From assembly GCF_900155365.1 (NCBI RefSeq), contig NZ_LT699738.1:192558-256557 (forward strand): a DNA stretch of 64,000 bases. Direction: 5' to 3'. The stretch comes from Collinsella bouchesdurhonensis. GTDB taxonomy: Bacteria > Actinomycetota > Coriobacteriia > Coriobacteriales > Coriobacteriaceae. Shown piece after piece: positions 1-64,000 of the stretch. Below the pieces are notes generated by a model. The model saw nothing but the letters and a program-made list of their open reading frames with translations, searched no databases and had not been told where the DNA came from. A program made the translations under genes and the position numbers. The stretch's first letter is position 1, and every line of letters starts with the position of its first letter.

Positions 1-2
1 CC

Positions 3-1205
3 GGAACCACCACCACGCTCATGTGGGGAGCACGATCCGATGTGGGCTGCGTGCGCTCCCATAACGAAGATTCCTATCTGGTGCAGTCGCCGCTCTTTTG
101 CGTCTGCGACGGCATGGGCGGACACGCGGCGGGCGAAGTTGCATCTTCGCTTGCTGTGGAAACCATCGCGAAGACGGCGCCGAACGCTGCCGACCCCGCG
201 CTTCTCGCGGCATCGGTCGAGGCCGCCAACGCCGCCATCATCGAAGCCGCAGCGAACGGCTTGGGCAAATCGGGCATGGGTTGCACCGCGACCTGCGCCT
301 ATATCGACGGCACCACCATCGCCATTGCCCACGTGGGCGACTCGCGCGCCTACCTGCTGCATGAGGGCACCCTCATCCGCGTAACGCGTGATCATTCCTA
401 TGTCGAGGAACTCGTAGACGCCGGTGAAATCACCGCCGACGAGGCGCGCACGCACCCAAATCGCTCGGTCATCACCCGCGCACTCGGCTCCGACCCCGCC
501 ATGTACGCAGACCATTTCCAGCTCAACATCGAAGAGGGCGACCGCCTGATCCTGTGCTCCGATGGCCTATCGAGCATGGTCCCGGACGGCGATATCGAGA
601 CCATCGCCGCCCAGTCCTCGACCGCACAGATTTGCACTGACAATCTGGTGGACGCAGCCCTGGCAGCAGGTGGCGGAGACAACGTGACCGTTGTCGTCGT
701 AGATGTGGTGGACGACGGGCGCATCAAAACCCTCATCAGCAAGCGCCGCCGTAACCTCATCATCGCCTTGGTCGCGCTCGTAGCCGCGCTCGTGCTCTCG
801 GGCATCGTTGCCGCCGTGTCTATCACGCGCTCCGTGTTTTTGGGCGTGAACAGCGACGATACCGTAGCGATCTATACCGGCATCCATGCCGACTTTTTGG
901 GCATAAAGCTCTATCACATTGAAGACACCACGTCGGTCAAGCTCTCAGACCTGCCCGACGATACGCGCAACCGTCTTGAAGAAGGCATTCCGCAAGATAG
1001 TCTCGAGGACGCGCGCAATACGATTTCGGAATACCGTGCACAAATCGATGCCGCCGAAACCGAACAGGTGCTCACCGCCGAGACGATTCGCAAGAGCGCA
1101 GACGCCAACGCGGGGGAAACCGATTCGAGCGGCGCCGATAGTTCCGCCACAGGCACTCCAACCGATACGACCGATACGACTCAAACCACCAAAGGAGGCG
1201 CATGA
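3..1205 (+). CDS. pstP: PP2C-type Ser/Thr protein phosphatase with one TM segment (5' end possibly outside window)
   Basis: Membrane-anchored metal-dependent phosphatase expected to reverse PknB-type phosphorylation of cell-wall proteins. The PP2C domain fills about the first 235 residues and shows [24 protein letters not shown] and the late GDNVTVVVV metal motif. One hydrophobic segment follows (near [20 protein letters not shown]), then an acidic and Ser/Thr-rich extracellular tail. An ATG lies at 21, but the frame is open to the window edge and has no visible ribosome site before that ATG, so the true start may lie upstream. The gene overlaps the next one by 4 nt (ATGA), which indicates translational coupling. 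The order phosphatase, rodA/pbp, pknB matches the known actinobacterial pstP-rodA-pbpA-pknB cluster. Confidence 0.93.
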
Positions 1206-4093
1206 TGGGAAGCCGCCGCAACACCGAGCTTTTCTTGCTCATCGCTTCCGCGTTCCCGGTAACGCTTCTGTATGCACTCTATGTCACGGGCACCGGAGCC
1301 ACGCTTTCATTCCAGACGCTTGCCGTACCCATCGGCCTGTTCGCCGCCTTCACCGCGGCGCACATCGCCGCGCGCATCTTTGTCCCCGGCGCCGATCCGG
1401 CGATTCTGCCCATTGTCTTTTTCCTCTCGGGCATCGGCATCACCTTTGTCACGCGCCTGGCACCGAGCCTTGCCATGAACCAGCTGATCATCCTGTTCGT
1501 GTCCATCACGCTCATGGTCATCACGCTTGCTTTGGTCAAGAATCTCGACATCGTGAAGCGCTATAAGTACACGTTTGGCGCGATCGGCATCCTGCTGCTC
1601 ATCCTGCCCATGTTTATCGGTACCGAGATTTACGGCTCCAAGCTGTGGATTCGCATTGGCTCGTTTACCATCCAGCCCGGCGAGTTCGCCAAGGTCTTCA
1701 TCGTCTTGTTCCTGGCCGGCTACCTCTCCGAGAACCGCGAGCTGCTCTCCATCTCCAGCCACTCGATCATGGGCTTCAAGATTCCGCGCCTGCGCCTGCT
1801 CACCCCGCTGTTCTTGGTGTGGGGCATCTGCCTTCTGGTCGTTGTTTTCGAACGCGACCTGGGTTCGGCACTGCTGTTCTACACCATCTTTTTGATGATG
1901 CTCTACGCCGCAACCGGCCGTGTCTCCTACGTGATCATCGGCTTTTTCCTGCTGGCAATCGGAGCCGTGGGCGCCTATCACTTCCTGTCCCACGTGCAAG
2001 TGCGTTTCCAAATCTGGCTCAACCCGTTTGCAGACGCGCAGAATAAGGGCTATCAGATCGTACAGTCGCTTTACTCCCTGGCCGACGGCGGACTGGCCGG
2101 CGTGGGCGTGGGTAAGGGCCTCGCCAAGCTCATCCCAATCGTCGAATCCGACTTCATCTTCTCCGCCATTGGCGAAGAGATGGGCCTGCTTGGCGGCGCC
2201 GCGGTTCTTCTTGCCTTTATGCTCTTCGCGGTGCGCGGCCTCACCACCGCCGCACGCGCCAAGTCCGACCTTGCCGCTTTCACGGCAACGGGCCTCACCG
2301 CCGCCATCTCGTTCCAGGCGTTCTTGATCGTGGGCGGCGTAACCAAACTCATCCCGCTTACCGGTGTTACCCTGCCCTTTATGAGTCAGGGCGGCTCCTC
2401 CCTGCTTGCGAGCTTTGTCATTGTGGCACTGCTCATGCGCGCAGGCGACGAGGCAACCGGTCGCAGCGTTGAGCTTGCGGGCACAGGCGTCTCCACCGCC
2501 CTTCCCGACAGCGCTGTTGCAGGGGCTCCCACCAGCAAAAACGGCACCCGCTTCTTCACGGCCAGCACCGGTGCCACCGCCGGATCGCACGCTCGTCCCA
2601 ATTCGCGCATGCGTCGACGCCTGCTTGACACGCCCGAATCCGGCGTACTGGGCCGCGTTGCGCTGGCAAAGCGCCTTACGGTCACAGTGTTCGTCTTCAC
2701 CGGCCTGTTTGCCATCCTCATTGGCAATCTCACCTATCTCCAGGTGTTCCAGGCCAAGAACATCCAGAGCATGCCCAGCAACAACCACACGATCATGCGC
2801 GCCGCCTATATCAAGCGCGGCTCCATCATCACCTCCGATGGCGTGACGCTTGCTGAATCGGTCCAAAACGCCGACGGAACCTATTCGCGTTCCTATCCCA
2901 ACGGAAACCTCGCCGCGCACACGGTGGGCTACTATTCCACGCAGTACGGCTCCACCGGCATCGAATCGTCGATGAACGACACGCTCACCGGATCGCGCGA
3001 TTACTCCAGTTGGAAGAATGCCGTCAACTCGCTTGCCGGCATCACCCAGCCCGGCAACACCGTGAAGCTCACCATCAACTCGAGCATTCAGCAGGCCGCC
3101 GAACAGGCGCTTGCTGGCAAGAAGGGTGCCATCGTGGTGCTCGACCCGCGCACCGGCGCCGTGCTTGCCAAGGCGAGTGCCCCCAGCTACGACAATTCCA
3201 ATGTCGAAACCCTCATGGGCACCAATGACGAATCCCAGGGGTCGCTCGTGGACCGTTCCACCCAGTCGCTCTACACGCCGGGCTCGACCTTCAAGGTCGT
3301 CACGCTCGCCGCAGCACTCGACTCGGGCAAGACAACCCTGGACCAAAGCTTCGAGTCGCCCTCGTCCATGAAAATCGGCGACGCCGATGTCACCAACCAC
3401 CTCAACGCCAATTACGGAACCGTAAGCCTCGAGCGCGCTTTTGCGCTCTCTTCCAATGTTGTCTTTGGCCAGCTAGCCACCGATATCGGCGCCGACACCC
3501 TTACACAGTATGCGCGTGCATTCGGCTACGGGCAGTCGCTTGGCCAAGACTTTGGCACCGCCGAGTCGATCATTCCCGACGCCGGCGCGATGACGGAATG
3601 GGAGCTTGCCTGGGCAGGCGCCGGCCAGCCTGTTGGACAAGGCCACACCCCCGGCCCTCAGACCACGGTGATGCAAAACGCCGTGATCGCCGCCGCAATC
3701 GCCAACAACGGCATCGCCATGAAGCCCTATGTTGTTGCGCAGACGCTTTCCCCCGAGGGCACAGTGGTCAAAACCACCCAGTCGCGCTCGCTTGGCCAGG
3801 CAATTAGCTCGGATACCGCAGCTAAGGTCAAGGAAGCCATGCTGGAGGTTGTCGAAGACGGTACTGGACAGGTTGCTCAGGTTTCCGGCGTTAAGGTAGC
3901 CGGCAAGACGGGCACCGCAGAGATCGGATCGGGAAACATCAACTCGGTCTTTATCGGTTTTGCCCCCTATGACACGCCTACCGTGGCCATCTCGGTCATG
4001 TTGGAGGATTACACCGAAGACAGCGGCGAAGCCAGTGCCGCAGAACTTGCGAGCCAGGTTTTGAAAGTAGCCTTGGCCGTTCAAGGCGCGTGA
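1202..4093 (+). CDS. RodA/FtsW glycosyltransferase fused to class B penicillin-binding protein
   Basis: A single 963-residue polypeptide joins two normally separate elongation enzymes. Residues about 1-410 are a polytopic SEDS (RodA/FtsW) lipid II polymerase with the usual multi-TM pattern and IQPGEFAK motif. After a roughly 60-residue Ser/Thr/Ala-rich linker, residues from about 470 have a TM segment and a class B PBP. The transpeptidase triad is visible: STFK at 695-698, SSN at 750-752 and KTG at 902-904. In Actinobacteria rodA and pbpA are adjacent genes, whereas here there is no stop, start or frameshift between them. The start ATG overlaps the phosphatase stop and is preceded by AAAGGAGG. 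The fusion would fix a 1:1 polymerase:transpeptidase ratio. Confidence 0.93.
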
Positions 4094-4143
4094 TGGTATA
4101 TGAATAGTATGCATTCGATGCATTTGAAGTGTGAGGAGTAAGA

Positions 4144-6087
4144 ATGGCGGAGCAACAGCGCTTGCTGGGAGGAAGGTACCTCCTTAAGGAGAAGGTCGGA
4201 ACCGGTGGCATGGCCACGGTTTTCCGTGCTCAAGACCAGGTTTTGAACCGTGCCGTAGCGGTCAAAATCATGCTGCCCCAGTATGCAGGAGACCCCACGT
4301 TCGCCGCGCGCTTCAAGCAAGAAGCCCAGGCAGCAGCAGCCCTGCAGAGCCCCTACATCGTAGGCGTCTACGACTGGGGCAAGGATGGCGACACCTATTA
4401 CATCGTGATGGAGCTGCTTCACGGCACCGATCTTAAGAGCGGCGTGCGCAGCCACGGCGCGCTCGACCCCAAGAAGGTCGCGCAGATCGGCTCGCAGATC
4501 TGCGGCGCGCTCTCGATTGCCCACAAGCACGAGATCATCCACCGCGACATCAAGCCTCAAAACATCATGGTGCAGCCCGACGGCAACATCAAGGTGATGG
4601 ACTTTGGCATTGCCCGCGCAAAGAACAGCCACCTCACTCAGGACAACAACGTCTTGGGCACCGCCCACTACGTAAGTCCCGAGCAGACGCGCGGCCAGGA
4701 GCTCGGCCCCACCTCCGATATCTATTCGCTCGGCGTGGTGATGTACGAGTGCGCCACAGGCCGCGTTCCCTTTGACGGCGACGATGCCATCTCCGTCGCC
4801 CTCAAGCAGGTCAACGAGCTTCCCGTACCGCCGAGCCAGATCAACGCCAATGTCGACGGCGATCTTGAGCGAATCATCCTCAAGTGCATGGAAAAAGACC
4901 CGGCGAATCGTTTCCAAACGGCAGACGAGCTGCGCCAGGTGCTCAACTCCTACCTTGCGGGCCGCGCCGTAGATGTGCCCGAGCCCACCCGCGTCATCGC
5001 CGGCATGGCGGGCGCTGGCGGAACCGAGGCAATGCGCATGGGCGACAAGACGCAAACCATGGTGCGCCCCACCGCCCCCGGCGACACGGCATCGAATCCC
5101 GTGATTCGACCCAACAATCAGATCAATACCAGCTCTTACGACAATGAGAAGCACGGCATGGGCAAAGGTAAGATCGCTGCCATCGCCATCGCAATCGTCG
5201 CCTTTGTCGCCATCGCAGTCTTTGCCGTCTCGGGCTTTCTAAACGGTGGAGACCAAAAGAGCGTACCCAACCTTTTGGGTATGAAGCAGGAAGCGGCTGT
5301 TGCCAGTATCAAAAGCAGCGGCTTTGAGCCCGGCAATGTGAATCAAAGCTACAATGACCAATATCCCGAGGGACAGGTCTGCGAGCAAACGCCGGACGGA
5401 GGCAAGACCGCTGCCGCTGGCTCAAAAATCGACATCGTGATCTCCAAGGGCTCGAAGCCTATTGACCAAGTTGAGGTTCCCGATCTTTCAAATGCCTCGG
5501 ATCTTGACGAAGCAAAGAAACTCATTGAGAATGCCGGCCTCACCGTAGGCAGCACCACGCAAGAGGCAAACGATGCCGACGAGGGCAAGATCGTCGATCA
5601 GAGCCCCAAGGCTGGCGAGAAGGTCGACAAGGGTTCAAAGGTCGACATCGTCGTATCCTCGGGCCCCGAGACCGATTCGGTCCCCGGCGTGGTAGGCAAG
5701 ACCGAGAGTGACGCTACCAACACGCTGAGCAACGCCGGCTTTAGCGTGAATGTCGAGAGCGGCGGCACCAGCGATACGTATGCCAAGGGCTACGTCATGA
5801 AGCAAAGCCCCACCGGCACCGCCAAGAAGGGCTCGACGGTCACCATCTATATTTCCGAAGGCAAGGACACCTCGAGTGACGAGGTCGACGTCGACTCCCT
5901 GGGCCTTACGGGCATGACGGCCGAAGACGCCGAGGAAGCCATTGCCAACGCAGGCCTCAAGTATGATCCGCGTCAGCAGTCAAGCAGCTCGGTCGAAGTT
6001 GGCAACGTCATTAAGTACAGCCCCGGCGGCAAGCAACCTGCGGGCACGGTGATCATCCTCTACATCTCGACTGGCCCCAGCGAATAA
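4144..6087 (+). CDS. pknB: PASTA-domain Ser/Thr protein kinase
   Basis: Transmembrane kinase that senses cell-wall fragments and controls growth and division. The kinase domain occupies residues about 8-275, with the glycine loop VGTGGMA, Lys41 in AVKIM, HRDIKPQN with catalytic Asp135, and DFG Asp153. A juxtamembrane linker precedes a TM helix at about 344-367. Four PASTA repeats follow to the C-terminus, starting near VPNLLG, VPDLSN, VPGVVG and VDSLGLTG. The start has GAGGAG upstream. A 50-nt gap from the RodA-PBP gene contains the repeat ATGCATTCGATGCAT, whose role is unclear. A strong terminator follows, so the gene closes the phosphatase/RodA-PBP/kinase operon. Confidence 0.95.
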   Translation: MAEQQRLLGGRYLLKEKVGTGGMATVFRAQDQVLNRAVAVKIMLPQYAGDPTFAARFKQEAQAAAALQSPYIVGVYDWGKDGDTYYIVMELLHGTDLKSGVRSHGALDPKKVAQIGSQICGALSIAHKHEIIHRDIKPQNIMVQPDGNIKVMDFGIARAKNSHLTQDNNVLGTAHYVSPEQTRGQELGPTSDIYSLGVVMYECATGRVPFDGDDAISVALKQVNELPVPPSQINANVDGDLERIILKCMEKDPANRFQTADELRQVLNSYLAGRAVDVPEPTRVIAGMAGAGGTEAMRMGDKTQTMVRPTAPGDTASNPVIRPNNQINTSSYDNEKHGMGKGKIAAIAIAIVAFVAIAVFAVSGFLNGGDQKSVPNLLGMKQEAAVASIKSSGFEPGNVNQSYNDQYPEGQVCEQTPDGGKTAAAGSKIDIVISKGSKPIDQVEVPDLSNASDLDEAKKLIENAGLTVGSTTQEANDADEGKIVDQSPKAGEKVDKGSKVDIVVSSGPETDSVPGVVGKTESDATNTLSNAGFSVNVESGGTSDTYAKGYVMKQSPTGTAKKGSTVTIYISEGKDTSSDEVDVDSLGLTGMTAEDAEEAIANAGLKYDPRQQSSSSVEVGNVIKYSPGGKQPAGTVIILYISTGPSE

Positions 6088-6110
6088 GCCAGCCTTTACA
6101 TCACGAGAGC

Positions 6111-6146
6111 AGCGGGCGCATTCCCAACGGGATGCGCCCGCTTTTT
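6111..6146 (+). terminator. Rho-independent terminator of the pknB operon
   Basis: An 11-bp inverted repeat (AGCGGGCGCAT with ATGCGCCCGCT) is followed by TTTTTAT, 24 nt after the pknB stop codon. Confidence 0.9.
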
Positions 6147-6195
6147 ATGGCGGCAGCAATGCCATCAGTACAGGTCATCGTATGACTTCGCGATT

Positions 6196-6236
6196 AAAAC
6201 GCCCCTGTATCTGCTTGGAGGCGCAGATGCAGGGGC
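6196..6236 (-). terminator. Rho-independent terminator of murB
   Basis: On the minus strand a 14-bp stem (GCCCCTGCATCTGC, one G-U pair) is followed by GTTTTAA. It lies 54 nt beyond the murB stop. Confidence 0.8.
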
Positions 6237-6289
6237 TCGGCATGCGGCAAGGCGCAATCAAGCCCGCCGCAAAATCTCATCGCCGTGGA

Positions 6290-7252
6290 TTAAAACTCAC
6301 CGATACGGCGCACCTCAGGCTCAAGGTCAACGCCAAACTGATCTTTAACCTGCTTTTGCACATGCTCAATCAGGGCGCAGACATCGGCGGCAGAGGCATG
6401 GTCGGCATTGACCACAAAACCGCAATGCTTTTCGGACACCTGGGCGCCACCGACGCGAACACCGCGCAAGCCGGCATCCATGATGAGCTTTCCGGCAAAA
6501 TAACCCTCGGGGCGCTTGAAAGTCGAGCCGGCACTCGGCATATCGAGCGGCTGCTTTTCCTCGCGACGTGCCTGATACTCATCCATCGCGCGGCGAATCA
6601 TATCCGGATCGTCGGGCGTCAAGGCAAACGTCGCAGAGAGCACAATCCACCCCTCGTCATGAACGCGGCTCTTGCGATACCCCATGCCAAGCTCGGCAAT
6701 AGGAACCGTGCGAACCTGTCCGCTCGCGCGGGAGCCATCCTCCAGCTTAGCGCCGGGGACATAGACTTCCACGGACTCCAGCACATTTGCGGTGCAGGAA
6801 TCGTACGCACCGGCATTCATAAAGCAGGCGCCGCCCACTGTAGCGGGAATGCCCCATAGGGGCTCTAATCCCGAAAGCCCGGCGTCGGCAGCGGTAAGCG
6901 CCACGTCGCGCAAAAGCGCTCCTGCCGCAGCCCGGATACGATTGCCGGCCACCGTCATGTCACTATAGTTATCACGCAGAAGAATGCACGCCCCGCGCAG
7001 CCCGCGGTCTCCCACCAAAAGATCCGACCCGTTGCCCACGATCTCGCAAGGCATGCCGCCCGTCAGACAGATATCAAGGACGCGGACCACTTCATCACGC
7101 GTACGCGGCAAAATCATCACGTCCGCGGGACCGCCGATATTAAACGTCGTGTGATCGCGCATGGGCTCGGCCATCAGCACGCCGTCCTCGCCCACAATCG
7201 ATGCAAGGACGCATAGAAAATTGGTGTCAAAACAATCGTCGAATTCATGCAT
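6290..7252 (-). CDS. murB: UDP-N-acetylenolpyruvoylglucosamine reductase
   Basis: FAD/NADPH enzyme that reduces UDP-GlcNAc-enolpyruvate to UDP-MurNAc, the second committed step of peptidoglycan precursor synthesis. The FAD-binding fold shows NIGGPAD and GNGSDLLV. The catalytic region shows MGYRKS, the GSTFKRP serine motif followed by YFAGKLI, and a C-terminal EPEVR glutamate. The layout and the 320-residue length fit MurB. The N-terminus has an extra ~20 residues before LMAEPMRDHTTFNIGG, so an internal start is possible. It is divergent from the CHAP hydrolase gene and is functionally consistent with the cell-wall operon downstream. Confidence 0.93.
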   Translation of the reverse strand: MHEFDDCFDTNFLCVLASIVGEDGVLMAEPMRDHTTFNIGGPADVMILPRTRDEVVRVLDICLTGGMPCEIVGNGSDLLVGDRGLRGACILLRDNYSDMTVAGNRIRAAAGALLRDVALTAADAGLSGLEPLWGIPATVGGACFMNAGAYDSCTANVLESVEVYVPGAKLEDGSRASGQVRTVPIAELGMGYRKSRVHDEGWIVLSATFALTPDDPDMIRRAMDEYQARREEKQPLDMPSAGSTFKRPEGYFAGKLIMDAGLRGVRVGGAQVSEKHCGFVVNADHASAADVCALIEHVQKQVKDQFGVDLEPEVRRIGEF

Positions 7253-7254
7253 GG

Positions 7255-7318
7255 TATACCGCCTTGGGTCTTAATGGACTGCCTAGACTATACCGCAAGC
7301 CCCTTTATGCTATACCGC
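7255..7318 (-). promoter_or_regulatory. Three GCGGTATA repeats upstream of murB
   Basis: The octamer TATACCGC (GCGGTATA on the murB strand) occurs at 7255-7262, 7289-7296 and 7311-7318 within 65 bases directly upstream of the murB start. Copies can look like -10 elements or operator half-sites. The role is inferred only from position and repetition. Confidence 0.35.
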
Positions 7319-7338
7319 GTTGACGGTTGATGAAAAAC

Positions 7339-7367
7339 TTAACGCACCTCTCAAAATACGCTATCCT
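7339..7367 (+). promoter_or_regulatory. Putative sigma70-type promoter of the CHAP hydrolase gene
   Basis: TTAACG and TATCCT are separated by 17 nt. Transcription would begin near 7374, which rules out the upstream in-frame ATG at 7327 and supports the start at 7420. Confidence 0.5.
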
Positions 7368-7419
7368 GAATACACATATAGCGCTTTCGACATATACACG
7401 AACAATCAATGGAGAACAT

Positions 7420-8658
7420 ATGTCACAGCATCCGCGCACTGGCAATGGAACGCGAGCCAACGCCAAGTACGTTAAATCCACTTCATATATCTCGTACGGT
7501 ATGACACGCCGTGAGGCGCTCAAGTTCGCTTTCGGTGCCGTTACCGCCGCCGTGCTCTATGGCATCCCCCGCACCGCCTCGGCTGCATCGGCAACCAAAG
7601 AAACCACCGATGCCCTCAACAACGCCCAAGCAAAGTACAACGAGGTCCAATCTCAGCTCAACGCAATCGCCAGCGAATACCAAGCGCTTGCCGAGGAGCT
7701 CAACAAGACCATGGGCAACATCGAGTCGGTGCAAAACGATATCGATGCCACCCAGGCAGAAATCGAGAAAAAGCAAGAAGAGCTCAAGCAAAAGCAGGGC
7801 ACCCTTTCCGCTCGCGTGAGCGAAAGCTACAAGAACGGAGGCAACAACACACTCACCCTTTTGCTCTCCTCCTCTTCTTTTGATGAGCTCATCTCGAACG
7901 TGTACTACCTCGACAAGATGAACGATCGCGACCGCGCGACCATCGGCGAAATCCAGAACATTCAAAACGACCTTGCCTCGAAGAAAGAAGAACTCGAGAA
8001 TCAAAAGAGCGATCTTGAGGCGCTGAAAGATGAGCAAACTCAAAAGCTCAACGAGATGAGCGCCAAGAAGGACGAGGTTCAAACCGTTCTCGATGGCCTG
8101 GACTCCGACGTCAAGGAACTCATGGCGAAGCGCGACGCAGAGCTGCTTGCCTCCCAGCGTGACGAAGAGGCAGCACGCAAGCGCGCAGAAGAAGCGAAGA
8201 AGGCCCAGCAATCAGGCGGCAGCTCCAGTGGCAACTCCGGTGGCGGCTCCGGCAGCGCCGGCGTGGGCGGCGGTGGAACAGGCTCTGCCTCGAAGGTCGT
8301 CTACTGGGCACAGCACACCCCCTCGCCCGGTGCCGGACTGTGCGCCTGGTGGGTGGCAGACGTCTTTTGCAACGCGGGTCTGGGCAACGTACCGGGCAAC
8401 GCCTGCGACATGTATGCCAACTACTGCTTTAGCTCCAATCGCAGCAATCTAAAGACCGGCATGATCATCGCCGTCTCCTCGCACCCCTTTACGAGCGCGG
8501 GAGCCATCTACGGCCACGTGGGAATCTACGTGGGCGGCGGGACCGTTATGGACAACATCGGCTATATCCGAACCTGCAGCGCCGATTACTGGATCAACTT
8601 CTACAACTCCACCGTCACGCCCCGCTGGGGCTGGGCAAAGGGTATCGTGCTGTCCTAA
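7420..8658 (+). CDS. Tat-exported coiled-coil CHAP/NlpC-type peptidoglycan hydrolase (PcsB-like)
   Basis: Secreted cell-wall hydrolase of 412 residues. The start at 7420 has GGAGA 4 nt upstream. An N-terminal tail precedes TRREALKF followed by a hydrophobic stretch and TASAAS, which resembles a twin-arginine signal peptide. A long coiled coil follows (about residues 60-240, heptad-rich and Glu/Lys/Gln-rich, like PcsB/FtsX-partner hydrolases). Next come a Gly/Ser linker (near residue 270) and a C-terminal CHAP-like domain with Cys in GLCAWWV and His in YGHVGIY. The coiled coil suggests regulation by a membrane partner such as FtsEX, which is not in the window. The Tat rather than Sec assignment is inferred from the RR motif. 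Confidence 0.85.
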   Translation: MSQHPRTGNGTRANAKYVKSTSYISYGMTRREALKFAFGAVTAAVLYGIPRTASAASATKETTDALNNAQAKYNEVQSQLNAIASEYQALAEELNKTMGNIESVQNDIDATQAEIEKKQEELKQKQGTLSARVSESYKNGGNNTLTLLLSSSSFDELISNVYYLDKMNDRDRATIGEIQNIQNDLASKKEELENQKSDLEALKDEQTQKLNEMSAKKDEVQTVLDGLDSDVKELMAKRDAELLASQRDEEAARKRAEEAKKAQQSGGSSSGNSGGGSGSAGVGGGGTGSASKVVYWAQHTPSPGAGLCAWWVADVFCNAGLGNVPGNACDMYANYCFSSNRSNLKTGMIIAVSSHPFTSAGAIYGHVGIYVGGGTVMDNIGYIRTCSADYWINFYNSTVTPRWGWAKGIVLS

Positions 8659-8691
8659 CGCCACCCTCCAAACCCGCTGCTACGCCTTTCG

Positions 8692-8718
8692 ACCGGTCGC
8701 TTCTGCGGCCGGTTTTTT
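8692..8718 (+). terminator. Rho-independent terminator
   Basis: A 9-bp stem (ACCGGTCGC/GCGGCCGGT, one G-U pair) with a TTCT loop is followed by TTTTT, just after the CHAP hydrolase gene. Confidence 0.9.
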
Positions 8719-8813
8719 CATGCCATAACGCAGCGGTTACCCCACTTTCGCAAAACGCATAGGCCAGTGTTCTATACTGATTTGCACGACAACCATTTCC
8801 GAAAGGAGACTTT

Positions 8814-9875
8814 ATGTCCCAAATGCTCGAGCCGCAGGATACCTGCGTGCTGGTAACCGGCGGCGCTGGTTTTATCGGCTCCCATACCGTTGTCGAGCTG
8901 CTTAATTGCAACTACCAGGTCGTTATCGTCGATGACCTTTCCAATGCAAGTGAGGTCGCCGTATCGCGCGTGCGTCAGATCGTTGGGGACGAGAAGGCGC
9001 AAAATCTCACCTTCTATAAGGCAAACGTGCTCGATCGCGATGCCATGGAGAAGATTTTTACCGATCACAACATCGACCGCGTGATCCACTTCGCCGGCTT
9101 TAAGGCCGTGGGCGAATCGGTGACCAAACCCATCGAGTACTATCACAACAACATCGAGAACACCTTGGTGCTCGTAGACGTCATGCGCAACCATGGCTGC
9201 AAGTCCATTGTGTTCTCCAGCTCTTCCACCGTCTATGGCGACCCCGACAGCCTGCCCCTCACCGAGCAGAGCCCCAAGAAGAGCGCTACCAACCCCTATG
9301 GCTGGACTAAGTGGATGATCGAGCAGATCCTTACCGACCTCCACACGGCAGACCCCGAGTGGAACGTCGTGCTGCTGCGCTACTTCAACCCCATCGGCGC
9401 ACATCCCTCGGGCCTTATCGGCGAGGACCCCAAAGGCATCCCCAACAACCTGGTGCCGTATGTGGCGCAGGTTGCCGTGGGCAAGCGCGAGGCCGTGCAA
9501 GTGTATGGCAACGACTACCCCACCCCCGATGGCACCGGCGTGCGCGACTACATCCACGTGTGCGACCTTGCCTCCGGCCATGTTTCGGCCTTGCGCTGGA
9601 TGAACGGCCGCGAGGGCGTTGAGGTGTTCAACCTGGGCACTGGTACCGGCAGCTCGGTTCTCGACGTGATTCGTGCCTTCTCCAAAGCCTGTGGCAAAGA
9701 ACTCCCCTACGTCATTCGTGAGCGTCGCGGAGGCGACATCGCCGCAAACTGGTGCGACGCCACCAAGGCCGAGCGCGAGATGGGCTGGAAGGCTCAGTAC
9801 AACCTCGCCGACATGTGCCGCGACTCCTGGAACTGGCAGTCCCGCAACCCCAACGGCTTCGCTGACGCCGAGTAA
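8814..9875 (+). CDS. galE: UDP-glucose 4-epimerase
   Basis: NAD-dependent epimerase interconverting UDP-glucose and UDP-galactose (Leloir pathway, and supply of UDP-Gal for surface glycans). The 353-residue extended SDR protein shows TGGAGFIGSH near the N-terminus, the SSSSTVYG serine motif and the YGWTK (YxxxK) catalytic pair. RYFNPIGAHPSGLIGEDP is typical of GalE. A ribosome site GAAAGGAG precedes the ATG, and a TATACT -10 lies at 8773-8778. It is flanked by terminators on both sides and appears monocistronic. Confidence 0.96.
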   Translation: MSQMLEPQDTCVLVTGGAGFIGSHTVVELLNCNYQVVIVDDLSNASEVAVSRVRQIVGDEKAQNLTFYKANVLDRDAMEKIFTDHNIDRVIHFAGFKAVGESVTKPIEYYHNNIENTLVLVDVMRNHGCKSIVFSSSSTVYGDPDSLPLTEQSPKKSATNPYGWTKWMIEQILTDLHTADPEWNVVLLRYFNPIGAHPSGLIGEDPKGIPNNLVPYVAQVAVGKREAVQVYGNDYPTPDGTGVRDYIHVCDLASGHVSALRWMNGREGVEVFNLGTGTGSSVLDVIRAFSKACGKELPYVIRERRGGDIAANWCDATKAEREMGWKAQYNLADMCRDSWNWQSRNPNGFADAE

Positions 9876-9889
9876 TCAATCACATTTGG

Positions 9890-9930
9890 CGTGGGGCAAA
9901 TTCCGTGCAAGGGATTTGCCCCACGTTTTG
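9890..9930 (+). terminator. Rho-independent terminator of galE
   Basis: A 13-bp stem GTGGGGCAAAT(T)CC / GGATTTGCCCCAC with one bulge is followed by GTTTTGTTTG. Confidence 0.85.
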
Positions 9931-9980
9931 TTTGTTCCACCCGTTAGCGACCAGCACCCTTCACCCGAAAGAGCATTATC

Positions 9981-11000
9981 GTGCAGAGTTCCTTCACTGA
10001 GTTCCTAAGCGCCCACCTCAACGAGATCAACGCCTATCTGGACACGTACTTTCGCCACCAGACCGATAGCGCCGATATCGAGCGATACCTGTATGCGCCC
10101 CTCGGTCACTACTCGGCCAACGCGGGAAAACGCCATAGGCCGCTCATCTGCATGCTCGCTTGCCGCGCGGTAGGCGGCGACTGGAACCGCGCGGCAACTT
10201 GCGCCGCCGCAATCGAGCATTTCCAGACCGGAGCGCTCATCCACGACGACATCGCCGACAACGGACAGCTCCGTCGCGGCGAGCCGTGCCTGCACATCAC
10301 CGAGGGCGAGGGCATCGCCATCAACTGCGGCGACTACGCACTCATGCTCGTTAGCGCCGCCGTGGCAAACGATCCCGACCTCGACGCGCCCCTCAAGGTG
10401 CGACTCATACAAGAGCTCACCTCCATGACGGCACGAACCATCGAAGGCCAAGCGCTGGACCTGGGCTGGGTACGCGACGGCCGCTTTGATTTGAGCATCG
10501 AAGACTATCTCGCCATGGCCACACACAAAACGGCGTTTTACAGCGGCGCCACTCCACTTGCCTGCGGAGCCATCATCGGCGGCGGCAGCGAGGAGCAGAT
10601 CTCTGCCTTGCGCACCTTTGGCCTTCACACCGGCCTGGCGTTCCAGATTCAAGACGACTTGCTCAACCTGGTGGGTAAAAAAGAAGCACGCAATAAGGAC
10701 TTTCGCTGCGACATCACCGAAGGCAAGCGTACCTTGGTGGCCGTCCATGCCCTCAACTATGCCGATGACGCCTCCCACGACGAGCTGATGGATATCCTCA
10801 CAAGCGGAACCACCGATCCCGATCGTCTGGACCGCGCCGTTCAGATTTTCGAGCGTACGGGCGCTATCGCATATGCGCACTCATACTCGCTCGATCTTAC
10901 CGCCCACGCCAAAGCCGCGCTGGAAAGCGTCGAACTCGACCCTCAGTGCAAGGACCTGCTTTTGGGCATGGCGGATTTCTTTGTCGAGCGTCTGAACTAA
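9981..11000 (+). CDS. Trans-isoprenyl (polyprenyl) diphosphate synthase
   Basis: Prenyltransferase that extends allylic diphosphates with isopentenyl diphosphate. It has 339 residues and a GTG start. The first aspartate-rich motif is DDIAD followed by GQLRRG. The second is QDDLLN, where the usual last Asp is Asn. EGQALDL and KTAFY also fit the family. Product length (GPP, FPP, GGPP or longer) cannot be read from sequence. The size and the residues around FARM fit an actinobacterial geranylgeranyl/polyprenyl synthase. No other isoprenoid gene is adjacent. Confidence 0.88.
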   Translation: MQSSFTEFLSAHLNEINAYLDTYFRHQTDSADIERYLYAPLGHYSANAGKRHRPLICMLACRAVGGDWNRAATCAAAIEHFQTGALIHDDIADNGQLRRGEPCLHITEGEGIAINCGDYALMLVSAAVANDPDLDAPLKVRLIQELTSMTARTIEGQALDLGWVRDGRFDLSIEDYLAMATHKTAFYSGATPLACGAIIGGGSEEQISALRTFGLHTGLAFQIQDDLLNLVGKKEARNKDFRCDITEGKRTLVAVHALNYADDASHDELMDILTSGTTDPDRLDRAVQIFERTGAIAYAHSYSLDLTAHAKAALESVELDPQCKDLLLGMADFFVERLN

Positions 11001-11140
11001 AGGTAAAAGACAACGAGAGCAGCAGCCAGTACACCGAACAGCGCGATAGACGCCAAAGCAGCACGGTCTTCCAGCAACGGGACAACGTCCGCCTTCGTGC
11101 CGTCGTCCATCGTCAATACCTCGCCCCATGCGTCGCTCAT
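10997..11140 (-). CDS. Small single-pass membrane protein (47 aa)
   Basis: A small ORF with a strong ribosome site (GAAAGGAG, 7 nt before ATG). An N-terminal soluble half (starting MSDAWGEVLTMDDG) is followed by one TM helix (ALASIALFGVLAAALVVFYL) at the C-terminus. The stop overlaps the 3' end of the convergent prenyl synthase gene. No family is recognised. The clear ribosome site, the membrane pattern and the convergent position with no competing gene support it as real. Confidence 0.6.
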   Translation of the reverse strand: MSDAWGEVLTMDDGTKADVVPLLEDRAALASIALFGVLAAALVVFYL

Positions 11141-11283
11141 GGCGTTTCTCCTTTCTTGGCGTATCTTCTTTAGGCTATGGGACAAACAACAAGGGAACGT
11201 AAAGGGTGACCGAGCGTTTTGTCAGGCTCGCGCCGGGCGGACACTTATGGTTTTGCGTGCGTAGGCTGCAGATGTCGTGCGAC

Positions 11284-11313
11284 TTAGCGCATAACTCGTT
11301 AACTTGATACACT
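11284..11313 (+). promoter_or_regulatory. Putative promoter of the peptidoglycan-binding protein gene
   Basis: TTAGCG and TACACT are separated by 18 nt. The predicted transcription start near 11320 precedes the TTG start at 11382. Confidence 0.4.
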
Positions 11314-11381
11314 GATGGGTAACTTTGAACGCGGACCGCCCACAGGCGGCACGCGCCATATTGCATATGAAAGGGGTTCTC

Positions 11382-12287
11382 TTGGATCCGATTACAAAGG
11401 GCATGCAGGGACCCGCAGTTGAAGATATTCAAACGCGCCTGATTGGCCTGGGCTATACCATCGACGAACAGGAATACACGCAGAAGCTCTACGGAGATAC
11501 GACTGCGCGCGCCGTGGCGTCGTTTCGCGTCACCTCGGGCCTCGACGCCCTGGGCGACGTTGACATCATCTGCTGGAGCGCGTTGGTAGACGCCTCGTAT
11601 AAACTGGGCGATCGCACGCTTTACCTGCGTCTTCCCAACTTCCACGGGGCCGATGTCGTCGCTTTGCAGCAAGCTTTGAACGCCCTAGGCTTTGGGTGCG
11701 GCGATGTCGATGGCTACTTTGGCCCGCATACCGAAAACGCCCTGCAGCAGTTCCAGGAAAATGTCGGCCTGTTTGCCGATGGCATGGCCTTCCAGGACAC
11801 GTTTCGCTACATCGATCGCCTGCGCCACGTATGGGAGGGAAAGCCCTCTGTGCTGGAGGCGGAAGAGCGTACCGGCTTTGCGCGCGCCGCGAATGTGCTT
11901 GAGCATTATCGCATCGCCGTAAGCGGACAGGACGCCATCGCCCGCAACATCGCCTCGCGCATGTGGAATATCGCCTCGGCCACAACGGAAAACAGTGGCA
12001 TGGTGCTCAGCGAGGGCGAAGCTCCCGAGGGCATGGATTTGGTTCTTGAGCTCGCAAGCGACGAGCTCCCAGAGAACGCCGAGCCGCGCCCGACCCTTAC
12101 GCTCGCCCAGTGCAACAACCTTGCCAAGCGCATTAGCACCGCTTTTGAGGCAGCTGCATCCAAACCCGCGCACCTGCGTATCGAACTCACCGGCCTTACG
12201 TGCTACAACGGCACGTTCACGTCAAGCGATGCGCAAACCCTTGCTGTGCGTATTCTCGATGGCGTTTGCGCTGCCTTGAGTGATTAG
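11382..12287 (+). CDS. Protein with two peptidoglycan-binding domains (PG_binding_1)
   Basis: About 301 residues from a TTG start preceded by AAAGGGG. In-frame ATGs at 11325 and 11367 lack a ribosome site. Two PG_binding_1 repeats are visible: GPAVEDIQTRLIGLGY with YGDTTARAVASFR, and GADVVALQQALNALGF with FGPHTENALQQFQ. The C-terminal half has no recognised catalytic motif. The domain pair resembles the N-terminal part of actinobacterial CwlM, but no amidase domain is seen. There is no signal peptide, so a cytoplasmic or regulatory role in wall synthesis is possible. It sits directly before tRNA-Gln. Confidence 0.8.
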   Translation: MDPITKGMQGPAVEDIQTRLIGLGYTIDEQEYTQKLYGDTTARAVASFRVTSGLDALGDVDIICWSALVDASYKLGDRTLYLRLPNFHGADVVALQQALNALGFGCGDVDGYFGPHTENALQQFQENVGLFADGMAFQDTFRYIDRLRHVWEGKPSVLEAEERTGFARAANVLEHYRIAVSGQDAIARNIASRMWNIASATTENSGMVLSEGEAPEGMDLVLELASDELPENAEPRPTLTLAQCNNLAKRISTAFEAAASKPAHLRIELTGLTCYNGTFTSSDAQTLAVRILDGVCAALSD

Positions 12288-12324
12288 GTAAACTAGACAG
12301 GCTGCGATAGCAGCACGTCCGCAT

Positions 12325-12395
12325 TGGGGTATCGTCCAGCGGCAGGACCCCGGTTTTTGGTGCCGGTTACGGGGGTTCGAATCCCTCTACCCCAG
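12325..12395 (+). tRNA. tRNA-Gln(TTG)
   Basis: A 71-nt cloverleaf. The acceptor TGGGGTA pairs with TACCCCA (discriminator G), the anticodon arm CCGGT-TTTTGGT-GCCGG carries anticodon TTG, and the T-arm contains GGTTCGAATCC. The 3' CCA is not encoded (GCC follows). It closely matches known bacterial tRNA-Gln. Confidence 0.96.
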
Positions 12396-12410
12396 CCCTT
12401 GTCTTATTGA

Positions 12411-12437
12411 GCCCCGGCCATGGCGCCGGGGCTTTTT
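12411..12437 (+). terminator. Terminator after tRNA-Gln
   Basis: GCCCCGG and CCGGGGC form a perfect 7-bp stem followed by TTTTT. Confidence 0.88.
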
Positions 12438-12525
12438 GTTTGGAGTTGCAACTCTTGGCAAGTCGATATCTCCCGTACGGCCCTTGAGCAAACGACTTTC
12501 AGCCCAAAACCCTTTGAGCAAATCA

Positions 12526-12663
12526 AAACTTCCTGATTTCAGTAGCAATCTGGCGCTTTTACAATTAGAAGCACTATTTTGATTAGAAAATCCCAGATAA
12601 ATAGAGCTCGAAAGACCCGTCTACTCCGCATAATGCAATACTGCTACTGAAATCAGGAAGTTT
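12526..12663. repeat. 22-bp perfect inverted repeat enclosing ~94 bp in an AT-richer gap
   Basis: The left arm at 12526-12547 and the right arm at 12642-12663 are exact reverse complements (core TTCCTGATTTCAGTAGC). The enclosed DNA is clearly lower in GC than its surroundings. A separate direct repeat CC(T)TTGAGCAAA lies at about 12481 and 12511. The arms could be ends of a small non-autonomous element or a relic. Confidence 0.6.
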
Positions 12664-12678
12664 GTAGAAACAGGGGCC

Positions 12679-12850
12679 TTATGATCGTTTTTTAACCGCC
12701 TTTTTCTCAAAGAGATAGCCTGAGCAGGTGCGGTGGCCAATAGACTCACGCCAAATGCCCTGCTTTCTGCAACGGCCAGTTTGCTCATAGTATTCTGAAG
12801 AGCCGCCAAAGAGCAATTGCCCTAAACCATCGACGTCGCGCGCAATGGTA
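12679..12850 (-). pseudogene. Possible C-terminal fragment of an unidentified, probably acquired gene
   Basis: On the minus strand an open frame reads from inside the tex promoter region to a TAA, with motifs such as DGLGQLLFGGSSEYYEQ and HRTCSGYLFEKK and a basic end KKAVKKRS. It has no start codon or ribosome site outside the tex coding sequence. Its composition differs from neighbours (Cys, Tyr and Arg rich, AT-richer). It could be the tail of a lost mobile-element protein, or an accidental frame. The family is not recognised. Confidence 0.3.
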
Positions 12851-12898
12851 TTCTTGTTGCCCCATTGCTCAAACGCAGCAACGAACGCTAGGAGTCCC

Positions 12899-15052
12899 AT
12901 GGATCTCATCGCACAACTTGCTCGCGAGCTCGATCTTAAAGTCACCGACGTCGACGCAGCCGTCAAGCTCATCGACGAGGGGAACACCATCCCCTTTATC
13001 GCCCGCTACCGCAAAGAAGCGACCGGCGGCATGGACGACGTCGCCCTTCGCGCACTCAACGAACGCCTGGGCTACCTGCGCAATCTCGAGCAGCGCAAAG
13101 AGGATGTCATCGTGCTCATCAATGCCCAGGGCAAACTCACGCCCGAGCTGGAGCAGCAGATTCGCGAAGCCGAGCAGCTGCAGCGTGTCGAGGACCTCTA
13201 CAAACCCTATCGCAAGAAGCGCATGACGCGCGCCCAAAAGGCCCGCGAGGCGGGACTCGAGCCGCTTGCCAACATGATCATTATGCAGGCAAACCCCAAG
13301 GGCGGTGGCTCGGCCATCGAGGCAGCCGCAGCATACATCAATGAGGAAGCCGGCTTCGATACCGCCGAAAAAGCCCTCGCAGGCGCCTCCGATATCGTGG
13401 CGGAAATTGTCGCCGAAGACCCCGAGAATGTCGCCGACTTGCGCGCCTTCACCCAAAACACCGCCGATATCGTTGTCGAGGCGACCGACCCCACCGAAAA
13501 GACCCCATACGAGCCCTACTATGCCTACGATGAGCCGCTGCGTCGCATCCCCAACCACCGTGTTCTCGCCATCGACCGCGGTGAGCGAGAGGGGAAGCTA
13601 CGGGTTCGCGTGAACGTCGATAACCAGGCAGCCGTTTCGCGCCTGGGAAGCCGCTGGCCGCGTCGGCAAGGCGTTTTCGCCCCCATATTCGACGCCGCTA
13701 TCGCCGATGGCTACAAACGTCTCATGGCGCCTTCACTCGAACGCGAGGCCCGCGCCAAGCTCACCGTGCGCGCTCAAACCGACGCCATCAACGTGTTTGC
13801 AAAAAACCTCGAAGGCCTGCTCTCAGCTCGACCGGTTCGCGGCGCACGCGTGCTGGCACTCGATCCCGGCTACCGCACTGGCTGCAAGGTCGCCGTCATG
13901 GACGAGACCGGCAAGCTGCTCGACCACGGCGTCGTCTACCCCACCAAGCCGCGCCACGACGTCGCCGGCACCAAACGCGAGCTGGCTCGCCTGGTCAAAA
14001 AGGACAAGGTCAACACCATTGTTATTGGCAACGGCACGGCAAGCCGCGAAACCGAGGAGGTCGTGAGCGAGTTCATCGCCGAGCAGGCACCCGAGCTTCG
14101 CTACACCATCGTCAACGAAGCCGGAGCGTCGGTTTACTCGGCATCCGAGCTGGCGAGCCAGGAATATCCCGATCTTGACGTCACGGTGCGCGGCGCCCTT
14201 AGCCTAGGTCACCGTCTGCAAGACCCCCTTGCCGAGCTGGTCAAAATCCCGCCCCAGTCCATTGGCGTTGGCCAGTATCAGCATGACCTCGACCAGGCCG
14301 AGCTTTCGTACTCGCTGGGCAATGTTGTAGAAGACGTTGTCAACCGCGTGGGCGTCGATGTAAACACCGCAAGCACAAGCCTGCTGGGCTATGTGTCCGG
14401 CATCACGCCAACGGTTGCCCGCAACATCGTTGCCTACCGCGAGGAGAACGGCCCCTTCACCGACCGCGCGCAACTCAAGAAGGTCTCGAAGCTCGGCCCC
14501 AAGGCGTATCTCAACGCTGCAGGATTCTTACGCATTGCAGATGGCAAAAATCCGCTCGACGCAACAAGCGTCCACCCCGAAAGCTACGCCGTTGCCAACG
14601 AGGTGCTCAAGCGTGCGGGCGTTAAAGCCGATGAGCTCAAGCGCGGCGGAATCCCCGACATCGAACGCCGCGTAGGCAGCATCGGCGAGATCGCCGGAGA
14701 GCTCGGTTGCGGTATCTTGACGCTCATCGACATCATCGACGAACTCAAAAAGCCCGGCCGTGATCCTCGCGACGACGCCCCCGAAGTTGTCTTTAGCCGC
14801 TCTGCCCTCTCTATCGATGACCTGGAGGCGGGCATGAAACTTAAAGGCACGGTGCGCAATGTCGTGGACTTTGGCGCGTTTGTCGATATCGGCGTGCATC
14901 AAGACGGTCTGGTGCATATCTCTAAGATGGCCAATCGCTTTGTCAAACACCCCAGCGACGTTGTTCGCGTAGGCGACACCGTTGACGTGTGGGTCGAGAA
15001 AGTCGACCGTGATCGCAAGAAAATCTCGCTCAGCATGATAGAGCCTCGATAG
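12899..15052 (+). CDS. tex: Tex-family RNA-binding transcription accessory protein
   Basis: Nucleic-acid-binding protein of 717 residues. The start at 12899 is chosen because AGGAG sits just upstream and the protein then begins at the conserved Tex N-terminus. Visible parts are the N-terminal helical domain (GNTIPFIARYRKEATGG), the YqgF/RuvC-like domain (LALDPGYRTGCKVAVMD), helix-hairpin-helix motifs (VARNIVAYREENGPF) and a C-terminal S1 domain (LKGTVRNVVDFGAFVDIG). It is monocistronic with a strong shared terminator. Confidence 0.95.
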   Translation: MDLIAQLARELDLKVTDVDAAVKLIDEGNTIPFIARYRKEATGGMDDVALRALNERLGYLRNLEQRKEDVIVLINAQGKLTPELEQQIREAEQLQRVEDLYKPYRKKRMTRAQKAREAGLEPLANMIIMQANPKGGGSAIEAAAAYINEEAGFDTAEKALAGASDIVAEIVAEDPENVADLRAFTQNTADIVVEATDPTEKTPYEPYYAYDEPLRRIPNHRVLAIDRGEREGKLRVRVNVDNQAAVSRLGSRWPRRQGVFAPIFDAAIADGYKRLMAPSLEREARAKLTVRAQTDAINVFAKNLEGLLSARPVRGARVLALDPGYRTGCKVAVMDETGKLLDHGVVYPTKPRHDVAGTKRELARLVKKDKVNTIVIGNGTASRETEEVVSEFIAEQAPELRYTIVNEAGASVYSASELASQEYPDLDVTVRGALSLGHRLQDPLAELVKIPPQSIGVGQYQHDLDQAELSYSLGNVVEDVVNRVGVDVNTASTSLLGYVSGITPTVARNIVAYREENGPFTDRAQLKKVSKLGPKAYLNAAGFLRIADGKNPLDATSVHPESYAVANEVLKRAGVKADELKRGGIPDIERRVGSIGEIAGELGCGILTLIDIIDELKKPGRDPRDDAPEVVFSRSALSIDDLEAGMKLKGTVRNVVDFGAFVDIGVHQDGLVHISKMANRFVKHPSDVVRVGDTVDVWVEKVDRDRKKISLSMIEPR

Positions 15053-15070
15053 CTCTCGATAGCAAAAGTC

Positions 15071-15115
15071 AAGGCGTCCGCACTGCAACTCGGTTCGCAG
15101 TGCGGACGCCTTTTA
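15071..15115. terminator. Bidirectional terminator between tex and the JetD-like gene
   Basis: AAGGCGTCCGCACTGC and GCAGTGCGGACGCCTT form a perfect 16-bp stem between two convergent genes. TTTTAT follows on the plus strand. Confidence 0.9.
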
Positions 15116-15170
15116 TGAAGGAATTGTGAAAATGTAACAAAATAAACCTGTCGACTTTTTGTCACGTTGC

Positions 15171-17171
15171 TTAGCTGTTGAGGATGCGGTCAAGGCTTCC
15201 GGAGCTTGAGTCGCGATAATCGGCCGAGGTTAGGATCTCCTGTGGGATACGGCCGCCCTCACGCAAGATATTGCGGAACTGCACGCGCGTGACCATGGGC
15301 AGGTCGGCGATAGCGCGTGCGAGATTTTGCGGCACGCCCTGATTCTCGGATGCATGCTCCACCCCGCGACCGTCCTTCAAACGACGCTTGTGAGCCGCCA
15401 GCATAGCCTTGTACATACCCGCGTGCATGCGAATCTTCGTATTGTTTGCCGCACGGGCCTGTTCGACGATGCGCGCGCCTTCGCGGTCGATATCGCCCGC
15501 ATAGTACACATAGTCGTATCCATAGCCGATATCGGACAGATAATCGTCCAACGCATGCGAAACGCTCGCCTTGCAACCGCTGCCAAAAATTACGCCGCTC
15601 ACGCGCACGCCAAAAAGCTTGACCGACGATTTGCCGCGCAGCAGACGCGCGATCTCGTCGTACGTATCGATATTCTCGACCATGATGAACGGCTTATTGG
15701 CACCGATGCCAAAGAAGCTCGTGAAATGATACGGGCGCTGGGGCGTAATCTTGAGCGCTGCCACGTTAACGCCGCGGTCGTTCAGGCGCTTGAACAGGCG
15801 CTCACCGCGCTTACCATCAAAGGCCTTCTCATCGTTAAAAATTTCAAAGGCGCGCTGACGACGCGAGGCGTACGGGGTATCCATGCCGTCCGTTTGCTCG
15901 ATCCACGTGGTAATGGCCTCAAAATCATGCGCAAGCTGCTGCTTGGCGTTTTGATGACCGTTTTCGCGCTCGGCGGTCTTCGCCATCGGACGATTGTCAA
16001 CGCACGTAATCTTGGCATATTGGACGCGATCGCCGTGCGCAACAGCAGAAAGCGGCAACACGGTTGCCACCTTTGCGAGTTGCCCTCGAATCACGCGTAC
16101 GATAGAGCGAGATTCGGGCCGGACGGAATCGTTCGAGCGATGAGCCCCCGTTGTCTGAGTCGAAGGCGAATCCTGCTTGTGAGACGACTTGACCGCCTCG
16201 GAACGCCCGGGCTTTCCCTTTCGCTTCCTGTTCGCAGGAGTCTCCTTTTTTACCGAAGAGCGAGTCTCTCCCTCCTTAGCGTCCTCATGCTTTCGCTGAG
16301 TATCTCGCTCGGCAAAAGCAACGCGACCGCGATTTGCCTCCGCCTGCTTAAATGCTGCGCCTTTCTTTGAAACGGCTGGCTCTTTGGGAACGAGCGCTTT
16401 TTTCTCGGCAGGAGCGGACGGAGCATCCTGAGCCTGCGGCTGCTGCTTTTTGGGTCCCATGGCGTGAACTTCTGGCTCTTGGGCCTTCGGCTCGGCGAGC
16501 CTTGGCTGCTCGACGGAAGTGTCCCGGGTATCCCGTGATGCTTTCTTGTCCTGCGTGCGACGATGTACACGCGCTCCTCGGCCCACCTTCGAGACAAAGG
16601 GCGCTGGCGTATCGTTTGGGCTTGCCTGCTCTTCCTTTTGAGCTGCCTCGGAAGGCGCGGTGGCGGGCAATTCCTGGTCGCGACGGGTATCCTCGGCTCG
16701 AGGTACCGCGGGCTTCGCTGATCCAGAATCTTTCTCGGACCCGCACGCCGCCGCTGCGGGTGCAGCCTGTCCAGCGTCTTTAGCCTCAGCAGCCAACGTC
16801 TCGACAGGCGCCGGCTCCTCCTCGACGTCAAAGCCATCGTTCAGATCCTCGGCGCCATCAACAATAATAAGCTCGGAAACCTTTGCGCAAATCGAATAGA
16901 TGGCAGGGCGCCCGTCGACACCGGTCTCATCGATGCGCTCGATAAGCCCCGACTTGATAAACTCATCGCGTAGACGCTTGGTATCGATATCCTTATCGAT
17001 CGAGCGGAAAAGCCCGCCCAGTGAGCTCGACTTGATTTTGAGGACCTTACGGCCCAATAGACCGCGCGAAATAACAGCTGCCTGCTTGGAGCTCAACGAG
17101 GTGAGAGCAGCGATGCGACGCGCCAGCGCATCGACATCGTTTTGATTATCGCTATACAAAGATGAAGACAC
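15171..17171 (-). CDS. Orphan JetD-like (DUF2220/Wadjet) TOPRIM protein with winged helix and long disordered linker
   Basis: About 666 residues from a GTG start, chosen because GAGGAGG lies 5 nt upstream (an upstream GTG at 17195 has none). Residues about 10-105 look like a winged-helix DNA-binding domain. Residues about 115-375 are low complexity (Glu, Lys, Ala, Pro and Gln rich), very likely disordered. The C-terminal ~290 residues match the Toprim part of JetD, the nuclease subunit of Wadjet. Acidic Glu499 lies in FIMVENIDTYDE and Asp560/Asp562 in YYAGDIDREGARIV, as in topoisomerase VI A/Spo11-like nucleases. No jetA, jetB or jetC is present: neighbours are tex and cstA. Function is unknown. 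Nuclease activity is inferred from the metal-binding triad. Confidence 0.75.
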   Translation of the reverse strand: MSSSLYSDNQNDVDALARRIAALTSLSSKQAAVISRGLLGRKVLKIKSSSLGGLFRSIDKDIDTKRLRDEFIKSGLIERIDETGVDGRPAIYSICAKVSELIIVDGAEDLNDGFDVEEEPAPVETLAAEAKDAGQAAPAAAACGSEKDSGSAKPAVPRAEDTRRDQELPATAPSEAAQKEEQASPNDTPAPFVSKVGRGARVHRRTQDKKASRDTRDTSVEQPRLAEPKAQEPEVHAMGPKKQQPQAQDAPSAPAEKKALVPKEPAVSKKGAAFKQAEANRGRVAFAERDTQRKHEDAKEGETRSSVKKETPANRKRKGKPGRSEAVKSSHKQDSPSTQTTGAHRSNDSVRPESRSIVRVIRGQLAKVATVLPLSAVAHGDRVQYAKITCVDNRPMAKTAERENGHQNAKQQLAHDFEAITTWIEQTDGMDTPYASRRQRAFEIFNDEKAFDGKRGERLFKRLNDRGVNVAALKITPQRPYHFTSFFGIGANKPFIMVENIDTYDEIARLLRGKSSVKLFGVRVSGVIFGSGCKASVSHALDDYLSDIGYGYDYVYYAGDIDREGARIVEQARAANNTKIRMHAGMYKAMLAAHKRRLKDGRGVEHASENQGVPQNLARAIADLPMVTRVQFRNILREGGRIPQEILTSADYRDSSSGSLDRILNS

Positions 17172-17321
17172 ACAAGCCTCCTCGAAGATAAACACAAATG
17201 TCTTTATGGTACCCCATGGAATCTAAACGAGGCTTCTTGCTCGAACGATTCCACGGGGAGTGCGGCGCAACAGGACTCCTTGCAAGCAGTTGGGCGTACC
17301 CCGGCACCACGTATCGCCAAA

Positions 17322-17361
17322 ATAAAAAAACGCCCGAGTGCGGCTGCAGAGCACTCGGGCG
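17322..17361 (-). terminator. Rho-independent terminator of cstA
   Basis: On the minus strand GCACTCGGGCG and its complement form an 11-bp stem followed by TTTTTTT, 37 nt after the cstA stop. Confidence 0.92.
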
Positions 17362-17397
17362 AATATAACGATGTGCGAAAGGTACGCTCAGACGCGA

Positions 17398-19296
17398 TTA
17401 GGCGTTTTGAGCAGCTCCATCGGCAGGAGCCTCAACGGATGCGCGACCATACTCGGCGCGGCCCATCTCGGTCCACTCGGGCTCCTCGTCGGGCAGGGAG
17501 CCAGCCTCCTTGCCAAAGAGCTCCTTCAGGCAGTTCACGGCAACAATCAGGCCCAGGACCATCAGCAACACGGCGAAGAGCAGCTGCAGGCCCTTGGTGG
17601 CAAGCACGGGCGTCGCAGCGGCGCCGGCAGTTGCTGCGGGGATCGAGCCAAACAGACCGTAGGCCTGGATAGCGGCAACGCAGCCCAGGGCGCTCTGCAC
17701 CAGAGAGGTGAAGGTGCATACCAGCAGGAACACCACAGGCACGTAGAGCATCCAGCCCTTGCGGCCGGTGCACTTGCAGAACACAGCGAGCGTGATCATG
17801 GTCATGCCGCCGAGCAGCTGGTTAGAAGCACCAAACAGCGGCCAGATGTTGGCATAGCCGCCAAAGGCCAGGGCAAGACCGGGAAGCAGGGTCACAACCG
17901 TAGCGAACCAGGGGTTGCCCAAAACCTTCATGACGCCGGTCTTGGCATTGATGGCCAAAGCGTCATTGGTCTTGGCAAAGAACTCGGAGAACGAGGTGCG
18001 GGCGATGCGGGCAACAGCGTCGAGCGAGGTGAGAGCAAGGGCCGAGACGTTCATGGTCATGAACACGGTGGCAACGGTCTGGTCGACGCCAAAAGCCGTC
18101 ATGCCGCGAGCGATACCGGCAGCGAAGATCTGGAACGGGGTGGAGGCAAGGCCGCCGTTGGCAACGTTCACCGTGCCGGTACCGGCGGTATTCATCGAGG
18201 AGAACATGATGCCGGCGACAACGATGGCGAGGACGCCCACAAAGGACTCAACGATCATGGCGCCGTAGCCAACCTTGACGGCGTCGGCCTCCTTCTCGAC
18301 CTGCTTGGAAGAGGTGCCGGAGGACACGAGGCTATGGAAGCCGGAAAGTGCGCCGCAGGCAACGGAAACAAACAGGATGGGAAACATCATGCCAGAAGCA
18401 GTGGAGAAACCGGTAAACACAGGAGCGGTGATGGTTGCCTGACCCTGAGCGCCCAGGACAAAGATGCCCAGCACGGCACAGACGATCATGACGATCATCA
18501 TGATCGAAGTGAGATAGTCGCGCGGGGTCTTGAGCACGCTGATGGGCATAGCACCGGCAAAGACCAGGTAGACCATAACGACGGCGAACCACTGGAACTT
18601 ATCGAGGTACAGCGGGAACTGCATGCCCACGGCGAACATGAGAACCATCAGCACCACGCCGGTGGCGAACTCGGCCACACCGGTGAGGTTGAATTTCTTC
18701 TGGGCATAGCCAAAAGCAATGGCAACAAAGGTGAAGAGGATGGAGATGGTACCTGCGCAACCGGCGGCATAGGACTTGGTGAAGTCGATAGCAGCGGTAG
18801 CCACGCCATCTGCACCCATGACCGGGGTGAACTTGAAGGTACCGCACACCATGTCGGTGAAAGCAGCGATGACGATGATGCAGAACAACCAGCAGAACAG
18901 GAGGAACAGGCGACGACCGGTCTTGCCGATGTACTTCTCGATGAGCTGGGCCAGCGACTTGCCGTTGTTCTTCATCGAGGCATACAGGGCGCCAAAGTCA
19001 TGTACGGCACCAAAGAAGATGCCGCCCACGAGCACCCACAGCACAACGGGCAGCCAGCCAAAAGCCATGGCCACGATGGTGCCCGTGACAGGGCCTGCGC
19101 CGCAGATCGAGCTGAACTGATGCGAAAATGCGGTGAATGCAGAGACGGGCGAGAAGTTCTTGCCGTCCTTCATGCGCTTGGCAGGAGTAAGGGCCTCCCT
19201 ATCGACGCCCCACTTATTGGCCAACCAGCGTCCGTACCCGAGATAGCCGCAGGCGAGAACCGCCGCGCACACGAGCATGACTACAACTCCGTTCAT
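17398..19296 (-). CDS. cstA: CstA-family carbon starvation / pyruvate-peptide transporter
   Basis: Polytopic inner-membrane permease of 632 residues with about 16 hydrophobic segments. CstA members import pyruvate or peptides during carbon starvation. Family landmarks are visible near the N-terminus (MKDGKNFSPVSAFTAFSHQF, then CGAGPVTGTI) and FGAVHDFGALYASMK. The start at 19296 has GGAAGGA upstream. Codons further upstream are open but belong to the leader RNA. Regulation is unusual: about 245 nt of leader contain an Ile-rich leader peptide and an intrinsic terminator before the ATG. The substrate cannot be decided from sequence. Confidence 0.94.
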   Translation of the reverse strand: MNGVVVMLVCAAVLACGYLGYGRWLANKWGVDREALTPAKRMKDGKNFSPVSAFTAFSHQFSSICGAGPVTGTIVAMAFGWLPVVLWVLVGGIFFGAVHDFGALYASMKNNGKSLAQLIEKYIGKTGRRLFLLFCWLFCIIVIAAFTDMVCGTFKFTPVMGADGVATAAIDFTKSYAAGCAGTISILFTFVAIAFGYAQKKFNLTGVAEFATGVVLMVLMFAVGMQFPLYLDKFQWFAVVMVYLVFAGAMPISVLKTPRDYLTSIMMIVMIVCAVLGIFVLGAQGQATITAPVFTGFSTASGMMFPILFVSVACGALSGFHSLVSSGTSSKQVEKEADAVKVGYGAMIVESFVGVLAIVVAGIMFSSMNTAGTGTVNVANGGLASTPFQIFAAGIARGMTAFGVDQTVATVFMTMNVSALALTSLDAVARIARTSFSEFFAKTNDALAINAKTGVMKVLGNPWFATVVTLLPGLALAFGGYANIWPLFGASNQLLGGMTMITLAVFCKCTGRKGWMLYVPVVFLLVCTFTSLVQSALGCVAAIQAYGLFGSIPAATAGAAATPVLATKGLQLLFAVLLMVLGLIVAVNCLKELFGKEAGSLPDEEPEWTEMGRAEYGRASVEAPADGAAQNA

Positions 19297-19340
19297 ACTA
19301 TCCTTCCTTCTGAGGTTTCCCCAACACTTTCGATTTCGAT

Positions 19341-19385
19341 AAAAAACGAGGGCCGTCGATTTTCGATTCGACGGCCCTCGTCTTT
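19341..19385 (-). terminator. Attenuator-like intrinsic terminator in the cstA leader
   Basis: On the minus strand a perfect 14-bp stem (ACGAGGGCCGTCGA/TCGACGGCCCTCGT) is followed by TTTTTTATC. It ends about 45 nt before the cstA ATG and points towards cstA. No other minus-strand gene ends here: the upstream lipoprotein has its own terminator at 19783-19812. Confidence 0.8.
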
Positions 19386-19435
19386 TATCAGCCGCCCGCA
19401 TTTGGCACGGGCTGACTGTTTATCGCCAACCCGCG

Positions 19436-19480
19436 CTAAATAATAATTACGCTGATAATGTGTAGCTGGCTCATAAACAT
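19436..19480 (-). CDS. Putative 14-aa Ile-rich leader peptide of cstA
   Basis: A short ORF in the cstA leader reads MFMSQLHIISVIII then TAG. Five of its 14 codons are Ile, three of them consecutive just before the stop. AGAGGA lies 10 nt upstream of the ATG. The stop is about 55 nt from the attenuator stem. An intervening sequence can form either CGGGTTG/CAGCCCG or TCAGCC/GGCTGA, which are mutually exclusive pairings. The architecture resembles amino-acid attenuators, but translation is inferred. Confidence 0.45.
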   Translation of the reverse strand: MFMSQLHIISVIII

Positions 19481-19548
19481 GCTGTGGCATTCCTCTACAA
19501 AGCGATGGGTCCCTGTTGAATTCCCATCTCCCTACGTTGCATTTATGC

Positions 19549-19576
19549 AGTCTACGCTTTAGCTCAATGAAGTCAA
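19549..19576 (-). promoter_or_regulatory. Putative cstA promoter
   Basis: On the minus strand TTGACT and TAGACT are separated by 16 nt. The predicted start near 19542 gives a leader of about 245 nt containing the peptide and terminator. Confidence 0.6.
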
Positions 19577-19782
19577 GCTCGGCTTTAATTGTTTCGTAAG
19601 CGTTTCCTCAGACCGCACACCGCCAGTTTAGGTAAAGCTGCGCAGCCGGGCTTCTCATGTGTCCCCATGCCGTACCCACACTCAAACGAAGCCTTCGTCC
19701 CAAGCGCGCTTACCAACCCCTTACTTTCGCTTTTTCGTTCTTGTCTTTCGGGTTGTTGATAGGTTTTGTTTTTGTTTCAAAC

Positions 19783-19812
19783 AAAAAGGGGCCGGGAATT
19801 ATTCCCGGCCCC
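19783..19812 (-). terminator. Terminator of the lipoprotein gene
   Basis: GGGGCCGGGAAT with its complement forms a nearly loop-free stem, followed on the minus strand by TTTTTGTTTG. The rest of 19577-19782 shows nothing I can identify. Confidence 0.88.
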
Positions 19813-19836
19813 CAGAGGCAAGATATCGATTGGCGA

Positions 19837-20409
19837 TTAACTCATCAGTGCATTGGTAATCTCGTCCGCAACGCTATCGGCCTCGGTCCAGTTGCCGTCC
19901 TCGTCGCGCTCGCACTCAAGATCCACATCGACATTCTGCGTCTCGACGCCACGGATGGCATCCATCATCAGCTCGCCGACCTTCTTGTAAAGCTCGTCCT
20001 CGCTCAAACCTGCATAGTTGTTGGGATCGCCCATAAAGTCATCGGCTGCCTGCTGCAAAGCCGTCATCACGTCCTTCATGGACTTAGAGGTGAGCGTCAC
20101 GTGCGCAACGGCGGTATCGTCTTCCTCGTCGACATCGACCGAGGTGATCTCGTAATCAAAGCCATCAAACAAAACGTTAACGAACTCCTCGGCATCGATA
20201 CCGAACTGGGAGAGGTCGGCTTCATCCTCAATGTCGCTGATCATCTCATCCCAATCGTCACCCTTCTTGTTGACGATCGTGTCGAGCTCTCCGGACAGGC
20301 CCTCTCGAATGACCTCCTCCGACGAAGGACCGTTGTTGCAGGCGCACAGCGCAAGCATGCTCAGCGCAGCGATCAGAATAAGCGCGAGCGTCGTGAGTTT
20401 CTTCTTCAT
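19837..20409 (-). CDS. Uncharacterised acidic lipoprotein
   Basis: 190 residues, with a start supported by GGAGG upstream. Lys-rich n-region, hydrophobic core and Cys pair (SMLALCAC, then NNG) give a lipoprotein signal peptide. The mature part is strongly acidic, with SSEEVIREGLSGELDTIV and a hydrophilic C-terminal half. It resembles the small extracytoplasmic lipoproteins common in Coriobacteriia. No function can be assigned. It lies alone between two terminators. Confidence 0.8.
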   Translation of the reverse strand: MKKKLTTLALILIAALSMLALCACNNGPSSEEVIREGLSGELDTIVNKKGDDWDEMISDIEDEADLSQFGIDAEEFVNVLFDGFDYEITSVDVDEEDDTAVAHVTLTSKSMKDVMTALQQAADDFMGDPNNYAGLSEDELYKKVGELMMDAIRGVETQNVDVDLECERDEDGNWTEADSVADEITNALMS

Positions 20410-20570
20410 CGTTCCTCCGAACGTGGTCGCGGGCCCGCCATGGCACTCTCCATGTTCCCCCAAGCCCATTTACACAATGATTTGAATGTATCAGACCCCC
20501 TGCTCTCAACAAGCGATGACAGGACATTATTCGAGGAGCGGCCTAGATCTTTACCAGTTATTAAAAAGCG

Positions 20571-20596
20571 GACGCCCCGAATACGGAACGTCCGCT
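20571..20596 (-). terminator. Terminator of pyrE
   Basis: On the minus strand AGCGGACG pairs with CGTCCGCT and is followed by TTTTAAT. Confidence 0.82.
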
Positions 20597-20625
20597 CAAC
20601 ATCTAATTAGCAACGGGCAGAGATG

Positions 20626-21309
20626 CTACTCCTTGGCGCCATACTGCTCGTAGTACGCGTCGATAGCCGCCTTGAGGGTATCGTCGATAACCACTTTGCC
20701 GTCGATCTCGTGGTTGTAGAGCACCTCGACAACCTCGGCCATGGAGACGATGCTCGCGACGGGGAAACCGTACTTGGCCTCGATCTCCTTCTGCGCGGTG
20801 GTCACGCCACCCTTGCCGACCTCCATGCGGTTGAGAGACACGATGAGGCCCTTGATCTCGACATCGGCAGCAGCCTTGACCTTGGGATACGTCTCGTCGA
20901 TGGACTTACCGGACGTGGTCACGTCTTCGACCATCACCACACGGTCGCCGTCCTTGGGTTCATAACCCAGCAGGTTGCCCTTATCGGCACCGTGGTCCTT
21001 GGCCTCCTTGCGGTCGCAGCAGTATTTGACCTCCTTGCCATACAGCTCGTGATAGGCAATGGCGGTCACCACGGCCAGGGGAATGCCCTTGTAAGCAGGT
21101 CCAAACAGCACGTCGAAGTCGTCGCCAAAGTTATCGTGAATGGCCTGCGCATAGTACTCGCCCAGGCGCTTGAGCTGACTGCCCGTCACGTAAGCACCGG
21201 CGTTCATGAAAAACGGCGATTGACGGCCGCTCTTGAGCGTAAACTCGCCAAACTTGAGCACGTCGGACTCGACCATGAACTTGATGAACTCTTGCTTGTA
21301 AGCCTCCAT
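20626..21309 (-). CDS. pyrE: Orotate phosphoribosyltransferase
   Basis: Joins orotate to PRPP to give OMP in pyrimidine synthesis. The 227-residue enzyme has the PRPP-binding signature VVMVEDVTTSGKS and the FGPAYKGIPL substrate loop. The start at 21309 has AGGGAG 8 nt upstream. No other pyr genes are in the window, so it is a stand-alone pyrE flanked by terminators. Confidence 0.95.
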   Translation of the reverse strand: MEAYKQEFIKFMVESDVLKFGEFTLKSGRQSPFFMNAGAYVTGSQLKRLGEYYAQAIHDNFGDDFDVLFGPAYKGIPLAVVTAIAYHELYGKEVKYCCDRKEAKDHGADKGNLLGYEPKDGDRVVMVEDVTTSGKSIDETYPKVKAAADVEIKGLIVSLNRMEVGKGGVTTAQKEIEAKYGFPVASIVSMAEVVEVLYNHEIDGKVVIDDTLKAAIDAYYEQYGAKE

Positions 21310-21362
21310 ACGAAGCTCCCTTCGGTTGCGAGCGAATCTGCTGCCCATGATACCAGTGAATA

Positions 21363-21397
21363 ACAAACGGGGCGGCAACGTTTAGCGTCACCGCCCC
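21363..21397 (-). terminator. Terminator of the amino-acid ABC operon
   Basis: On the minus strand GGGGCGG...CCGCCCC with an inner GACGCTAAACGTT stem is followed by GTTTGTTATT, 30 nt after the ATPase stop. Confidence 0.75.
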
Positions 21398-21426
21398 GCC
21401 TTGGTCTTTATCTCACAAACCGCGTG

Positions 21427-22209
21427 CTATCCGCTATAGCGCGAAAGAAACGCACGGGTGCGTTCATGCTGCGGAGAGCCCAGCACCTGGGCAGGCGAGC
21501 CCTCTTCTACGATCAAGCCGCCATCCATAAAGACCACGCGATCGGCAACGTCGCGGGCAAAAGCCATCTCGTGCGTGACGATGATCATCGTCGTGTCCTC
21601 ATCTGCAAGCTGACGTATCACCTTGAGCACCTCGCCCGTCAGCTCGGGGTCAAGCGCACTGGTGGGCTCGTCAAAAAAGAGAATGTCGGGATTGAGGCAC
21701 AGAGCGCGTGCGATGCTTGCACGCTGCTGCTGGCCGCCGGAAAGCTGACAGGGAACCTTGTTTTCACAGCCCTCAAGGCCCATCTTGGCGATAAGCGCCC
21801 GGGCCTGGGCCTCCACCTCTGCACGCGGGCGCTTTTGCACGGCAATGGGAGCGTCACAGATATTGCGCATCACCGTCATGTGCGGGAAGAGATTGTAGCC
21901 CTGAAACACCAGACCAAAGCGGCTCTTTGCCGCACGAAGATCGGCCCCCTTGGCATAGGTGACCGTACCGCCCTCCGAAGAAGCGACCGTCAGGTCACCA
22001 TAGCGCAGCGACCCCGCATCGATGGTCTCGAGCGTGGTGGCACAGCGCAACAGCGTCGACTTGCCGCCACCCGAAGGCCCGATAATGGCCACGGCCTCAC
22101 CAGGACGTACCGAAAGCGAGATATCGCGCAAAACGCAGGTCTTGCCAAAGGATTTACTCACGTGCTCCATCGAGAAGACAGGAGCCGCGCAGCGATTGGA
22201 ATCGGTCAT
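21427..22209 (-). CDS. Polar amino-acid ABC transporter ATP-binding protein
   Basis: 260-residue ATPase of the GlnQ/HisP type. Walker A is GPSGGGKST, the signature LSGGQQQR, Walker B ILFFDEPTSALD, and the switch His lies in IIVTHEMAFA. It drives uptake with the permease 12 nt upstream and the binding protein before that. Three genes in the order binding protein, permease, ATPase form one operon. The substrate (glutamine, cystine or another polar amino acid) is not determined. Confidence 0.94.
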   Translation of the reverse strand: MTDSNRCAAPVFSMEHVSKSFGKTCVLRDISLSVRPGEAVAIIGPSGGGKSTLLRCATTLETIDAGSLRYGDLTVASSEGGTVTYAKGADLRAAKSRFGLVFQGYNLFPHMTVMRNICDAPIAVQKRPRAEVEAQARALIAKMGLEGCENKVPCQLSGGQQQRASIARALCLNPDILFFDEPTSALDPELTGEVLKVIRQLADEDTTMIIVTHEMAFARDVADRVVFMDGGLIVEEGSPAQVLGSPQHERTRAFLSRYSG

Positions 22210-22221
22210 TGTTGCCCCCTA

Positions 22222-22875
22222 TCAGTCGTGGTAATAATCGAGCTTTTTCTCCAGCGCGCCCATAGCGACCTCGACCAAGAAGTTGAAGCCCCAGTAGAAC
22301 GCTGCAGAAATGGCAAAGGGCACCATGCTCACCTGCGAGGCGACAAGCGCCTTTGCGGTCGAGAACATCTCGGCCACGCCAATTGCGAAGGCAAGCGACG
22401 TGTCCTTGACGAGCGTGATCACCTCGTTGCCCATAGCCGGCAGGATGCGCTTGACCACCTGGGGCAGCACGATGCGGAAAAACGTCTGCACCTTGGTATA
22501 GCCCAAAACCTCGGCCGCCTCATACTGACCGCGCGGAATGGACTGAATGCCCGAACGGTAAATCTCGGCAAAATACGCAGCGTAGTTGATGATAAAAGCG
22601 ACGATGCACGCGTACCACTTGGAATCCGGCGTTAAGCGGATACCAAAAACGTAGTACGGCGCAAAATAGATAGCGAACATCTGCAGCATCAGCGGCGTGC
22701 CGCGCATAACGGAGATGTAGATGCGCGCAAGAAGCGCGAGCGGGCGAATCTTGCTCATACGCGCAAGCGCCACGGGCACCGCCAAGGGGATCGATCCCAC
22801 GAGCGTCAACACAAAGATCTGCAGTGTCGTACCAAAACCCGAGAGCAACATTCCCGACATCGTTGTGATATCCAT
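22222..22875 (-). CDS. Polar amino-acid ABC transporter permease
   Basis: 217-residue HisM/GlnP-type permease with about five TM helices and the EAA loop (EAAEVLGYTKVQTFFRIVLP) that docks the ATPase. It is likely a homodimer, since only one permease gene is present. Confidence 0.93.
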   Translation of the reverse strand: MDITTMSGMLLSGFGTTLQIFVLTLVGSIPLAVPVALARMSKIRPLALLARIYISVMRGTPLMLQMFAIYFAPYYVFGIRLTPDSKWYACIVAFIINYAAYFAEIYRSGIQSIPRGQYEAAEVLGYTKVQTFFRIVLPQVVKRILPAMGNEVITLVKDTSLAFAIGVAEMFSTAKALVASQVSMVPFAISAAFYWGFNFLVEVAMGALEKKLDYYHD

Positions 22876-22900
22876 GCTCTACCTTTCTATAGACACGCAA

Positions 22901-22930
22901 CTCCCGATGCCGACCAGCCGACATCGGGAG
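22901..22930 (-). other. Intra-operon hairpin between binding protein and permease genes
   Basis: CTCCCGATG and CATCGGGAG form a perfect 9-bp stem without a U-run. Such hairpins often protect the upstream message and give higher binding-protein expression. This role is inferred. Confidence 0.6.
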
Positions 22931-22983
22931 CACAGTCTACCCATTGCGAGGCACCCGGACAGGCGCCCTGAATGAAGCAATCC

Positions 22984-23838
22984 TTACTTAAGCACCCAGT
23001 TATCGTAGCTAATGCCGTAATCCGCGTACTTCTCGCACAGGTCCTTGACAAAACCGTCCTTGTCCATTTCCTTCAGGGTCTCGGTGACCTTGGAGGCAAG
23101 GGCGTCGTCACCCTTCTTGAAGCCCACGGCATAGTGCTCTTCGGAGAGCATCTCGTCGAGCTGCACGTACTCGTCGGGCTTTGCGGCAAGCTGATACTGG
23201 GCAATCGAGAGGTCGCAGGCAACCGCGTCGACGGCACCGGACTCAAGCTGCATGAAAGCCGTGTTGTAGTCGCCGATGGTCTCGAGCGATGCAAAGGTGG
23301 CGGCAAGGTCGGCCTTATCGCCGCTCAAAACGTCCTCGGCGGCAGAGTCGGTCTGGGTGATGACGGTCTTGCCGGCAAGGTCGTCCAGGCTCTTGATGCC
23401 ACTATCCTTCTTGACCACGATCACCTGGCCGTTGAGCATATAGGGATCGGAGAAGGTATAGTCGTCCTCGCGGCCCTCCATGGTAAAGCCGTTCCAGATG
23501 CAGTTGATGGCACCTGAGTTAAGCAGGCTGTCCTTGGCATCCCAGTCGATGGGCTCGAGCTTAAGCTCCCAGCCGCAACGCTTGGCAACCTCGGTGGCAA
23601 GCTCGATATCGAAACCGGTGAACTCGCCGTCATCGCCCACAAAGCCATAGGGAGGATAGGACTGGTCAAAGCCAACCGTCAGGGTCTTGATGTCTGCGGA
23701 ATCATCGCTGCCGGCAGAAGCGGAGCCAGCAGCGGAGCCCGCCGTCTGGGCAGACGTGCCACCGCAGCCAACCAGAGCAAAGGCGGCAACAAGCGCAAAC
23801 GCGCATGCAACAAAAGCCATAAAGCGCTTCTTATTCAT
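22984..23838 (-). CDS. Polar amino-acid ABC transporter substrate-binding lipoprotein
   Basis: 284-residue type 3 solute-binding protein. The lipobox ALVGC is followed by a Ser/Ala-rich tether. The SBP_bac_3 core shows VGFDQSYPPYGFVGDDGEFT, GFDIELATEVAKR, WDAKDSLLNSGAINCIWNGF and FSDPYM. It is the first gene of the operon. The preceding promoter region carries a tandem 17-bp repeat. Confidence 0.94.
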   Translation of the reverse strand: MNKKRFMAFVACAFALVAAFALVGCGGTSAQTAGSAAGSASAGSDDSADIKTLTVGFDQSYPPYGFVGDDGEFTGFDIELATEVAKRCGWELKLEPIDWDAKDSLLNSGAINCIWNGFTMEGREDDYTFSDPYMLNGQVIVVKKDSGIKSLDDLAGKTVITQTDSAAEDVLSGDKADLAATFASLETIGDYNTAFMQLESGAVDAVACDLSIAQYQLAAKPDEYVQLDEMLSEEHYAVGFKKGDDALASKVTETLKEMDKDGFVKDLCEKYADYGISYDNWVLK

Positions 23839-23919
23839 GGGTAATCCTCAATCTCATCGCAATGCCGGCAACTTCGCGCTTCCCGCGCAAAACCGCCGGC
23901 CTCTTTCGTAACGCGTTTC

Positions 23920-23971
23920 ACTTTAGCCTAGTGGAGTGTAAAACGCAAGGAATTACTTTAGTCGAGTGGAG
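23920..23971 (-). promoter_or_regulatory. Two 17-bp direct repeats overlapping the ABC operon promoter
   Basis: ACTTTAGCCTAGTGGAG (23920-23936) and ACTTTAGTCGAGTGGAG (23955-23971) match at 15 of 17 positions, 35 bp apart. On the operon strand the first overlaps TAAAGT, which sits 17 nt from a TTGCGT -35. They are candidate repressor sites. Confidence 0.5.
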
Positions 23972-23989
23972 AAAAAACGACACACAGCG

Positions 23990-24031
23990 TTAAAAATCAG
24001 CGGGGCCGCAGCTCAACGCTGCAACCCCGCT
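23990..24031 (-). terminator. Terminator of the LPATA surface protein gene
   Basis: On the minus strand AGCGGGG..GCAGC/GCTGC..CCCCGCT forms a two-part stem followed by GATTTTTAA. Confidence 0.85.
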
Positions 24032-24059
24032 CCCGCTCGATTGTTACAAGATAAATACG

Positions 24060-25835
24060 TTAGCCCCTAAAGCCATCTTCAAAGGGAACCTTATCGGCCG
24101 AACGGCGCTTGCCTGCCACCACGGCGCCAACGCCCGAAAGCGAGAGCGCTGCAGAAACCACAAGACCGATCGTGCTGGCGTCTGCCGTCGCGGGAAGCTT
24201 CTCGACCTCGCCCGACTTCGTATCGGCCTTGTCGGCACCGGCCTTGACCATGGCCTTGCCCTGGCCGTTGATGCCCTTGTCTCCCTGGCCTTTGCCGCCA
24301 TCGTCTTTCGAATCGGCACCGTCTTTACCGCCATCCGGCTTTCCGTCCGTGCTCGGCAGCGAAGTGGAGCCCGAACCCTGCGTGCCTGCACCAGAGGAGG
24401 CTCCGTTGTCAGAAGTATCCCCGTTTGTCGCACCGCCATTGGCATCTCCGGCATCATCGCCAGAGTCTCCATCAGCATCGGCAGAACCGTTCGATCCAGC
24501 CGCGCTATCCGAGGGCGTACCACTCGGAGCGTTCGAGCTCGAGCTACCGCCCGATGTCGAGCCGTCACCGGAATCTGCACCGCCGCCCGTACTCGGCGAA
24601 GATGTGGACCCCGTACCCATATCGGTAGAAGGAGCGTTCGGAGAGCCCGTCGTGCTGCCACCCGCAGGCGTCGTGACGGTACCACCGGCAGCAGAAGAAC
24701 CACCACCCGCGCTGCCCTCGCCCTGAGACGGCTGATCGGTAGAGCCCGAGCCAGAACCCGTACCGCTATCGGAGCCCGTGCCGGAGCCCGAGCCATTGTT
24801 GGAATCCGAACCGGCACCGGAACCAGAACCGGCACCGACGTCGGAACCCGTATCAGAGCCCGAGCCAGATGTGTCTTTATTCGCATCGTTTTCGGTCTTG
24901 TGCTGGGCTAGATATGTCAGGCACGTCTTCTTTTCGCGCTCATAGCGATTCGCATAGCTTGCGGCATACTGATTGGTCGACGTGTTGGTCATGTAATCGA
25001 TCAACGCATCGCAGATAGCAGTCACGGCCTGTTCGTCGGACATATCGTTGGAAAGATTGGCCATCTTGAAGAACTTCTGGCAGCCACCCGAGCCAAACAG
25101 GTTATTCATGCCCCAGCACAAGCCCTTAAGGCAGTCGGCACGGCCCGAAAGGTCAAGCCCGTACTTGCGCACGATGCGCTCGACCGGCAGGTAATACTCC
25201 TGATATCCATATGCATCCTGGAGTGCCGAGAACTCTTGTGGATCGGCAGCATACGCGGCATGCCAGGCATCCTCGGCAAGCTGGCCCAGCTCGGTGAGCT
25301 TGTGAGTCTTTTTGTCGTAAATCACGTCATCGGCGTCGCGCTTAAGTTCGCTGCCGCGATCGATGACCGCCTTGAACATGCCGTACTTCTGAGGATTGTA
25401 GTTGTAGCACTCCTGCATGAAGTCGACGAGCGCATAGCGGCGATCAAACTGGTAGAAGCCCATGGCATGATAGCCGTCGCCATAGCTAAAGCCCAGATTG
25501 TAATTGCTGCCGCTCTCGTTTTGGGCAAAGTACTTCATCTCAGAGGAAAGCGCCTTGGGCTGCAGGCTCGAGGAGCTCGTCGCCATGATCGAATTCAAGG
25601 AGAGCGTCATAAGAGGCGAAGGGTCCACGACTTCCGAATACTCATCGGCGGGATCGTAATCCGAAGGAGCGGGCTGCTTTGCGTCGACATCAGTGATGGG
25701 ATCGGCGTTGGCATTGCCGGCGATATCTTGCTGCTGGACGGTATCGGTCTGTGCAAACATGGGAATAGGTGCCGCCACGCCCAGCGTGAGCGAAAGTGCG
25801 AGTCCGGCAACGATAGCCTGATGCTTAGGCTTCAT
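24060..25835 (-). CDS. Large cell-wall-anchored surface protein with lysozyme-like N-terminal domain and LPATA sorting signal
   Basis: 591 residues. The start has GGGAGG upstream and a Sec signal peptide ending near AAPIPMFAQ. Residues about 95-330 form a globular domain with [40 protein letters not shown] and [12 protein letters not shown], suggestive of a lysozyme/transglycosylase-like fold. The Glu in NESGSN is a possible catalytic residue, but the family is not certain. A ~200-residue Gly/Ser/Asp/Thr-rich stalk follows, then KLPATADAS, a hydrophobic helix and KRRS. The sorting motif is LPATA rather than LPxTG. A 12-residue acidic tail follows the basic stop. Confidence 0.8.
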
Positions 25836-25960
25836 GGTTCCTCCCTGGTTCTGCGTCCCCTTTTGCGGGGATGGGTTCATTTGATGTGCGATTGCGTCAG
25901 AGCGCAAGAGGTATATCTAGTATGTTGAATCTCGCCTGTTTTTGCAATCCCCCGTCAGCA

Positions 25961-26004
25961 TGCGGCGCAGGTAAAGGATGCATTTGCACCTTCTGTGCGC
26001 CGCA
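25961..26004. other. Stable hairpin downstream of the M42 peptidase gene
   Basis: TGCGGCGCA and TGCGCCGCA enclose a second stem (AAGGATGCATTTGCACCTT). It has no U-run on either strand, so it is either a weak terminator or an mRNA 3'-end hairpin of the minus-strand peptidase gene. Confidence 0.45.
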
Positions 26005-26022
26005 CGCCAACAAAACGAGGTA

Positions 26023-27111
26023 TTAAAAGCCGCAAATAACCTCGGGAGTCATACGCGAAATGACCTCGACGGCAACACGGGCCGACTCGATCACGTCGTC
26101 GATGGCGCAAATCGAGGTAGCCGTGTGGATATATCGGCAGGGCACGCCCGAAACCACGCACGGCACATCCATAAGATGCACGAGACCGCCATCGGTGCCA
26201 CCGCCCTCTCGCACGCTCTCTTGCACGCGCAGTCCCGCTGCCTCGGCGGCATCCAACACAAAGCGCTGATAGCGAGGATTCGTGATCATGCAACGGTCGA
26301 AATGTCTGAACATAGGACCGCCGTGAAGCGCCGTCTGCACTTCATCGGGAGCCAAGAAGGTATCGTCTGCAGGACAGCCCTCGAACATGTACGCAACATC
26401 TGGATCGAGCATCCGCGCCGCTGCCGCCACGCCGCGCTCCCCCACTTCCTCCTGTGCGGAAACGGATGCGACCACGTCGACGGACAGGTCGTCGCGAGAA
26501 GCGAGCTCGCGCAGGGCGATCAGCATCGCCGCCACGCCCGCGCGGCAGTCAAACGCCTTGCCCACCGCGATGCCGCGCTCGACATCAAAGGTAAACTGCG
26601 TCGCCACGACAAAAGGCTCGCCGATGCGCAGGAAAAAGCGCTCGCGTGCCTCCTCGGCACTTGTCGCGCCCACGTCGAGAATCATCTCGGGCGGTACATG
26701 GGCGGCTTTCTCGGCGGCACTGGTAAAATGCGGCGGCTTGACGCCAATGGTACCGTGCAGCCATTCGCCCCGGGCATTGCGCACCAGCACGTCCTGGCCG
26801 CAAAGAGCCCCTTCGGGAAAACGCCCCAGCGTCACAAAGCCCATAGTTCCATTTGCGCGAATGGTGCGCACCATGCCGCCCACTTCGTCGCCATGGGCAT
26901 CCATCATCACGCGCGGACGAGCGCGGTCGCCGTCAAGCCCCGTGCCGTTCGGCACAATCAAGCCATCACGCAGCGTGTTTTCTTCCACCGTGGCCCATCC
27001 GTCACAAAAGTCGCGAACCACATCGATAACCTCATCTTCAAAACCCGAAGGACCCTTGGCATTGGAGAGGCGCTCGAGCAGCCGAACCACCTCGTTGCGA
27101 TCGATCTTCAT
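26023..27111 (-). CDS. M42 family metallo-aminopeptidase
   Basis: 362-residue di-metal (Zn/Co) aminopeptidase of the tetrahedral/FrvX type that trims peptides. Ligands are visible: His and Asp in MMDAHGDEVGG, Asp in KAFDCRAG, the catalytic/ligand Glu pair in SAQEEVG, and His in RYIHTATS. The fourth ligand position reads FEGCPADD, with Glu where many members have Asp. The start has GAAAGGA upstream. It lies downstream of ilvE on the same strand after a terminator. Confidence 0.9.
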   Translation of the reverse strand: MKIDRNEVVRLLERLSNAKGPSGFEDEVIDVVRDFCDGWATVEENTLRDGLIVPNGTGLDGDRARPRVMMDAHGDEVGGMVRTIRANGTMGFVTLGRFPEGALCGQDVLVRNARGEWLHGTIGVKPPHFTSAAEKAAHVPPEMILDVGATSAEEARERFFLRIGEPFVVATQFTFDVERGIAVGKAFDCRAGVAAMLIALRELASRDDLSVDVVASVSAQEEVGERGVAAAARMLDPDVAYMFEGCPADDTFLAPDEVQTALHGGPMFRHFDRCMITNPRYQRFVLDAAEAAGLRVQESVREGGGTDGGLVHLMDVPCVVSGVPCRYIHTATSICAIDDVIESARVAVEVISRMTPEVICGF

Positions 27112-27124
27112 TGCTGTCCTTTCA

Positions 27125-27161
27125 ACAAAACGACCCCCGCAGGCCTGCGCCGGCGGAGGTC
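27125..27161 (-). terminator. Terminator of ilvE
   Basis: On the minus strand GACCTCCGC pairs with GCGGGGGTC (one G-U) and is followed by GTTTTGTTG. Confidence 0.75.
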
Positions 27162-27191
27162 GAGCATGCAAACGCTATTGGTAAATGTACC

Positions 27192-28241
27192 TTAGCAGAC
27201 CTTGAAGACCCAGTTGTGCTTATCCTCAACGGCACCATCCTGGATGCCAGTGAGCGTCTCGCGCAGTTTCTTCATCACCGGGCCGCACTCGGTATGGCCA
27301 GCGGGGAAAACGACCGTCTCGTCGGCGCCGTAGACCTTGTTGTCAATCTCGCCCACCGGGGAGATGACGGCTGCGGTACCGCACATGCCGCACTCGGAGA
27401 ACTTGCCTGAGGCGACCTCGGCCCACTCCACAGGGCGCTCGTCCACGGTCATGCCCAGGTCCTGAGCTACCTGCACAAGGGAGCGACGGGTGATGGAGGG
27501 CAAGATGGAGTTGGTGTGGCTCTTGGGAACCACAAGGGTGTTGCCGTCGACGAACAGCACGTTGGCACCGCCAGTCTCCTCAACGTAGGTACGGGACTCA
27601 GAATCGAGATACAGGTTGTCGGCGTAACCCTGAGCGTGAGCCTCGACGGAAGGCTTGAGGCTCATAGCGTAGTTGAGGCCGGCCTTGATGTTGCCGGTGC
27701 CGTGGGGTGCAGCACGGTCGTAATCGGAAATACGCAGCTTGACGGCCTTGAGGCCACCCTTGTAGTACGGACCAACCGGCGTGACGAGGATGCGGAACGT
27801 GTACTCAGGAGCAGGAGCAACACCGATCACGTTGCCGGAACCGATCATAAACGGGCGGACATAGAGCGTAGCGCCCGAGCCAAAGGGCGGAACCCACGCG
27901 GCATTAGCGGTAACGACCTGCTTAACGGCCTCGACAAAGCGGTCAACAGGGAACGGGGGCATCTCGAGGCGCTGGGCAGAGTCATACATGCGCTGTGCGT
28001 TCTGGTCGGGGCGGAAGCACACGACGCTGCCATCCTGAGTGGTATATGCCTTGAGGCCCTCGAAGACCTCCTGGCAGTAATGGAAAATGCCGCCGCACTC
28101 GGAAACATGCAGGGTATGGTCGGTCGTCAGGCCGCCCTCGTCCCACTCGCCATCCTTCCAATGTGCCTCATAGCTGTAGTCGGTCTGCATGTAATTGAAG
28201 CCGATGTTGCCCCAATCCAGATCCTTCTTCTCAACGGTCAT
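27192..28241 (-). CDS. ilvE: Branched-chain amino-acid aminotransferase
   Basis: PLP fold-type IV transaminase that forms or degrades Leu, Ile and Val. It has 349 residues, with AAGGAG before the ATG at 28241. The PLP lysine is Lys186 in GNIKAGLNYAMSL. RPFMIGSG and SYVEETGGANVLFV (the ESRTYVEETG region) are typical of the BCAT branch. No ilv or leu operon is adjacent. Confidence 0.95.
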   Translation of the reverse strand: MTVEKKDLDWGNIGFNYMQTDYSYEAHWKDGEWDEGGLTTDHTLHVSECGGIFHYCQEVFEGLKAYTTQDGSVVCFRPDQNAQRMYDSAQRLEMPPFPVDRFVEAVKQVVTANAAWVPPFGSGATLYVRPFMIGSGNVIGVAPAPEYTFRILVTPVGPYYKGGLKAVKLRISDYDRAAPHGTGNIKAGLNYAMSLKPSVEAHAQGYADNLYLDSESRTYVEETGGANVLFVDGNTLVVPKSHTNSILPSITRRSLVQVAQDLGMTVDERPVEWAEVASGKFSECGMCGTAAVISPVGEIDNKVYGADETVVFPAGHTECGPVMKKLRETLTGIQDGAVEDKHNWVFKVC

Positions 28242-28609
28242 ACTGTGCTCCTTCTCTTGCAATAGTCCACGCGCCGCGTCGGCATTTGGACCACGCATGC
28301 CTGCAGCACATGTGTGGGCTTCTCGCCAAGACGGTCGCATGTTGGGCATTCTACTCCCACCACCGACCTGTGGCACATTTTCTCTCGTTTGAGGACAAAC
28401 GAAATACAACCGTAACGTTTCGCACGTGGAGTTGTCCGTACAAGCAAGGACGCCCACCTCATGAGGGATTGATGTTCAAATACTCATCGAGAGGACGGGG
28501 TGTCATGCGGCTATCCAGCGCCAGCGCCGCCACACGGCACGTTGCGGCCGCAACAATCTCTATACTGAAGGTACGCATCCCGATGTTGCAACGGCAAGGA
28601 GAGCCGCAT
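28242..28609. promoter_or_regulatory. Divergent intergenic region between ilvE and the XRE gene
   Basis: This 368-nt gap holds a TATACT -10 at 28561-28566 for the plus-strand XRE gene, an imperfect hairpin with CCACACATG/CATGCGTGG in the ilvE leader, and the small palindrome GTTTGAGGACAAAC at 28387-28400. I see no T-box signature and no convincing ilvE promoter. Confidence 0.4.
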
Positions 28610-29062
28610 ATGACCGTCACCATGGAAAAAGAGCACCTGACCGAAGACCTGCTCAAGCGGCTGCTCGCGAGTTCGAGCGTCGAAAGCTATCTCGATACGC
28701 ATGAGACGGTCAACACGACGCTGACGGAATTTCTTCGCGAGCTCACCGATGCTCGCAGGCTCAAAAGGTCCGAAGTTGCGCGCGAATCGGGCCTCAATCC
28801 CACAGTGGTGTACGACATTTTCGCCGGCAAGAGCAGACCAGGACGCGACCACGCTATCATGCTGGCGCTCGGCATCGGCTGCACACTCTGCGAAACGCAG
28901 CGCCTCCTAAGACTCGATAGCGTCGCCGAACTCTGGTGCAAGGACCGCCGCGACGCCATCGTCATCTGGTGTATCAAACACGGCATGAGTCGCGCCTGCA
29001 CCGACGATGAGCTCTACCGTCTAGGTGAAAGGACGCTTCTGGGAACAAATTCGCTCAGATAG
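28610..29062 (+). CDS. XRE-family DNA-binding protein, kinase-associated type
   Basis: 150 residues, with AAGGAGA before the ATG. A helix-turn-helix domain is visible (RLKRSEVARESGLNPTVVYD, then IFAGKSRPGRD). A C-terminal helical region with CETQRLLRLDSVAELWCKD and HGMSRACTDDEL follows. In Coriobacteriia such small XRE proteins are often followed by a divergent Ser/Thr kinase. Here only the kinase N-terminus remains 140 nt downstream. A 17-nt palindrome sits in between. Confidence 0.82.
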   Translation: MTVTMEKEHLTEDLLKRLLASSSVESYLDTHETVNTTLTEFLRELTDARRLKRSEVARESGLNPTVVYDIFAGKSRPGRDHAIMLALGIGCTLCETQRLLRLDSVAELWCKDRRDAIVIWCIKHGMSRACTDDELYRLGERTLLGTNSLR

Positions 29063-29117
29063 AATTATCTGGGTGTCGACCTGCGTCCCCCATCGCCCCT
29101 TGCATCGCACCTTGCGA

Positions 29118-29134
29118 TTCAGTTGCCAACTGAA
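29118..29134. promoter_or_regulatory. 17-nt palindrome, candidate XRE operator
   Basis: TTCAGTTGCCAACTGAA is a perfect inverted repeat with a 3-nt centre. It lies between the XRE gene and the kinase remnant, 16 nt before a TTGACA box at 29150-29155. Confidence 0.5.
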
Positions 29135-29201
29135 CAAACAAAGCAGTTGTTGACATATCATTTTTGAGGCTTTTGCCCAGTTACCATGAAGGGAGGGCGG
29201 C

Positions 29202-29453
29202 TTGAACGGCAGCCAGCTCATGCATGCCATGAGCCTTGACGACACCTATCGCGTCGAGCAGGTGCTCGCGCGCGGCGAAGACGGCATTACCGAACTCGTC
29301 ACAATCGACGGAGCCGATCCCTTCGTGCGAAAAAAGATGCGGCAAGAGCTCGTCCGCCGCAATGTTTGGTCGGCACTCACCGAATGCAGCTCGCCTCCCC
29401 CGAGTCGAGGCCGCCGACACAGGCAACGAAAGCTCCACCGACAGCTCTGCTGA
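29202..29453 (+). pseudogene. Truncated, frameshifted Ser/Thr kinase N-lobe
   Basis: TTG start with GGGAGG 6 nt upstream. The first ~65 residues read as a kinase N-lobe (DDTYRVEQVLARGEDGITEL, then PFVRKKM with the ATP-binding Lys and RRNVWSALTECSSP). The frame then runs into Arg/His-rich nonsense and stops. The expected continuation (RLPRVEA) is present in the +1 frame from 29392. The sequence TCGCCTCCCC is consistent with loss of one CGCCT unit from a tandem pair. The rest of the kinase, including HRD and DFG, is missing. Confidence 0.7.
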
Positions 29454-29733
29454 TAGCCCCGAGGATACTCCGGCTGCATCCTCGTCCGACTTCCGCGCCC
29501 TGATGGACGGCTACGAGCAGTTTATGAACAGCTACGTTGAGTTCATGAAAAAGTACGAGGATTCAGACGACACCACCTCGATGCTTGCTGACTACGGATC
29601 GATGATGCAGCAGTACAGCGATTGGTCGAAAAAATTTGATGACGTTGACGAAAGCTCGCTGTCTGCCGATGACCAAGTCTACTACCTAGAGGTCCAAGGG
29701 CGCGTTGCGCAGAAGCTGAGTGAGATCCAGTAA
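29392..29733 (+). pseudogene. C-terminal remnant of a DUF6591-type lipoprotein fused to the kinase fragment
   Basis: From about 29416 the frame is Ser/Asp-rich, then shows FRALMDGYEQFMNSYVEFMK, LADYGSMMQQYSDW, KKFDDVDE and YYLEVQGRVAQKLSEIQ before TAA. This matches the conserved C-terminal domain of secreted DUF6591 lipoproteins as I know them. The expected signal peptide and lipobox are absent: the frame instead starts in the kinase fragment. A deletion joined two genes here. Confidence 0.62.
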
Positions 29734-29767
29734 CCACAAGCTAAACGCCACACACCAAGCTAGCAAC

Positions 29768-29803
29768 AAAAAGATCCGCCATCCAGCGATGGCGGATCTT
29801 TTT
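29768..29803. terminator. Bidirectional terminator
   Basis: AAAAAGATCCGCCATC and GATGGCGGATCTTTTT form a perfect 16-bp stem with a 4-nt loop. It serves the DUF6591 remnant on one strand and dedA on the other. Confidence 0.93.
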
Positions 29804-29827
29804 CACACCGATTGGTTTTCCAAAAAC

Positions 29828-30475
29828 CTACGCGTTTTTCTTGCCAAACTTTGCCTTGAGCAGGCCCACAACCGTTGGGACAACCGAGACGGCAACGATA
29901 CCTACGATCAGCAGCTCAAAATGCTCCTGTACAAAAGGAATGCCGCCAAAGAAGAATCCCAGCAGCGTGAAGAGCGTGGACCAGGTAATACCGCCCAGCA
30001 CGTTGAAGAGGACGAAGGAATGCCACTTCATGCCACCTACGCCGGCGAGAAACGGCACGAACGTGCGGATGAACGGGAAAAAACGACCCAAGAAGATGGC
30101 CAGATGGCCCCACTTGTCGAGGAACGCCTCGGACTTTTCGATACGCTCGGGCGTCATGACCTTGACCTTGCCCGAAGCGATAATCTTCTTGCCAAAGAAG
30201 TGGCCGATCATAAAGTTGCACTGATCGCCCAAAATCGCTGCGCACCATGCCACCGCGAGCAGCGTGAAGATATTGAAGCTGCCGTCGGCGGCAAAGCAGC
30301 CGCTTGCAAACAGCAGCGAATCGCCGGGCAAAAAGGGCATGAAGACCACGCCAGTCTCGATAAAGATAATCAAGAAGATAAAGCCATAGGCCGTGAGCGG
30401 ACCCGCTGCGATCCAGGCAGAAATCGCCGTACGCGGATCTTTAAGCAGCTCGACGATCGTGTTGATAAAATCCAT
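29828..30475 (-). CDS. DedA family membrane protein
   Basis: 215 residues with several TM helices. DedA/SNARE-associated proteins act in lipid (undecaprenyl phosphate) flipping and membrane homeostasis. Family motifs visible are ETGVVFMPFLPGDSLLFASG, FFGKKI and FLGRFFPFIRTFVPFLAGVG. AGAGAGG lies upstream of the ATG at 30475. Confidence 0.9.
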   Translation of the reverse strand: MDFINTIVELLKDPRTAISAWIAAGPLTAYGFIFLIIFIETGVVFMPFLPGDSLLFASGCFAADGSFNIFTLLAVAWCAAILGDQCNFMIGHFFGKKIIASGKVKVMTPERIEKSEAFLDKWGHLAIFLGRFFPFIRTFVPFLAGVGGMKWHSFVLFNVLGGITWSTLFTLLGFFFGGIPFVQEHFELLIVGIVAVSVVPTVVGLLKAKFGKKNA

Positions 30476-30629
30476 GGAGTAAAACCTCTCTGCTTTGGGC
30501 GTGCGATGCGTCCAAGCAAAAAAGTATACGTGCGGCGATACCGTGCAACAAAAAGCCAACGCGATTAGCAACAACTATGCATAAGTAACAGGTGTAGCCA
30601 TCGAGGGCGTCGTCCGGGCACGCACCGCC

Positions 30630-30932
30630 CTACAATCCCGGAAAACGCTTTCGAGGATCCCCGGCAGACCACTCGATATCAACAATCGTCACCCGAAAGG
30701 CCGCCTCATCCACCGTGTAGTAAAGCGTAAAAGGCGTATCGGGAAGCGGCAAATATCTACAGGGAAACGGCGGTCGAGCCGCTATGTACTCAGGATCGTA
30801 GACGGGGCCCAGGGACGGAAACGCTGACAGCATCTCGACCGCCCACTCAAAGCGCCTCAAAGCCGATTTCAACGCCACATTCCGCTCGATAAAATCGAGA
30901 GCGTAATCGGTAATCTCAACTTTATAACTCAC
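30630..30932 (-). CDS. RelE/ParE-superfamily toxin
   Basis: 100 residues with a GTG start one base after the antitoxin stop codon. The pattern fits RelE/ParE ribosome-dependent RNases or gyrase toxins: a YKVEITDYALDFIERNV opening, a central RRFEWAVEMLSAFPSLGP helix, YTVDEAAFRVTIVDIEWS strands and a basic C-terminus (DPRKRFPG). The specific toxin class is not resolved. Confidence 0.75.
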   Translation of the reverse strand: MSYKVEITDYALDFIERNVALKSALRRFEWAVEMLSAFPSLGPVYDPEYIAARPPFPCRYLPLPDTPFTLYYTVDEAAFRVTIVDIEWSAGDPRKRFPGL

Positions 30933-30933
30933 G

Positions 30934-31221
30934 CTACCAGCCCTTTTTTTCGCGAATGGCGCCAAGGGCATCCTTTGCGTCCGACGTCTTTCCGTCAAGG
31001 ACGTCAGCATAGCCACGCATCAAGCCTTGGTAAACATCCATCTCGCATTTTTGCGCGCGCTCCTTGGCCGATACCATCCGGTCAAAAGCCGCGGCATCCA
31101 TCACCACCACGCTCGCTTTTCCGTTGCGCGTGAGATAAATAGGCTCTTGGGTTTTTTCCAATGTATCGATAAGGGCTGTTTGGTTGCGATTGAACTCCGA
31201 AAGCGATGCAACGGCTGGCAT
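30934..31221 (-). CDS. Phd/YefM-family antitoxin
   Basis: 95 residues. The N-terminal Phd fold is visible (SLSEFNRNQTALIDTLEK, then EPIYLTRNGKASVVVMDA). A C-terminal charged helix (DVYQGLMRGYADVL) would bind the toxin. GAAAGGAG lies upstream. It is translationally coupled to the toxin, and its promoter carries iterated TACAGTAAA sites. Confidence 0.85.
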   Translation of the reverse strand: MPAVASLSEFNRNQTALIDTLEKTQEPIYLTRNGKASVVVMDAAAFDRMVSAKERAQKCEMDVYQGLMRGYADVLDGKTSDAKDALGAIREKKGW

Positions 31222-31250
31222 AGCGGCTCCTTTCAGTGTAGTGCTATATT

Positions 31251-31270
31251 TACAGTAAATATACAGTAAA
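31251..31270 (-). promoter_or_regulatory. Tandem TACAGTAAA operator repeats of the toxin-antitoxin pair
   Basis: TACAGTAAA occurs at 31251-31259 and 31262-31270, 11 bp apart (one helical turn), 30 nt upstream of the antitoxin start. TTTACAGTAAA is itself a palindrome. This fits Phd-type autorepression. Confidence 0.55.
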
Positions 31271-31394
31271 TAGCCTTCCGGTCAAACCAACCGAACTTTG
31301 CGAAACGTATTATTCTTTCTTTTTTCCCGGTACCTATTAATCCTAGTGATTCGCTATACTTAAGCGCATCGTTTGCACAGGAGGGGTGCCGAAG

Positions 31395-32108
31395 ATGAGC
31401 TTTATCACGACTATTCGCGAGGATATCGCCAACGTCAAGCGGGAGGACCCCGCCGCGCAAAACGGCCTTGTCATCTTCCTCACCTACCCCGGCCTTCACG
31501 CTAAATGGAACCATGTGCCCGAGCACTGGCTGTGGAACCATGGCTGCAAAAGCCTTGCGCGCATCATGTCGCAGATCACCCGCCATATGACCGGCGTCGA
31601 GATTCACCCCGCAGCGAGAATCGGCAAGCACTTCTTCATCGATCATGCCATGGGCGTCATCATTGGCGAGACCACGGTCATTGGCGATAATTGCACGCTC
31701 TACCAGGGCGTCACCCTGGGCGGTACCGGTAACGAGACAGGAAAGCGCCACCCCACGCTGGGCAACAACGTGACCGTTGGCTGCGGCGCCAAGGTGCTGG
31801 GAAACATCACCATCGGCGACAACGTAAAGATCGGCGGCAACTCCGTGGTGGTCAAAGACGTTCCCGCCAACTGCACCGTGGTGGGCGTGCCAGGACGCAT
31901 CGTCAAGCGCAACGGTTGCCGCGTCTTTGAAGAGACCTTCGATGCCAAGCGCCATCGCGAGTTCATGCCCGACCCCGGCGAGGAGGCATCGGCCCGCAAC
32001 CGCGCGAGCATCGCCGAGAACGCTCGTCGCGTCGCGGAGCTTGAGGCGGAAGTAGCCGAGCTCACCGCCCTCGTGCGCCAGCTAACCGAGCAAGCCGCCA
32101 AAAAATAG
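31395..32108 (+). CDS. cysE: Serine O-acetyltransferase
   Basis: Converts serine and acetyl-CoA to O-acetylserine for cysteine synthesis. It has 237 residues, with AGGAGGGG 8 nt before the ATG at 31395. The N-terminal helical part ([20 protein letters not shown]) is followed by left-handed beta-helix hexapeptide repeats with the catalytic region [15 protein letters not shown] and [19 protein letters not shown]. The C-terminus adds a coiled-coil tail ([20 protein letters not shown]) that is longer than usual. TATACT at 31355-31360 is a likely -10. Confidence 0.95.
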
Positions 32109-32144
32109 CCACGCGCTCGTACGAATAGACCTTCACGTCACAGC

Positions 32145-32180
32145 AAAAAGGCGAGGTGCCAAACCCGGCACCTCGCCTCA
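32145..32180 (-). terminator. Terminator of the MarR-ABC exporter operon
   Basis: GGCGAGGTGCC and GGCACCTCGCC form an 11-bp stem. On the minus strand TTTTT follows. Confidence 0.9.
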
Positions 32181-32186
32181 TTTCAT

Positions 32187-34091
32187 TTACGCAAACTGGC
32201 TCTGATAGAGCGTCGCATACGCGCCGCCCCGTTCGAGCAGCTCCTCATGCGTTCCCTGCTCGATGATATTGCCCGCATGCATGACCAAAATCAAGTCGGC
32301 ATCCACGATCGTCGACAACCGATGGGCGATCACAAAGCTCGTGCGGCCCTGCATAAGCGCCGCCATCGCACGGTCGATAGCGCGCTCGGTACGCGTGTCC
32401 ACGCTCGACGTCGCCTCGTCCAAAATCAAGATCTTGGGATTTGCCAGCAAGACGCGCGCAATGGTGAGCAGCTGGCGCTGACCCTGGCTGATGTTCTCCG
32501 CGTCGTTTGCCACCTGCGTGTCATAGCCGGCGGGCATAGTGCGCACAAAGAAATCAACCTGCGCGGCACGGGCGGCAGCAACAACCTCTTCACGCGAAGC
32601 GCCATCGCATCCGTACGCGATGTTCTCGGCAATGGTGCCGTCAAATAGCCATGCATCCTGCAGCACCATGCCAAAGTTCGAACGCAGCTCCGCTCGGGTC
32701 ATGGCACGCGTGTCCACGCCATCAAGCGTGATGCGGCCCCCATCGATCTCGTAAAAACGCATGAGCAGGTTAACGAGCGTGGTCTTGCCCGCGCCCGTCG
32801 TACCCACAATCGCGATCTTCTGGCCGGGCTCCGCCGTAAAGGACACGTCCTTCATAAGAGTCTTCTCGGGCGTATAACCAAACTTCACGTGTTCGAACGA
32901 AACGCGCCCCTGCATAGGCTGAGGCACATGCGCCGCCAGCTCGGGCGCCGGATCGGGCTCGATTTCGGGCTCGTCGAGTACGTCAAACACGCGCTCCACG
33001 CTCGCCAGCGCACTTTGCATCGAGTTGATGGTGTAGCTCAACTGCGTTATGGGCTCGCCTGCCGTATAGATGTACTGGAAAAATGCCTGGAATATACCGA
33101 CGGTCATACGGCCGGCAACAAGCATATTGCAGCCCACAACGGCAATGATAATCTGCGAGAGCCTGCTTAGGAAACGAATTGCCGGTCCCACCGCATTGGT
33201 GTAGAAATCCGCCTTGCAGTTGGCGTCAGCAAGTTCTGCGGCCTGCGAGCAGACTTCATCGGCGCTGGCCTTCTCGCGGCAAAACGAACGAATCACCAAA
33301 CGTCCGCTGTAGGCCTCCTCAACTGCCCCGGTCAAGGTTCCCAAAAGCTCCTGTCGCCGCGCCGCAGCGCCAAGAGTCGCCTTTGAGACCAAAGCGGTAA
33401 TACCAAGGGAGACTGCCGAAAAGACCAGGAAAATCACGGTGAGCTCAACGCTATACGTAAGCATCATGATCACCGAGCCGATGATACTGCCTATCGCTGT
33501 GAGCAGCGTGAGCACGCCGCGCTGCAGCACTTCGCTCATCTTGTCGAGGTCGTTTGTAGCACGGCTCACAATCTCACCGGGCTTGTGCCCGTCGTAGAAC
33601 TTCAGCAGCAAACGGTTTAGCTTTGCCGCCAAGCGATTGCGCAAATTAAGGTTAAGGCGCTCCGCAAAACTCGCCATACACAGGCTCTGCGTCGAATAGA
33701 AAACGAGCGCCACAGTCCAGATTCCCAGGTAAAAAAGAATCTTCTCGCCGCCCGTCCCCCAGCCGATCGAGAACTGCCTGCCAGCAGCATCGGCCGCTTG
33801 AACCTGCGTCCAGATATAGTCGATGAGATGCGCGGAGTAGGCGGGCGCTGCAATCGAGCACACCGTATAGAAAACGATGGCGATGACTACGACCACAAAG
33901 CGCCAGCGCTGGTCTGCCGCCTCATCCCATAGACGACGCACCGTCGCCCAGGTGTTGCGGGGCTTGAGGTCTTCAAGCTCCTCCTCCGAATCGTGCAGAT
34001 CGGCCAAGCGCTTTTGCTCGCGCCTCAGCTCCTCCTGCTCTTCCTCGGCAAAAATCTCCTCGGCAGAAAGATACTTCTTCTTCTCACTCAT
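32187..34091 (-). CDS. Heterodimeric ABC exporter, subunit with consensus catalytic site
   Basis: 634 residues. A charged N-terminal extension (MSEKKKYLSAEEIFAEEEQE and on) precedes six TM helices and an ATPase domain. Walker A is GTTGAGKTT, the signature is the variant ISQGQ, Walker B is ILILDEATSSVD with catalytic Glu, and the switch His lies in IAHRLSTI. The ATG at 34091 overlaps the upstream subunit stop by 8 nt. Together with its partner it is likely a TM287/288-type multidrug or peptide exporter under MarR control. Confidence 0.92.
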   Translation of the reverse strand: MSEKKKYLSAEEIFAEEEQEELRREQKRLADLHDSEEELEDLKPRNTWATVRRLWDEAADQRWRFVVVVIAIVFYTVCSIAAPAYSAHLIDYIWTQVQAADAAGRQFSIGWGTGGEKILFYLGIWTVALVFYSTQSLCMASFAERLNLNLRNRLAAKLNRLLLKFYDGHKPGEIVSRATNDLDKMSEVLQRGVLTLLTAIGSIIGSVIMMLTYSVELTVIFLVFSAVSLGITALVSKATLGAAARRQELLGTLTGAVEEAYSGRLVIRSFCREKASADEVCSQAAELADANCKADFYTNAVGPAIRFLSRLSQIIIAVVGCNMLVAGRMTVGIFQAFFQYIYTAGEPITQLSYTINSMQSALASVERVFDVLDEPEIEPDPAPELAAHVPQPMQGRVSFEHVKFGYTPEKTLMKDVSFTAEPGQKIAIVGTTGAGKTTLVNLLMRFYEIDGGRITLDGVDTRAMTRAELRSNFGMVLQDAWLFDGTIAENIAYGCDGASREEVVAAARAAQVDFFVRTMPAGYDTQVANDAENISQGQRQLLTIARVLLANPKILILDEATSSVDTRTERAIDRAMAALMQGRTSFVIAHRLSTIVDADLILVMHAGNIIEQGTHEELLERGGAYATLYQSQFA

Positions 34092-35844
34092 GCGCCTCAC
34101 CTCCCCTCATCTGCGATTCGGCGATAGCGCGATATACCTCGCACGTTTCCATGAGCTCCTCGTGGCGCCCCTGGCCCACAACCTCGCCGTCCTTAAGCAC
34201 GATGATCTGATCGGCGTGCAAGATGGTCGAGATGCGCTGGGCGATGATGAGAAGCGCAGAGCCGCGCATCTCCTGCGTCAACGCGGCGCGCAGGGCGGCA
34301 TCGGTCTTAAAATCGAGCGCCGAGAAACTGTCGTCAAAGATATAGAGGTCCGCGAGCTTGATAATCGCGCGTGCGATGGCCAAACGCTGGCGCTGACCGC
34401 CCGAGAAGTTCGTTCCCCCCTGGGCCACCGCCGCATCGAGCCCGTGTTCGAGATCGTAGACAAACTGGCTTTGGGCAACATCGAGGGCATGGCGCATTTG
34501 CTCCTCAGTCGCATCGGGCAAGCCGTCTTGCAGATTGCTCGCCACGGTGCCCGAGAAGAGCCATGCCTTTTGTGGCACATACGAGATGCGTGCACGCAGT
34601 TCACGCTGCGTGATATCGCGCACATCGCGCTCACCCAAAAGCACGCGCCCGCGCGTAATGTCGTGAAGGCGCAGCAACAGCTTTGCCACCGTCGATTTGC
34701 CCGATCCCGTCGATCCGATAATCGCCGTGGTTTGCCCACGTCGACAGCTAAAAGTAAGGTCATGAAGCGTATCTTGGTCAGCATCGGCAAAACGGAAGCT
34801 CGCGTGGTCAAAGCGCGCCACCACATCCCGTTCGCCTGCAAGCGCACGCACAGGCTCCGCCGCAACAGAAGGCGCCTTGGCATCCGCGCTGTCCACAATG
34901 GAAGGCTTGAGCTCCAGCACCTCGCGCGCACGATCAAGACATGCCTTGGCGCGCGGCATGGTCACCATCACCATCTGCGCCGTCATGATGTAGAAGAGGA
35001 TGAGGATGGCATACTCCAGCACTGCCGAAATGCTGGCAATCTGCATGGCATGCGCACCCACACGATTGCCGCCAAGCCAGATAACGCACACCTCAACCAT
35101 GTTCATCACGAAGAAACACGAGCAATCGAGACCCGAAAACACGTAGTTCACGCGGATGGCGTTTTGCGCATACTCCCCGAACACGCGCCCTTCGCGCTCC
35201 TCTTCGCGCTTCTCCCGACCAAACGCTCGAATCACGCGCGCACCGATGATGTTCTCGCGTAGCACCACATTCATGCGGTCGATAAAGTTTTGCAGGCGAA
35301 TAAAGATCGGCGCCGTCTTGGCCACTGTAATCACCGCAAGCACCATTACGATAGCCACGGCGATCAGCAGCATGAGGCCCATTTGGTAGTCGATCCTAAA
35401 AGCAAGGATGATACCGACGACGGCGAGCACCGGCATAGGCAGCACCAACTGGCAGGTCATGATAATCGCCTGCTGAATCACGTTGATATCGCCCAGCGTG
35501 CGCGTAATCATGGCACCGGTTCCAAAGCGTTCGAAATCGCTCGCCGAAAACTCCAGGGACTTACGATAGATCGCGCAGCGGATGTCGCAGGCAACCCGCG
35601 AGGCCAAGCGCGCAGTGAGGTAAGAGCCGGTCACCGCACCGCCCGAGGCCATAGCGGTAGCGCCCAGCATGAGCAGGCTGTTGCGCAGGATGTACTCGGT
35701 CGATCCCGATGTAATGCCCACGTTGACCATATTTGCAAGCATGGTGGGAACCAGCAGCGTTCCCGCGTTGTCAATCAGCAAAACAAGAAGGGTGAGGGCA
35801 ACGAGCCCTTTATGAGGTTTGAGGAAACGCACAAGCGTTTTCAT
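34084..35844 (-). CDS. Heterodimeric ABC exporter, subunit with degenerate site
   Basis: 586 residues: six TM helices then an ATPase domain. Walker A is GSTGSGKST and the signature FSGGQRQR is canonical. Walker B ends IFDDSFSALD, with Asp in place of catalytic Glu, and the switch position reads IIAQRIST, with Gln in place of His. This is the classic asymmetric, non-hydrolysing site of heterodimeric exporters. GAAGGA lies upstream of the ATG, 16 nt after the MarR gene. Confidence 0.92.
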   Translation of the reverse strand: MKTLVRFLKPHKGLVALTLLVLLIDNAGTLLVPTMLANMVNVGITSGSTEYILRNSLLMLGATAMASGGAVTGSYLTARLASRVACDIRCAIYRKSLEFSASDFERFGTGAMITRTLGDINVIQQAIIMTCQLVLPMPVLAVVGIILAFRIDYQMGLMLLIAVAIVMVLAVITVAKTAPIFIRLQNFIDRMNVVLRENIIGARVIRAFGREKREEEREGRVFGEYAQNAIRVNYVFSGLDCSCFFVMNMVEVCVIWLGGNRVGAHAMQIASISAVLEYAILILFYIMTAQMVMVTMPRAKACLDRAREVLELKPSIVDSADAKAPSVAAEPVRALAGERDVVARFDHASFRFADADQDTLHDLTFSCRRGQTTAIIGSTGSGKSTVAKLLLRLHDITRGRVLLGERDVRDITQRELRARISYVPQKAWLFSGTVASNLQDGLPDATEEQMRHALDVAQSQFVYDLEHGLDAAVAQGGTNFSGGQRQRLAIARAIIKLADLYIFDDSFSALDFKTDAALRAALTQEMRGSALLIIAQRISTILHADQIIVLKDGEVVGQGRHEELMETCEVYRAIAESQMRGGEAHE

Positions 35845-35860
35845 ATATATCCTTCGTTCG

Positions 35861-36343
35861 TTATCGAGTTTCTTCCAGGATTGCTTCTTTGAGCTTCGTG
35901 AGCTCGAGCGAAAGCGCGGCATCATACTTATTTACCAAGGCCTCGAAGCGTTTGCGCTCGGTAGCGGTCAGCGTCGAGAGGGCTTTAACCTCGGCATCAA
36001 GTGCGGGCGCGATAAAGCGTTTTGAAAAGCGCACGCCCTCGACGGTTAGCTGGGCCACTTTGTTCTTGCGGCTTCCCTCGGCGTAAACCAGATCCACAAG
36101 CCCGCGCATCGACAGATGCTTGAGCGCCGAGTTGATGGTCTGTTTGCTGTAGCCCCACTCCGAGCAAAGCGCGGCAACGGGACGCGAGCCGCCATGCTGC
36201 ACGATGTCATAGATCATCCAGTACGAGCACTCCGGAAGCCCACATGCCCGAGCAACCTCGTAGTAGAGCTTATCCACCTGGTTGTAACCATGGTCGAGGC
36301 GCTGCGCCATCGCAGCGAGCTCGTCCCCATCCATATCGTCCAT
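35861..36343 (-). CDS. MarR-family transcriptional regulator
   Basis: 160 residues with the winged-helix core (GSRPVAALCSEWGYSKQTIN then SALKHLSMRGLVDLV, and RKNKVAQLT in the wing). It is the first gene of the operon with the two ABC subunits and presumably senses their substrate. Two matching operator palindromes flank its promoter, so autorepression is likely. Confidence 0.9.
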   Translation of the reverse strand: MDDMDGDELAAMAQRLDHGYNQVDKLYYEVARACGLPECSYWMIYDIVQHGGSRPVAALCSEWGYSKQTINSALKHLSMRGLVDLVYAEGSRKNKVAQLTVEGVRFSKRFIAPALDAEVKALSTLTATERKRFEALVNKYDAALSLELTKLKEAILEETR

Positions 36344-36368
36344 ACCCCTCCGAAGATTCGCTCGGCAT

Positions 36369-36430
36369 CAGTAATCCGAAATCGGACATTTCTTTCGAGA
36401 GAGGGTAGTCCGGTTTCGGATTACTGTCAA
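36369..36430 (-). promoter_or_regulatory. Promoter with paired MarR operators
   Basis: On the minus strand TTGACA (36425-36430) and TACCCT (36402-36407) are 17 nt apart. Operator 1 (36407-36426, GTAATCCGAAACCGGAC) fills the spacer. Operator 2 (36369-36388, GTAATCCGAAATCGGAC) lies inverted just downstream of the start. The arms match at 18 of 20 positions. Confidence 0.75.
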
Positions 36431-36465
36431 GAGGGGGTCATTCGCGCCAAAGCGAACCTTGCCAT

Positions 36466-36493
36466 AAAAAACCCGCCAACGTGAGCTGACGGG
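36466..36493 (-). terminator. Terminator of the 98-aa protein gene
   Basis: On the minus strand CCCGTCA and TGGCGGG (one G-U) are followed by TTTTTTAT. Confidence 0.8.
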
Positions 36494-36530
36494 CAAAAGG
36501 GAAATCGATTATTAAAACGCAAGCGTTCGT

Positions 36531-36827
36531 CTAGTCCTCCTGTATCGACTCGTAGAACGTAGCGCCCGCACAGAGGTCGTGGATGCTCTTTCCGTCATGC
36601 CAGGGAAGCTCGATAAGCTCGGACAAGGTGTTGACCAGCTCGGAGCAATCCGTAAAGCGGCCCTTCTCGTTGAGCTGATTGCAATCCTGCACACGCCAGT
36701 AGCCATCGGTGTGCGTGATGTAATACTGACCGCCGTCGGCATCCATAAAGATGCGCGTCTTAGACCGCAGGTAGCTCAGGAGATCCTCGAATTCCAAGGA
36801 TATCGTCTCGTCTGCCTTCAATCCCAT
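36531..36827 (-). CDS. Uncharacterised 98-aa cytoplasmic protein
   Basis: 98 residues with a clear ribosome site (GGGAGG, 6 nt before ATG) and its own terminator. Aromatic and acidic rich, with FEDLLSYLRSKTRIFMDADG, YYITHTDGYWRVQDCN and SELVNTLSELIELPWHDGKS. There is no signal peptide or membrane segment. I do not recognise the family. It stands alone between the MarR promoter and the nitroreductase. Confidence 0.75.
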   Translation of the reverse strand: MGLKADETISLEFEDLLSYLRSKTRIFMDADGGQYYITHTDGYWRVQDCNQLNEKGRFTDCSELVNTLSELIELPWHDGKSIHDLCAGATFYESIQED

Positions 36828-37113
36828 GATGACCTCCCAAATGGTCGCGGGCGGATGTGAAAGCCCCGTATCAAACAGAGCGTTATCTTCAAATAAACCC
36901 GTTTAAGGCCCCACGCGACAGGTCATTTAGGCAGGCGGCACAGACATACACGCAAACGGAAGAAAACGAAAAAGATATGGCAGCCGAATGTGCAACGCAC
37001 ACATTGCCAAGCCCTATGCATCTTAAAATTCTGCAAGTCCTAAGTCATTATTCATATAAGCTCAGTGGGTATAGATAGCCCCGTAGACCAATTCCCAATC
37101 GAAAGGAACCGTT
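36828..37113. other. Divergent intergenic region, no gene seen
   Basis: This 286-nt gap contains a possible -10 TATAAG (37055-37060) for the nitroreductase. An open frame at 36857-37078 lacks a ribosome site and coding character. I see nothing else. Confidence 0.4.
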
Positions 37114-37635
37114 ATGGATGCTCTCGATGCCCTAAAGACGCGCCGCAGCTGCCGAGCATACCTCGATCGCCCTGTCGACGCCCAAACGCTCGATACCATT
37201 ATCGAAGCGGGCCGCTTCGCCGCAAGCGGCATGGGACGCCAGCCCGTCACCTTTGTTGCCGTAACCGATCCCGCCACAGTCAAACAGCTTTCGCGCATGA
37301 ACGCCCAGATTATGGGAGTCGACACCGATCCATTCTATGGAGCGCAGACGGTAGTTGTGGTGCTTGTTGACGCAAGCGTTCCCACCTGTGTGGAAGACGG
37401 CGCCCTCGCTATGGGCAACCTCATGAATGCGGCACATGCCCTAGGCGTCGATTCGTGCTGGATCCATCGCGCACGCGAGGAGTTTGAGTCCAAAGAAGGG
37501 CGCGCGCTTTTGGCATCTTGGGGTCTTCCCTCCGACGGATCGCTGCGCGGCATAGGCCATTGCATCCTGGGTTACGCCGCCGGCCCCGCAAGCGATCCCA
37601 AACCGCGTCGCGACAACGTGGTGTACGTAAAGTAG
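37114..37635 (+). CDS. Nitroreductase-family FMN oxidoreductase
   Basis: 173 residues, small nitroreductase fold with KTRRSCRAYLDRPVD (FMN phosphate contact), EAGRFAASGMGRQP and a GVDSCWIHR region. GAAAGGA lies before the ATG. Such enzymes reduce nitroaromatics, quinones or flavin. The natural substrate is unknown. It is monocistronic with a terminator. Confidence 0.9.
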   Translation: MDALDALKTRRSCRAYLDRPVDAQTLDTIIEAGRFAASGMGRQPVTFVAVTDPATVKQLSRMNAQIMGVDTDPFYGAQTVVVVLVDASVPTCVEDGALAMGNLMNAAHALGVDSCWIHRAREEFESKEGRALLASWGLPSDGSLRGIGHCILGYAAGPASDPKPRRDNVVYVK

Positions 37636-37662
37636 CCTTTACCCCCAGTAACCCTTGTATGC

Positions 37663-37702
37663 AATCGGGCCTGTCCGCATCTTTGGACAGGCCCGATTTC
37701 TC
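37663..37702. terminator. Terminator between nitroreductase and degV-like genes
   Basis: AATCGGGCCTGTCC and GGACAGGCCCGATT form a perfect 14-bp stem between convergent genes. Confidence 0.88.
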
Positions 37703-37722
37703 ATACGCCTGGTGCGTTTGCG

Positions 37723-38688
37723 CTATTTGCCTTTAACCATTCCGGCGATACGATCGGAAATCGAAGTCTGGCCGCGACGGTCCTCGCCCCAGAAGGAAAC
37801 AGACACCATGCCCGGCCCCACATGGCAGCCAATCGTGGGACCGATATTCGTCTCGAGAAACATCGTGGTGTCGTCTTGCTTGGCAATCAGCTCATGCAGC
37901 CGACGGGCATCGCCCGTGGCATCGGCGTTGCCGATAGCCGCGACGTTAGAGTACAAGTCTGCATTGCGACCCTTGCTATAGAACTCCGCCATGCGTCGCA
38001 GCCCCTTCTTACGACCGCGCACCACGCCCACAACGGCGAGCTTGCCATCGGTATCAAAGGTGAGCAGCGGCTTGACGTCCAGCTTTCCGCCTACAAGCGC
38101 CACACCGGCAGGAATCCTGCCGCCTCGATGTAGGGCATCAAGATCGTCGACCATAAACATCGTCTGCACGTAATAGCGCGCCTCGGCCGCCCAAGCGGCA
38201 AGCTCGGCAGCAGTAAGGCCGCGGTCGCGCTGACGCACCGCCTCGGCAATGATCAGGCCCTGGGGCGTGGAGCCCAGCTTAAGATCGACAACATACACGC
38301 CCAGCTCTGCCGCAGACTCGACCTCGCGCTCGCGGCAAATGCGCGCAAGCGCGGTGCAGGCGCCCTCATATGCACCGGAAAGCCCACTCGAAAAAGCCAG
38401 ATACACCGTTGGCACGCCCGAATCGATCGCCTCGTTAAAGGCGGCCTCGAAAGCGAGCTGCGAAGGCTGCGAGGTCATTGGCTGTGCACCATGGCGCATG
38501 GCCTCGTAAAAATCGTGTGCCGAAATGCTCTCATACATATCGTCCACGCCCGTCAGGCCATCGTCACCTTTAACGGTCTCGGTATAGGAAAAATTGAGCA
38601 CGCGCAGGCCCGCGCGTTCGCAGTAACCCCTCGAAAGCTCGCAGCATGAATCGACGATGATATTGCAGGCAGCACCGGAAGTGGGCAT
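37723..38688 (-). CDS. DegV family fatty-acid-binding protein
   Basis: 321 residues. DegV proteins (FakB type) present fatty acids to FakA kinase. Visible landmarks are IIVDSCCELSRGYCE (DSxxdl opening), MTSQPSQLAFEAAFNEA (TSQPS motif that binds the carboxylate), YLAFSSGLSGAYEGA and the C-terminal ETNIGPTIGCHVGPGMVSV. GGAG lies 8 nt before the ATG at 38688. No fakA is nearby. An intrinsic terminator sits 120 nt upstream in its own orientation. Confidence 0.92.
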   Translation of the reverse strand: MPTSGAACNIIVDSCCELSRGYCERAGLRVLNFSYTETVKGDDGLTGVDDMYESISAHDFYEAMRHGAQPMTSQPSQLAFEAAFNEAIDSGVPTVYLAFSSGLSGAYEGACTALARICREREVESAAELGVYVVDLKLGSTPQGLIIAEAVRQRDRGLTAAELAAWAAEARYYVQTMFMVDDLDALHRGGRIPAGVALVGGKLDVKPLLTFDTDGKLAVVGVVRGRKKGLRRMAEFYSKGRNADLYSNVAAIGNADATGDARRLHELIAKQDDTTMFLETNIGPTIGCHVGPGMVSVSFWGEDRRGQTSISDRIAGMVKGK

Positions 38689-38802
38689 GAAAAAACTCCG
38701 CTCGGATCGAAAAACATATGCGCACAATTGTGACAGCATCGGCAGCCTTCGAGCGGCAAAAGCAGAAGTTGCGCACATACGCAAGCAAGCGTGCACGCCA
38801 AA

Positions 38803-38980
38803 AACAAAGCGACCCCGAGAACTCGGGGTCGCTCCTCATTCTTGTGTGGATGGCGTCACAAGAACGGAAAGGGTACCAACGGGGCGTTGAGGGCACTCGG
38901 CGGGCTTGTCCGCAGTGTTAGTAATGTCGCTCACCATCGCCGTGCGCACCGGCTCGAAATCCGTTATCGCACGGCGATGG
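38803..38980 (-). ncRNA. Structured region with orphan terminator upstream of the degV-like gene (leader or small RNA candidate)
   Basis: In the minus orientation three strong hairpins lie in series: a 13-bp perfect stem (38934-38946 with 38968-38980), an 8-bp stem TTCTTGTG/CACAAGAA (38839-38864), and a 12-bp stem AGCGACCCCGAG/CTCGGGGTCGCT (38808-38833) followed by TTTGTTTTTGG. No gene ends here, because the next gene to the right is on the plus strand. Further hairpins occur to 39061. I found no match to riboswitch consensus motifs I know. The class is therefore open. Confidence 0.35.
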
Positions 38981-39146
38981 CGGGCGTTGCCAAGAACCCT
39001 CATCGCCCAGTTGGAAGCTGGCGGTTAGCCACTCCGTCAGGCACCTTCTGTTTGGTGCACCACCATAATCGCGCGTCGCCTTTTCCTGCTCTATACTGAC
39101 AAATGCGAATTATCGTTTAATTTTGAAACAGTCACAGAGGTGGCCC

Positions 39147-40394
39147 ATGGACAACCGAGACACAAACAGCCCCGCCGTCAGCTATCTTGCCCCGGACTCA
39201 CTGCAAGGGCTTCTTGTCGGAGCGCTTGCCGACGCCGGCATCGATATCATCGCCTTCGACAGCGACGCATCCGTTGCCTTTACCACCCTGACATCGACAC
39301 AGGAGCATCGCGATGCCCTGATCCAATACGCGCGAAACCATCGAGACCAGGCATCCGAGGGAGGGCGCCTGCTGTTTACGCGCGACCGCAAGCTCTTCAC
39401 GCTCTATCCCCGCAAACAAAATGTGGGCGGGCACGCGCTTGACGTCTTTACCGTGCGCCATCGACGCAGCAGCACCGTGCGGCCCGGCATCGATTGGCTC
39501 AATGCCGAAGACGTGCGCATCGATTTTGAGCAAAGCGCCTTTGGCATCATCGAGGGCGAAGCGGCCCTCTCCCCGCTTGTCCTTGCATCCTACGAGCACA
39601 ACACGCCCGTGATGCTGGAAGGCGAAGCAGGGTCTGGCAAAGACCAGATAGCCGAGCTTCTCTATTTGAGCGGTTCCCTTTCCCACCAGCCATTTGTTCG
39701 CATTAGCTGCGATATCTTGAACGACCGCTCCTGGCATCATCTGCTCAAATCCGCAGATTCGCCGCTCTATCAAACCGATATGACCATCTATATCAGGCGC
39801 TTGCATGCCCTGGAAGAACGCCGCCATCGCGAACTTCTGGCAACGCTGCGCGAGGGAGCCCTGACCGAACGCTGCCGCGTGATTCTTTCGGGCAACGACA
39901 TTCCCGGTGGTGGAGAGTGCGATGCCGTGGCCCAATGTGCCGAGCAGCTCAGCTGCGCGGTCTGCATTGCCCCCTCCGTGCGAGAACAAGGCGAACCCGC
40001 GCGACGCGTCGAACGCTACCTGACGAGCCTCGCTCAAGAATTTGAAATGGAGGCGCCATCGATCGAGCACGATGCCGCAGCGATCTTGAACGCCTACAGC
40101 TGGCCGCGCAATTACGCGCAGTTGCGCGAAGTCGCCGAGTGCCTGCTGATTCTAGGCGGAGACGCCCCCGTTAGCAAAGAGAACGCAAACGCGGTTCTTG
40201 CTCAGGAAAACGTGATTCGCTCCGGAGTCTTCTCATCTCCGGCCCTGGAAACCGACCTCTATATCCTGCGCCCCCTCGCCGACACCGAGCGAGATATCGC
40301 CCAGCTGGTTGTCGACCACCTGGGCGGCAACAAAACAAAAGCGGCCGATGTCTTGGGCATCAGCCGCACTACCCTTTGGCGCCTCCTTCGCTAA
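39147..40394 (+). CDS. Sigma54-activator-like regulator with degenerate AAA+ domain and Fis HTH
   Basis: 415 residues, with GAGGTGG upstream of the ATG at 39147. An N-terminal sensory-like region is followed by an AAA+ domain with Walker A GEAGSGK (159-165). The GAFTGA sigma54-contact loop is absent and Walker B is replaced by TIYIRRLHALEE, lacking the acidic pair. The family sensor region (NAYSWPRNYAQLREV, cf. WPGNxREL) and a C-terminal Fis-type HTH (LGGNKTKAADVLGISRTTLW) remain. It probably evolved from an NtrC-type activator into a sigma54-independent regulator. Target unknown. TATACT lies near 39095. Confidence 0.78.
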   Translation: MDNRDTNSPAVSYLAPDSLQGLLVGALADAGIDIIAFDSDASVAFTTLTSTQEHRDALIQYARNHRDQASEGGRLLFTRDRKLFTLYPRKQNVGGHALDVFTVRHRRSSTVRPGIDWLNAEDVRIDFEQSAFGIIEGEAALSPLVLASYEHNTPVMLEGEAGSGKDQIAELLYLSGSLSHQPFVRISCDILNDRSWHHLLKSADSPLYQTDMTIYIRRLHALEERRHRELLATLREGALTERCRVILSGNDIPGGGECDAVAQCAEQLSCAVCIAPSVREQGEPARRVERYLTSLAQEFEMEAPSIEHDAAAILNAYSWPRNYAQLREVAECLLILGGDAPVSKENANAVLAQENVIRSGVFSSPALETDLYILRPLADTERDIAQLVVDHLGGNKTKAADVLGISRTTLWRLLR

Positions 40395-40428
40395 CACGCG
40401 AGCAAAATGCGCCTCGTCGAAGCTTTCG

Positions 40429-40983
40429 CTAGGCTTCCTCGAGAACCACGTGCCGGAAGGAGCCGTCCTCGTAGATGCCGTAGCTGTGCGTCCCATCTTT
40501 GGGAATGGATACGCTGCCTGGATTGAAAAGCCACAAGCCCGGATGCTTCTGGCTCTCCTCGTTGACCTTGATATGCGTATGTCCGTACACCAGCGCGGAG
40601 CCGGCGGGCAGCGCCGGTGCGTTATCGACGCTGTTGTGCATGCCGGCGCCAAACACATGGCCATGCGTGCAAAAGAGCTCGCGACCGTCGCTATCCATCA
40701 CGAGAGCGCTGTCGGACATACAGGGAAACTCGAGCAGCATCTGATCGACTTCTGCTTCGCAGTTGCCGCGCACAGCGATCACGCGCCCGCTCTTGGCAAG
40801 ATCGTTGAGCAGCAAAATCACGCGCTTGGGAGCATAGTCACGGGGAAGATCGTTGCGGGGACCGTGATAGAGCAGGTCACCCAAAAGAATGATGCGATCG
40901 GGCTGTTCGGCCTCGATGACAGACATCAGGCGCTCGGCCCAATACGCGGAGCCATGGATGTCGGATGCGATAAGAAACTTCAT
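40429..40983 (-). CDS. YfcE-type metallophosphoesterase
   Basis: 184 residues with the calcineurin-like metal motifs ASDIHGSA, GDLLYHGPRN, VRGNCEAEVD, CTHGHVFG and VYGHTHIK. It acts as a phosphodiesterase of unknown physiological substrate. The start at 40983 gives the usual MKFLIASDIHG N-terminus. The ribosome site is weak. It is convergent with the regulator upstream. Confidence 0.92.
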   Translation of the reverse strand: MKFLIASDIHGSAYWAERLMSVIEAEQPDRIILLGDLLYHGPRNDLPRDYAPKRVILLLNDLAKSGRVIAVRGNCEAEVDQMLLEFPCMSDSALVMDSDGRELFCTHGHVFGAGMHNSVDNAPALPAGSALVYGHTHIKVNEESQKHPGLWLFNPGSVSIPKDGTHSYGIYEDGSFRHVVLEEA

Positions 40984-41021
40984 GATAGGTCCAATCTCAA
41001 GACACCTTGCAACGAATAACG

Positions 41022-41393
41022 CTAGCGCAGGGATTCTTTTGCGACAGCGCTGGCGCAATAGGAAATGCCCGCGATGATCAATGCGTTGATCACAACCGAC
41101 ACAACAGCGGTGCCGTTCAGGATAGCAAGCACCACATCGGCGGCATTGACAAGCAGCCCGACGAGCGCCACAGGCAGCAGGCCGCGGGCTCGAACGGGAA
41201 CGTTAGCAGCAGAGATGCCCTGCGCCCCCAGCAAAAACGCAAAGAGCACGACAAGCCCCATTACGATGGAATGCAGCAGGTCGGGCGCCTGGTCGCCGGA
41301 AGTGTTGAGCACGATAAGGGTGATCACCAGATCGACACCCCCAACCAGGGCAAGAAGGCTCAAAACCTTGAGGGCTTTTCGCATAGTGGACAT
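41022..41393 (-). CDS. Four-TM membrane protein of unknown function
   Basis: 123 residues with GGAGA before the ATG. Four hydrophobic helices are visible (starting near LSLLALVGGVDLVITL, LHSIVMGLVVLFAFLLG, LLPVALVGLLVNAADVVLA and VVSVVINALIIAGISY). It lies 38 nt upstream of the phosphoesterase on the same strand, so probably co-transcribed. No family recognised. Confidence 0.75.
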   Translation of the reverse strand: MSTMRKALKVLSLLALVGGVDLVITLIVLNTSGDQAPDLLHSIVMGLVVLFAFLLGAQGISAANVPVRARGLLPVALVGLLVNAADVVLAILNGTAVVSVVINALIIAGISYCASAVAKESLR

Positions 41394-41477
41394 AAGGTCT
41401 CCTCTCCCCGCCGGGCGGCGGAGCAAAACGCGTATACGCGAAGCATTGTACCCCGCCCTATCGGACGCGGACGCGCC

Positions 41478-42812
41478 TCATCGGCCGCAAACCGCCTCGC
41501 GCACGGTATCCATCACCGTCTGCAGCGCAACGCCTTTATCGCGTGCGATGGCAGCACAGGCCTCGTACTCCGGGGTCGTGCGCCGCGTGCCGTCGGGAAG
41601 ACGAACGGTCTTTACCAAGACGTCACCCCAAGGTGTCTCCACCGACTCGATGGCCCGAGGCAAACAGGTGCGCTCCATCTGCTGGCGACGAATACCGATG
41701 GTCGTCGTCTCGCTCAAGATAATCTCTTCCATGCGTAAAACATCGGAGGGCTCCACAATAACCTGCAGCTGATAAGCGGGACGGCCCTTCTTGCAAAAAA
41801 TCGGCAGCCAGTGCACCTCGCGCGCACCAGCCTCACGCAAACGCTCCGCAGCATAGGCCAAAACCTCCGGCGAGCAGTCATCGATATCGCATTCGAGCTT
41901 AACAATGCAGTTGGGCGCTTGCGTTTCGGCAGAGAGCGAGGGGCGAGGTTCACGGGCGGCAGCACCAACGCGCGCGTCAAGCTCCTCGATGAGCATTGCG
42001 CGCAAGATCGATGGACGCTCGTAGGAGCGCTTGCCCGCACCGAGCCCCACCGCGCGAATCGTATAGCGCTCGGGCAGGGAAAACTCGGGCTCCAGGGCGG
42101 CAACGAGCGCCGCGCCGGTGGGCGTCACAAGTTCACCCTCAACCGAACTCGAGGACAGCGGCAAGCCATGGGCGATGCAGATGTTCAACGTTGCGGGAAC
42201 GGGCACCGGGATAACGCCGTGCTGGCAGCGAATCGTCCCATGGCCATCGGTCAGCGCGGGGACAATCGCTCGCTCAATGTCCAGATCGTCAATCAAGAAT
42301 GCCGCCGCAAGAACATCGACAATGGAATCGACTGCGCCCACCTCGTGAAAGTGAACCTGGTCGATTGGCAGACCATGGGCCTTTGCCTCGGCCCTTGCGA
42401 GAATGCGAAAGGCGTCGCGAGCGAGGCCGCGTGCACGGTCGGAAAGCGAGGCGGCATCGATGACCTGCTCGACCTGCGCCAAACCGCGATGCGCATGATG
42501 ATGGTCGTGGTCGTGGGAAGTGTCGCCCAAACCGTGCAGATAGGCCATGTCATGATCATGGTTCTCGTGCGCAGCGTCCAGCTTCACGTCGAAGTCGCAG
42601 CAATCGATACCAGCCTTCTTCACGCGCGTCACCGAAACCGAAAACCCCTCGAGCGACAATTTCTCGAGCATTTGCGTCAACCGCTCCAGCGCGGGCTTTC
42701 CCCCAAGGTCAAGAAGCGCCGCAACCAACATGTCACCGGCAATTCCTGCCTGGCAATCCAAATAGAGTGTTTTGCCGCGTCTCGTGTCCGCCGCCCTTAT
42801 CGCCATCTCCAC
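41478..42812 (-). CDS. larC: LarC, nickel-pincer cofactor (NPN) cyclometallase
   Basis: 444 residues. LarC inserts Ni into the pyridinium dithiocarboxylic acid mononucleotide cofactor of lactate racemase, using CTP. The N-terminal half shows YLDCQAGIAGDMLVAALLDLG and FHEVGAVDSIVD. A His-rich loop at residues 82-108 holds ten His and probably binds Ni. The C-terminal half shows LECDIDDCSPEVLAYAAERL and TTIGIRRQQMERTCL. It is one uninterrupted ORF, whereas some species split larC1/larC2 by frameshift. No larA, larB or larE is in the window. A GTG at 42812 or the ATG at 42806 may start it. Confidence 0.93.
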   Translation of the reverse strand: MEMAIRAADTRRGKTLYLDCQAGIAGDMLVAALLDLGGKPALERLTQMLEKLSLEGFSVSVTRVKKAGIDCCDFDVKLDAAHENHDHDMAYLHGLGDTSHDHDHHHAHRGLAQVEQVIDAASLSDRARGLARDAFRILARAEAKAHGLPIDQVHFHEVGAVDSIVDVLAAAFLIDDLDIERAIVPALTDGHGTIRCQHGVIPVPVPATLNICIAHGLPLSSSSVEGELVTPTGAALVAALEPEFSLPERYTIRAVGLGAGKRSYERPSILRAMLIEELDARVGAAAREPRPSLSAETQAPNCIVKLECDIDDCSPEVLAYAAERLREAGAREVHWLPIFCKKGRPAYQLQVIVEPSDVLRMEEIILSETTTIGIRRQQMERTCLPRAIESVETPWGDVLVKTVRLPDGTRRTTPEYEACAAIARDKGVALQTVMDTVREAVCGR

Positions 42813-43021
42813 GCAGCCCCTCTCGATCTCAAGCGCAAACGTTTCCCGCCAACGCTACCACAGCAGATGCGCAACGCAAACAAACATGCTCTGCGCTAGC
42901 CCAACTTGTCCACGCAGGCATACGGAGCAGCGGCGCGCACCACGATAATCCCATGCCCGCGTGCTATGCTTTGCGGCATCGTTTGCACGCAATGCGCCAA
43001 CAATATGTACGGGAGGCACGC

Positions 43022-43366
43022 ATGTCCCAAGAAGATATCAAGCAAAGCATCCACGACGCCTTTGATGAGGACGACCCGAGCCCGGCAAAACGAGCCCCCA
43101 AGCCCGGCTCCGGCAATCCCGGCCTTCCCATCGCTTCTCTCATCTTTGCCGTAGCAGGAGCCATCCTCGGCGGCTATGTCAGCTGGATTTTGAGCGTTAT
43201 CGCCGGCATCGTCGCCATCGTATTGGGCGTTGTGGCACGCAAGCAGGCATCTCCACGCCTTGGCCTTGCCCTCGCAGGCATCGTTATCGGCGTGCTTTGC
43301 ATCCTGAGCAGCCTCGCACTCGTAGGCATCTACCTGCTCAAGCTCAAGAACATGGGTCTGCTGTAA
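43022..43366 (+). CDS. Small DUF4190-like membrane protein
   Basis: 114 residues with GGGAGG before the ATG. An acidic, Pro-rich cytoplasmic N-terminus is followed by two hydrophobic hairpins (ASLIFAVAGAILGGYVSWIL with IAGIVAIVLGVVARKQA, then LGLALAGIVIGVLCILSSLA), the pattern of DUF4190. Function unknown. It lies 28 nt before the PHP phosphatase and may be co-transcribed. Confidence 0.78.
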   Translation: MSQEDIKQSIHDAFDEDDPSPAKRAPKPGSGNPGLPIASLIFAVAGAILGGYVSWILSVIAGIVAIVLGVVARKQASPRLGLALAGIVIGVLCILSSLALVGIYLLKLKNMGLL

Positions 43367-43394
43367 CAAGCCATCGCCCAATAAAGGAGCCCTT

Positions 43395-44303
43395 ATGCCT
43401 TGCTGCCCGTTGGTCGACTGCCATACTCACACGCATTTTTCCGATGGCGTCTCGACATTCGAGGAAAACGTCCGCGCGGCGGCGGGCGCCGGCTGCGAGC
43501 TAATGGTCTCGACCGATCACCTCACCCTGCCCGCCAGCATGGATGCTCCTGGAGGTGTGCAAGTCACGGTTGCAGACCTTCCGGCCCATCGTGCCGCCTT
43601 CGACGATGCTGTCAAACTCGCGGCCGAGCTTTCGCCCTCGCTCAAGCTGCTCTACGGCTTCGAATGCGACTGGTATCCCGGATGCGAGCCCCTGGTCAAA
43701 ACATGGTCGGCAGGCGCCGCTGTGCGCTTGGGCAGCATTCACTGGCTCGGCGACCCGGGCAATATCATGGCAGGAGCCGCGGGCGCTGCCGGCACCGCAG
43801 ATGTGCCCCGTGCCGACCCGCCCAACTCCGACGCCGGCTGGATCGATTACGATGCAGATCTGCATGTTTGGGAAAACCTCGGCGTTCACGAGGTCTGGCG
43901 CCGCTATGTCGACGCCTGGTGCGCTGCCTGCGAAAGCCCGCTCGATTTTGATGTAATGGCGCACCCGGACCTCCCCATGCGCTTTGCCAACGAGGGGCTT
44001 GCGCCGGATTTTGATCTTGCCCCCTTATGGGACCAGATGGCCGCCTGCGCACACGATACGCACAGGCGCATCGAAGTTTCCACGGCCGGTATGCGCAAAA
44101 GCGTGAACGATTATTACCCCACCCGCGGTCTGCTCGAACGTTTTGTCCATGCGAGCGTCCCTATCGCGTTTGGGTCTGATGCGCACCGCGCCTGTGATAT
44201 CTGCTGGGGCATCTGCGACGCCTACGCATTCGCCTATAGCTGCGGATACCGCTCGTTTGATATCCCCCGCGATGCCGGAGCATGGGAGACCGTCTCCCTC
44301 TAG
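43395..44303 (+). CDS. PHP-family histidinol-phosphatase
   Basis: 302 residues, with AAAGGAG before the ATG. Metal-binding PHP motifs are visible: VDCHTHTHFSDG, VSTDHLTLP, YGFECDWYP, GSIHWLGD, DVMAHPD, and FGSDAHRACD. This is the HisJ/HisK-type phosphatase that makes histidinol from histidinol phosphate. It faces the his operon, which lacks any other histidinol phosphatase, so it most likely completes the pathway. The symbol (hisJ or hisK) is left open. Confidence 0.88.
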   Translation: MPCCPLVDCHTHTHFSDGVSTFEENVRAAAGAGCELMVSTDHLTLPASMDAPGGVQVTVADLPAHRAAFDDAVKLAAELSPSLKLLYGFECDWYPGCEPLVKTWSAGAAVRLGSIHWLGDPGNIMAGAAGAAGTADVPRADPPNSDAGWIDYDADLHVWENLGVHEVWRRYVDAWCAACESPLDFDVMAHPDLPMRFANEGLAPDFDLAPLWDQMAACAHDTHRRIEVSTAGMRKSVNDYYPTRGLLERFVHASVPIAFGSDAHRACDICWGICDAYAFAYSCGYRSFDIPRDAGAWETVSL

Positions 44304-44350
44304 GGCGCCGGGGCATCGCGAAGCATCGCCACCCGTTGCCAAAAGCGACC

Positions 44351-44390
44351 AAAAATGGGCGGGTGCCATCCTCGCAGAAGGCGCCCGCCC
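44351..44390 (-). terminator. Terminator of the his operon
   Basis: On the minus strand GGGCGGGCGCC and GGCACCCGCCC form an 11-bp stem (one mismatch) followed by ATTTTTGG. Confidence 0.82.
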
Positions 44391-44411
44391 GATTACGTTA
44401 TGTAAAACCGG

Positions 44412-44729
44412 CTACTTCATGCGCGCATTGAGCTCGCCGGCAAGCTCATCGAGGGTCACGCCGTAGCGCTCGAGCGTCACGAGCAGGTGGTACACCAAGT
44501 CGCCCGCCTCGTAGCGAATGTGGTCGTGGTCTTTATCCTTGCAGGCCATGATCACCTCGCTTGCCTCCTCGGCAATCTTCTTGAGCAGTTCATCCTCGAC
44601 ATCGGTCAAAAGGCGCGCCGTATAGCTCTCTTCGGGCGAAGACTCGCGACGCCCATGAATCGTCGCGGCCAGGCTCTCCAGAGTCTCTCCGATATTGCCA
44701 TCCTGCACGTTAGCGGTACGTACGCCCAT
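44412..44729 (-). CDS. hisE: Phosphoribosyl-ATP pyrophosphatase
   Basis: 105-residue MazG-like enzyme that hydrolyses PR-ATP to PR-AMP (step 2). EEASEVIMACKD and YEAGDLVYHLLVTLE carry the Mg-binding acidic residues. GGGAGG lies before the ATG. It is the last gene of the operon and separate from hisI, not fused. Confidence 0.95.
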   Translation of the reverse strand: MGVRTANVQDGNIGETLESLAATIHGRRESSPEESYTARLLTDVEDELLKKIAEEASEVIMACKDKDHDHIRYEAGDLVYHLLVTLERYGVTLDELAGELNARMK

Positions 44730-44784
44730 GCTTGATTCCTCCCAAACGTAACGCCGCTGCTATCGCGGCTTGTATCCCATCTAC

Positions 44785-45117
44785 CTACGGCTCAACACGC
44801 TTGAAAAAACAACTGCGTGCACCCGTATGACATGCCGGACCGGGGCTGTCGACCTTCACAAGCAGCGTATCGCTATCGCAATCGGTCCATAGCTCGCGCA
44901 CTTGCTGCATATTTCCGCTGGTCGCGCCCTTATTCCAAAGCTCCTGGCGGCTGCGGCTCCAAAACCACGTGGTGCCGCGTTCAAGCGTGAGCCCCACCGA
45001 CTCCTCGTTCATCCACGCCACCATCAACACCTCACCGGTGTCGTACTGCTGAACCACGCACGGAATGAGGCCGCGTTCGTCATAGGTGAGCTGCGCGGGC
45101 GTTGTGACCTCGATCAT
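44785..45117 (-). CDS. hisI: Phosphoribosyl-AMP cyclohydrolase
   Basis: 110-residue Zn/Mg enzyme opening the purine ring of PR-AMP (step 3). [24 protein letters not shown] and the Zn Cys motif [12 protein letters not shown] are diagnostic. Its ATG follows the hisF stop directly. Confidence 0.96.
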
Positions 45118-45900
45118 CTAAAAATCCAATCTTACCGGGATACCCTGACTTGCCATGTACTCCTTTACCTGGCGAATGCTAAAGGTTCCAAAGTGAAACA
45201 CGCTTGCTGCAAGCACGGCATCGGCTTCGCCCTCGATAACGCCTTCGGCAAAATGCTCGAGCGTACCCACGCCGCCGCTCGCGATCACAGGGATGGAGAC
45301 CGCGCGAGCAACGGCACGCGTGAGCGCCAGATCAAATCCCTCTTTGGTGCCGTCGCGATCCATGCTCGTAAGCAAGATCTCGCCCGCGCCGCGTCGTGCC
45401 GCCTCCGCAGCCCACTCAACAGCATCGATACCCGTGGCATTGCGACCGCCCGCGGTAAAGACTTCCCACTTGTCGGCACCGGGCTTTCCGGGCATGCCCA
45501 CGCGCTTGGCATCGATAGCGCACACCACCGCCTGGCTGCCAAACGCCGCAGCGGCCTGGGTAATCAAATTTGGATCGCGCACAGCAGCCGAGTTGAGCGA
45601 CACCTTGTCGGCACCCGCCGCAACCATCTGGCGCATACCCGCAAGATCGCGAAAACCGCCGCCCACCGTATAGGGAATGGAGAGTTCCTCGGCCGCATGC
45701 GCAGCCATGTCGATTGTTGTCGCGCGATTGTCGCTCGTGGCGGTAATGTCCAAGAACACGACCTCGTCGGCTCCCTCACGGTCATACGCCGAGGCAAGCT
45801 CGACAGGATCACCCGCGTCGCGCAGTTCCACAAAGTTGACGCCCTTTACAACGCGTCCGCACTTGACATCCAAACACGGAATGATGCGCTTGGTTAGCAT
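45118..45900 (-). CDS. hisF: Imidazole glycerol phosphate synthase cyclase subunit
   Basis: 260-residue TIM barrel that uses ammonia from HisH to make IGP and [29 protein letters not shown] and the catalytic Asp in [11 protein letters not shown] fit HisF. The start overlaps the hisA stop by 7 nt. Confidence 0.97.
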
Positions 45901-46646
45901 GCGCTCTCCTCTCCATGGGCCACGGCCAAGGCCTCGGCCAACGTGAAGTTGCCCTCATACAGGGCACGCCCGGTGATAGCGCCCTCGATGACATCCGCGC
46001 CCGCAGCGGCAACCGCACGAATGTCGTCGAGCATGGAGATTCCTCCCGAGGCGACAACCGGAAAGCCGGCAACGTGGGCCACGTGGGCATATGCCGCCAC
46101 ATCGATACCGGTCTGCATGCCATCGCGAGCGATATCGGTATAGACCAGGTGCCTGAAGCCCTGCTCGGCAAGCTGCCCCACCACCTCGTCAAGCGCCAAG
46201 CCCACGCCATCGCGCCAGCCGTTCACCTTGACCTGACCATCGCGAGCGGCAACGTCGGCTACCAGCAGGTCGCCAAAGCCGCGCGCCGCGACCTCAGCAA
46301 AGCCCGGCTCCGTTACCAAAACGGTACCCATGGCAATGCGCTTGGCGCCATACCCCGCAAGTTCATCGATGCGTGCAAGCGAGCGCACGCCGCCGCCCAC
46401 ATCGATAGACAGGCCGTCTACCTGGCAGATTGATTTGATGGCCCGAGAGTTGGCCGCACGTGCCTCCTCGTCTTCTTCAAATGCAGCCGAAAGATCGACC
46501 ACATGAAGCCACGTTGCGCCCTGCGCGGCAAACTCCCTCGCAACCGAAACGGGATCGTCGGAATAAACCTTGCAGCGGCTTCGGTCGCCGCGCTCCAGAC
46601 GAACGACCTTGCCGCCAATCAGATCGATAGCGGGAAACAAAATCAT
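45894..46646 (-). CDS. hisA: Phosphoribosylformimino-AICAR-P isomerase
   Basis: 250-residue TIM-barrel isomerase (step 4). [13 protein letters not shown] carries the first catalytic Asp, and [12 protein letters not shown] the second. The start overlaps the hisH stop as ATGA. Confidence 0.97.
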
Positions 46647-47392
46647 GCGTCTACCTCCCCATCGTTCATGGCACCCTCGACGATGCCCACGAAGTTCTCG
46701 ATAAGCCGCAGACCGCGCGCCGAGGATTTCTCGGGATGGAACTGGCAGCCAAAAACGCGCCCACGCTGCACCATACAGGCAAAACTGCGCGTATAGTGCG
46801 TATGGGCAAGGGTATCGGCAGCGGGCACATCGAGGTCTGCCGCATACGAATGCGTGAAGTACATGTTGGCGCCCTCGGGGAAACCACGCAGAAGAGGCGA
46901 AGCGGCACCCTCCTTGGTCAGATGCACCTGATCCCAACCAACATGGGGAACTTTAAGACGCGTGGACTCAAGGCGCGAACACGACCCCTGAATCAGTCCC
47001 AAACCGCGCACCCAACGTCTGCCGTCAGCCTCAAAAATCACTCCGGGATTTAAACCCTTGCCGTAAGCGTCGTTCGCAATAGCTACAGAGGTATCCTCGG
47101 GAACACCCTCGTCACCGCGGTCAAGCAGCAGCTGAAGCCCCAGGCAAATACCTAAGATCGGCTTGTTTGCGCCAGCGGCCTCGAGCACCGCCTGGTCAAG
47201 CCCCGACTCGCTCATATAGGAGATGGCATCGTAAAACGACCCCACGCCGGGAATCACGATGCCGTCGGCCGCGCGGACACACGCGGGATCGTCGCTCGCA
47301 TAGGCCTCGGCGCCAGCGCGCGCAAAACCGCGCACCACGCTCGACAGGTTGCCCTTGTGGTAGTCGACGATGACAATCGATGGACTGAGCAC
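46643..47392 (-). CDS. hisH: Imidazole glycerol phosphate synthase glutamine amidotransferase subunit
   Basis: 249-residue class I glutaminase. GICLGLQLL holds the nucleophile Cys, and FHPEKSS the His/Glu. The GTG start at 47392 is chosen because GAGGGA lies just upstream. An ATG 21 nt earlier has no ribosome site. A ~20-residue insertion between the nucleophile and VPHVGWDQ is longer than in many HisH. Confidence 0.94.
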   Translation of the reverse strand: MLSPSIVIVDYHKGNLSSVVRGFARAGAEAYASDDPACVRAADGIVIPGVGSFYDAISYMSESGLDQAVLEAAGANKPILGICLGLQLLLDRGDEGVPEDTSVAIANDAYGKGLNPGVIFEADGRRWVRGLGLIQGSCSRLESTRLKVPHVGWDQVHLTKEGAASPLLRGFPEGANMYFTHSYAADLDVPAADTLAHTHYTRSFACMVQRGRVFGCQFHPEKSSARGLRLIENFVGIVEGAMNDGEVDA

Positions 47393-47434
47393 TGTTCCCT
47401 CTTCTCTTACCATTCAATCGATTAAAACGCCCAG

Positions 47435-48022
47435 CTAAAGGGTTCCCTTGGTCGATGGCACGCCCTTTACGCGCGGGTCCATCTCACACGCAAAGCGCAT
47501 GGCACGGCCCGTGGCCTTGAATGCCGCCTCGATAATGTGATGGCTGTTCTCGCCCGCCAGCTCGCGCACGTGCAGCGTGAGCTGGGCATCGCGCGCAAAG
47601 GCGTAGAAAAACTCGACCGCAAGCTCGGTATCGAACGAGCCCACGCGCTCGGTGGGCAGCGGCAGGTCACAATAGGCCTGACCGCGGCCGGAAATATCGA
47701 CTGCCGCCATGACGAGCGTCTCGTCCATGGGGATGGTCGAATCAGCAAAGCGCGTGATGCCCGCTTTATCGCCAAGCGCCTGGCAAAACGCCTCGCCCAA
47801 CACGATGCCCGTATCCTCCACGGTGTGGTGCGCATCGACCTCAACGTCGCCCGCGGCATGCACCGTCAGGTCAAACTGGCCATGACGACCAAACGCGTTG
47901 AGCATGTGGTCGAAAAACGGCACACCCGTATCGATATCGCAAACGCCAGACCCATCGAGGTCGAGCTTGATCTGGATGTCGGTCTCCCCCGTCTTGCGGG
48001 CTACCTCTACGGTGCGAGACAT
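47435..48022 (-). CDS. hisB: Imidazoleglycerol-phosphate dehydratase
   Basis: 195-residue monofunctional Mn-dependent dehydratase (step 6). Metal motifs are DAHHTVEDTGIVLGEA and GENSHHIIEAAFKA. There is no fused phosphatase domain, which agrees with a separate PHP phosphatase. Confidence 0.96.
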   Translation of the reverse strand: MSRTVEVARKTGETDIQIKLDLDGSGVCDIDTGVPFFDHMLNAFGRHGQFDLTVHAAGDVEVDAHHTVEDTGIVLGEAFCQALGDKAGITRFADSTIPMDETLVMAAVDISGRGQAYCDLPLPTERVGSFDTELAVEFFYAFARDAQLTLHVRELAGENSHHIIEAAFKATGRAMRFACEMDPRVKGVPSTKGTL

Positions 48023-49138
48023 CTACATCTCCTCCTTTACGAGCACGGCAAGCGCACTCAATACAGCGTCGTTTTCTGCAGGCGTACCCACGGTGATGCG
48101 CAGGCAGCCGGCAAGTCCGGGCGCATAGCTAAAGTCGCGCACAAGAATCGAGTACTCGTCGCGCAGACGCTCGCGCACACGGGTCGCACGCGCCATACGC
48201 ACAAGCAGGAAGTTGCCAAAACTCGGCCAGACCTCAACGGGCAGGCCTTTGGCAGCAAACGCCTCGAGCGCAGCCTTGACGCGCTCACGCTCCGCGGCAA
48301 CCTGGGCCACAACCGGCGCATAGGCATCGCGAGCGCGCACGGCCGCAAGCGCCGCCGCCTGCGTAAGCACATTGACCGAGTAGATCTGGCGAATCGCCGC
48401 AAACACGTCGATAACCTCGGGCGCCGCGATCACATATCCGCAGCGCGTGCCTGCCGCCCCAAAGGCCTTGGACAGTGTGTGCAGGATAACGAGGTTGGAA
48501 TACTTCTCGATAAGTCCTTGGGCTGTGGTCTTGGCACCAAAGGAGGCATCGGCAAACTCGATATACGCCTCGTCGACCATGACCATACCGGGACATGCCT
48601 CGCAGAGCTTAGCGACAAAATCGAGCGAAGCCACATCTCCCGTGGGATTGTTGGGCGAGGTCACGATAGCAAGATCGCATGAGGGGGCCGCCTCGAGCAC
48701 CGCCGCGCAATCGAGCTCGAAGGTCTTGGGATCGCGCCATACGTCACGCACCCCGGTCTCAACAAGCGAGGCAAAAAACGCGTATTCGCTAAAGCACGGT
48801 GGGCAATTGAGCAGCGTGCGCCCGCGCCCGCCAAAGGCGAGCAGGAAGTTATAGAGCAGCTCGTCGCCACCGTTTCCTACGCAGACCATCTCGCGCGGCA
48901 CACCATGCCAGACGGCCAGCTCGTCACGCAAGTCGTTGCTCATGGGATCGGGATAGCGGTTGAGGGGCGTTGCGGCCAAGGCGGCGTCAACGGCCTCGCG
49001 CACGCCCTCGGGCACGGGATAGGTGTTCTCGTTTGCCGAGAGATTAATGCTCGTGGGCGTGAAGTTGGGGTCATACGACTCGATACTCGCCAGATACGGC
49101 TGCACGAGCTCCTTCATCTTCTGGGAAAGCTCCGCCAT
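48023..49138 (-). CDS. hisC: Histidinol-phosphate aminotransferase
   Basis: 371-residue fold-type I PLP transaminase. SANENTYPVPEGV opens the family pattern, SPNNPTGDVAS binds PLP, VDEAYIEFAD is conserved, and the Schiff-base Lys lies in HTLSKAFGAAGTRCGY. It abuts hisB and hisD (stop/start within 2 nt). Confidence 0.96.
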   Translation of the reverse strand: MAELSQKMKELVQPYLASIESYDPNFTPTSINLSANENTYPVPEGVREAVDAALAATPLNRYPDPMSNDLRDELAVWHGVPREMVCVGNGGDELLYNFLLAFGGRGRTLLNCPPCFSEYAFFASLVETGVRDVWRDPKTFELDCAAVLEAAPSCDLAIVTSPNNPTGDVASLDFVAKLCEACPGMVMVDEAYIEFADASFGAKTTAQGLIEKYSNLVILHTLSKAFGAAGTRCGYVIAAPEVIDVFAAIRQIYSVNVLTQAAALAAVRARDAYAPVVAQVAAERERVKAALEAFAAKGLPVEVWPSFGNFLLVRMARATRVRERLRDEYSILVRDFSYAPGLAGCLRITVGTPAENDAVLSALAVLVKEEM

Positions 49139-49140
49139 CG

Positions 49141-50541
49141 CTATTCACCCGCCGACGCCGCGCCACGGGCGACCGTCTGGACGTCATCGTCCGGCCAAGC
49201 AACAGCAGTAAGGTCCGTGCCGGCAAGTGCCTCGCAGCTTACGGAATCTTCACCCTGCTCCAGAATGCGACGACGCAGCGCCGCAGAAAGAGCGTGGGAC
49301 CACAAGCCCTCGGCCTCAGCCAAACGCTGAGTCGCAGGCGCATCCTTCATCAGGCCCTGAGGAGTATAGCAAATGACGCTCGAGCGCTTGACGAACTCTT
49401 CGACAGAAAGCGGATTGGAGAAAAGCGCCGTGCCGCCCGTGGGAAGCGTGTGGTTGGGACCGGCAACGTAGTCGCCAAGGGGCTCGGAGCTCCAAGCGCC
49501 CACAAAGATGGCACCGGCGTTGCGAATGCCGCCCAGCAGCCCCATGGCATCTTTGCAGTGAAGCTCCAAGTGCTCCGGCGCCACGGTGTTGACGGCCTCG
49601 ACTGCCGCCGACATATCGGCAGCGACTACGATCGTGCCCTCGTTGTCAAGAGAGGTACGCGTAATCTCCGCGCGGGGCGACTGAGCCACCAGGACCTCGA
49701 TGCCGCGCTCGACCTGGGCGGCAAAATCGGCATCGCAGGTAACCAGGTAGCAAGCTGCCAGCGGGTCGTGCTCAGCCTGCGCCATAAGATCAGCCGCAAC
49801 GACCATGGGGTTCGCGCTCGCATCGGCGAGCACGCAAACCTCGGACGGTCCGGCGATCATATCGATACCGATATCACCCGAGACAATCTGCTTGGCAGCA
49901 GCCACGAACGCGTTGCCCGGACCGGTGATCTTATCGACCTTGGGGATGGTCTCGGTACCGTAAGCGAGCGCCGCTACTGCCTGCGCGCCGCCCACCATGT
50001 AGATCTCGTCCACACCGCCGAGCTTTGCGGCAGCAAGCGTGTAGGGGCTGATAAGTCCATCCTTTTGCGGAGGCGTGACCATGACCACGCGCTTGACCCC
50101 TGCAACCTTGGCGGGAATAGCGTTCATGAGTACCGTCGAAGGATACTGCGCGCGTCCGCCCGGCACGTAGATGCCGGCCGCCGCAAGCGGGGTCACCTTG
50201 ACGCCGAGCATGGTGCCATCCGTGCGCGTGGTAAACCAGCTCTGCTCGACCTCGCGCTCGTGGAACTCGCGAATCTGTGCGGCGGCCTTCTCGAGCGCCG
50301 CGACAAACGTGGGGTCCAAGCCCTCAAGCGCCGCATCGATCTGCTCCTGCGGCAAACGGAAACTCTCAAGGTCAACACCGTCAAAACGGCTGCAATAGTC
50401 GCGTACCGCCGCGTCTCCCTCGGCGCGCACGCGGGCCACGATCTCCTTGGCAGAAGCCACGATATTCTCGGGCAGCACGCCCTTGCGATTGAGCTGGTTG
50501 ACGCTCAGCAGCTCGCCCGCTGCCAACTTGATGGTCTTCAT
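49141..50541 (-). CDS. hisD: Histidinol dehydrogenase
   Basis: 466-residue NAD/Zn enzyme for the last two oxidation steps. GGRAQYPSTVLMNAIPAKVA, AQAVAALAYGTETIP, AGPSEVCVLADASA, the Zn ligands in QAEHDP, and GPNHTLPTGGTA are all present. Confidence 0.97.
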   Translation of the reverse strand: MKTIKLAAGELLSVNQLNRKGVLPENIVASAKEIVARVRAEGDAAVRDYCSRFDGVDLESFRLPQEQIDAALEGLDPTFVAALEKAAAQIREFHEREVEQSWFTTRTDGTMLGVKVTPLAAAGIYVPGGRAQYPSTVLMNAIPAKVAGVKRVVMVTPPQKDGLISPYTLAAAKLGGVDEIYMVGGAQAVAALAYGTETIPKVDKITGPGNAFVAAAKQIVSGDIGIDMIAGPSEVCVLADASANPMVVAADLMAQAEHDPLAACYLVTCDADFAAQVERGIEVLVAQSPRAEITRTSLDNEGTIVVAADMSAAVEAVNTVAPEHLELHCKDAMGLLGGIRNAGAIFVGAWSSEPLGDYVAGPNHTLPTGGTALFSNPLSVEEFVKRSSVICYTPQGLMKDAPATQRLAEAEGLWSHALSAALRRRILEQGEDSVSCEALAGTDLTAVAWPDDDVQTVARGAASAGE

Positions 50542-50605
50542 CTCAAACAGTCCTATCTCTATTGGGCATCTGCGCCCATGCTACGTCAAAATCGATATAT
50601 GCCCG

Positions 50606-52327
50606 CTACTGAGCCGAGCCCGCAACGGGCTCGAAATGGAGATGCTCCACCGCAGCGGCCAGTCGCTCGCCCAAGATGCGCACGCGCGGATCCAAACGGG
50701 CAGCACCGGGGTTCACAAAGAAACGCGCTGTGCATTCCATGATCTCGCCGGTGATAACCAGATCGTTCTCGCGCAGGGTGGAACCCGTGGCCGTGATATC
50801 GACAATGCGGTCGGTCATGCCGACGATGGGCCCCAACTCGATATTGCCGTGTAGTGAGACGATATCCGCCACCACGCCGCGACTCGCATACCACGCCGCA
50901 GCGATGCGCGGATACTTAGTAGCGACGCGCAACGAGCCACGACGGGCATAATTGCGCTCGGCCTGGCCTGCACGCCAGGAAGGCTCCGCCTCGATAAACT
51001 TGCAGGCGCCATAGCCAAGGTCGACCAGCTGCAAAAGGTTGAGACCGGCCTCGATCAGGGAGTCGCGGCCGCAAATGCCGCAGTCGGCGCCGCCACAGCC
51101 CACAAAGGCAGGCGCATCGCTGGGGCGCACGATAATAAACTCGATGTCGCCGATGCCGTCCTCGCCCGCGCGGGTATCACGGCCGTGCACGATAAGATGA
51201 CGGCCCGGGTCGCGCAGCTCGGAGGCATCGATGCCGGCGGCCTCCAGAACCTCGAGCGTATCGGCCTTGAGAGAACCCTTGGGCACGGCGATGCGCAACG
51301 GGGCGCCCGCTGCGTTGCCCGTGCGCACGGCAGCGTGGTCGCCGTCGGCGGCGTCCTCTGCCGTGTTCAGCGCGCTCTCCAGACGCTCGAGCGAAAAGGC
51401 AAAACCCGCCGCGGGCACTTCGTCATCGGATTCGAACACGCCAGAGAACACCGAGTCATACCTACCGCCCGAACCCACGGGATCGGGAAGACCGCCCGCA
51501 TAGGCCTTGAACACCAGACCAGTGTAGTAATCGAAGGAATTCATAATGGAAAAGTCAAAGGAGAGCAGCGCGGCGTCCTGAGCATCCAAACCCGCGATAA
51601 GCGCACGAAGCTCGCACGTCATGTCGTCTGCGACACCGGCTGCGGCGAGAAGCTCGTCCACGCGATCGAGAACCGATGCACCGCCCACCAGGCGCGGCAG
51701 CTCGCAGATGGCAGCCTTCATGGCATCGGGCTCGCTGCTTGCCATCACGCGAGCGTCCAGGTCCACAAAATCATTTGCGTGAACCATACGCAAGGCGTCC
51801 TCGGCCAAAGATGCGTCGCTCACATGTGCAAGAAGCGTTTTAAAAGGACGGACGCTGCCACATACAACCCTGGCATCGGCAAGGCCCAGAGCACGAACGG
51901 CGCTTGTCACCAGCGAAACCATCTCGACATCGCCCGCGGCGTCCCCTTCGCCGATAAGCTCGAAACCCAGCTGCGTAAACTGACGGGAGCCGCCAGCGCC
52001 ACGCACCTGCTCGCGCACGACCGGAGCCTCATAGCGCAGGCGAAGCGGCAAATCGGCCGAGCGCATGCGCGTAGAGACCAGGCGAACGATGGGAAGCGTA
52101 TTGTCGGGTCGCACTACGAGCAAGCGGCCATCGTCATCAAACAACTTGAACGGGGTGTCCGCAATGCGGCCACCCTCCTCGAGAGAGCCCTTGTCCTCGA
52201 GCAGCGGCGTTTCGACTGGAAGGTAATGATGAGCACGAAAGCAGTCCCTCACCGTCTGTGCGATCTCCTCGCGCGCCTGAGCCTCCTCGGGCAAAATGTC
52301 CCTGAATCCCCACGGTGTGGCCGTCAT
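50606..52327 (-). CDS. hisZG: HisZ-HisG fusion: ATP phosphoribosyltransferase with fused regulatory subunit
   Basis: 573 residues from the ATG at 52327. Residues about 1-325 are HisZ, the histidyl-tRNA-synthetase-like regulatory subunit (TPWGFRDILPEEA, VVRPDNTLPIVRL, RYEAPVVRE, FTQLGFELIG, SGGRYDSV). Residues about 343-573 are short-form HisG (LRIAVPKGSLKADTLEVLEA, VGMTDRIVDITATGSTLREN). Short HisG normally needs separate HisZ in a hetero-octamer, but here both are in one chain without stop or frameshift. It is the first gene of the his operon. Its HisG Cys-rich loop GCGGADCGICGRD is unusual. Confidence 0.93.
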   Translation of the reverse strand: MTATPWGFRDILPEEAQAREEIAQTVRDCFRAHHYLPVETPLLEDKGSLEEGGRIADTPFKLFDDDGRLLVVRPDNTLPIVRLVSTRMRSADLPLRLRYEAPVVREQVRGAGGSRQFTQLGFELIGEGDAAGDVEMVSLVTSAVRALGLADARVVCGSVRPFKTLLAHVSDASLAEDALRMVHANDFVDLDARVMASSEPDAMKAAICELPRLVGGASVLDRVDELLAAAGVADDMTCELRALIAGLDAQDAALLSFDFSIMNSFDYYTGLVFKAYAGGLPDPVGSGGRYDSVFSGVFESDDEVPAAGFAFSLERLESALNTAEDAADGDHAAVRTGNAAGAPLRIAVPKGSLKADTLEVLEAAGIDASELRDPGRHLIVHGRDTRAGEDGIGDIEFIIVRPSDAPAFVGCGGADCGICGRDSLIEAGLNLLQLVDLGYGACKFIEAEPSWRAGQAERNYARRGSLRVATKYPRIAAAWYASRGVVADIVSLHGNIELGPIVGMTDRIVDITATGSTLRENDLVITGEIMECTARFFVNPGAARLDPRVRILGERLAAAVEHLHFEPVAGSAQ

Positions 52328-52364
52328 ACGTGCGTCCATCCCCTCTACGATAGCCAACATATCG

Positions 52365-52388
52365 AAAAAAGAACCGGCCTCGGCCGGT
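52365..52388 (-). terminator. Terminator-like hairpin directly upstream of hisZG
   Basis: On the minus strand ACCGGCC-GA-GGCCGGT is followed by TCTTTTTTCG, ending about 38 nt before the chosen hisZG ATG. A possible -10 TATGCT lies just upstream of it. It is separate from the trkA terminator and may act as an attenuator. Confidence 0.7.
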
Positions 52389-52500
52389 GTCCGATACTTT
52401 AGCATACTAGAGTGCCTTCTGCGCGAACCCCTCAAAATCGGTAACAGAACCGTGACAATCGCACATGGAAGTCCACATGAGAGAACATGGCCCCACTCAC

Positions 52501-52538
52501 AAAAAGGCCGCACCCGGAAAACCCAGATGCGGCCTTTT
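52501..52538 (-). terminator. Terminator of the ATPase-trkA operon
   Basis: AAAAGGCCGCA and TGCGGCCTTTT form an 11-bp stem. TTTTTG follows on the minus strand. Confidence 0.85.
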
Positions 52539-52553
52539 GCAAATTAGCAATGT

Positions 52554-53213
52554 CTACTGCAAAGCGTGGCTCAAAAAATCCCTGCCAGAATCGTCGGAGA
52601 ACGCAACCACGCGATCACCTGCGCAGAGCTCCGTGCCGCCATTGGGGATAACAATATCCCCGTCACGCTCGACAGCCACAAGCACAAGGTCCTCGGGCAG
52701 CTGCAGGTCGCGCACTGCCTTCCCAACCACCGAGGAACGGGGACGCACCTCGCCCTGGACAATAGCGTGGCCGCTCTTGCCCAAGCGCATAATCGTGTAG
52801 ACGTCCTCGATATCAAGGCCTTCCTCGACGGAGCGCGTAATCAGATCGGCCTGGTCGATGGCCACATCGACGCCCATAGAGGCATCGAACATCCAGGCAT
52901 TCGCCGGGTTGTTGACGCGTGCGACCACGCGGCCAACGCCGTACTCCATCTTTGCGAGCATCGAAATCACAAGGTTAACCTCGTCGTTACCCGTAACGGC
53001 AATCACGACGTCTGAATGCAGCACACCTGCCGCCTCGAGGACATCGGGGCTCGAGCCCATGCCGCGCACGACCGTGCCCTCCGGCAGCTTTGCCTCAAGA
53101 CGCTGCACCACGGTTTTTCTCGATTCGATAACGCGCACCGTGTCGCCGCGGCTGCTCAGCAGGGAGGCGAGATACGAGCCGGTCTTGCCACCGCCGACGA
53201 TAATGATATTCAT
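52554..53213 (-). CDS. TrkA-type K+ transport regulatory protein, half-size (second copy)
   Basis: 219 residues: one RCK_N Rossmann domain (NIIIVGGGKTGSYLASLLSS, acidic end of strand 2 in VIES) and one RCK_C domain (RPRSSVVGKAVRDLQLPEDL). This is half a canonical TrkA, like KtrA or mycobacterial CeoC. AAGGAGG lies before the ATG. It is 10 nt downstream of another half-size TrkA and the P-type ATPase. A gating partner (TrkH/KtrB) is not present in the window. Confidence 0.92.
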   Translation of the reverse strand: MNIIIVGGGKTGSYLASLLSSRGDTVRVIESRKTVVQRLEAKLPEGTVVRGMGSSPDVLEAAGVLHSDVVIAVTGNDEVNLVISMLAKMEYGVGRVVARVNNPANAWMFDASMGVDVAIDQADLITRSVEEGLDIEDVYTIMRLGKSGHAIVQGEVRPRSSVVGKAVRDLQLPEDLVLVAVERDGDIVIPNGGTELCAGDRVVAFSDDSGRDFLSHALQ

Positions 53214-53223
53214 GGTTGCCTCC

Positions 53224-53877
53224 TTACTCGGCCAAGCCGAGCATGGTGCGGAACTTGCCCGCAGCGCTCGACGCAACCGCCGCATAGATGATGTCTCCGT
53301 GGTCAAGCACCGTTCCCTGCGTGGGCACGAATGTCTCGTTATCGTGCGAAACGGCAACGATGCTGATCTCGCCCACAACAGTGAGCTCGCGCACCGGGCT
53401 TCCCTCAAGAAGCGCCGGGACGTCGGCGCGCACGAGGCGCACATCGCCGGACCCAAGTTCGACAACATCGTCCAGCTCGTTGAACGTCAAAAGCTCGCAA
53501 ACGCGGCGCACGCCCCAATCGGTGGTGGAGATGCTCTGGATGCCGAGCCTACGGTAGGTTTCGGCATTGGAGATCTCGTACAGGCGGGCGATGACGCGGG
53601 GGACGCGATAGGTCTGACGCGAGATGCGCGCGACGACGATGTTCGTCTCGTCGGACGAGGTGCAGGCGATCACGGCACTGGCACGGTCGATTCCGGCGGC
53701 CTCGAGGACTGCACGGTCAAAGCCAACACCCTCTACGGTGCTGCCGCCAAACGACTCCCCCAGCGATTCAAGGCGCTCCGGGTCCTGATCGATAGCGCAG
53801 ACGCTATATCCCTGCCTGTCAAGTTTGCGGGCGAGGTTCACGCCCATGCGTCCCATGCCCACGACGATTACGTTCAT
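53224..53877 (-). CDS. TrkA-type K+ transport regulatory protein, half-size (first copy)
   Basis: 217 residues with RCK_N (NVIVVGMGRMGVNLARKL, acidic AIDQD) and RCK_C (ALLEGSPVRELTVVGEISIV) domains. It starts 2 nt before the ATPase stop region ends, so it is tightly coupled to the pump gene. The pair could form a hetero-octameric gating ring. Binding of NAD(H) or nucleotides is expected from the Rossmann motif. Confidence 0.92.
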   Translation of the reverse strand: MNVIVVGMGRMGVNLARKLDRQGYSVCAIDQDPERLESLGESFGGSTVEGVGFDRAVLEAAGIDRASAVIACTSSDETNIVVARISRQTYRVPRVIARLYEISNAETYRRLGIQSISTTDWGVRRVCELLTFNELDDVVELGSGDVRLVRADVPALLEGSPVRELTVVGEISIVAVSHDNETFVPTQGTVLDHGDIIYAAVASSAAGKFRTMLGLAE

Positions 53878-53879
53878 GG

Positions 53880-56747
53880 CTACCTCTTTTCCGGCGTCTG
53901 AGAAAGCACGACGCCATTACGGTCGATATGGTTCTTCTTGCGAACGATGGCCTTGCGGCACTCCTCAATCAACAAGATGACGGGCGGAAGCAGCACCAAG
54001 AACACGTAGTCGTTCAGCAGCAACGGACTGGTGTGGAAGACGCCCTGGAACGGTGGGAACAGCGTGATGAAAACAATGAGCACGATCTCGAACAGAATAC
54101 CCTTGTTGATCTGTTTGTTCGAGAACAGGCCCGTGGCAAAAACCGAAGCGGTCTCCGTGCGGCAGTTCCAAACCTCGCCAATCTGCGTGAAGACGATAGC
54201 AGCAAGCGCCATGGTCGTTGCACGGACATAGACCGGATCGAGGTCGGCGCCCACGCCAAACATCGCGATGCCCGGATGCCAGCCATTCATGATCTGGCAG
54301 AACATGAACGCAGCGAAGGAGAAGAGCGCGCCAAGCATGCCGTACCACAGGAAGGCCTTGCGCATGACCTTGCCCGAAAGCAAGGGCTCATTCGGGTCAC
54401 GAGGGGGCCTGCTCATAACGTCGGCCTCGGGAGGCTCGGTACCCAAACCAAGGGCGGGCAGCATATCGGTGCCCAGGTCGATGGTGAGGATCTGCATCGT
54501 CGTAAGCGGCAGAGGCACCGCTCCGCCCGAGAGCAGGTAGATCGCAGAAGGAACAGCTTCGGGAACATTGGAGTTCAAGATATAGAGCATGAACTTCCTG
54601 ATGTTGGCGTAGACTGCACGGCCCTCTTCGATGGCATGGACGATCGAGGCGAAGTTGTCGTCGGTCAAGATCATGTCCGCGGCCTCCTTGGCCACGTCCG
54701 TGCCGGTGATGCCCATGGCAACGCCGATGTCTGCCTTCTTAAGCGCAGGAGAGTCGTTCACGCCGTCTCCGGTGACAGCCACGATCTCGCCCATCTGCTG
54801 CAGGTTCTCGACAACGCGCAGCTTCTGCTCCGGCGCCATGCGAGCAAAGACTACTTCGCCCTTCAACGCCTCTTTGAGCTCCTCATCCGAGGTCTTCTCG
54901 AGCTCGACGCCCGAGAAGACGCGCGGGTGCTCGCCCTGCACGATACCAATCTTGCGGGCAATGGACACCGCGGTAAGACCGTAGTCGCCCGTGATCATCA
55001 CAACGCGGATGCCAGCGCGGCGGCACTCGGCAACGGCTGCCGCAACCTCGGGCCTTGGCGGGTCTTGCATAACGAGCAGTCCAACAAAGGTAAGACCGCA
55101 CTCGATGTTATCGGGAGTGTAATCGCTCATCGAGCGGGGAATGGAATCGTCGTCGGCGCGCAGTGGGCGATATGCCAAAGCGAGGACGCGCAAACCATTC
55201 GCTGCATAGCTATCGTTTGCAGCCATGATGCGCTCGCGCATCTCATCGCTCATGGGAGCGACCTCGCCGCGGCAGCGCACATGCTCGGAAAGACGGACAA
55301 CCTCGTTAGGGGCGCCTTTCACAAATGCGATACGGGAAGCGCCTTCAAACGGACGCTTGAGCTGATGGATGGTCGTCATGCGCTTGCGGCGGCTCTCAAA
55401 GGGAAGCTCCCTCACGCGCGGCATCTCGCGCTCGAGGTCCTCGAGCGTAAGTCCGGCTTTCTGGGCACTCACGAGCAGGCATGCCTCGGTGGGATCGCCC
55501 AAAACGGTATACCGGCCGCCCTCTTCCTCGGGAGCAACAAGACGCGCATTGGAGCACAGCGCGCCGCCTGCCACCAGCAGGCGAAGCTCGTTGTTATCGG
55601 CAGCCAGCCACTTCTCGCCGTCGCTCTCGATGTCGCCCTTGGGAGCATAGCCCACGCCAGTGACCTCGTACTCGCGCTCGCATGTCCACAGATGGTTGAC
55701 GGTCATCTCGTTTTGAGTAAGCGTGCCGGTCTTGTCGGTGCAAATAACGCTCGTAGAGCCCAAGGCCTCAACAGAGCTGAGCTTCTTCACCAAAGCGTTG
55801 CGCTTGCTCATGCGCTGCACTGCCATAGCAAGCGACAGCGTAACCGTGGGCAGCAAGCCCTCGGGAATAAAGGCAACGACCATACCCAAGGCAAAGATGA
55901 ACGAGGAGGCAAGGCCGTTGTGCACAAAGAGCACGTCAAGCAGGAAGAACACGATGCCCATGCACAGGGCAAACAGCGTAACCTGCTTGGTCAGGCGATC
56001 AAGCTGGCGCTGTAGGGGGCTCTCGGAGTCCTCCATGTTCTGCGTCAGGCTCGCGATTTTGCCAAACTCCGTCGCCATGCCGATCTTTGTGACAACAACA
56101 CGGCCGTTGCCCTCGGAAACAGAAGTTCCCGCGAACACGAGGTTGGGCGTTTCGGCAGCGGTCAGATCGGGCTCGAGCACGGCGTCGGCGGTCTTTCGCA
56201 CCGGATTGGACTCGCCGGTAAGTGTCGACTGGTCCACCTGCAGATCAGAGGCGCGCACGACACGGCCATCAGCAGAGATCTTGTCGCCTTCTGCTAGGAC
56301 CATAATGTCGCCAGGCACGAGGTCTTCCGCAAGCACCTGAGACTGTTGGCCATCGCGAATAACATTGACGTAAGACGGGAGCATCTTCTTGAGCGCTTCG
56401 GTTGCCTTGTCCGCCTGATGCTCCTGCCAAAAGCTAAAGCATCCGTTGATCAAGTTTACCAACCACACGGCAACGCACAGCTCGGGCATACCTGCCACCA
56501 GGGCGATGATGCCTGCCGCCCACAGCAAAATAGCCATGAGGTGCGTGAAGTTGGAGAGAAATGCCAGGACTGGAGATTTTTTCTTGGCCGCCTGGATGAG
56601 GTTCTTGCCGTATTTGGCCTGCAGCTTCGCTGCCTGATCGCTCGTCAGGCCAGCAGCGCTGCTGTCCATGGCCGCCAGCGCATCCGCGCCGGTGAGCGAT
56701 GCGAGCTGCGAAATCTTCTCCTCATGCGATTCGGACACAGTATCCAA
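53880..56747 (-). CDS. P-type cation-transporting ATPase (type IIC-like, Na+/K+-ATPase-related)
   Basis: 955 residues from a TTG start with AAAGGAGG just upstream. The N-terminal cation ATPase domain (AAKLQAKYGKNLI), A-domain TGES (STLTGESNPV), phosphorylated Asp338 in CTDKTGTLTQNE, KGAP nucleotide motif, and GDGVNDSPALK hinge are all visible. The M4 motif IPEGLLPTVTLSLA resembles the IPEGLL(A/P)TVT of the Na+/K+ and H+/K+ pumps rather than the IPEGLPAVVT of Ca2+ pumps. It is the likely cation pump of the operon with two TrkA proteins and a KdpDE-like pair. Ion specificity is inferred. Confidence 0.9.
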   Translation of the reverse strand: MDTVSESHEEKISQLASLTGADALAAMDSSAAGLTSDQAAKLQAKYGKNLIQAAKKKSPVLAFLSNFTHLMAILLWAAGIIALVAGMPELCVAVWLVNLINGCFSFWQEHQADKATEALKKMLPSYVNVIRDGQQSQVLAEDLVPGDIMVLAEGDKISADGRVVRASDLQVDQSTLTGESNPVRKTADAVLEPDLTAAETPNLVFAGTSVSEGNGRVVVTKIGMATEFGKIASLTQNMEDSESPLQRQLDRLTKQVTLFALCMGIVFFLLDVLFVHNGLASSFIFALGMVVAFIPEGLLPTVTLSLAMAVQRMSKRNALVKKLSSVEALGSTSVICTDKTGTLTQNEMTVNHLWTCEREYEVTGVGYAPKGDIESDGEKWLAADNNELRLLVAGGALCSNARLVAPEEEGGRYTVLGDPTEACLLVSAQKAGLTLEDLEREMPRVRELPFESRRKRMTTIHQLKRPFEGASRIAFVKGAPNEVVRLSEHVRCRGEVAPMSDEMRERIMAANDSYAANGLRVLALAYRPLRADDDSIPRSMSDYTPDNIECGLTFVGLLVMQDPPRPEVAAAVAECRRAGIRVVMITGDYGLTAVSIARKIGIVQGEHPRVFSGVELEKTSDEELKEALKGEVVFARMAPEQKLRVVENLQQMGEIVAVTGDGVNDSPALKKADIGVAMGITGTDVAKEAADMILTDDNFASIVHAIEEGRAVYANIRKFMLYILNSNVPEAVPSAIYLLSGGAVPLPLTTMQILTIDLGTDMLPALGLGTEPPEADVMSRPPRDPNEPLLSGKVMRKAFLWYGMLGALFSFAAFMFCQIMNGWHPGIAMFGVGADLDPVYVRATTMALAAIVFTQIGEVWNCRTETASVFATGLFSNKQINKGILFEIVLIVFITLFPPFQGVFHTSPLLLNDYVFLVLLPPVILLIEECRKAIVRKKNHIDRNGVVLSQTPEKR

Positions 56748-56889
56748 GGGTCCTCCTTTCTTTGATTGCGCGCGTGCCCGACGGACATGCGCGGCCGGCG
56801 GCAATGCCGCCAACGCAAAGGAAGAATAGCCACCCTTGGGCCTCTTTAGAACAAGGCTGTCACCCTCGCACGATTCAACATGCGTCAGG

Positions 56890-56941
56890 CATAAAAGTGC
56901 CGTTAAACTCGGATAAAGAAGGCCTAAAGACACCAGGTAAA
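56890..56941 (-). promoter_or_regulatory. Five helically phased TTTA motifs between kdpE-like gene and ATPase
   Basis: On the minus strand TTTACC, TTTAGG, TTTATC, TTTAAC and TTTATG occur at spacings of 13, 11, 10 and 12 bp, directly after the regulator stop. A TATTCT box lies further down near 56846. They are candidate binding sites for the upstream regulator, since E. coli KdpE binds a T-rich TTTATA-type site. Confidence 0.4.
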
Positions 56942-56950
56942 CGGCTATGT

Positions 56951-57673
56951 TTAGTCTTTAGCCGCAGTGGCGCGAATCATGCGATAGCCCACACCCACAT
57001 GGGTTTGGATATAGCGGGGATGCGCCGGATCGGACTCGATCTTCTTGCGCAGCGTGCCCATAAATACGCGCAGCGACGCAAGGTCCGCCTGGTGCTCGGC
57101 ACCCCAAACCTCATTCAAGATAAAGCTGTGCGTAAGGACCCTGTCCACATTGTGGGACAGCAAGCACAGGAGCTTGTACTCGATGGGCGTCAAATGCAGT
57201 TCCTCGCCGGACAGGTATGCCACGCCCGCCGAATAGTCGATACGAAGATCTCCGTTCTCGAACGTGGAGCTCTCGCGCATGGGGGCATTCGAAAGGTAGC
57301 TCGAGCGGCGCAAGGTCGTGCGAATACGCGCCTGGAGCTCGCCTACCGAAAACGGCTTGGTGAGATAATCATCGGCCCCCGCATCGAGCGCAACGATCTT
57401 ATCGGCGTCTTCGCTTCGGGCGGACACCACGATGATCGGCATCTGGGACCACACGCGTATAGCGCGAACGACCTCGATGCCGTCAATATCGGGAAGCCCC
57501 AGGTCGAGCAAAACCACATCGGGTGCATTCGTGGCGGCCGAGGCGATGGCGCCTCGCCCTGTAGACTCGGCAAGAAGATCAAAACTTTGGGCCTCAAGCG
57601 CCGTGAGCACCAGGTTTCTAACCGTAGCGTCATCCTCGACAACAAGGATTTTTGCATGGCTCTCAATCGGCAT
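56951..57673 (-). CDS. KdpE-like OmpR-family response regulator
   Basis: 240 residues. Receiver domain with acidic pair Asp14/Asp15, phosphorylated Asp57 in VVLLDLGLPD and Lys in TKPFSV. The C-terminal winged helix follows (LTPIEYKLLCLLSHNVDRVL, VFMGTLRKKIE, GVGYRMI). It overlaps the kinase gene by 11 nt. Sequence pattern and the KdpD-like partner place it near KdpE. It is likely to control the cation pump 200 nt downstream. Confidence 0.92.
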   Translation of the reverse strand: MPIESHAKILVVEDDATVRNLVLTALEAQSFDLLAESTGRGAIASAATNAPDVVLLDLGLPDIDGIEVVRAIRVWSQMPIIVVSARSEDADKIVALDAGADDYLTKPFSVGELQARIRTTLRRSSYLSNAPMRESSTFENGDLRIDYSAGVAYLSGEELHLTPIEYKLLCLLSHNVDRVLTHSFILNEVWGAEHQADLASLRVFMGTLRKKIESDPAHPRYIQTHVGVGYRMIRATAAKD

Positions 57674-59285
57674 GGTCTATATCTCCATTCTCCATACGAT
57701 GCAAGGGCAGCGTAAACCAAAACGCGCATCCATGCGGCTCGACCGCATCGACGCCAATGCTGCCGCCATGTGCCTCCACGATCGATTTGCATAAAGCAAG
57801 CCCTAGGCCCACGCTCCTTTTCGAATCTGCCAGAGCATGACTTGCCGTGTAGAACGATTCGAACACACGGGAACGATCCCCTTCGGCAATACCGGGGCCG
57901 TTATCCTCCACACGCACAACGGCCATGTTGGCATCGGCGCGCGACATAATGCGAATACGCGAGCCCACCTGAGTATAGGCAACGGCATTGTTCAGCAGGT
58001 TCACCACAACTTGCACCATAAGACGCGCATCCACGTCGACAAGCAAAAGATCGCGGCTCGGCTCGACCTCGATGTCGTGGAACTCGGAGTCCGGGCTTAC
58101 ATGGCGCAGCGCTTCCTCGACGATATCATCGAGTAGCTCCGTTGTCGTCGAAAGGTGCACCTCACCATTCTCCAAGCGCGTGATCGCAAGCAGGTTTTCC
58201 ACCGTGGCATTGAGCCACATGGCATCGGAGCGGATATCGCGCAAAAGCCCTTCGCGCTTCTTGGCACTCAGGTCCTCGCCATCAGACAGGAGCACATCGG
58301 CATTGCCCGAAATTGCCGTAAGGGGCGTTCTCAAGTCATGCGAGATAGACCTAAGCAGATTGGCACGCAGCTGTTCATTTTTAGCCAGAACGGCAGCCTT
58401 TTCGCGCTCCTCAAGCGCCCTTGCACGGGCAAGGGCAAGCGATGCCTCTCCCGCAACGGCCTCGGCCTCGTTGCGCTCCGCGGGAAGCGGGGCTGCGCCC
58501 ATAAGGCAGATACCCATGACGCCCACGACATCGGTACCAGAGCGCAGAGGCAGGTACAGACCGGATGCCGAAGGAAAAAGCTTCGTCCCAACGCCGACGC
58601 TCTCACCGTCCTCCAAGGCCCTTCTTGCCATAGAAAGCTCGATCACCGGAGGGGTTGGAGACGCGCCGGCCGAGGAGAAGCTCCTTTGCTCCAAGAAGCC
58701 CTCCCCCTCATCGCAGTACCACACAACCGTTGCGTCAAGGAGCCTCGACAGCTGGGCGCCCGCCGCGCTTACGATCTCGCGATGCGTCTCGCAGCGACGA
58801 AAGGCCTCGTCTGCCTCCAGCATGATCTTGGTCCTACGGTACGCCGTGTGAGAAGCGTGCAGTTCTCGCCTCAGCGTCATGGCAACCGTGCTCGCAATAA
58901 GGGCGACCGCAAACATCACGGCAAAGGTAGCAGGATACGCGCGCCCCCAGGCCGTCAACGAAAAGCGCGGCGTGGTGAAAAAGTAGTTATACAGGAGCGC
59001 AGAAAGCGCCGATGCGACAAGGCAGTACGCACGCTTTACCGTAAAGAGCGATATGCAAAGAACCGCAAGCACATAGGTAACGACGATGCACGCCTCCATA
59101 TCAAAGGCAAAGAAAGCAAAACCCACCAGCGTGGCCGTCACCAAAAACAAGAATATGCAAGCAAGATCGATTGCATAGCGCTTTGGCGTGGGATCGTCGG
59201 ACCAAGCGAAAACCTTGCTTTCGAGCCAAGAAGCACCCAGACGGTCCCTCCTGCTGCTATCCAACCGCTCGCGCCGCTCCAACAC
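57663..59285 (-). CDS. KdpD-like sensor histidine kinase lacking the N-terminal KdpD/USP domains
   Basis: 540 residues from a GTG start with GGGAGG upstream. A short N-terminus leads directly to four TM helices of DUF4118 type (LACIFLFLVTATLVGFAFFA, LCISLFTVKRAYCLVASALS, YNYFFTTPRFSL). A GAF-like domain follows, then a HisKA domain with His316 in SISHDLRTPLTA, and an HATPase domain (NLLNNAVAYT, VEDNGPGIAEGD, GLGLALCKSIVEAHGG). Canonical KdpD has a large cytoplasmic N-terminal sensor and USP domain before the TM part. These are absent here. Confidence 0.9.
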   Translation of the reverse strand: MLERRERLDSSRRDRLGASWLESKVFAWSDDPTPKRYAIDLACIFLFLVTATLVGFAFFAFDMEACIVVTYVLAVLCISLFTVKRAYCLVASALSALLYNYFFTTPRFSLTAWGRAYPATFAVMFAVALIASTVAMTLRRELHASHTAYRRTKIMLEADEAFRRCETHREIVSAAGAQLSRLLDATVVWYCDEGEGFLEQRSFSSAGASPTPPVIELSMARRALEDGESVGVGTKLFPSASGLYLPLRSGTDVVGVMGICLMGAAPLPAERNEAEAVAGEASLALARARALEEREKAAVLAKNEQLRANLLRSISHDLRTPLTAISGNADVLLSDGEDLSAKKREGLLRDIRSDAMWLNATVENLLAITRLENGEVHLSTTTELLDDIVEEALRHVSPDSEFHDIEVEPSRDLLLVDVDARLMVQVVVNLLNNAVAYTQVGSRIRIMSRADANMAVVRVEDNGPGIAEGDRSRVFESFYTASHALADSKRSVGLGLALCKSIVEAHGGSIGVDAVEPHGCAFWFTLPLHRMENGDIDHAD

Positions 59286-59452
59286 CCGCGCGTCCCTCCC
59301 GTTTCATCGGTATCGTTTGCGAGTATCTTACAACCCAACGCGCAAAAGCATCGAAATGAAACAATAGACAGGCAGGGCGCAGCTCATGCAAAAAGCTGAG
59401 GCACAATCCCGCCCGCATGGCTTCTCTCAATATGAAAAAGGTCCGAGCACAT

Positions 59453-59489
59453 AAAAATGCCCGCATCCGGAAAACCCGGACGCGGGCAT
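59453..59489 (-). terminator. Terminator of the phosphoketolase gene
   Basis: ATGCCCGC.TCCGG and CCGGA.GCGGGCAT form a 13-bp stem with one mismatch. TTTTTAT follows on the minus strand. Confidence 0.88.
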
Positions 59490-59602
59490 GCATAGGGGGC
59501 TGAGTTTACGGAGCGTCGAGCAAAATCGAGAGGCAACTTAGCCTATTGCCCGAGCGCCTGGACGTCCTTCAAACAGGGATGCGCCGCCCACACGTTAACC
59601 AG

Positions 59603-62107
59603 CTACTCGTTATCGCCGGCAGTCATTTGCGTAGCCGACAGCTGGCCCTCGGTTGCCGCAGCGGCATCGGGCCACACCCAGCTAGTAAAGGCCGGATGAT
59701 CGTAGCCCTCGTCCACGGCAAACTGGAAGGCCTCCTCGCGGAAGTTCTCCCACTCCTCAATCTGCGCCGCCCACTTCTGAGCATCCACCATGCGCAGGGC
59801 GTCGGCGGCAAGCGCCCAACGGTCCATGTTGTTGAGGCGCAGCATGTCGAAGGGAGTCGTCGTGGAGCCCTTCTCCTCGTAGCCGTGCACGTGGAAGTTG
59901 TCATGGTTGGGGCGATCCCAAATCAGACGATGAATCGTGCCCGCATATGCGTGGAAGCAGAACAGGACCGGCTTATCGGTACCAAAGAACTCGGCAAAGC
60001 GCTCGTTGGAGATAGCCTGGTCGTTCTCGGCCGTGCTCTTAATCTTGAGTAGGTCGACCACGTTCACGAAGGTCGCCTTCACACCGATCTTCTTGAGCAT
60101 ATCGAGTGCCGCCAGCGCCTCGAGCGTAGGCACGTCGCCGCAAGAAGCGATAACCAAATCGGCCTCATCAAGGCTGGAAGCACTGCTTGCCCACTTCCAC
60201 TCGGCAAGGCCCTCTTCAAGCTCGGCACGGGCCTCGTCCACCGTGATGAACGTCGGCGCCGGCTGCTTGCCACAGAAGATGGCGTTCACGCAGTTCGTGG
60301 ACGTATACGCGCGCTCGGCCACGGCAAGCGCCATATTTGCATCGCACGGATAGTACGCGTTGACCACATGGGTGTCGTTTGCCTTGTTGAGCAGCAGATC
60401 CACAAAACCGGGATCCTGATGCGAGAATCCGTTGTGGTCCTGACGCCACACGTGGCTGGACAGCAGAATATTCAAGCCGGAGATGGGAGCACGCCAGGGA
60501 ATCTCGCGCACGCAGGCCTCAAGCCACTTGCAGTGCTGGTTGACCATGGAGTCGACGATATGCACAAACGACTCGTAGGAGCTCCACACGCCATGACGAC
60601 CGGTGAGGGTATAGGCCTCGAGGAAGCCCTCGCACTGATGCTCGGACAGCTGCTCGACCACGCGGCCGGTGGGCGCCAGCAGCTCATCGTTGTCGGCGTC
60701 GGCATAGTGGCCGGCATCCCACTGCTTGTGCGTCACCTTGTAAGCGTCCTGCAGGCGGTTGGATGCAGTCTCGTCCGGACCGAAGATACGGAAGTCGTCG
60801 TTGAGCTCCATGACATCGGCGGTATAGGCACCAAAGACGCGCGCCGCTTCGGTTGCGCCCCAGCCATGGCCTTTCTCCGCCACGGGAACCTCATGGGCAT
60901 GGATGTCGGGCAGCGTGAGCTCGTGGCGCACCTTGCCACCGTTTGCATTGGGGTTGGCACCGATGCGCAGGTCGCCTGTAGGCATAAAAGACGTTACCTC
61001 GGGACGAATCTGGCCCTCTGCGGTAAAGAGCTCCTCGGGCTTATACGAGCGAAGCCAGCTGCGCAGCACGCGGAAGTGCTCATGCGTATCCTTGGCAGAT
61101 GCCAGAGGCACCTGGTGCGCACGCCAGCTGCCCTCGGTCTTCTTGCCGTCGATATGCTTGGGGCACGTCCAGCCCTTGGGCGTGCGGAACACGATCATCG
61201 GGTAGACGGGACGCGTCTCGTCGCCCGCCTCGGCGCGTGCCTTGATGTCGCAGATCTTGTTAAAGACCTCTTCGAACAGATCGGCAAAACGACGATGGAT
61301 GGAGCTGTGGGGCTCGTTGTCAAAGCCGGCCACAAAGAAGTGTGGCTCGTAGCCCATGCCCTCAAAGAACTTAGTGAGCTCTTCGTCGGAGATGCGCGCC
61401 AGAATCGTGGGGTTGGCGATCTTATAGCCGTTGAGGTGCAGGATGGGCAGCACGATGCCATCGGTCTTGGGATTCACAAGCTTGTTGGACTGCCAAGAGG
61501 TCGCAAGCGGACCGGTCTCGGACTCGCCATCGCCCACCACGGCCACGGCAAGAAGGCTCGGGTTATCCATCACGGCGCCGTACGCGTGGGACAGGGTGTA
61601 GCCAAGCTCGCCGCCCTCGTGGATGGAGCCCGGAGTCTCGGGTGCAAAGTGGCTGGGAATGCCGCCGGGATAGGAGAACTGACGGAAGAACTTCTGCAGA
61701 CCGGCCTCGTCATCGGTGATGTCGGGACGAATCTCACGATAGGTGCCGTCGAGCAGGGACTGCGCGGTACCGGCCGGGCCGCCGTGACCGGGGCCCATAA
61801 GGAAGATGGCGTTTTGCTGGTGGTCGGCAATAAGGCGGTTTACATGGCCAAACAAAAAGTTCACGCCCGGAGTGGTGCCCCAGTGGCCCACCAGGCGATG
61901 CTTGACGTCGGGGCGGCCAAAGTCGCGCACCTCGCCCGTCTTCTCATCGACAAAATCCTTGCGCATCAAAGGATTAGAGCGCAGGTAGATCTGGCCGACG
62001 GAGAGATAGTTGGCGCAGCGCCAATACTTCTCCACTCCCTCGAGCTCCTCGCTGGAAACGGGCGCATCGAGCTTTTTCCACGGCGTTCCGATAACGGGCT
62101 GAGTCAT
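59603..62107 (-). CDS. xfp: Xylulose-5-phosphate/fructose-6-phosphate phosphoketolase
   Basis: 834-residue thiamine diphosphate enzyme that splits Xu5P or F6P with phosphate to acetyl-P and an aldose phosphate. The N-terminus shows [39 protein letters not shown] and GPGHGGPA. The ThDP region is [16 protein letters not shown], and late motifs are [16 protein letters not shown] and [14 protein letters not shown] lies before the ATG at 62107. This would give the cell a Bifidobacterium-like bypass. Regulation by the adjacent LacI-type protein and a long leader is likely. Confidence 0.96.
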
Positions 62108-62423
62108 GTATTGCCTCCTGTATTCTCGCCGGTGGGCGCCGGCGTGTAACTCCCGATAAACGATGCGCTGCGTTCCCGCGGCCTGCCGGGCAGGGCAATC
62201 GCCGCGGGAGCGCATCTCGCACGCATCGGCGCATGCAAGGGACCGCATGCGTCAGATCTCAAGCGCTTTGATGCTGGCCTCCCTGGCGCGCACCGCTCTC
62301 TCCTACGGGGCGCCAAGGCTTAAAAAGCGTCTGAAAACACACCCCCTTTAGGGACAGGTGGGGCGTATGGGGGAACCGACGCTTATTGGCACGGCATCAG
62401 GTACAACAAGCACCTGTATCCGA
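62108..62423 (-). promoter_or_regulatory. Long structured 5' leader of phosphoketolase
   Basis: About 315 nt separate the likely transcription start from the ATG. It can form a stem AAGCGTC/GACGCTT followed by TTTTTAAG, a 9-bp stem TCCCGCGGC/GCCGCGGGA framed by GATGCGC/GCGCATC (62162-62216), and GCATGC-based hairpins (about 62221-62251). The first is terminator-like. No known riboswitch consensus is recognised. Confidence 0.45.
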
Positions 62424-62429
62424 ATTGAG

Positions 62430-62474
62430 AGTATAGGCGGTAAAACGTTTTATCGTTATGGAAAAACGTTTTAG
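62430..62474 (-). promoter_or_regulatory. xfp promoter with two LacI-type operators
   Basis: On the minus strand a -10 TATACT lies at 62430-62435. Palindromes TAAAACGTTTTA (62441-62452) and AAAAACGTTTTAG (62462-62474) have centres exactly 21 bp apart, two helical turns. AACGTT-centred palindromes are typical for LacI/CcpA-type regulators, and one lies in the promoter spacer. Confidence 0.65.
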
Positions 62475-62665
62475 CACTGTAAAGACTCATGCATATTAGG
62501 GGACATTATTTGGTTATTTATGCAGCATGGTGAGCTCGTTCGCAGTTTTGACAATCTAAAAGATTATCGCCCCGGCTCTCCACAACGCCTTCATATGAAG
62601 CATTCGGGCAAAGCCATTTTTGCTTTTACAGCATGCGCCAAGAAGACGCAGGCGCCCCGTCCCCG
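62475..62665. other. Spacer between LacI gene and xfp promoter
   Basis: AT-richer stretch with the small palindrome GCTTCATATGAAG (near 62600). I see no gene and no clear terminator for the LacI gene apart from the CCCCGC/GCGGGG hairpin overlapping its 3' end. Confidence 0.35.
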
Positions 62666-63679
62666 CTAGCGCGGGGAAACGCTGCCCTGTACCACCAGAC
62701 GCGGTTCGAGCACACGCTCGATGGGGCGTGCCATCGGCTTTTCAATCCTGCGGAGCATCATGTTGATAGCGTGCTCAGAAAGCATGGTCACGTCCTGCTC
62801 GATCGAGGTCAAAGCCGGCTCAAACAAGGCATCGGCGGCGCTGTTGTCGTAGCTCACTACCGAGTAGTCGCTCGGCACACGACAGCCGCGCTGGTACAGA
62901 CGCTTGAGCAGGCCAAGAGCAATGTTGTCGGAGCTTGCAAAAACGGCCGTGGCATCGGTATCCAGCACGTTTGCCGACGCCTCATAGGCATCGGAGATGT
63001 AGTAGTCGGTCTCGACCACCAGCAAGGGATCAAATGCCACGCCGGCTTCGGTAAGGGCACGCTCATAACCGGCAAGACGCTTGCGGCCCGTCATGGATTT
63101 GGCCGCGTTGACCATGCACGCGATGCGCTCGTGGCCCTTCTCCAGCAGGTATTTTGTTGCCATGTAGCCGCCCTGCTCATGATCGAACAAAACCTTGTCG
63201 CAGGAGAGGTTGTCCACCACACGGTCGATCATCACATAGGGCACAGGCAGATGAGAAAGCTCATCGACCAGCACGCTGTCGTCTGCGAGCTCATCGGCAA
63301 CAACCAAGAAGATGCCGTCCACCCCACGCGTGACGAGAAGGGCCAACAAATCCAGGTCGTTTTCGGGCAAACCATCGGAGTTGGTAATGAACAGGGCATA
63401 CCCCTCAGCGCGGCAACGTTGCTCTAGGTTCTTGGCAAGCGATGAGAAGAAGCGACTCTCGATGTTAGGGACGATGAGGCCAAGCGTCTTGGACTCGCGC
63501 ATCACCAGGCTGCGAGCGATCTGGTTGGGAACGTAATGCTCACGCGCCGCGACTTCCTTGATGCGGCGACGATTCTCCTCCGAGATGCGGCAGGGCCGGT
63601 TGTTGAGCACGAGGGAAACCGAGGAGGGAGAAAGCCCCACCTCGTTGGCAATCTGCTTGAGTGTCACCTTCTGGGCCAA
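62666..63679 (-). CDS. LacI-family transcriptional regulator
   Basis: 337 residues from a TTG start (GGAAAGGGAA upstream). The N-terminal HTH is VTLKQIANEVGLSPSSVSLV followed by the hinge region LNNRPCRISEENRRRIKEVA. The periplasmic-binding-protein-like domain (LGLIVPNIESRFFSSLAKNL, FASSDNIALGLLKRL, SYDNSAADALFEPALTSIEQ) binds a sugar effector. The paired AACGTT operators between it and xfp are its probable target. Confidence 0.9.
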   Translation of the reverse strand: MAQKVTLKQIANEVGLSPSSVSLVLNNRPCRISEENRRRIKEVAAREHYVPNQIARSLVMRESKTLGLIVPNIESRFFSSLAKNLEQRCRAEGYALFITNSDGLPENDLDLLALLVTRGVDGIFLVVADELADDSVLVDELSHLPVPYVMIDRVVDNLSCDKVLFDHEQGGYMATKYLLEKGHERIACMVNAAKSMTGRKRLAGYERALTEAGVAFDPLLVVETDYYISDAYEASANVLDTDATAVFASSDNIALGLLKRLYQRGCRVPSDYSVVSYDNSAADALFEPALTSIEQDVTMLSEHAINMMLRRIEKPMARPIERVLEPRLVVQGSVSPR

Positions 63680-63827
63680 TGCGATCGTTCCCTTTCCGCG
63701 CCGGCATTTCCGTGTGGTCAACAACTTTACCACCCCGGGAGGGGAAGTGGGCTGGAGAGTGCGGACATCTGCGCGTAACGCGCACCAAACGCGCGGGCAT
63801 TTAGCACGCATGGGGCCATTAACCGTT

Positions 63828-63864
63828 GAAGCCCGCTCAACGTCAAAGACATTGAGCGGGCTTC
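63828..63864. terminator. Strong stem-loop, probably 3' end of the surface protein transcript
   Basis: GAAGCCCGCTCAA and TTGAGCGGGCTTC form a perfect 13-bp stem. Neither strand has a long U-run. Position suits the partial minus-strand gene at the window edge. Confidence 0.55.
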
Positions 63865-63926
63865 TTGGCTCTATACTCTATGAGCAGTCATGAGTAGAAT
63901 GACCGATCGGTTCTTAAAAACTCTCC

Positions 63927-64000
63927 CTAGCGCTTGCAGTGCAATCTCTTGATCGAAAGCCCAACAGCTAGCACGCCTGCGATTGCCAGCAATGCGGCGC
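63927..64000 (-). CDS. C-terminal end of a membrane- or sortase-anchored surface protein (partial)
   Basis: Only the last 23 codons are inside the window. They read as a hydrophobic helix (AALLAIAGVLAVGLS) followed by a basic end IKRLHCKR and TAG. This is the pattern of an LPxTG-type anchor or a C-terminal TM tail. The rest lies beyond the right edge. Confidence 0.55.
   Translation of the reverse strand, partial: AALLAIAGVLAVGLSIKRLHCKR

Follow-up and report, generated by a model that had tools for sequence, protein, structure and literature searches.

JetD is seen as the executioner in an SMC machine of four parts, and must be restrained while the motor has yet to meet a small circle. In JetD, the N-domains are able to close over the cleavage groove, and JetABC is thought to move them; type I JetD on its own cleaves DNA at high concentration only (PMC10586767). 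MksG cleaves DNA without MksBEF, and its residues E236 and D279 are required for cleavage (PMC10123090). Among the papers searched, there was no report of a stand-alone JetD, or of Wadjet in connection with Collinsella. Here we describe a JetD-like gene in a 64,000-nucleotide stretch of DNA from Collinsella bouchesdurhonensis (the window, to which unprefixed coordinates refer).

The gene reads on the minus strand of the window from a GTG start codon at 17171 to a stop at 15171 (666 codons; Table 1), and an orthologue in RefSeq is labelled 'hypothetical protein'. Purifying selection together with conserved synteny excludes a chance open reading frame. cstA lies upstream on the same strand and tex converges from the downstream side, in line with the housekeeping neighbours mentioned in a preliminary description of the locus. 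Because a hairpin with a T-run stands between cstA and the JetD-like gene and another hairpin faces tex, the gene probably forms its own transcription unit. Nearly every examined carrier had its long-linker orthologue between a peptidoglycan-binding protein gene and cstA; in the source genome, tex lies between the peptidoglycan-binding protein gene and the JetD-like gene. Further along the window, a small protein encoded at 30934-31221 (minus strand) has, by eye, the look of a Phd/YefM-type antitoxin. tsaD, cstA and the JetD-like gene are also present on NZ_OY725717.1 (L184), an 899,693-bp C. aerofaciens 'plasmid 6' in PLSDB that is probably a mislabelled piece of chromosome.

Table 1. Features of the JetD-like gene, its product and the flanking sequence, in window coordinates.
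Feature	Position	Strand	Basis
Stand-alone JetD-like CDS, 666 aa, GTG start	15171..17171	-	Orthologues and purifying selection
AGGAGG ribosome-binding site, 5 bases 5' of GTG	17177..17182	-	Sequence reading
Terminator-like hairpin, 18 pairs, between JetD-like gene and convergent tex	15071..15112	.	Hairpin scan
Terminator-like hairpin and T-run after cstA	17331..17361	-	Sequence reading; loop too long for hairpin scan
Predicted N-terminal winged-helix domain, aa ~8-100	16872..17150	-	Model pLDDT 80-87; fold matches; dN/dS 0.065
Predicted disordered charged linker, aa ~101-400, length varies among orthologues	15972..16871	-	pLDDT mostly 26-43; composition; dN/dS 0.29
Hydrophobic linker segment, aa ~357-376, SIVRVIRGQLAKVATVLPLS	16044..16103	-	p 0.005 for the window protein against shuffled linkers
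C-terminal JetD-type TOPRIM and preceding helices, aa ~401-666	15174..15971	-	PADLOC JetD3; model; MksG/JetD fold matches
E499, TOPRIM glutamate, aligned to MksG E236	15675..15677	-	Invariant; profile alignment
D560-I-D562, TOPRIM DxD; D560 aligned to MksG D279	15486..15494	-	Invariant; profile alignment
P643-Q644-E645, aligned to type I JetD EQE; second glutamate alone retained	15237..15245	-	Alignments

In the predicted structure, the 666-aa protein consists of a winged helix (aa ~8-100), a disordered linker of ~300 aa and a C-terminal TOPRIM domain (aa ~400-666). The preliminary description had rightly predicted the disorder of the linker but put its length at ~260 residues. Alanine, glutamate, proline, glutamine, lysine, serine, arginine, threonine, glycine and aspartate make up 82% of its composition. 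Structure comparison placed the N-domain model among winged helices, Fur/PerR and MukE being examples of its matches (Z 5-7). The full-length model was poor over the TOPRIM part, and the C-domain was therefore folded alone, with a mean pLDDT of 84.5. Purifying selection on the gene is strong, and the C-domain is its most constrained part: dN/dS among C. aerofaciens-group orthologues was 0.016 for the C-domain, 0.065 for the winged helix and 0.29 for the linker. A hydrophobic segment similar to SIVRVIRGQLAKVATVLPLS was found 65-115 residues ahead of the TOPRIM-domain motif in the orthologues compared; it outscored shuffles in the window protein and in part of the others, and was non-significant in some orthologues. 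This segment is a possible docking motif. A conserved-looking basic cluster in the linker was rejected as a candidate, the window protein scoring no better than shuffles (p 0.51).

By profile, predicted fold and active-site residues, the C-terminal domain is of the JetD-type TOPRIM class. The PADLOC JetD3 profile matched aa 418-654 (2e-30), whereas Pfam JetD_C (PF09983) stayed sub-threshold at 17.1 of 22 bits, and DUF2399 likewise fell under its cut-off. The preliminary description had called for the model to be compared with JetD and with Spo11/TopoVI-A. In that comparison, with Foldseek also run, the C-domain model had a TOPRIM fold whose best solved structures were MksG (8b7f, Z 10.9 over 200 residues) and JetD (7til, Z 9.6), followed by topoisomerase VI-A (Z about 8), Spo11 (Z 6.8) and, lower down, further TOPRIM proteins; the long structural alignments had an rmsd of about 10 Å, so that the C-domain superposes piecewise only. 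In a PDB sequence search, the single sequence gave chance matches only, and a profile of the Collinsella C-domain brought no improvement. With a profile of the wider family, the top three PDB sequences were JetD 7til, JetD(E248A) 8q72 and MksG 8b7f, at E-values of 0.009-0.03 that are weak singly, all three being expected relatives. This profile paired VENID and GDID with VENLD and GDLD of MksG, and in the 8b7f chain the distance from the VENLD glutamate to the first GDLD aspartate is 43 residues, matching the E236-D279 spacing.

The metal triad read at the outset from VENIDTYDE and GDIDREG is present in motif and alignment alike. E499, D560, D562 and PQE (643-645) were invariant in 18 aligned Collinsella proteins, including a short C. 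stercoris copy, and 12 diverse relatives, comprising stand-alone proteins and JetDs of complete type III Wadjet operons, all kept the triad and the final QE.

The source genome contained a single JetD-like gene, and the absence of jetABC noted beforehand extended from the neighbourhood to the whole genome. JetA was found by neither single-protein nor profile search (the profiles excluding those for type I and II JetA), and a profile search found no JetB (DUF4194). No convincing JetC was found by profile either: the best match reached 15.8 bits, vs 46.7 and 54.4 bits in two Wadjet genomes, and the matches were of a weak coiled-coil type, in frames of chromosomal-SMC or SbcC size, for a profile that picks up coiled coils generally. 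A jetABC set lacking its own jetD, for which the genome was also checked, was not found. Nor does the locus form a Wadjet or MksBEFG operon, as the JetD-like gene adjoins tex and cstA, not jetA, jetB or jetC.

The preliminary description had called the protein an orphan, which holds for JetABC but not in the sense of a one-off. Across the order Coriobacteriales, JetD3-like genes occurred in 91 of 299 genomes and a convincing JetA in 2 (G206 and G264), with an 18-bit fragment as the JetA match in G200; draft genomes limit the absences in these counts. The stand-alone JetD3-like state is therefore the rule in the order. The long-linker gene is essentially restricted to one Collinsella clade. Roughly one in three Collinsella genomes lacks it, as do many related genera, and it is therefore non-essential. 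A tree of a neighbour protein placed the carriers in a single clade (99/96) that also held two non-carriers, of which one genome was 87% complete. Several non-carrier genomes had the flanking genes adjacent or near, and no gene remnant was detected between them. Non-carrier genomes averaged 1.96 vs 2.29 Mb for carriers (p 0.0005, the related genomes not being independent). Scans of viral contigs turned up no Collinsella-type gene on phage or viral records; the other stand-alone type appeared at one locus, in a copy with 80% identity. The gene is inherited vertically at a fixed locus.

The other stand-alone JetD3-like proteins, from genera of the same family and from a second family (f5), formed a separate clade (100/99), here termed f1/f5, marked by the start KLTEEEQ and the motif GIASGLVRLR. 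Within genus g13, 24 of the 25 good genomes had a stand-alone JetD. Long branches left the root of the JetD tree and the number of JetABC losses unfixed. A profile of the Collinsella winged helix matched the N-domain of the other coriobacterial stand-alone JetDs with a score of 33.4, where the highest of 60 shuffles gave 16.4. That N-domain in turn matched the pooled N-termini of coriobacterial Wadjet III and g68 stand-alone JetDs at 23.6 (best shuffle 15.6); matched directly against the Wadjet JetD N-termini or the pooled profile, the Collinsella winged helix was not significant. Given this two-step connection through an intermediate clade, we believe that this winged helix likely corresponds to the N-domain standard in JetD, with the linker likely an expansion at a hinge already present there. 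The domain plan had been described as unusual for JetD; this stands for the long linker but not for the winged helix, linked indirectly to the usual N-domain. What sets the protein apart is the length of its linker and the lack of JetABC.

Several of these relatives have recurrent surroundings. The g13 loci (L102:6167-10391, L104:6075-10231, L108:6727-10707 and L114:10070-14070) combine the stand-alone JetD with a recurrent neighbour set: a protein weakly similar to a Ser/Thr kinase of the window, one of ~139 aa like that at window 28610-29062, and a small membrane protein or lipoprotein. In other f5 genera (L110, L113, L115), the gene adjoins a 72-75% identical homologue of the 834-aa protein of window 59603-62107, in a housekeeping-like neighbourhood fixed per lineage. 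A further stand-alone clade in g68 has two subtypes (L098:9601-10728, L099:8194-9336, L100:9619-10926, L101:9255-10553), and the g68 genomes G206 and G264 also have type III Wadjet genes. In C. stercoris (L055:9315-18036; same place as L165), a 379-aa JetD-like gene with no long linker and no JetABC immediately precedes a pPIWI-RE defence set (matches to PprRE, PprDinG and PprPIWI).

We propose that the protein is probably a metal-dependent, dimeric DNA endonuclease of the JetD/MksG kind, and judge it fairly probable, from the sequence and model comparisons, that it is an active nuclease working without a JetABC of its own. By analogy with MksG and JetD, two copies would probably dimerise through their C-terminal TOPRIM domains, E499, D560 and D562 would hold Mg2+ or Mn2+, and DNA would be cut. 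The N-terminal winged helices might bind DNA, or might act like the CAP domains of JetD by covering the cleavage groove and controlling it. The ~300-residue linker would let them act at a distance, in place of clamping and release by a JetABC motor. So long a tether would uncouple the two halves of the protein. Control would then have to lie in how the winged helix binds DNA, in the amount of protein or in a resident factor docked on the tether. The cellular task would most likely be the processing of aberrant, entangled or extrachromosomal DNA, a stable task being suggested by vertical inheritance, the fixed site and strong constraint. If the protein is a nuclease, we lean slightly towards chromosome maintenance, with resident restriction of plasmids or phages close to an even prospect. 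Against the nuclease reading, a lone JetD could be nearly inactive, since type I JetD needs high concentration to cut by itself. A broader proposal, which we regard as unlikely, is that in Coriobacteriales the Wadjet effector has become a family of core-genome nucleases that need no SMC motor of their own and act on the cell's chromosome, for example through programmed or entanglement-resolving double-strand breaks, with the tethered winged helix replacing JetABC for targeting.

The alternative that survives best, although still somewhat unlikely in our estimate, is a resident single-gene defence nuclease that is stably inherited and cuts incoming plasmid or phage DNA unaided, the winged helix recognising foreign DNA and the linker giving reach. 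Plasmid restriction is the only known job of JetD, and a defence origin is plausible because the C. stercoris relative adjoins the pPIWI-RE set. However, the window gene has a fixed locus among housekeeping neighbours and one main carrier clade with little turnover, the near-constant presence in g13 also counts against this reading, and JetABC, the source of Wadjet specificity for circles (PMC10586767), is missing here.

A change of partner is quite unlikely. The protein would dock, through the linker motif or the winged helix, on SMC-ScpAB or another resident factor and cut DNA that SMC extrudes abnormally, making a Wadjet from the housekeeping condensin. JetABC is the sole missing part, the source genome has an SMC-size protein (a 1178-aa frame), and the recurrence of the hydrophobic linker segment among orthologues is expected of a docking motif; yet that segment does not rise above shuffles in every orthologue, and the gene is unlinked in position to smc or scpAB.

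We think it very improbable that the TOPRIM domain is non-cutting and the protein a DNA-binding regulator or structural nucleoid protein. Such a role would fit the missing JetABC and the proline found where the type I EQE begins with glutamate, but the triad is invariant, no part of the protein is more constrained than the C-domain, and JetDs from complete type III Wadjet operons have the same proline. The topoisomerase VI-like option of the preliminary description finds little support and is the least probable: a TopoVI-A/Spo11-like enzyme, in which a winged-helix tyrosine breaks both DNA strands covalently, in a reversible or programmed way, would suit the fold likeness noted above and the invariance of Y92 in the Collinsella winged helix, but TopoVI-B (PF09239) had no match in the source genome while archaeal controls did match, the other stand-alone clade has either Y or F at the position aligned to Y92, a pattern that suits a structural residue of the wing, and the counterpart domain of MksG offers no candidate tyrosine (PMC10123090).

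The preferred nuclease reading bears on how Wadjet effectors are restrained. Here a lineage keeps the executioner alone, in about 30% of the sampled genomes of the order and nearly all good g13 genomes, with the motor nearly absent. Two questions become testable: how a JetD can be both harmless and useful when JetABC is missing, and whether there are bacterial DNA nucleases of the JetD kind that run free of SMC or are driven by the host SMC. Collinsella and its relatives are common gut bacteria, and the gene could affect their acceptance of plasmids.

Among described systems, type III JetD (PADLOC JetD3; JetD_C PF09983) shares a C-terminal TOPRIM domain that aligns over its full length, including the invariant E, D, D and QE, and a winged-helix-type N-domain at the same position. 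Within jetABC operons, however, these proteins have 330-353 aa (L097, L176-L178), vs 666 aa, a ~300-aa linker and no JetABC here. The type I proteins MksG of C. glutamicum (8b7f) and JetD of P. aeruginosa (7til) are the top solved structural matches, and both tested catalytic residues of MksG align, with E499 and D560; they differ in belonging to mksBEFG or jetABCD operons, in N-domain size and in having the full EQE. The f1/f5 stand-alones resemble the window protein in the lack of JetA in the sampled genomes, in a homologous N-terminal winged helix and in housekeeping-type neighbours, and are a core gene in g13, whereas they form a separate clade of proteins of mostly ~390-700 aa with varied, often shorter linkers, at other loci. 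Topoisomerase VI-A and Spo11 share the overall fold of the C-terminal part, and are set apart by a B subunit that the source genome lacks and by a catalytic tyrosine that finds no support here.
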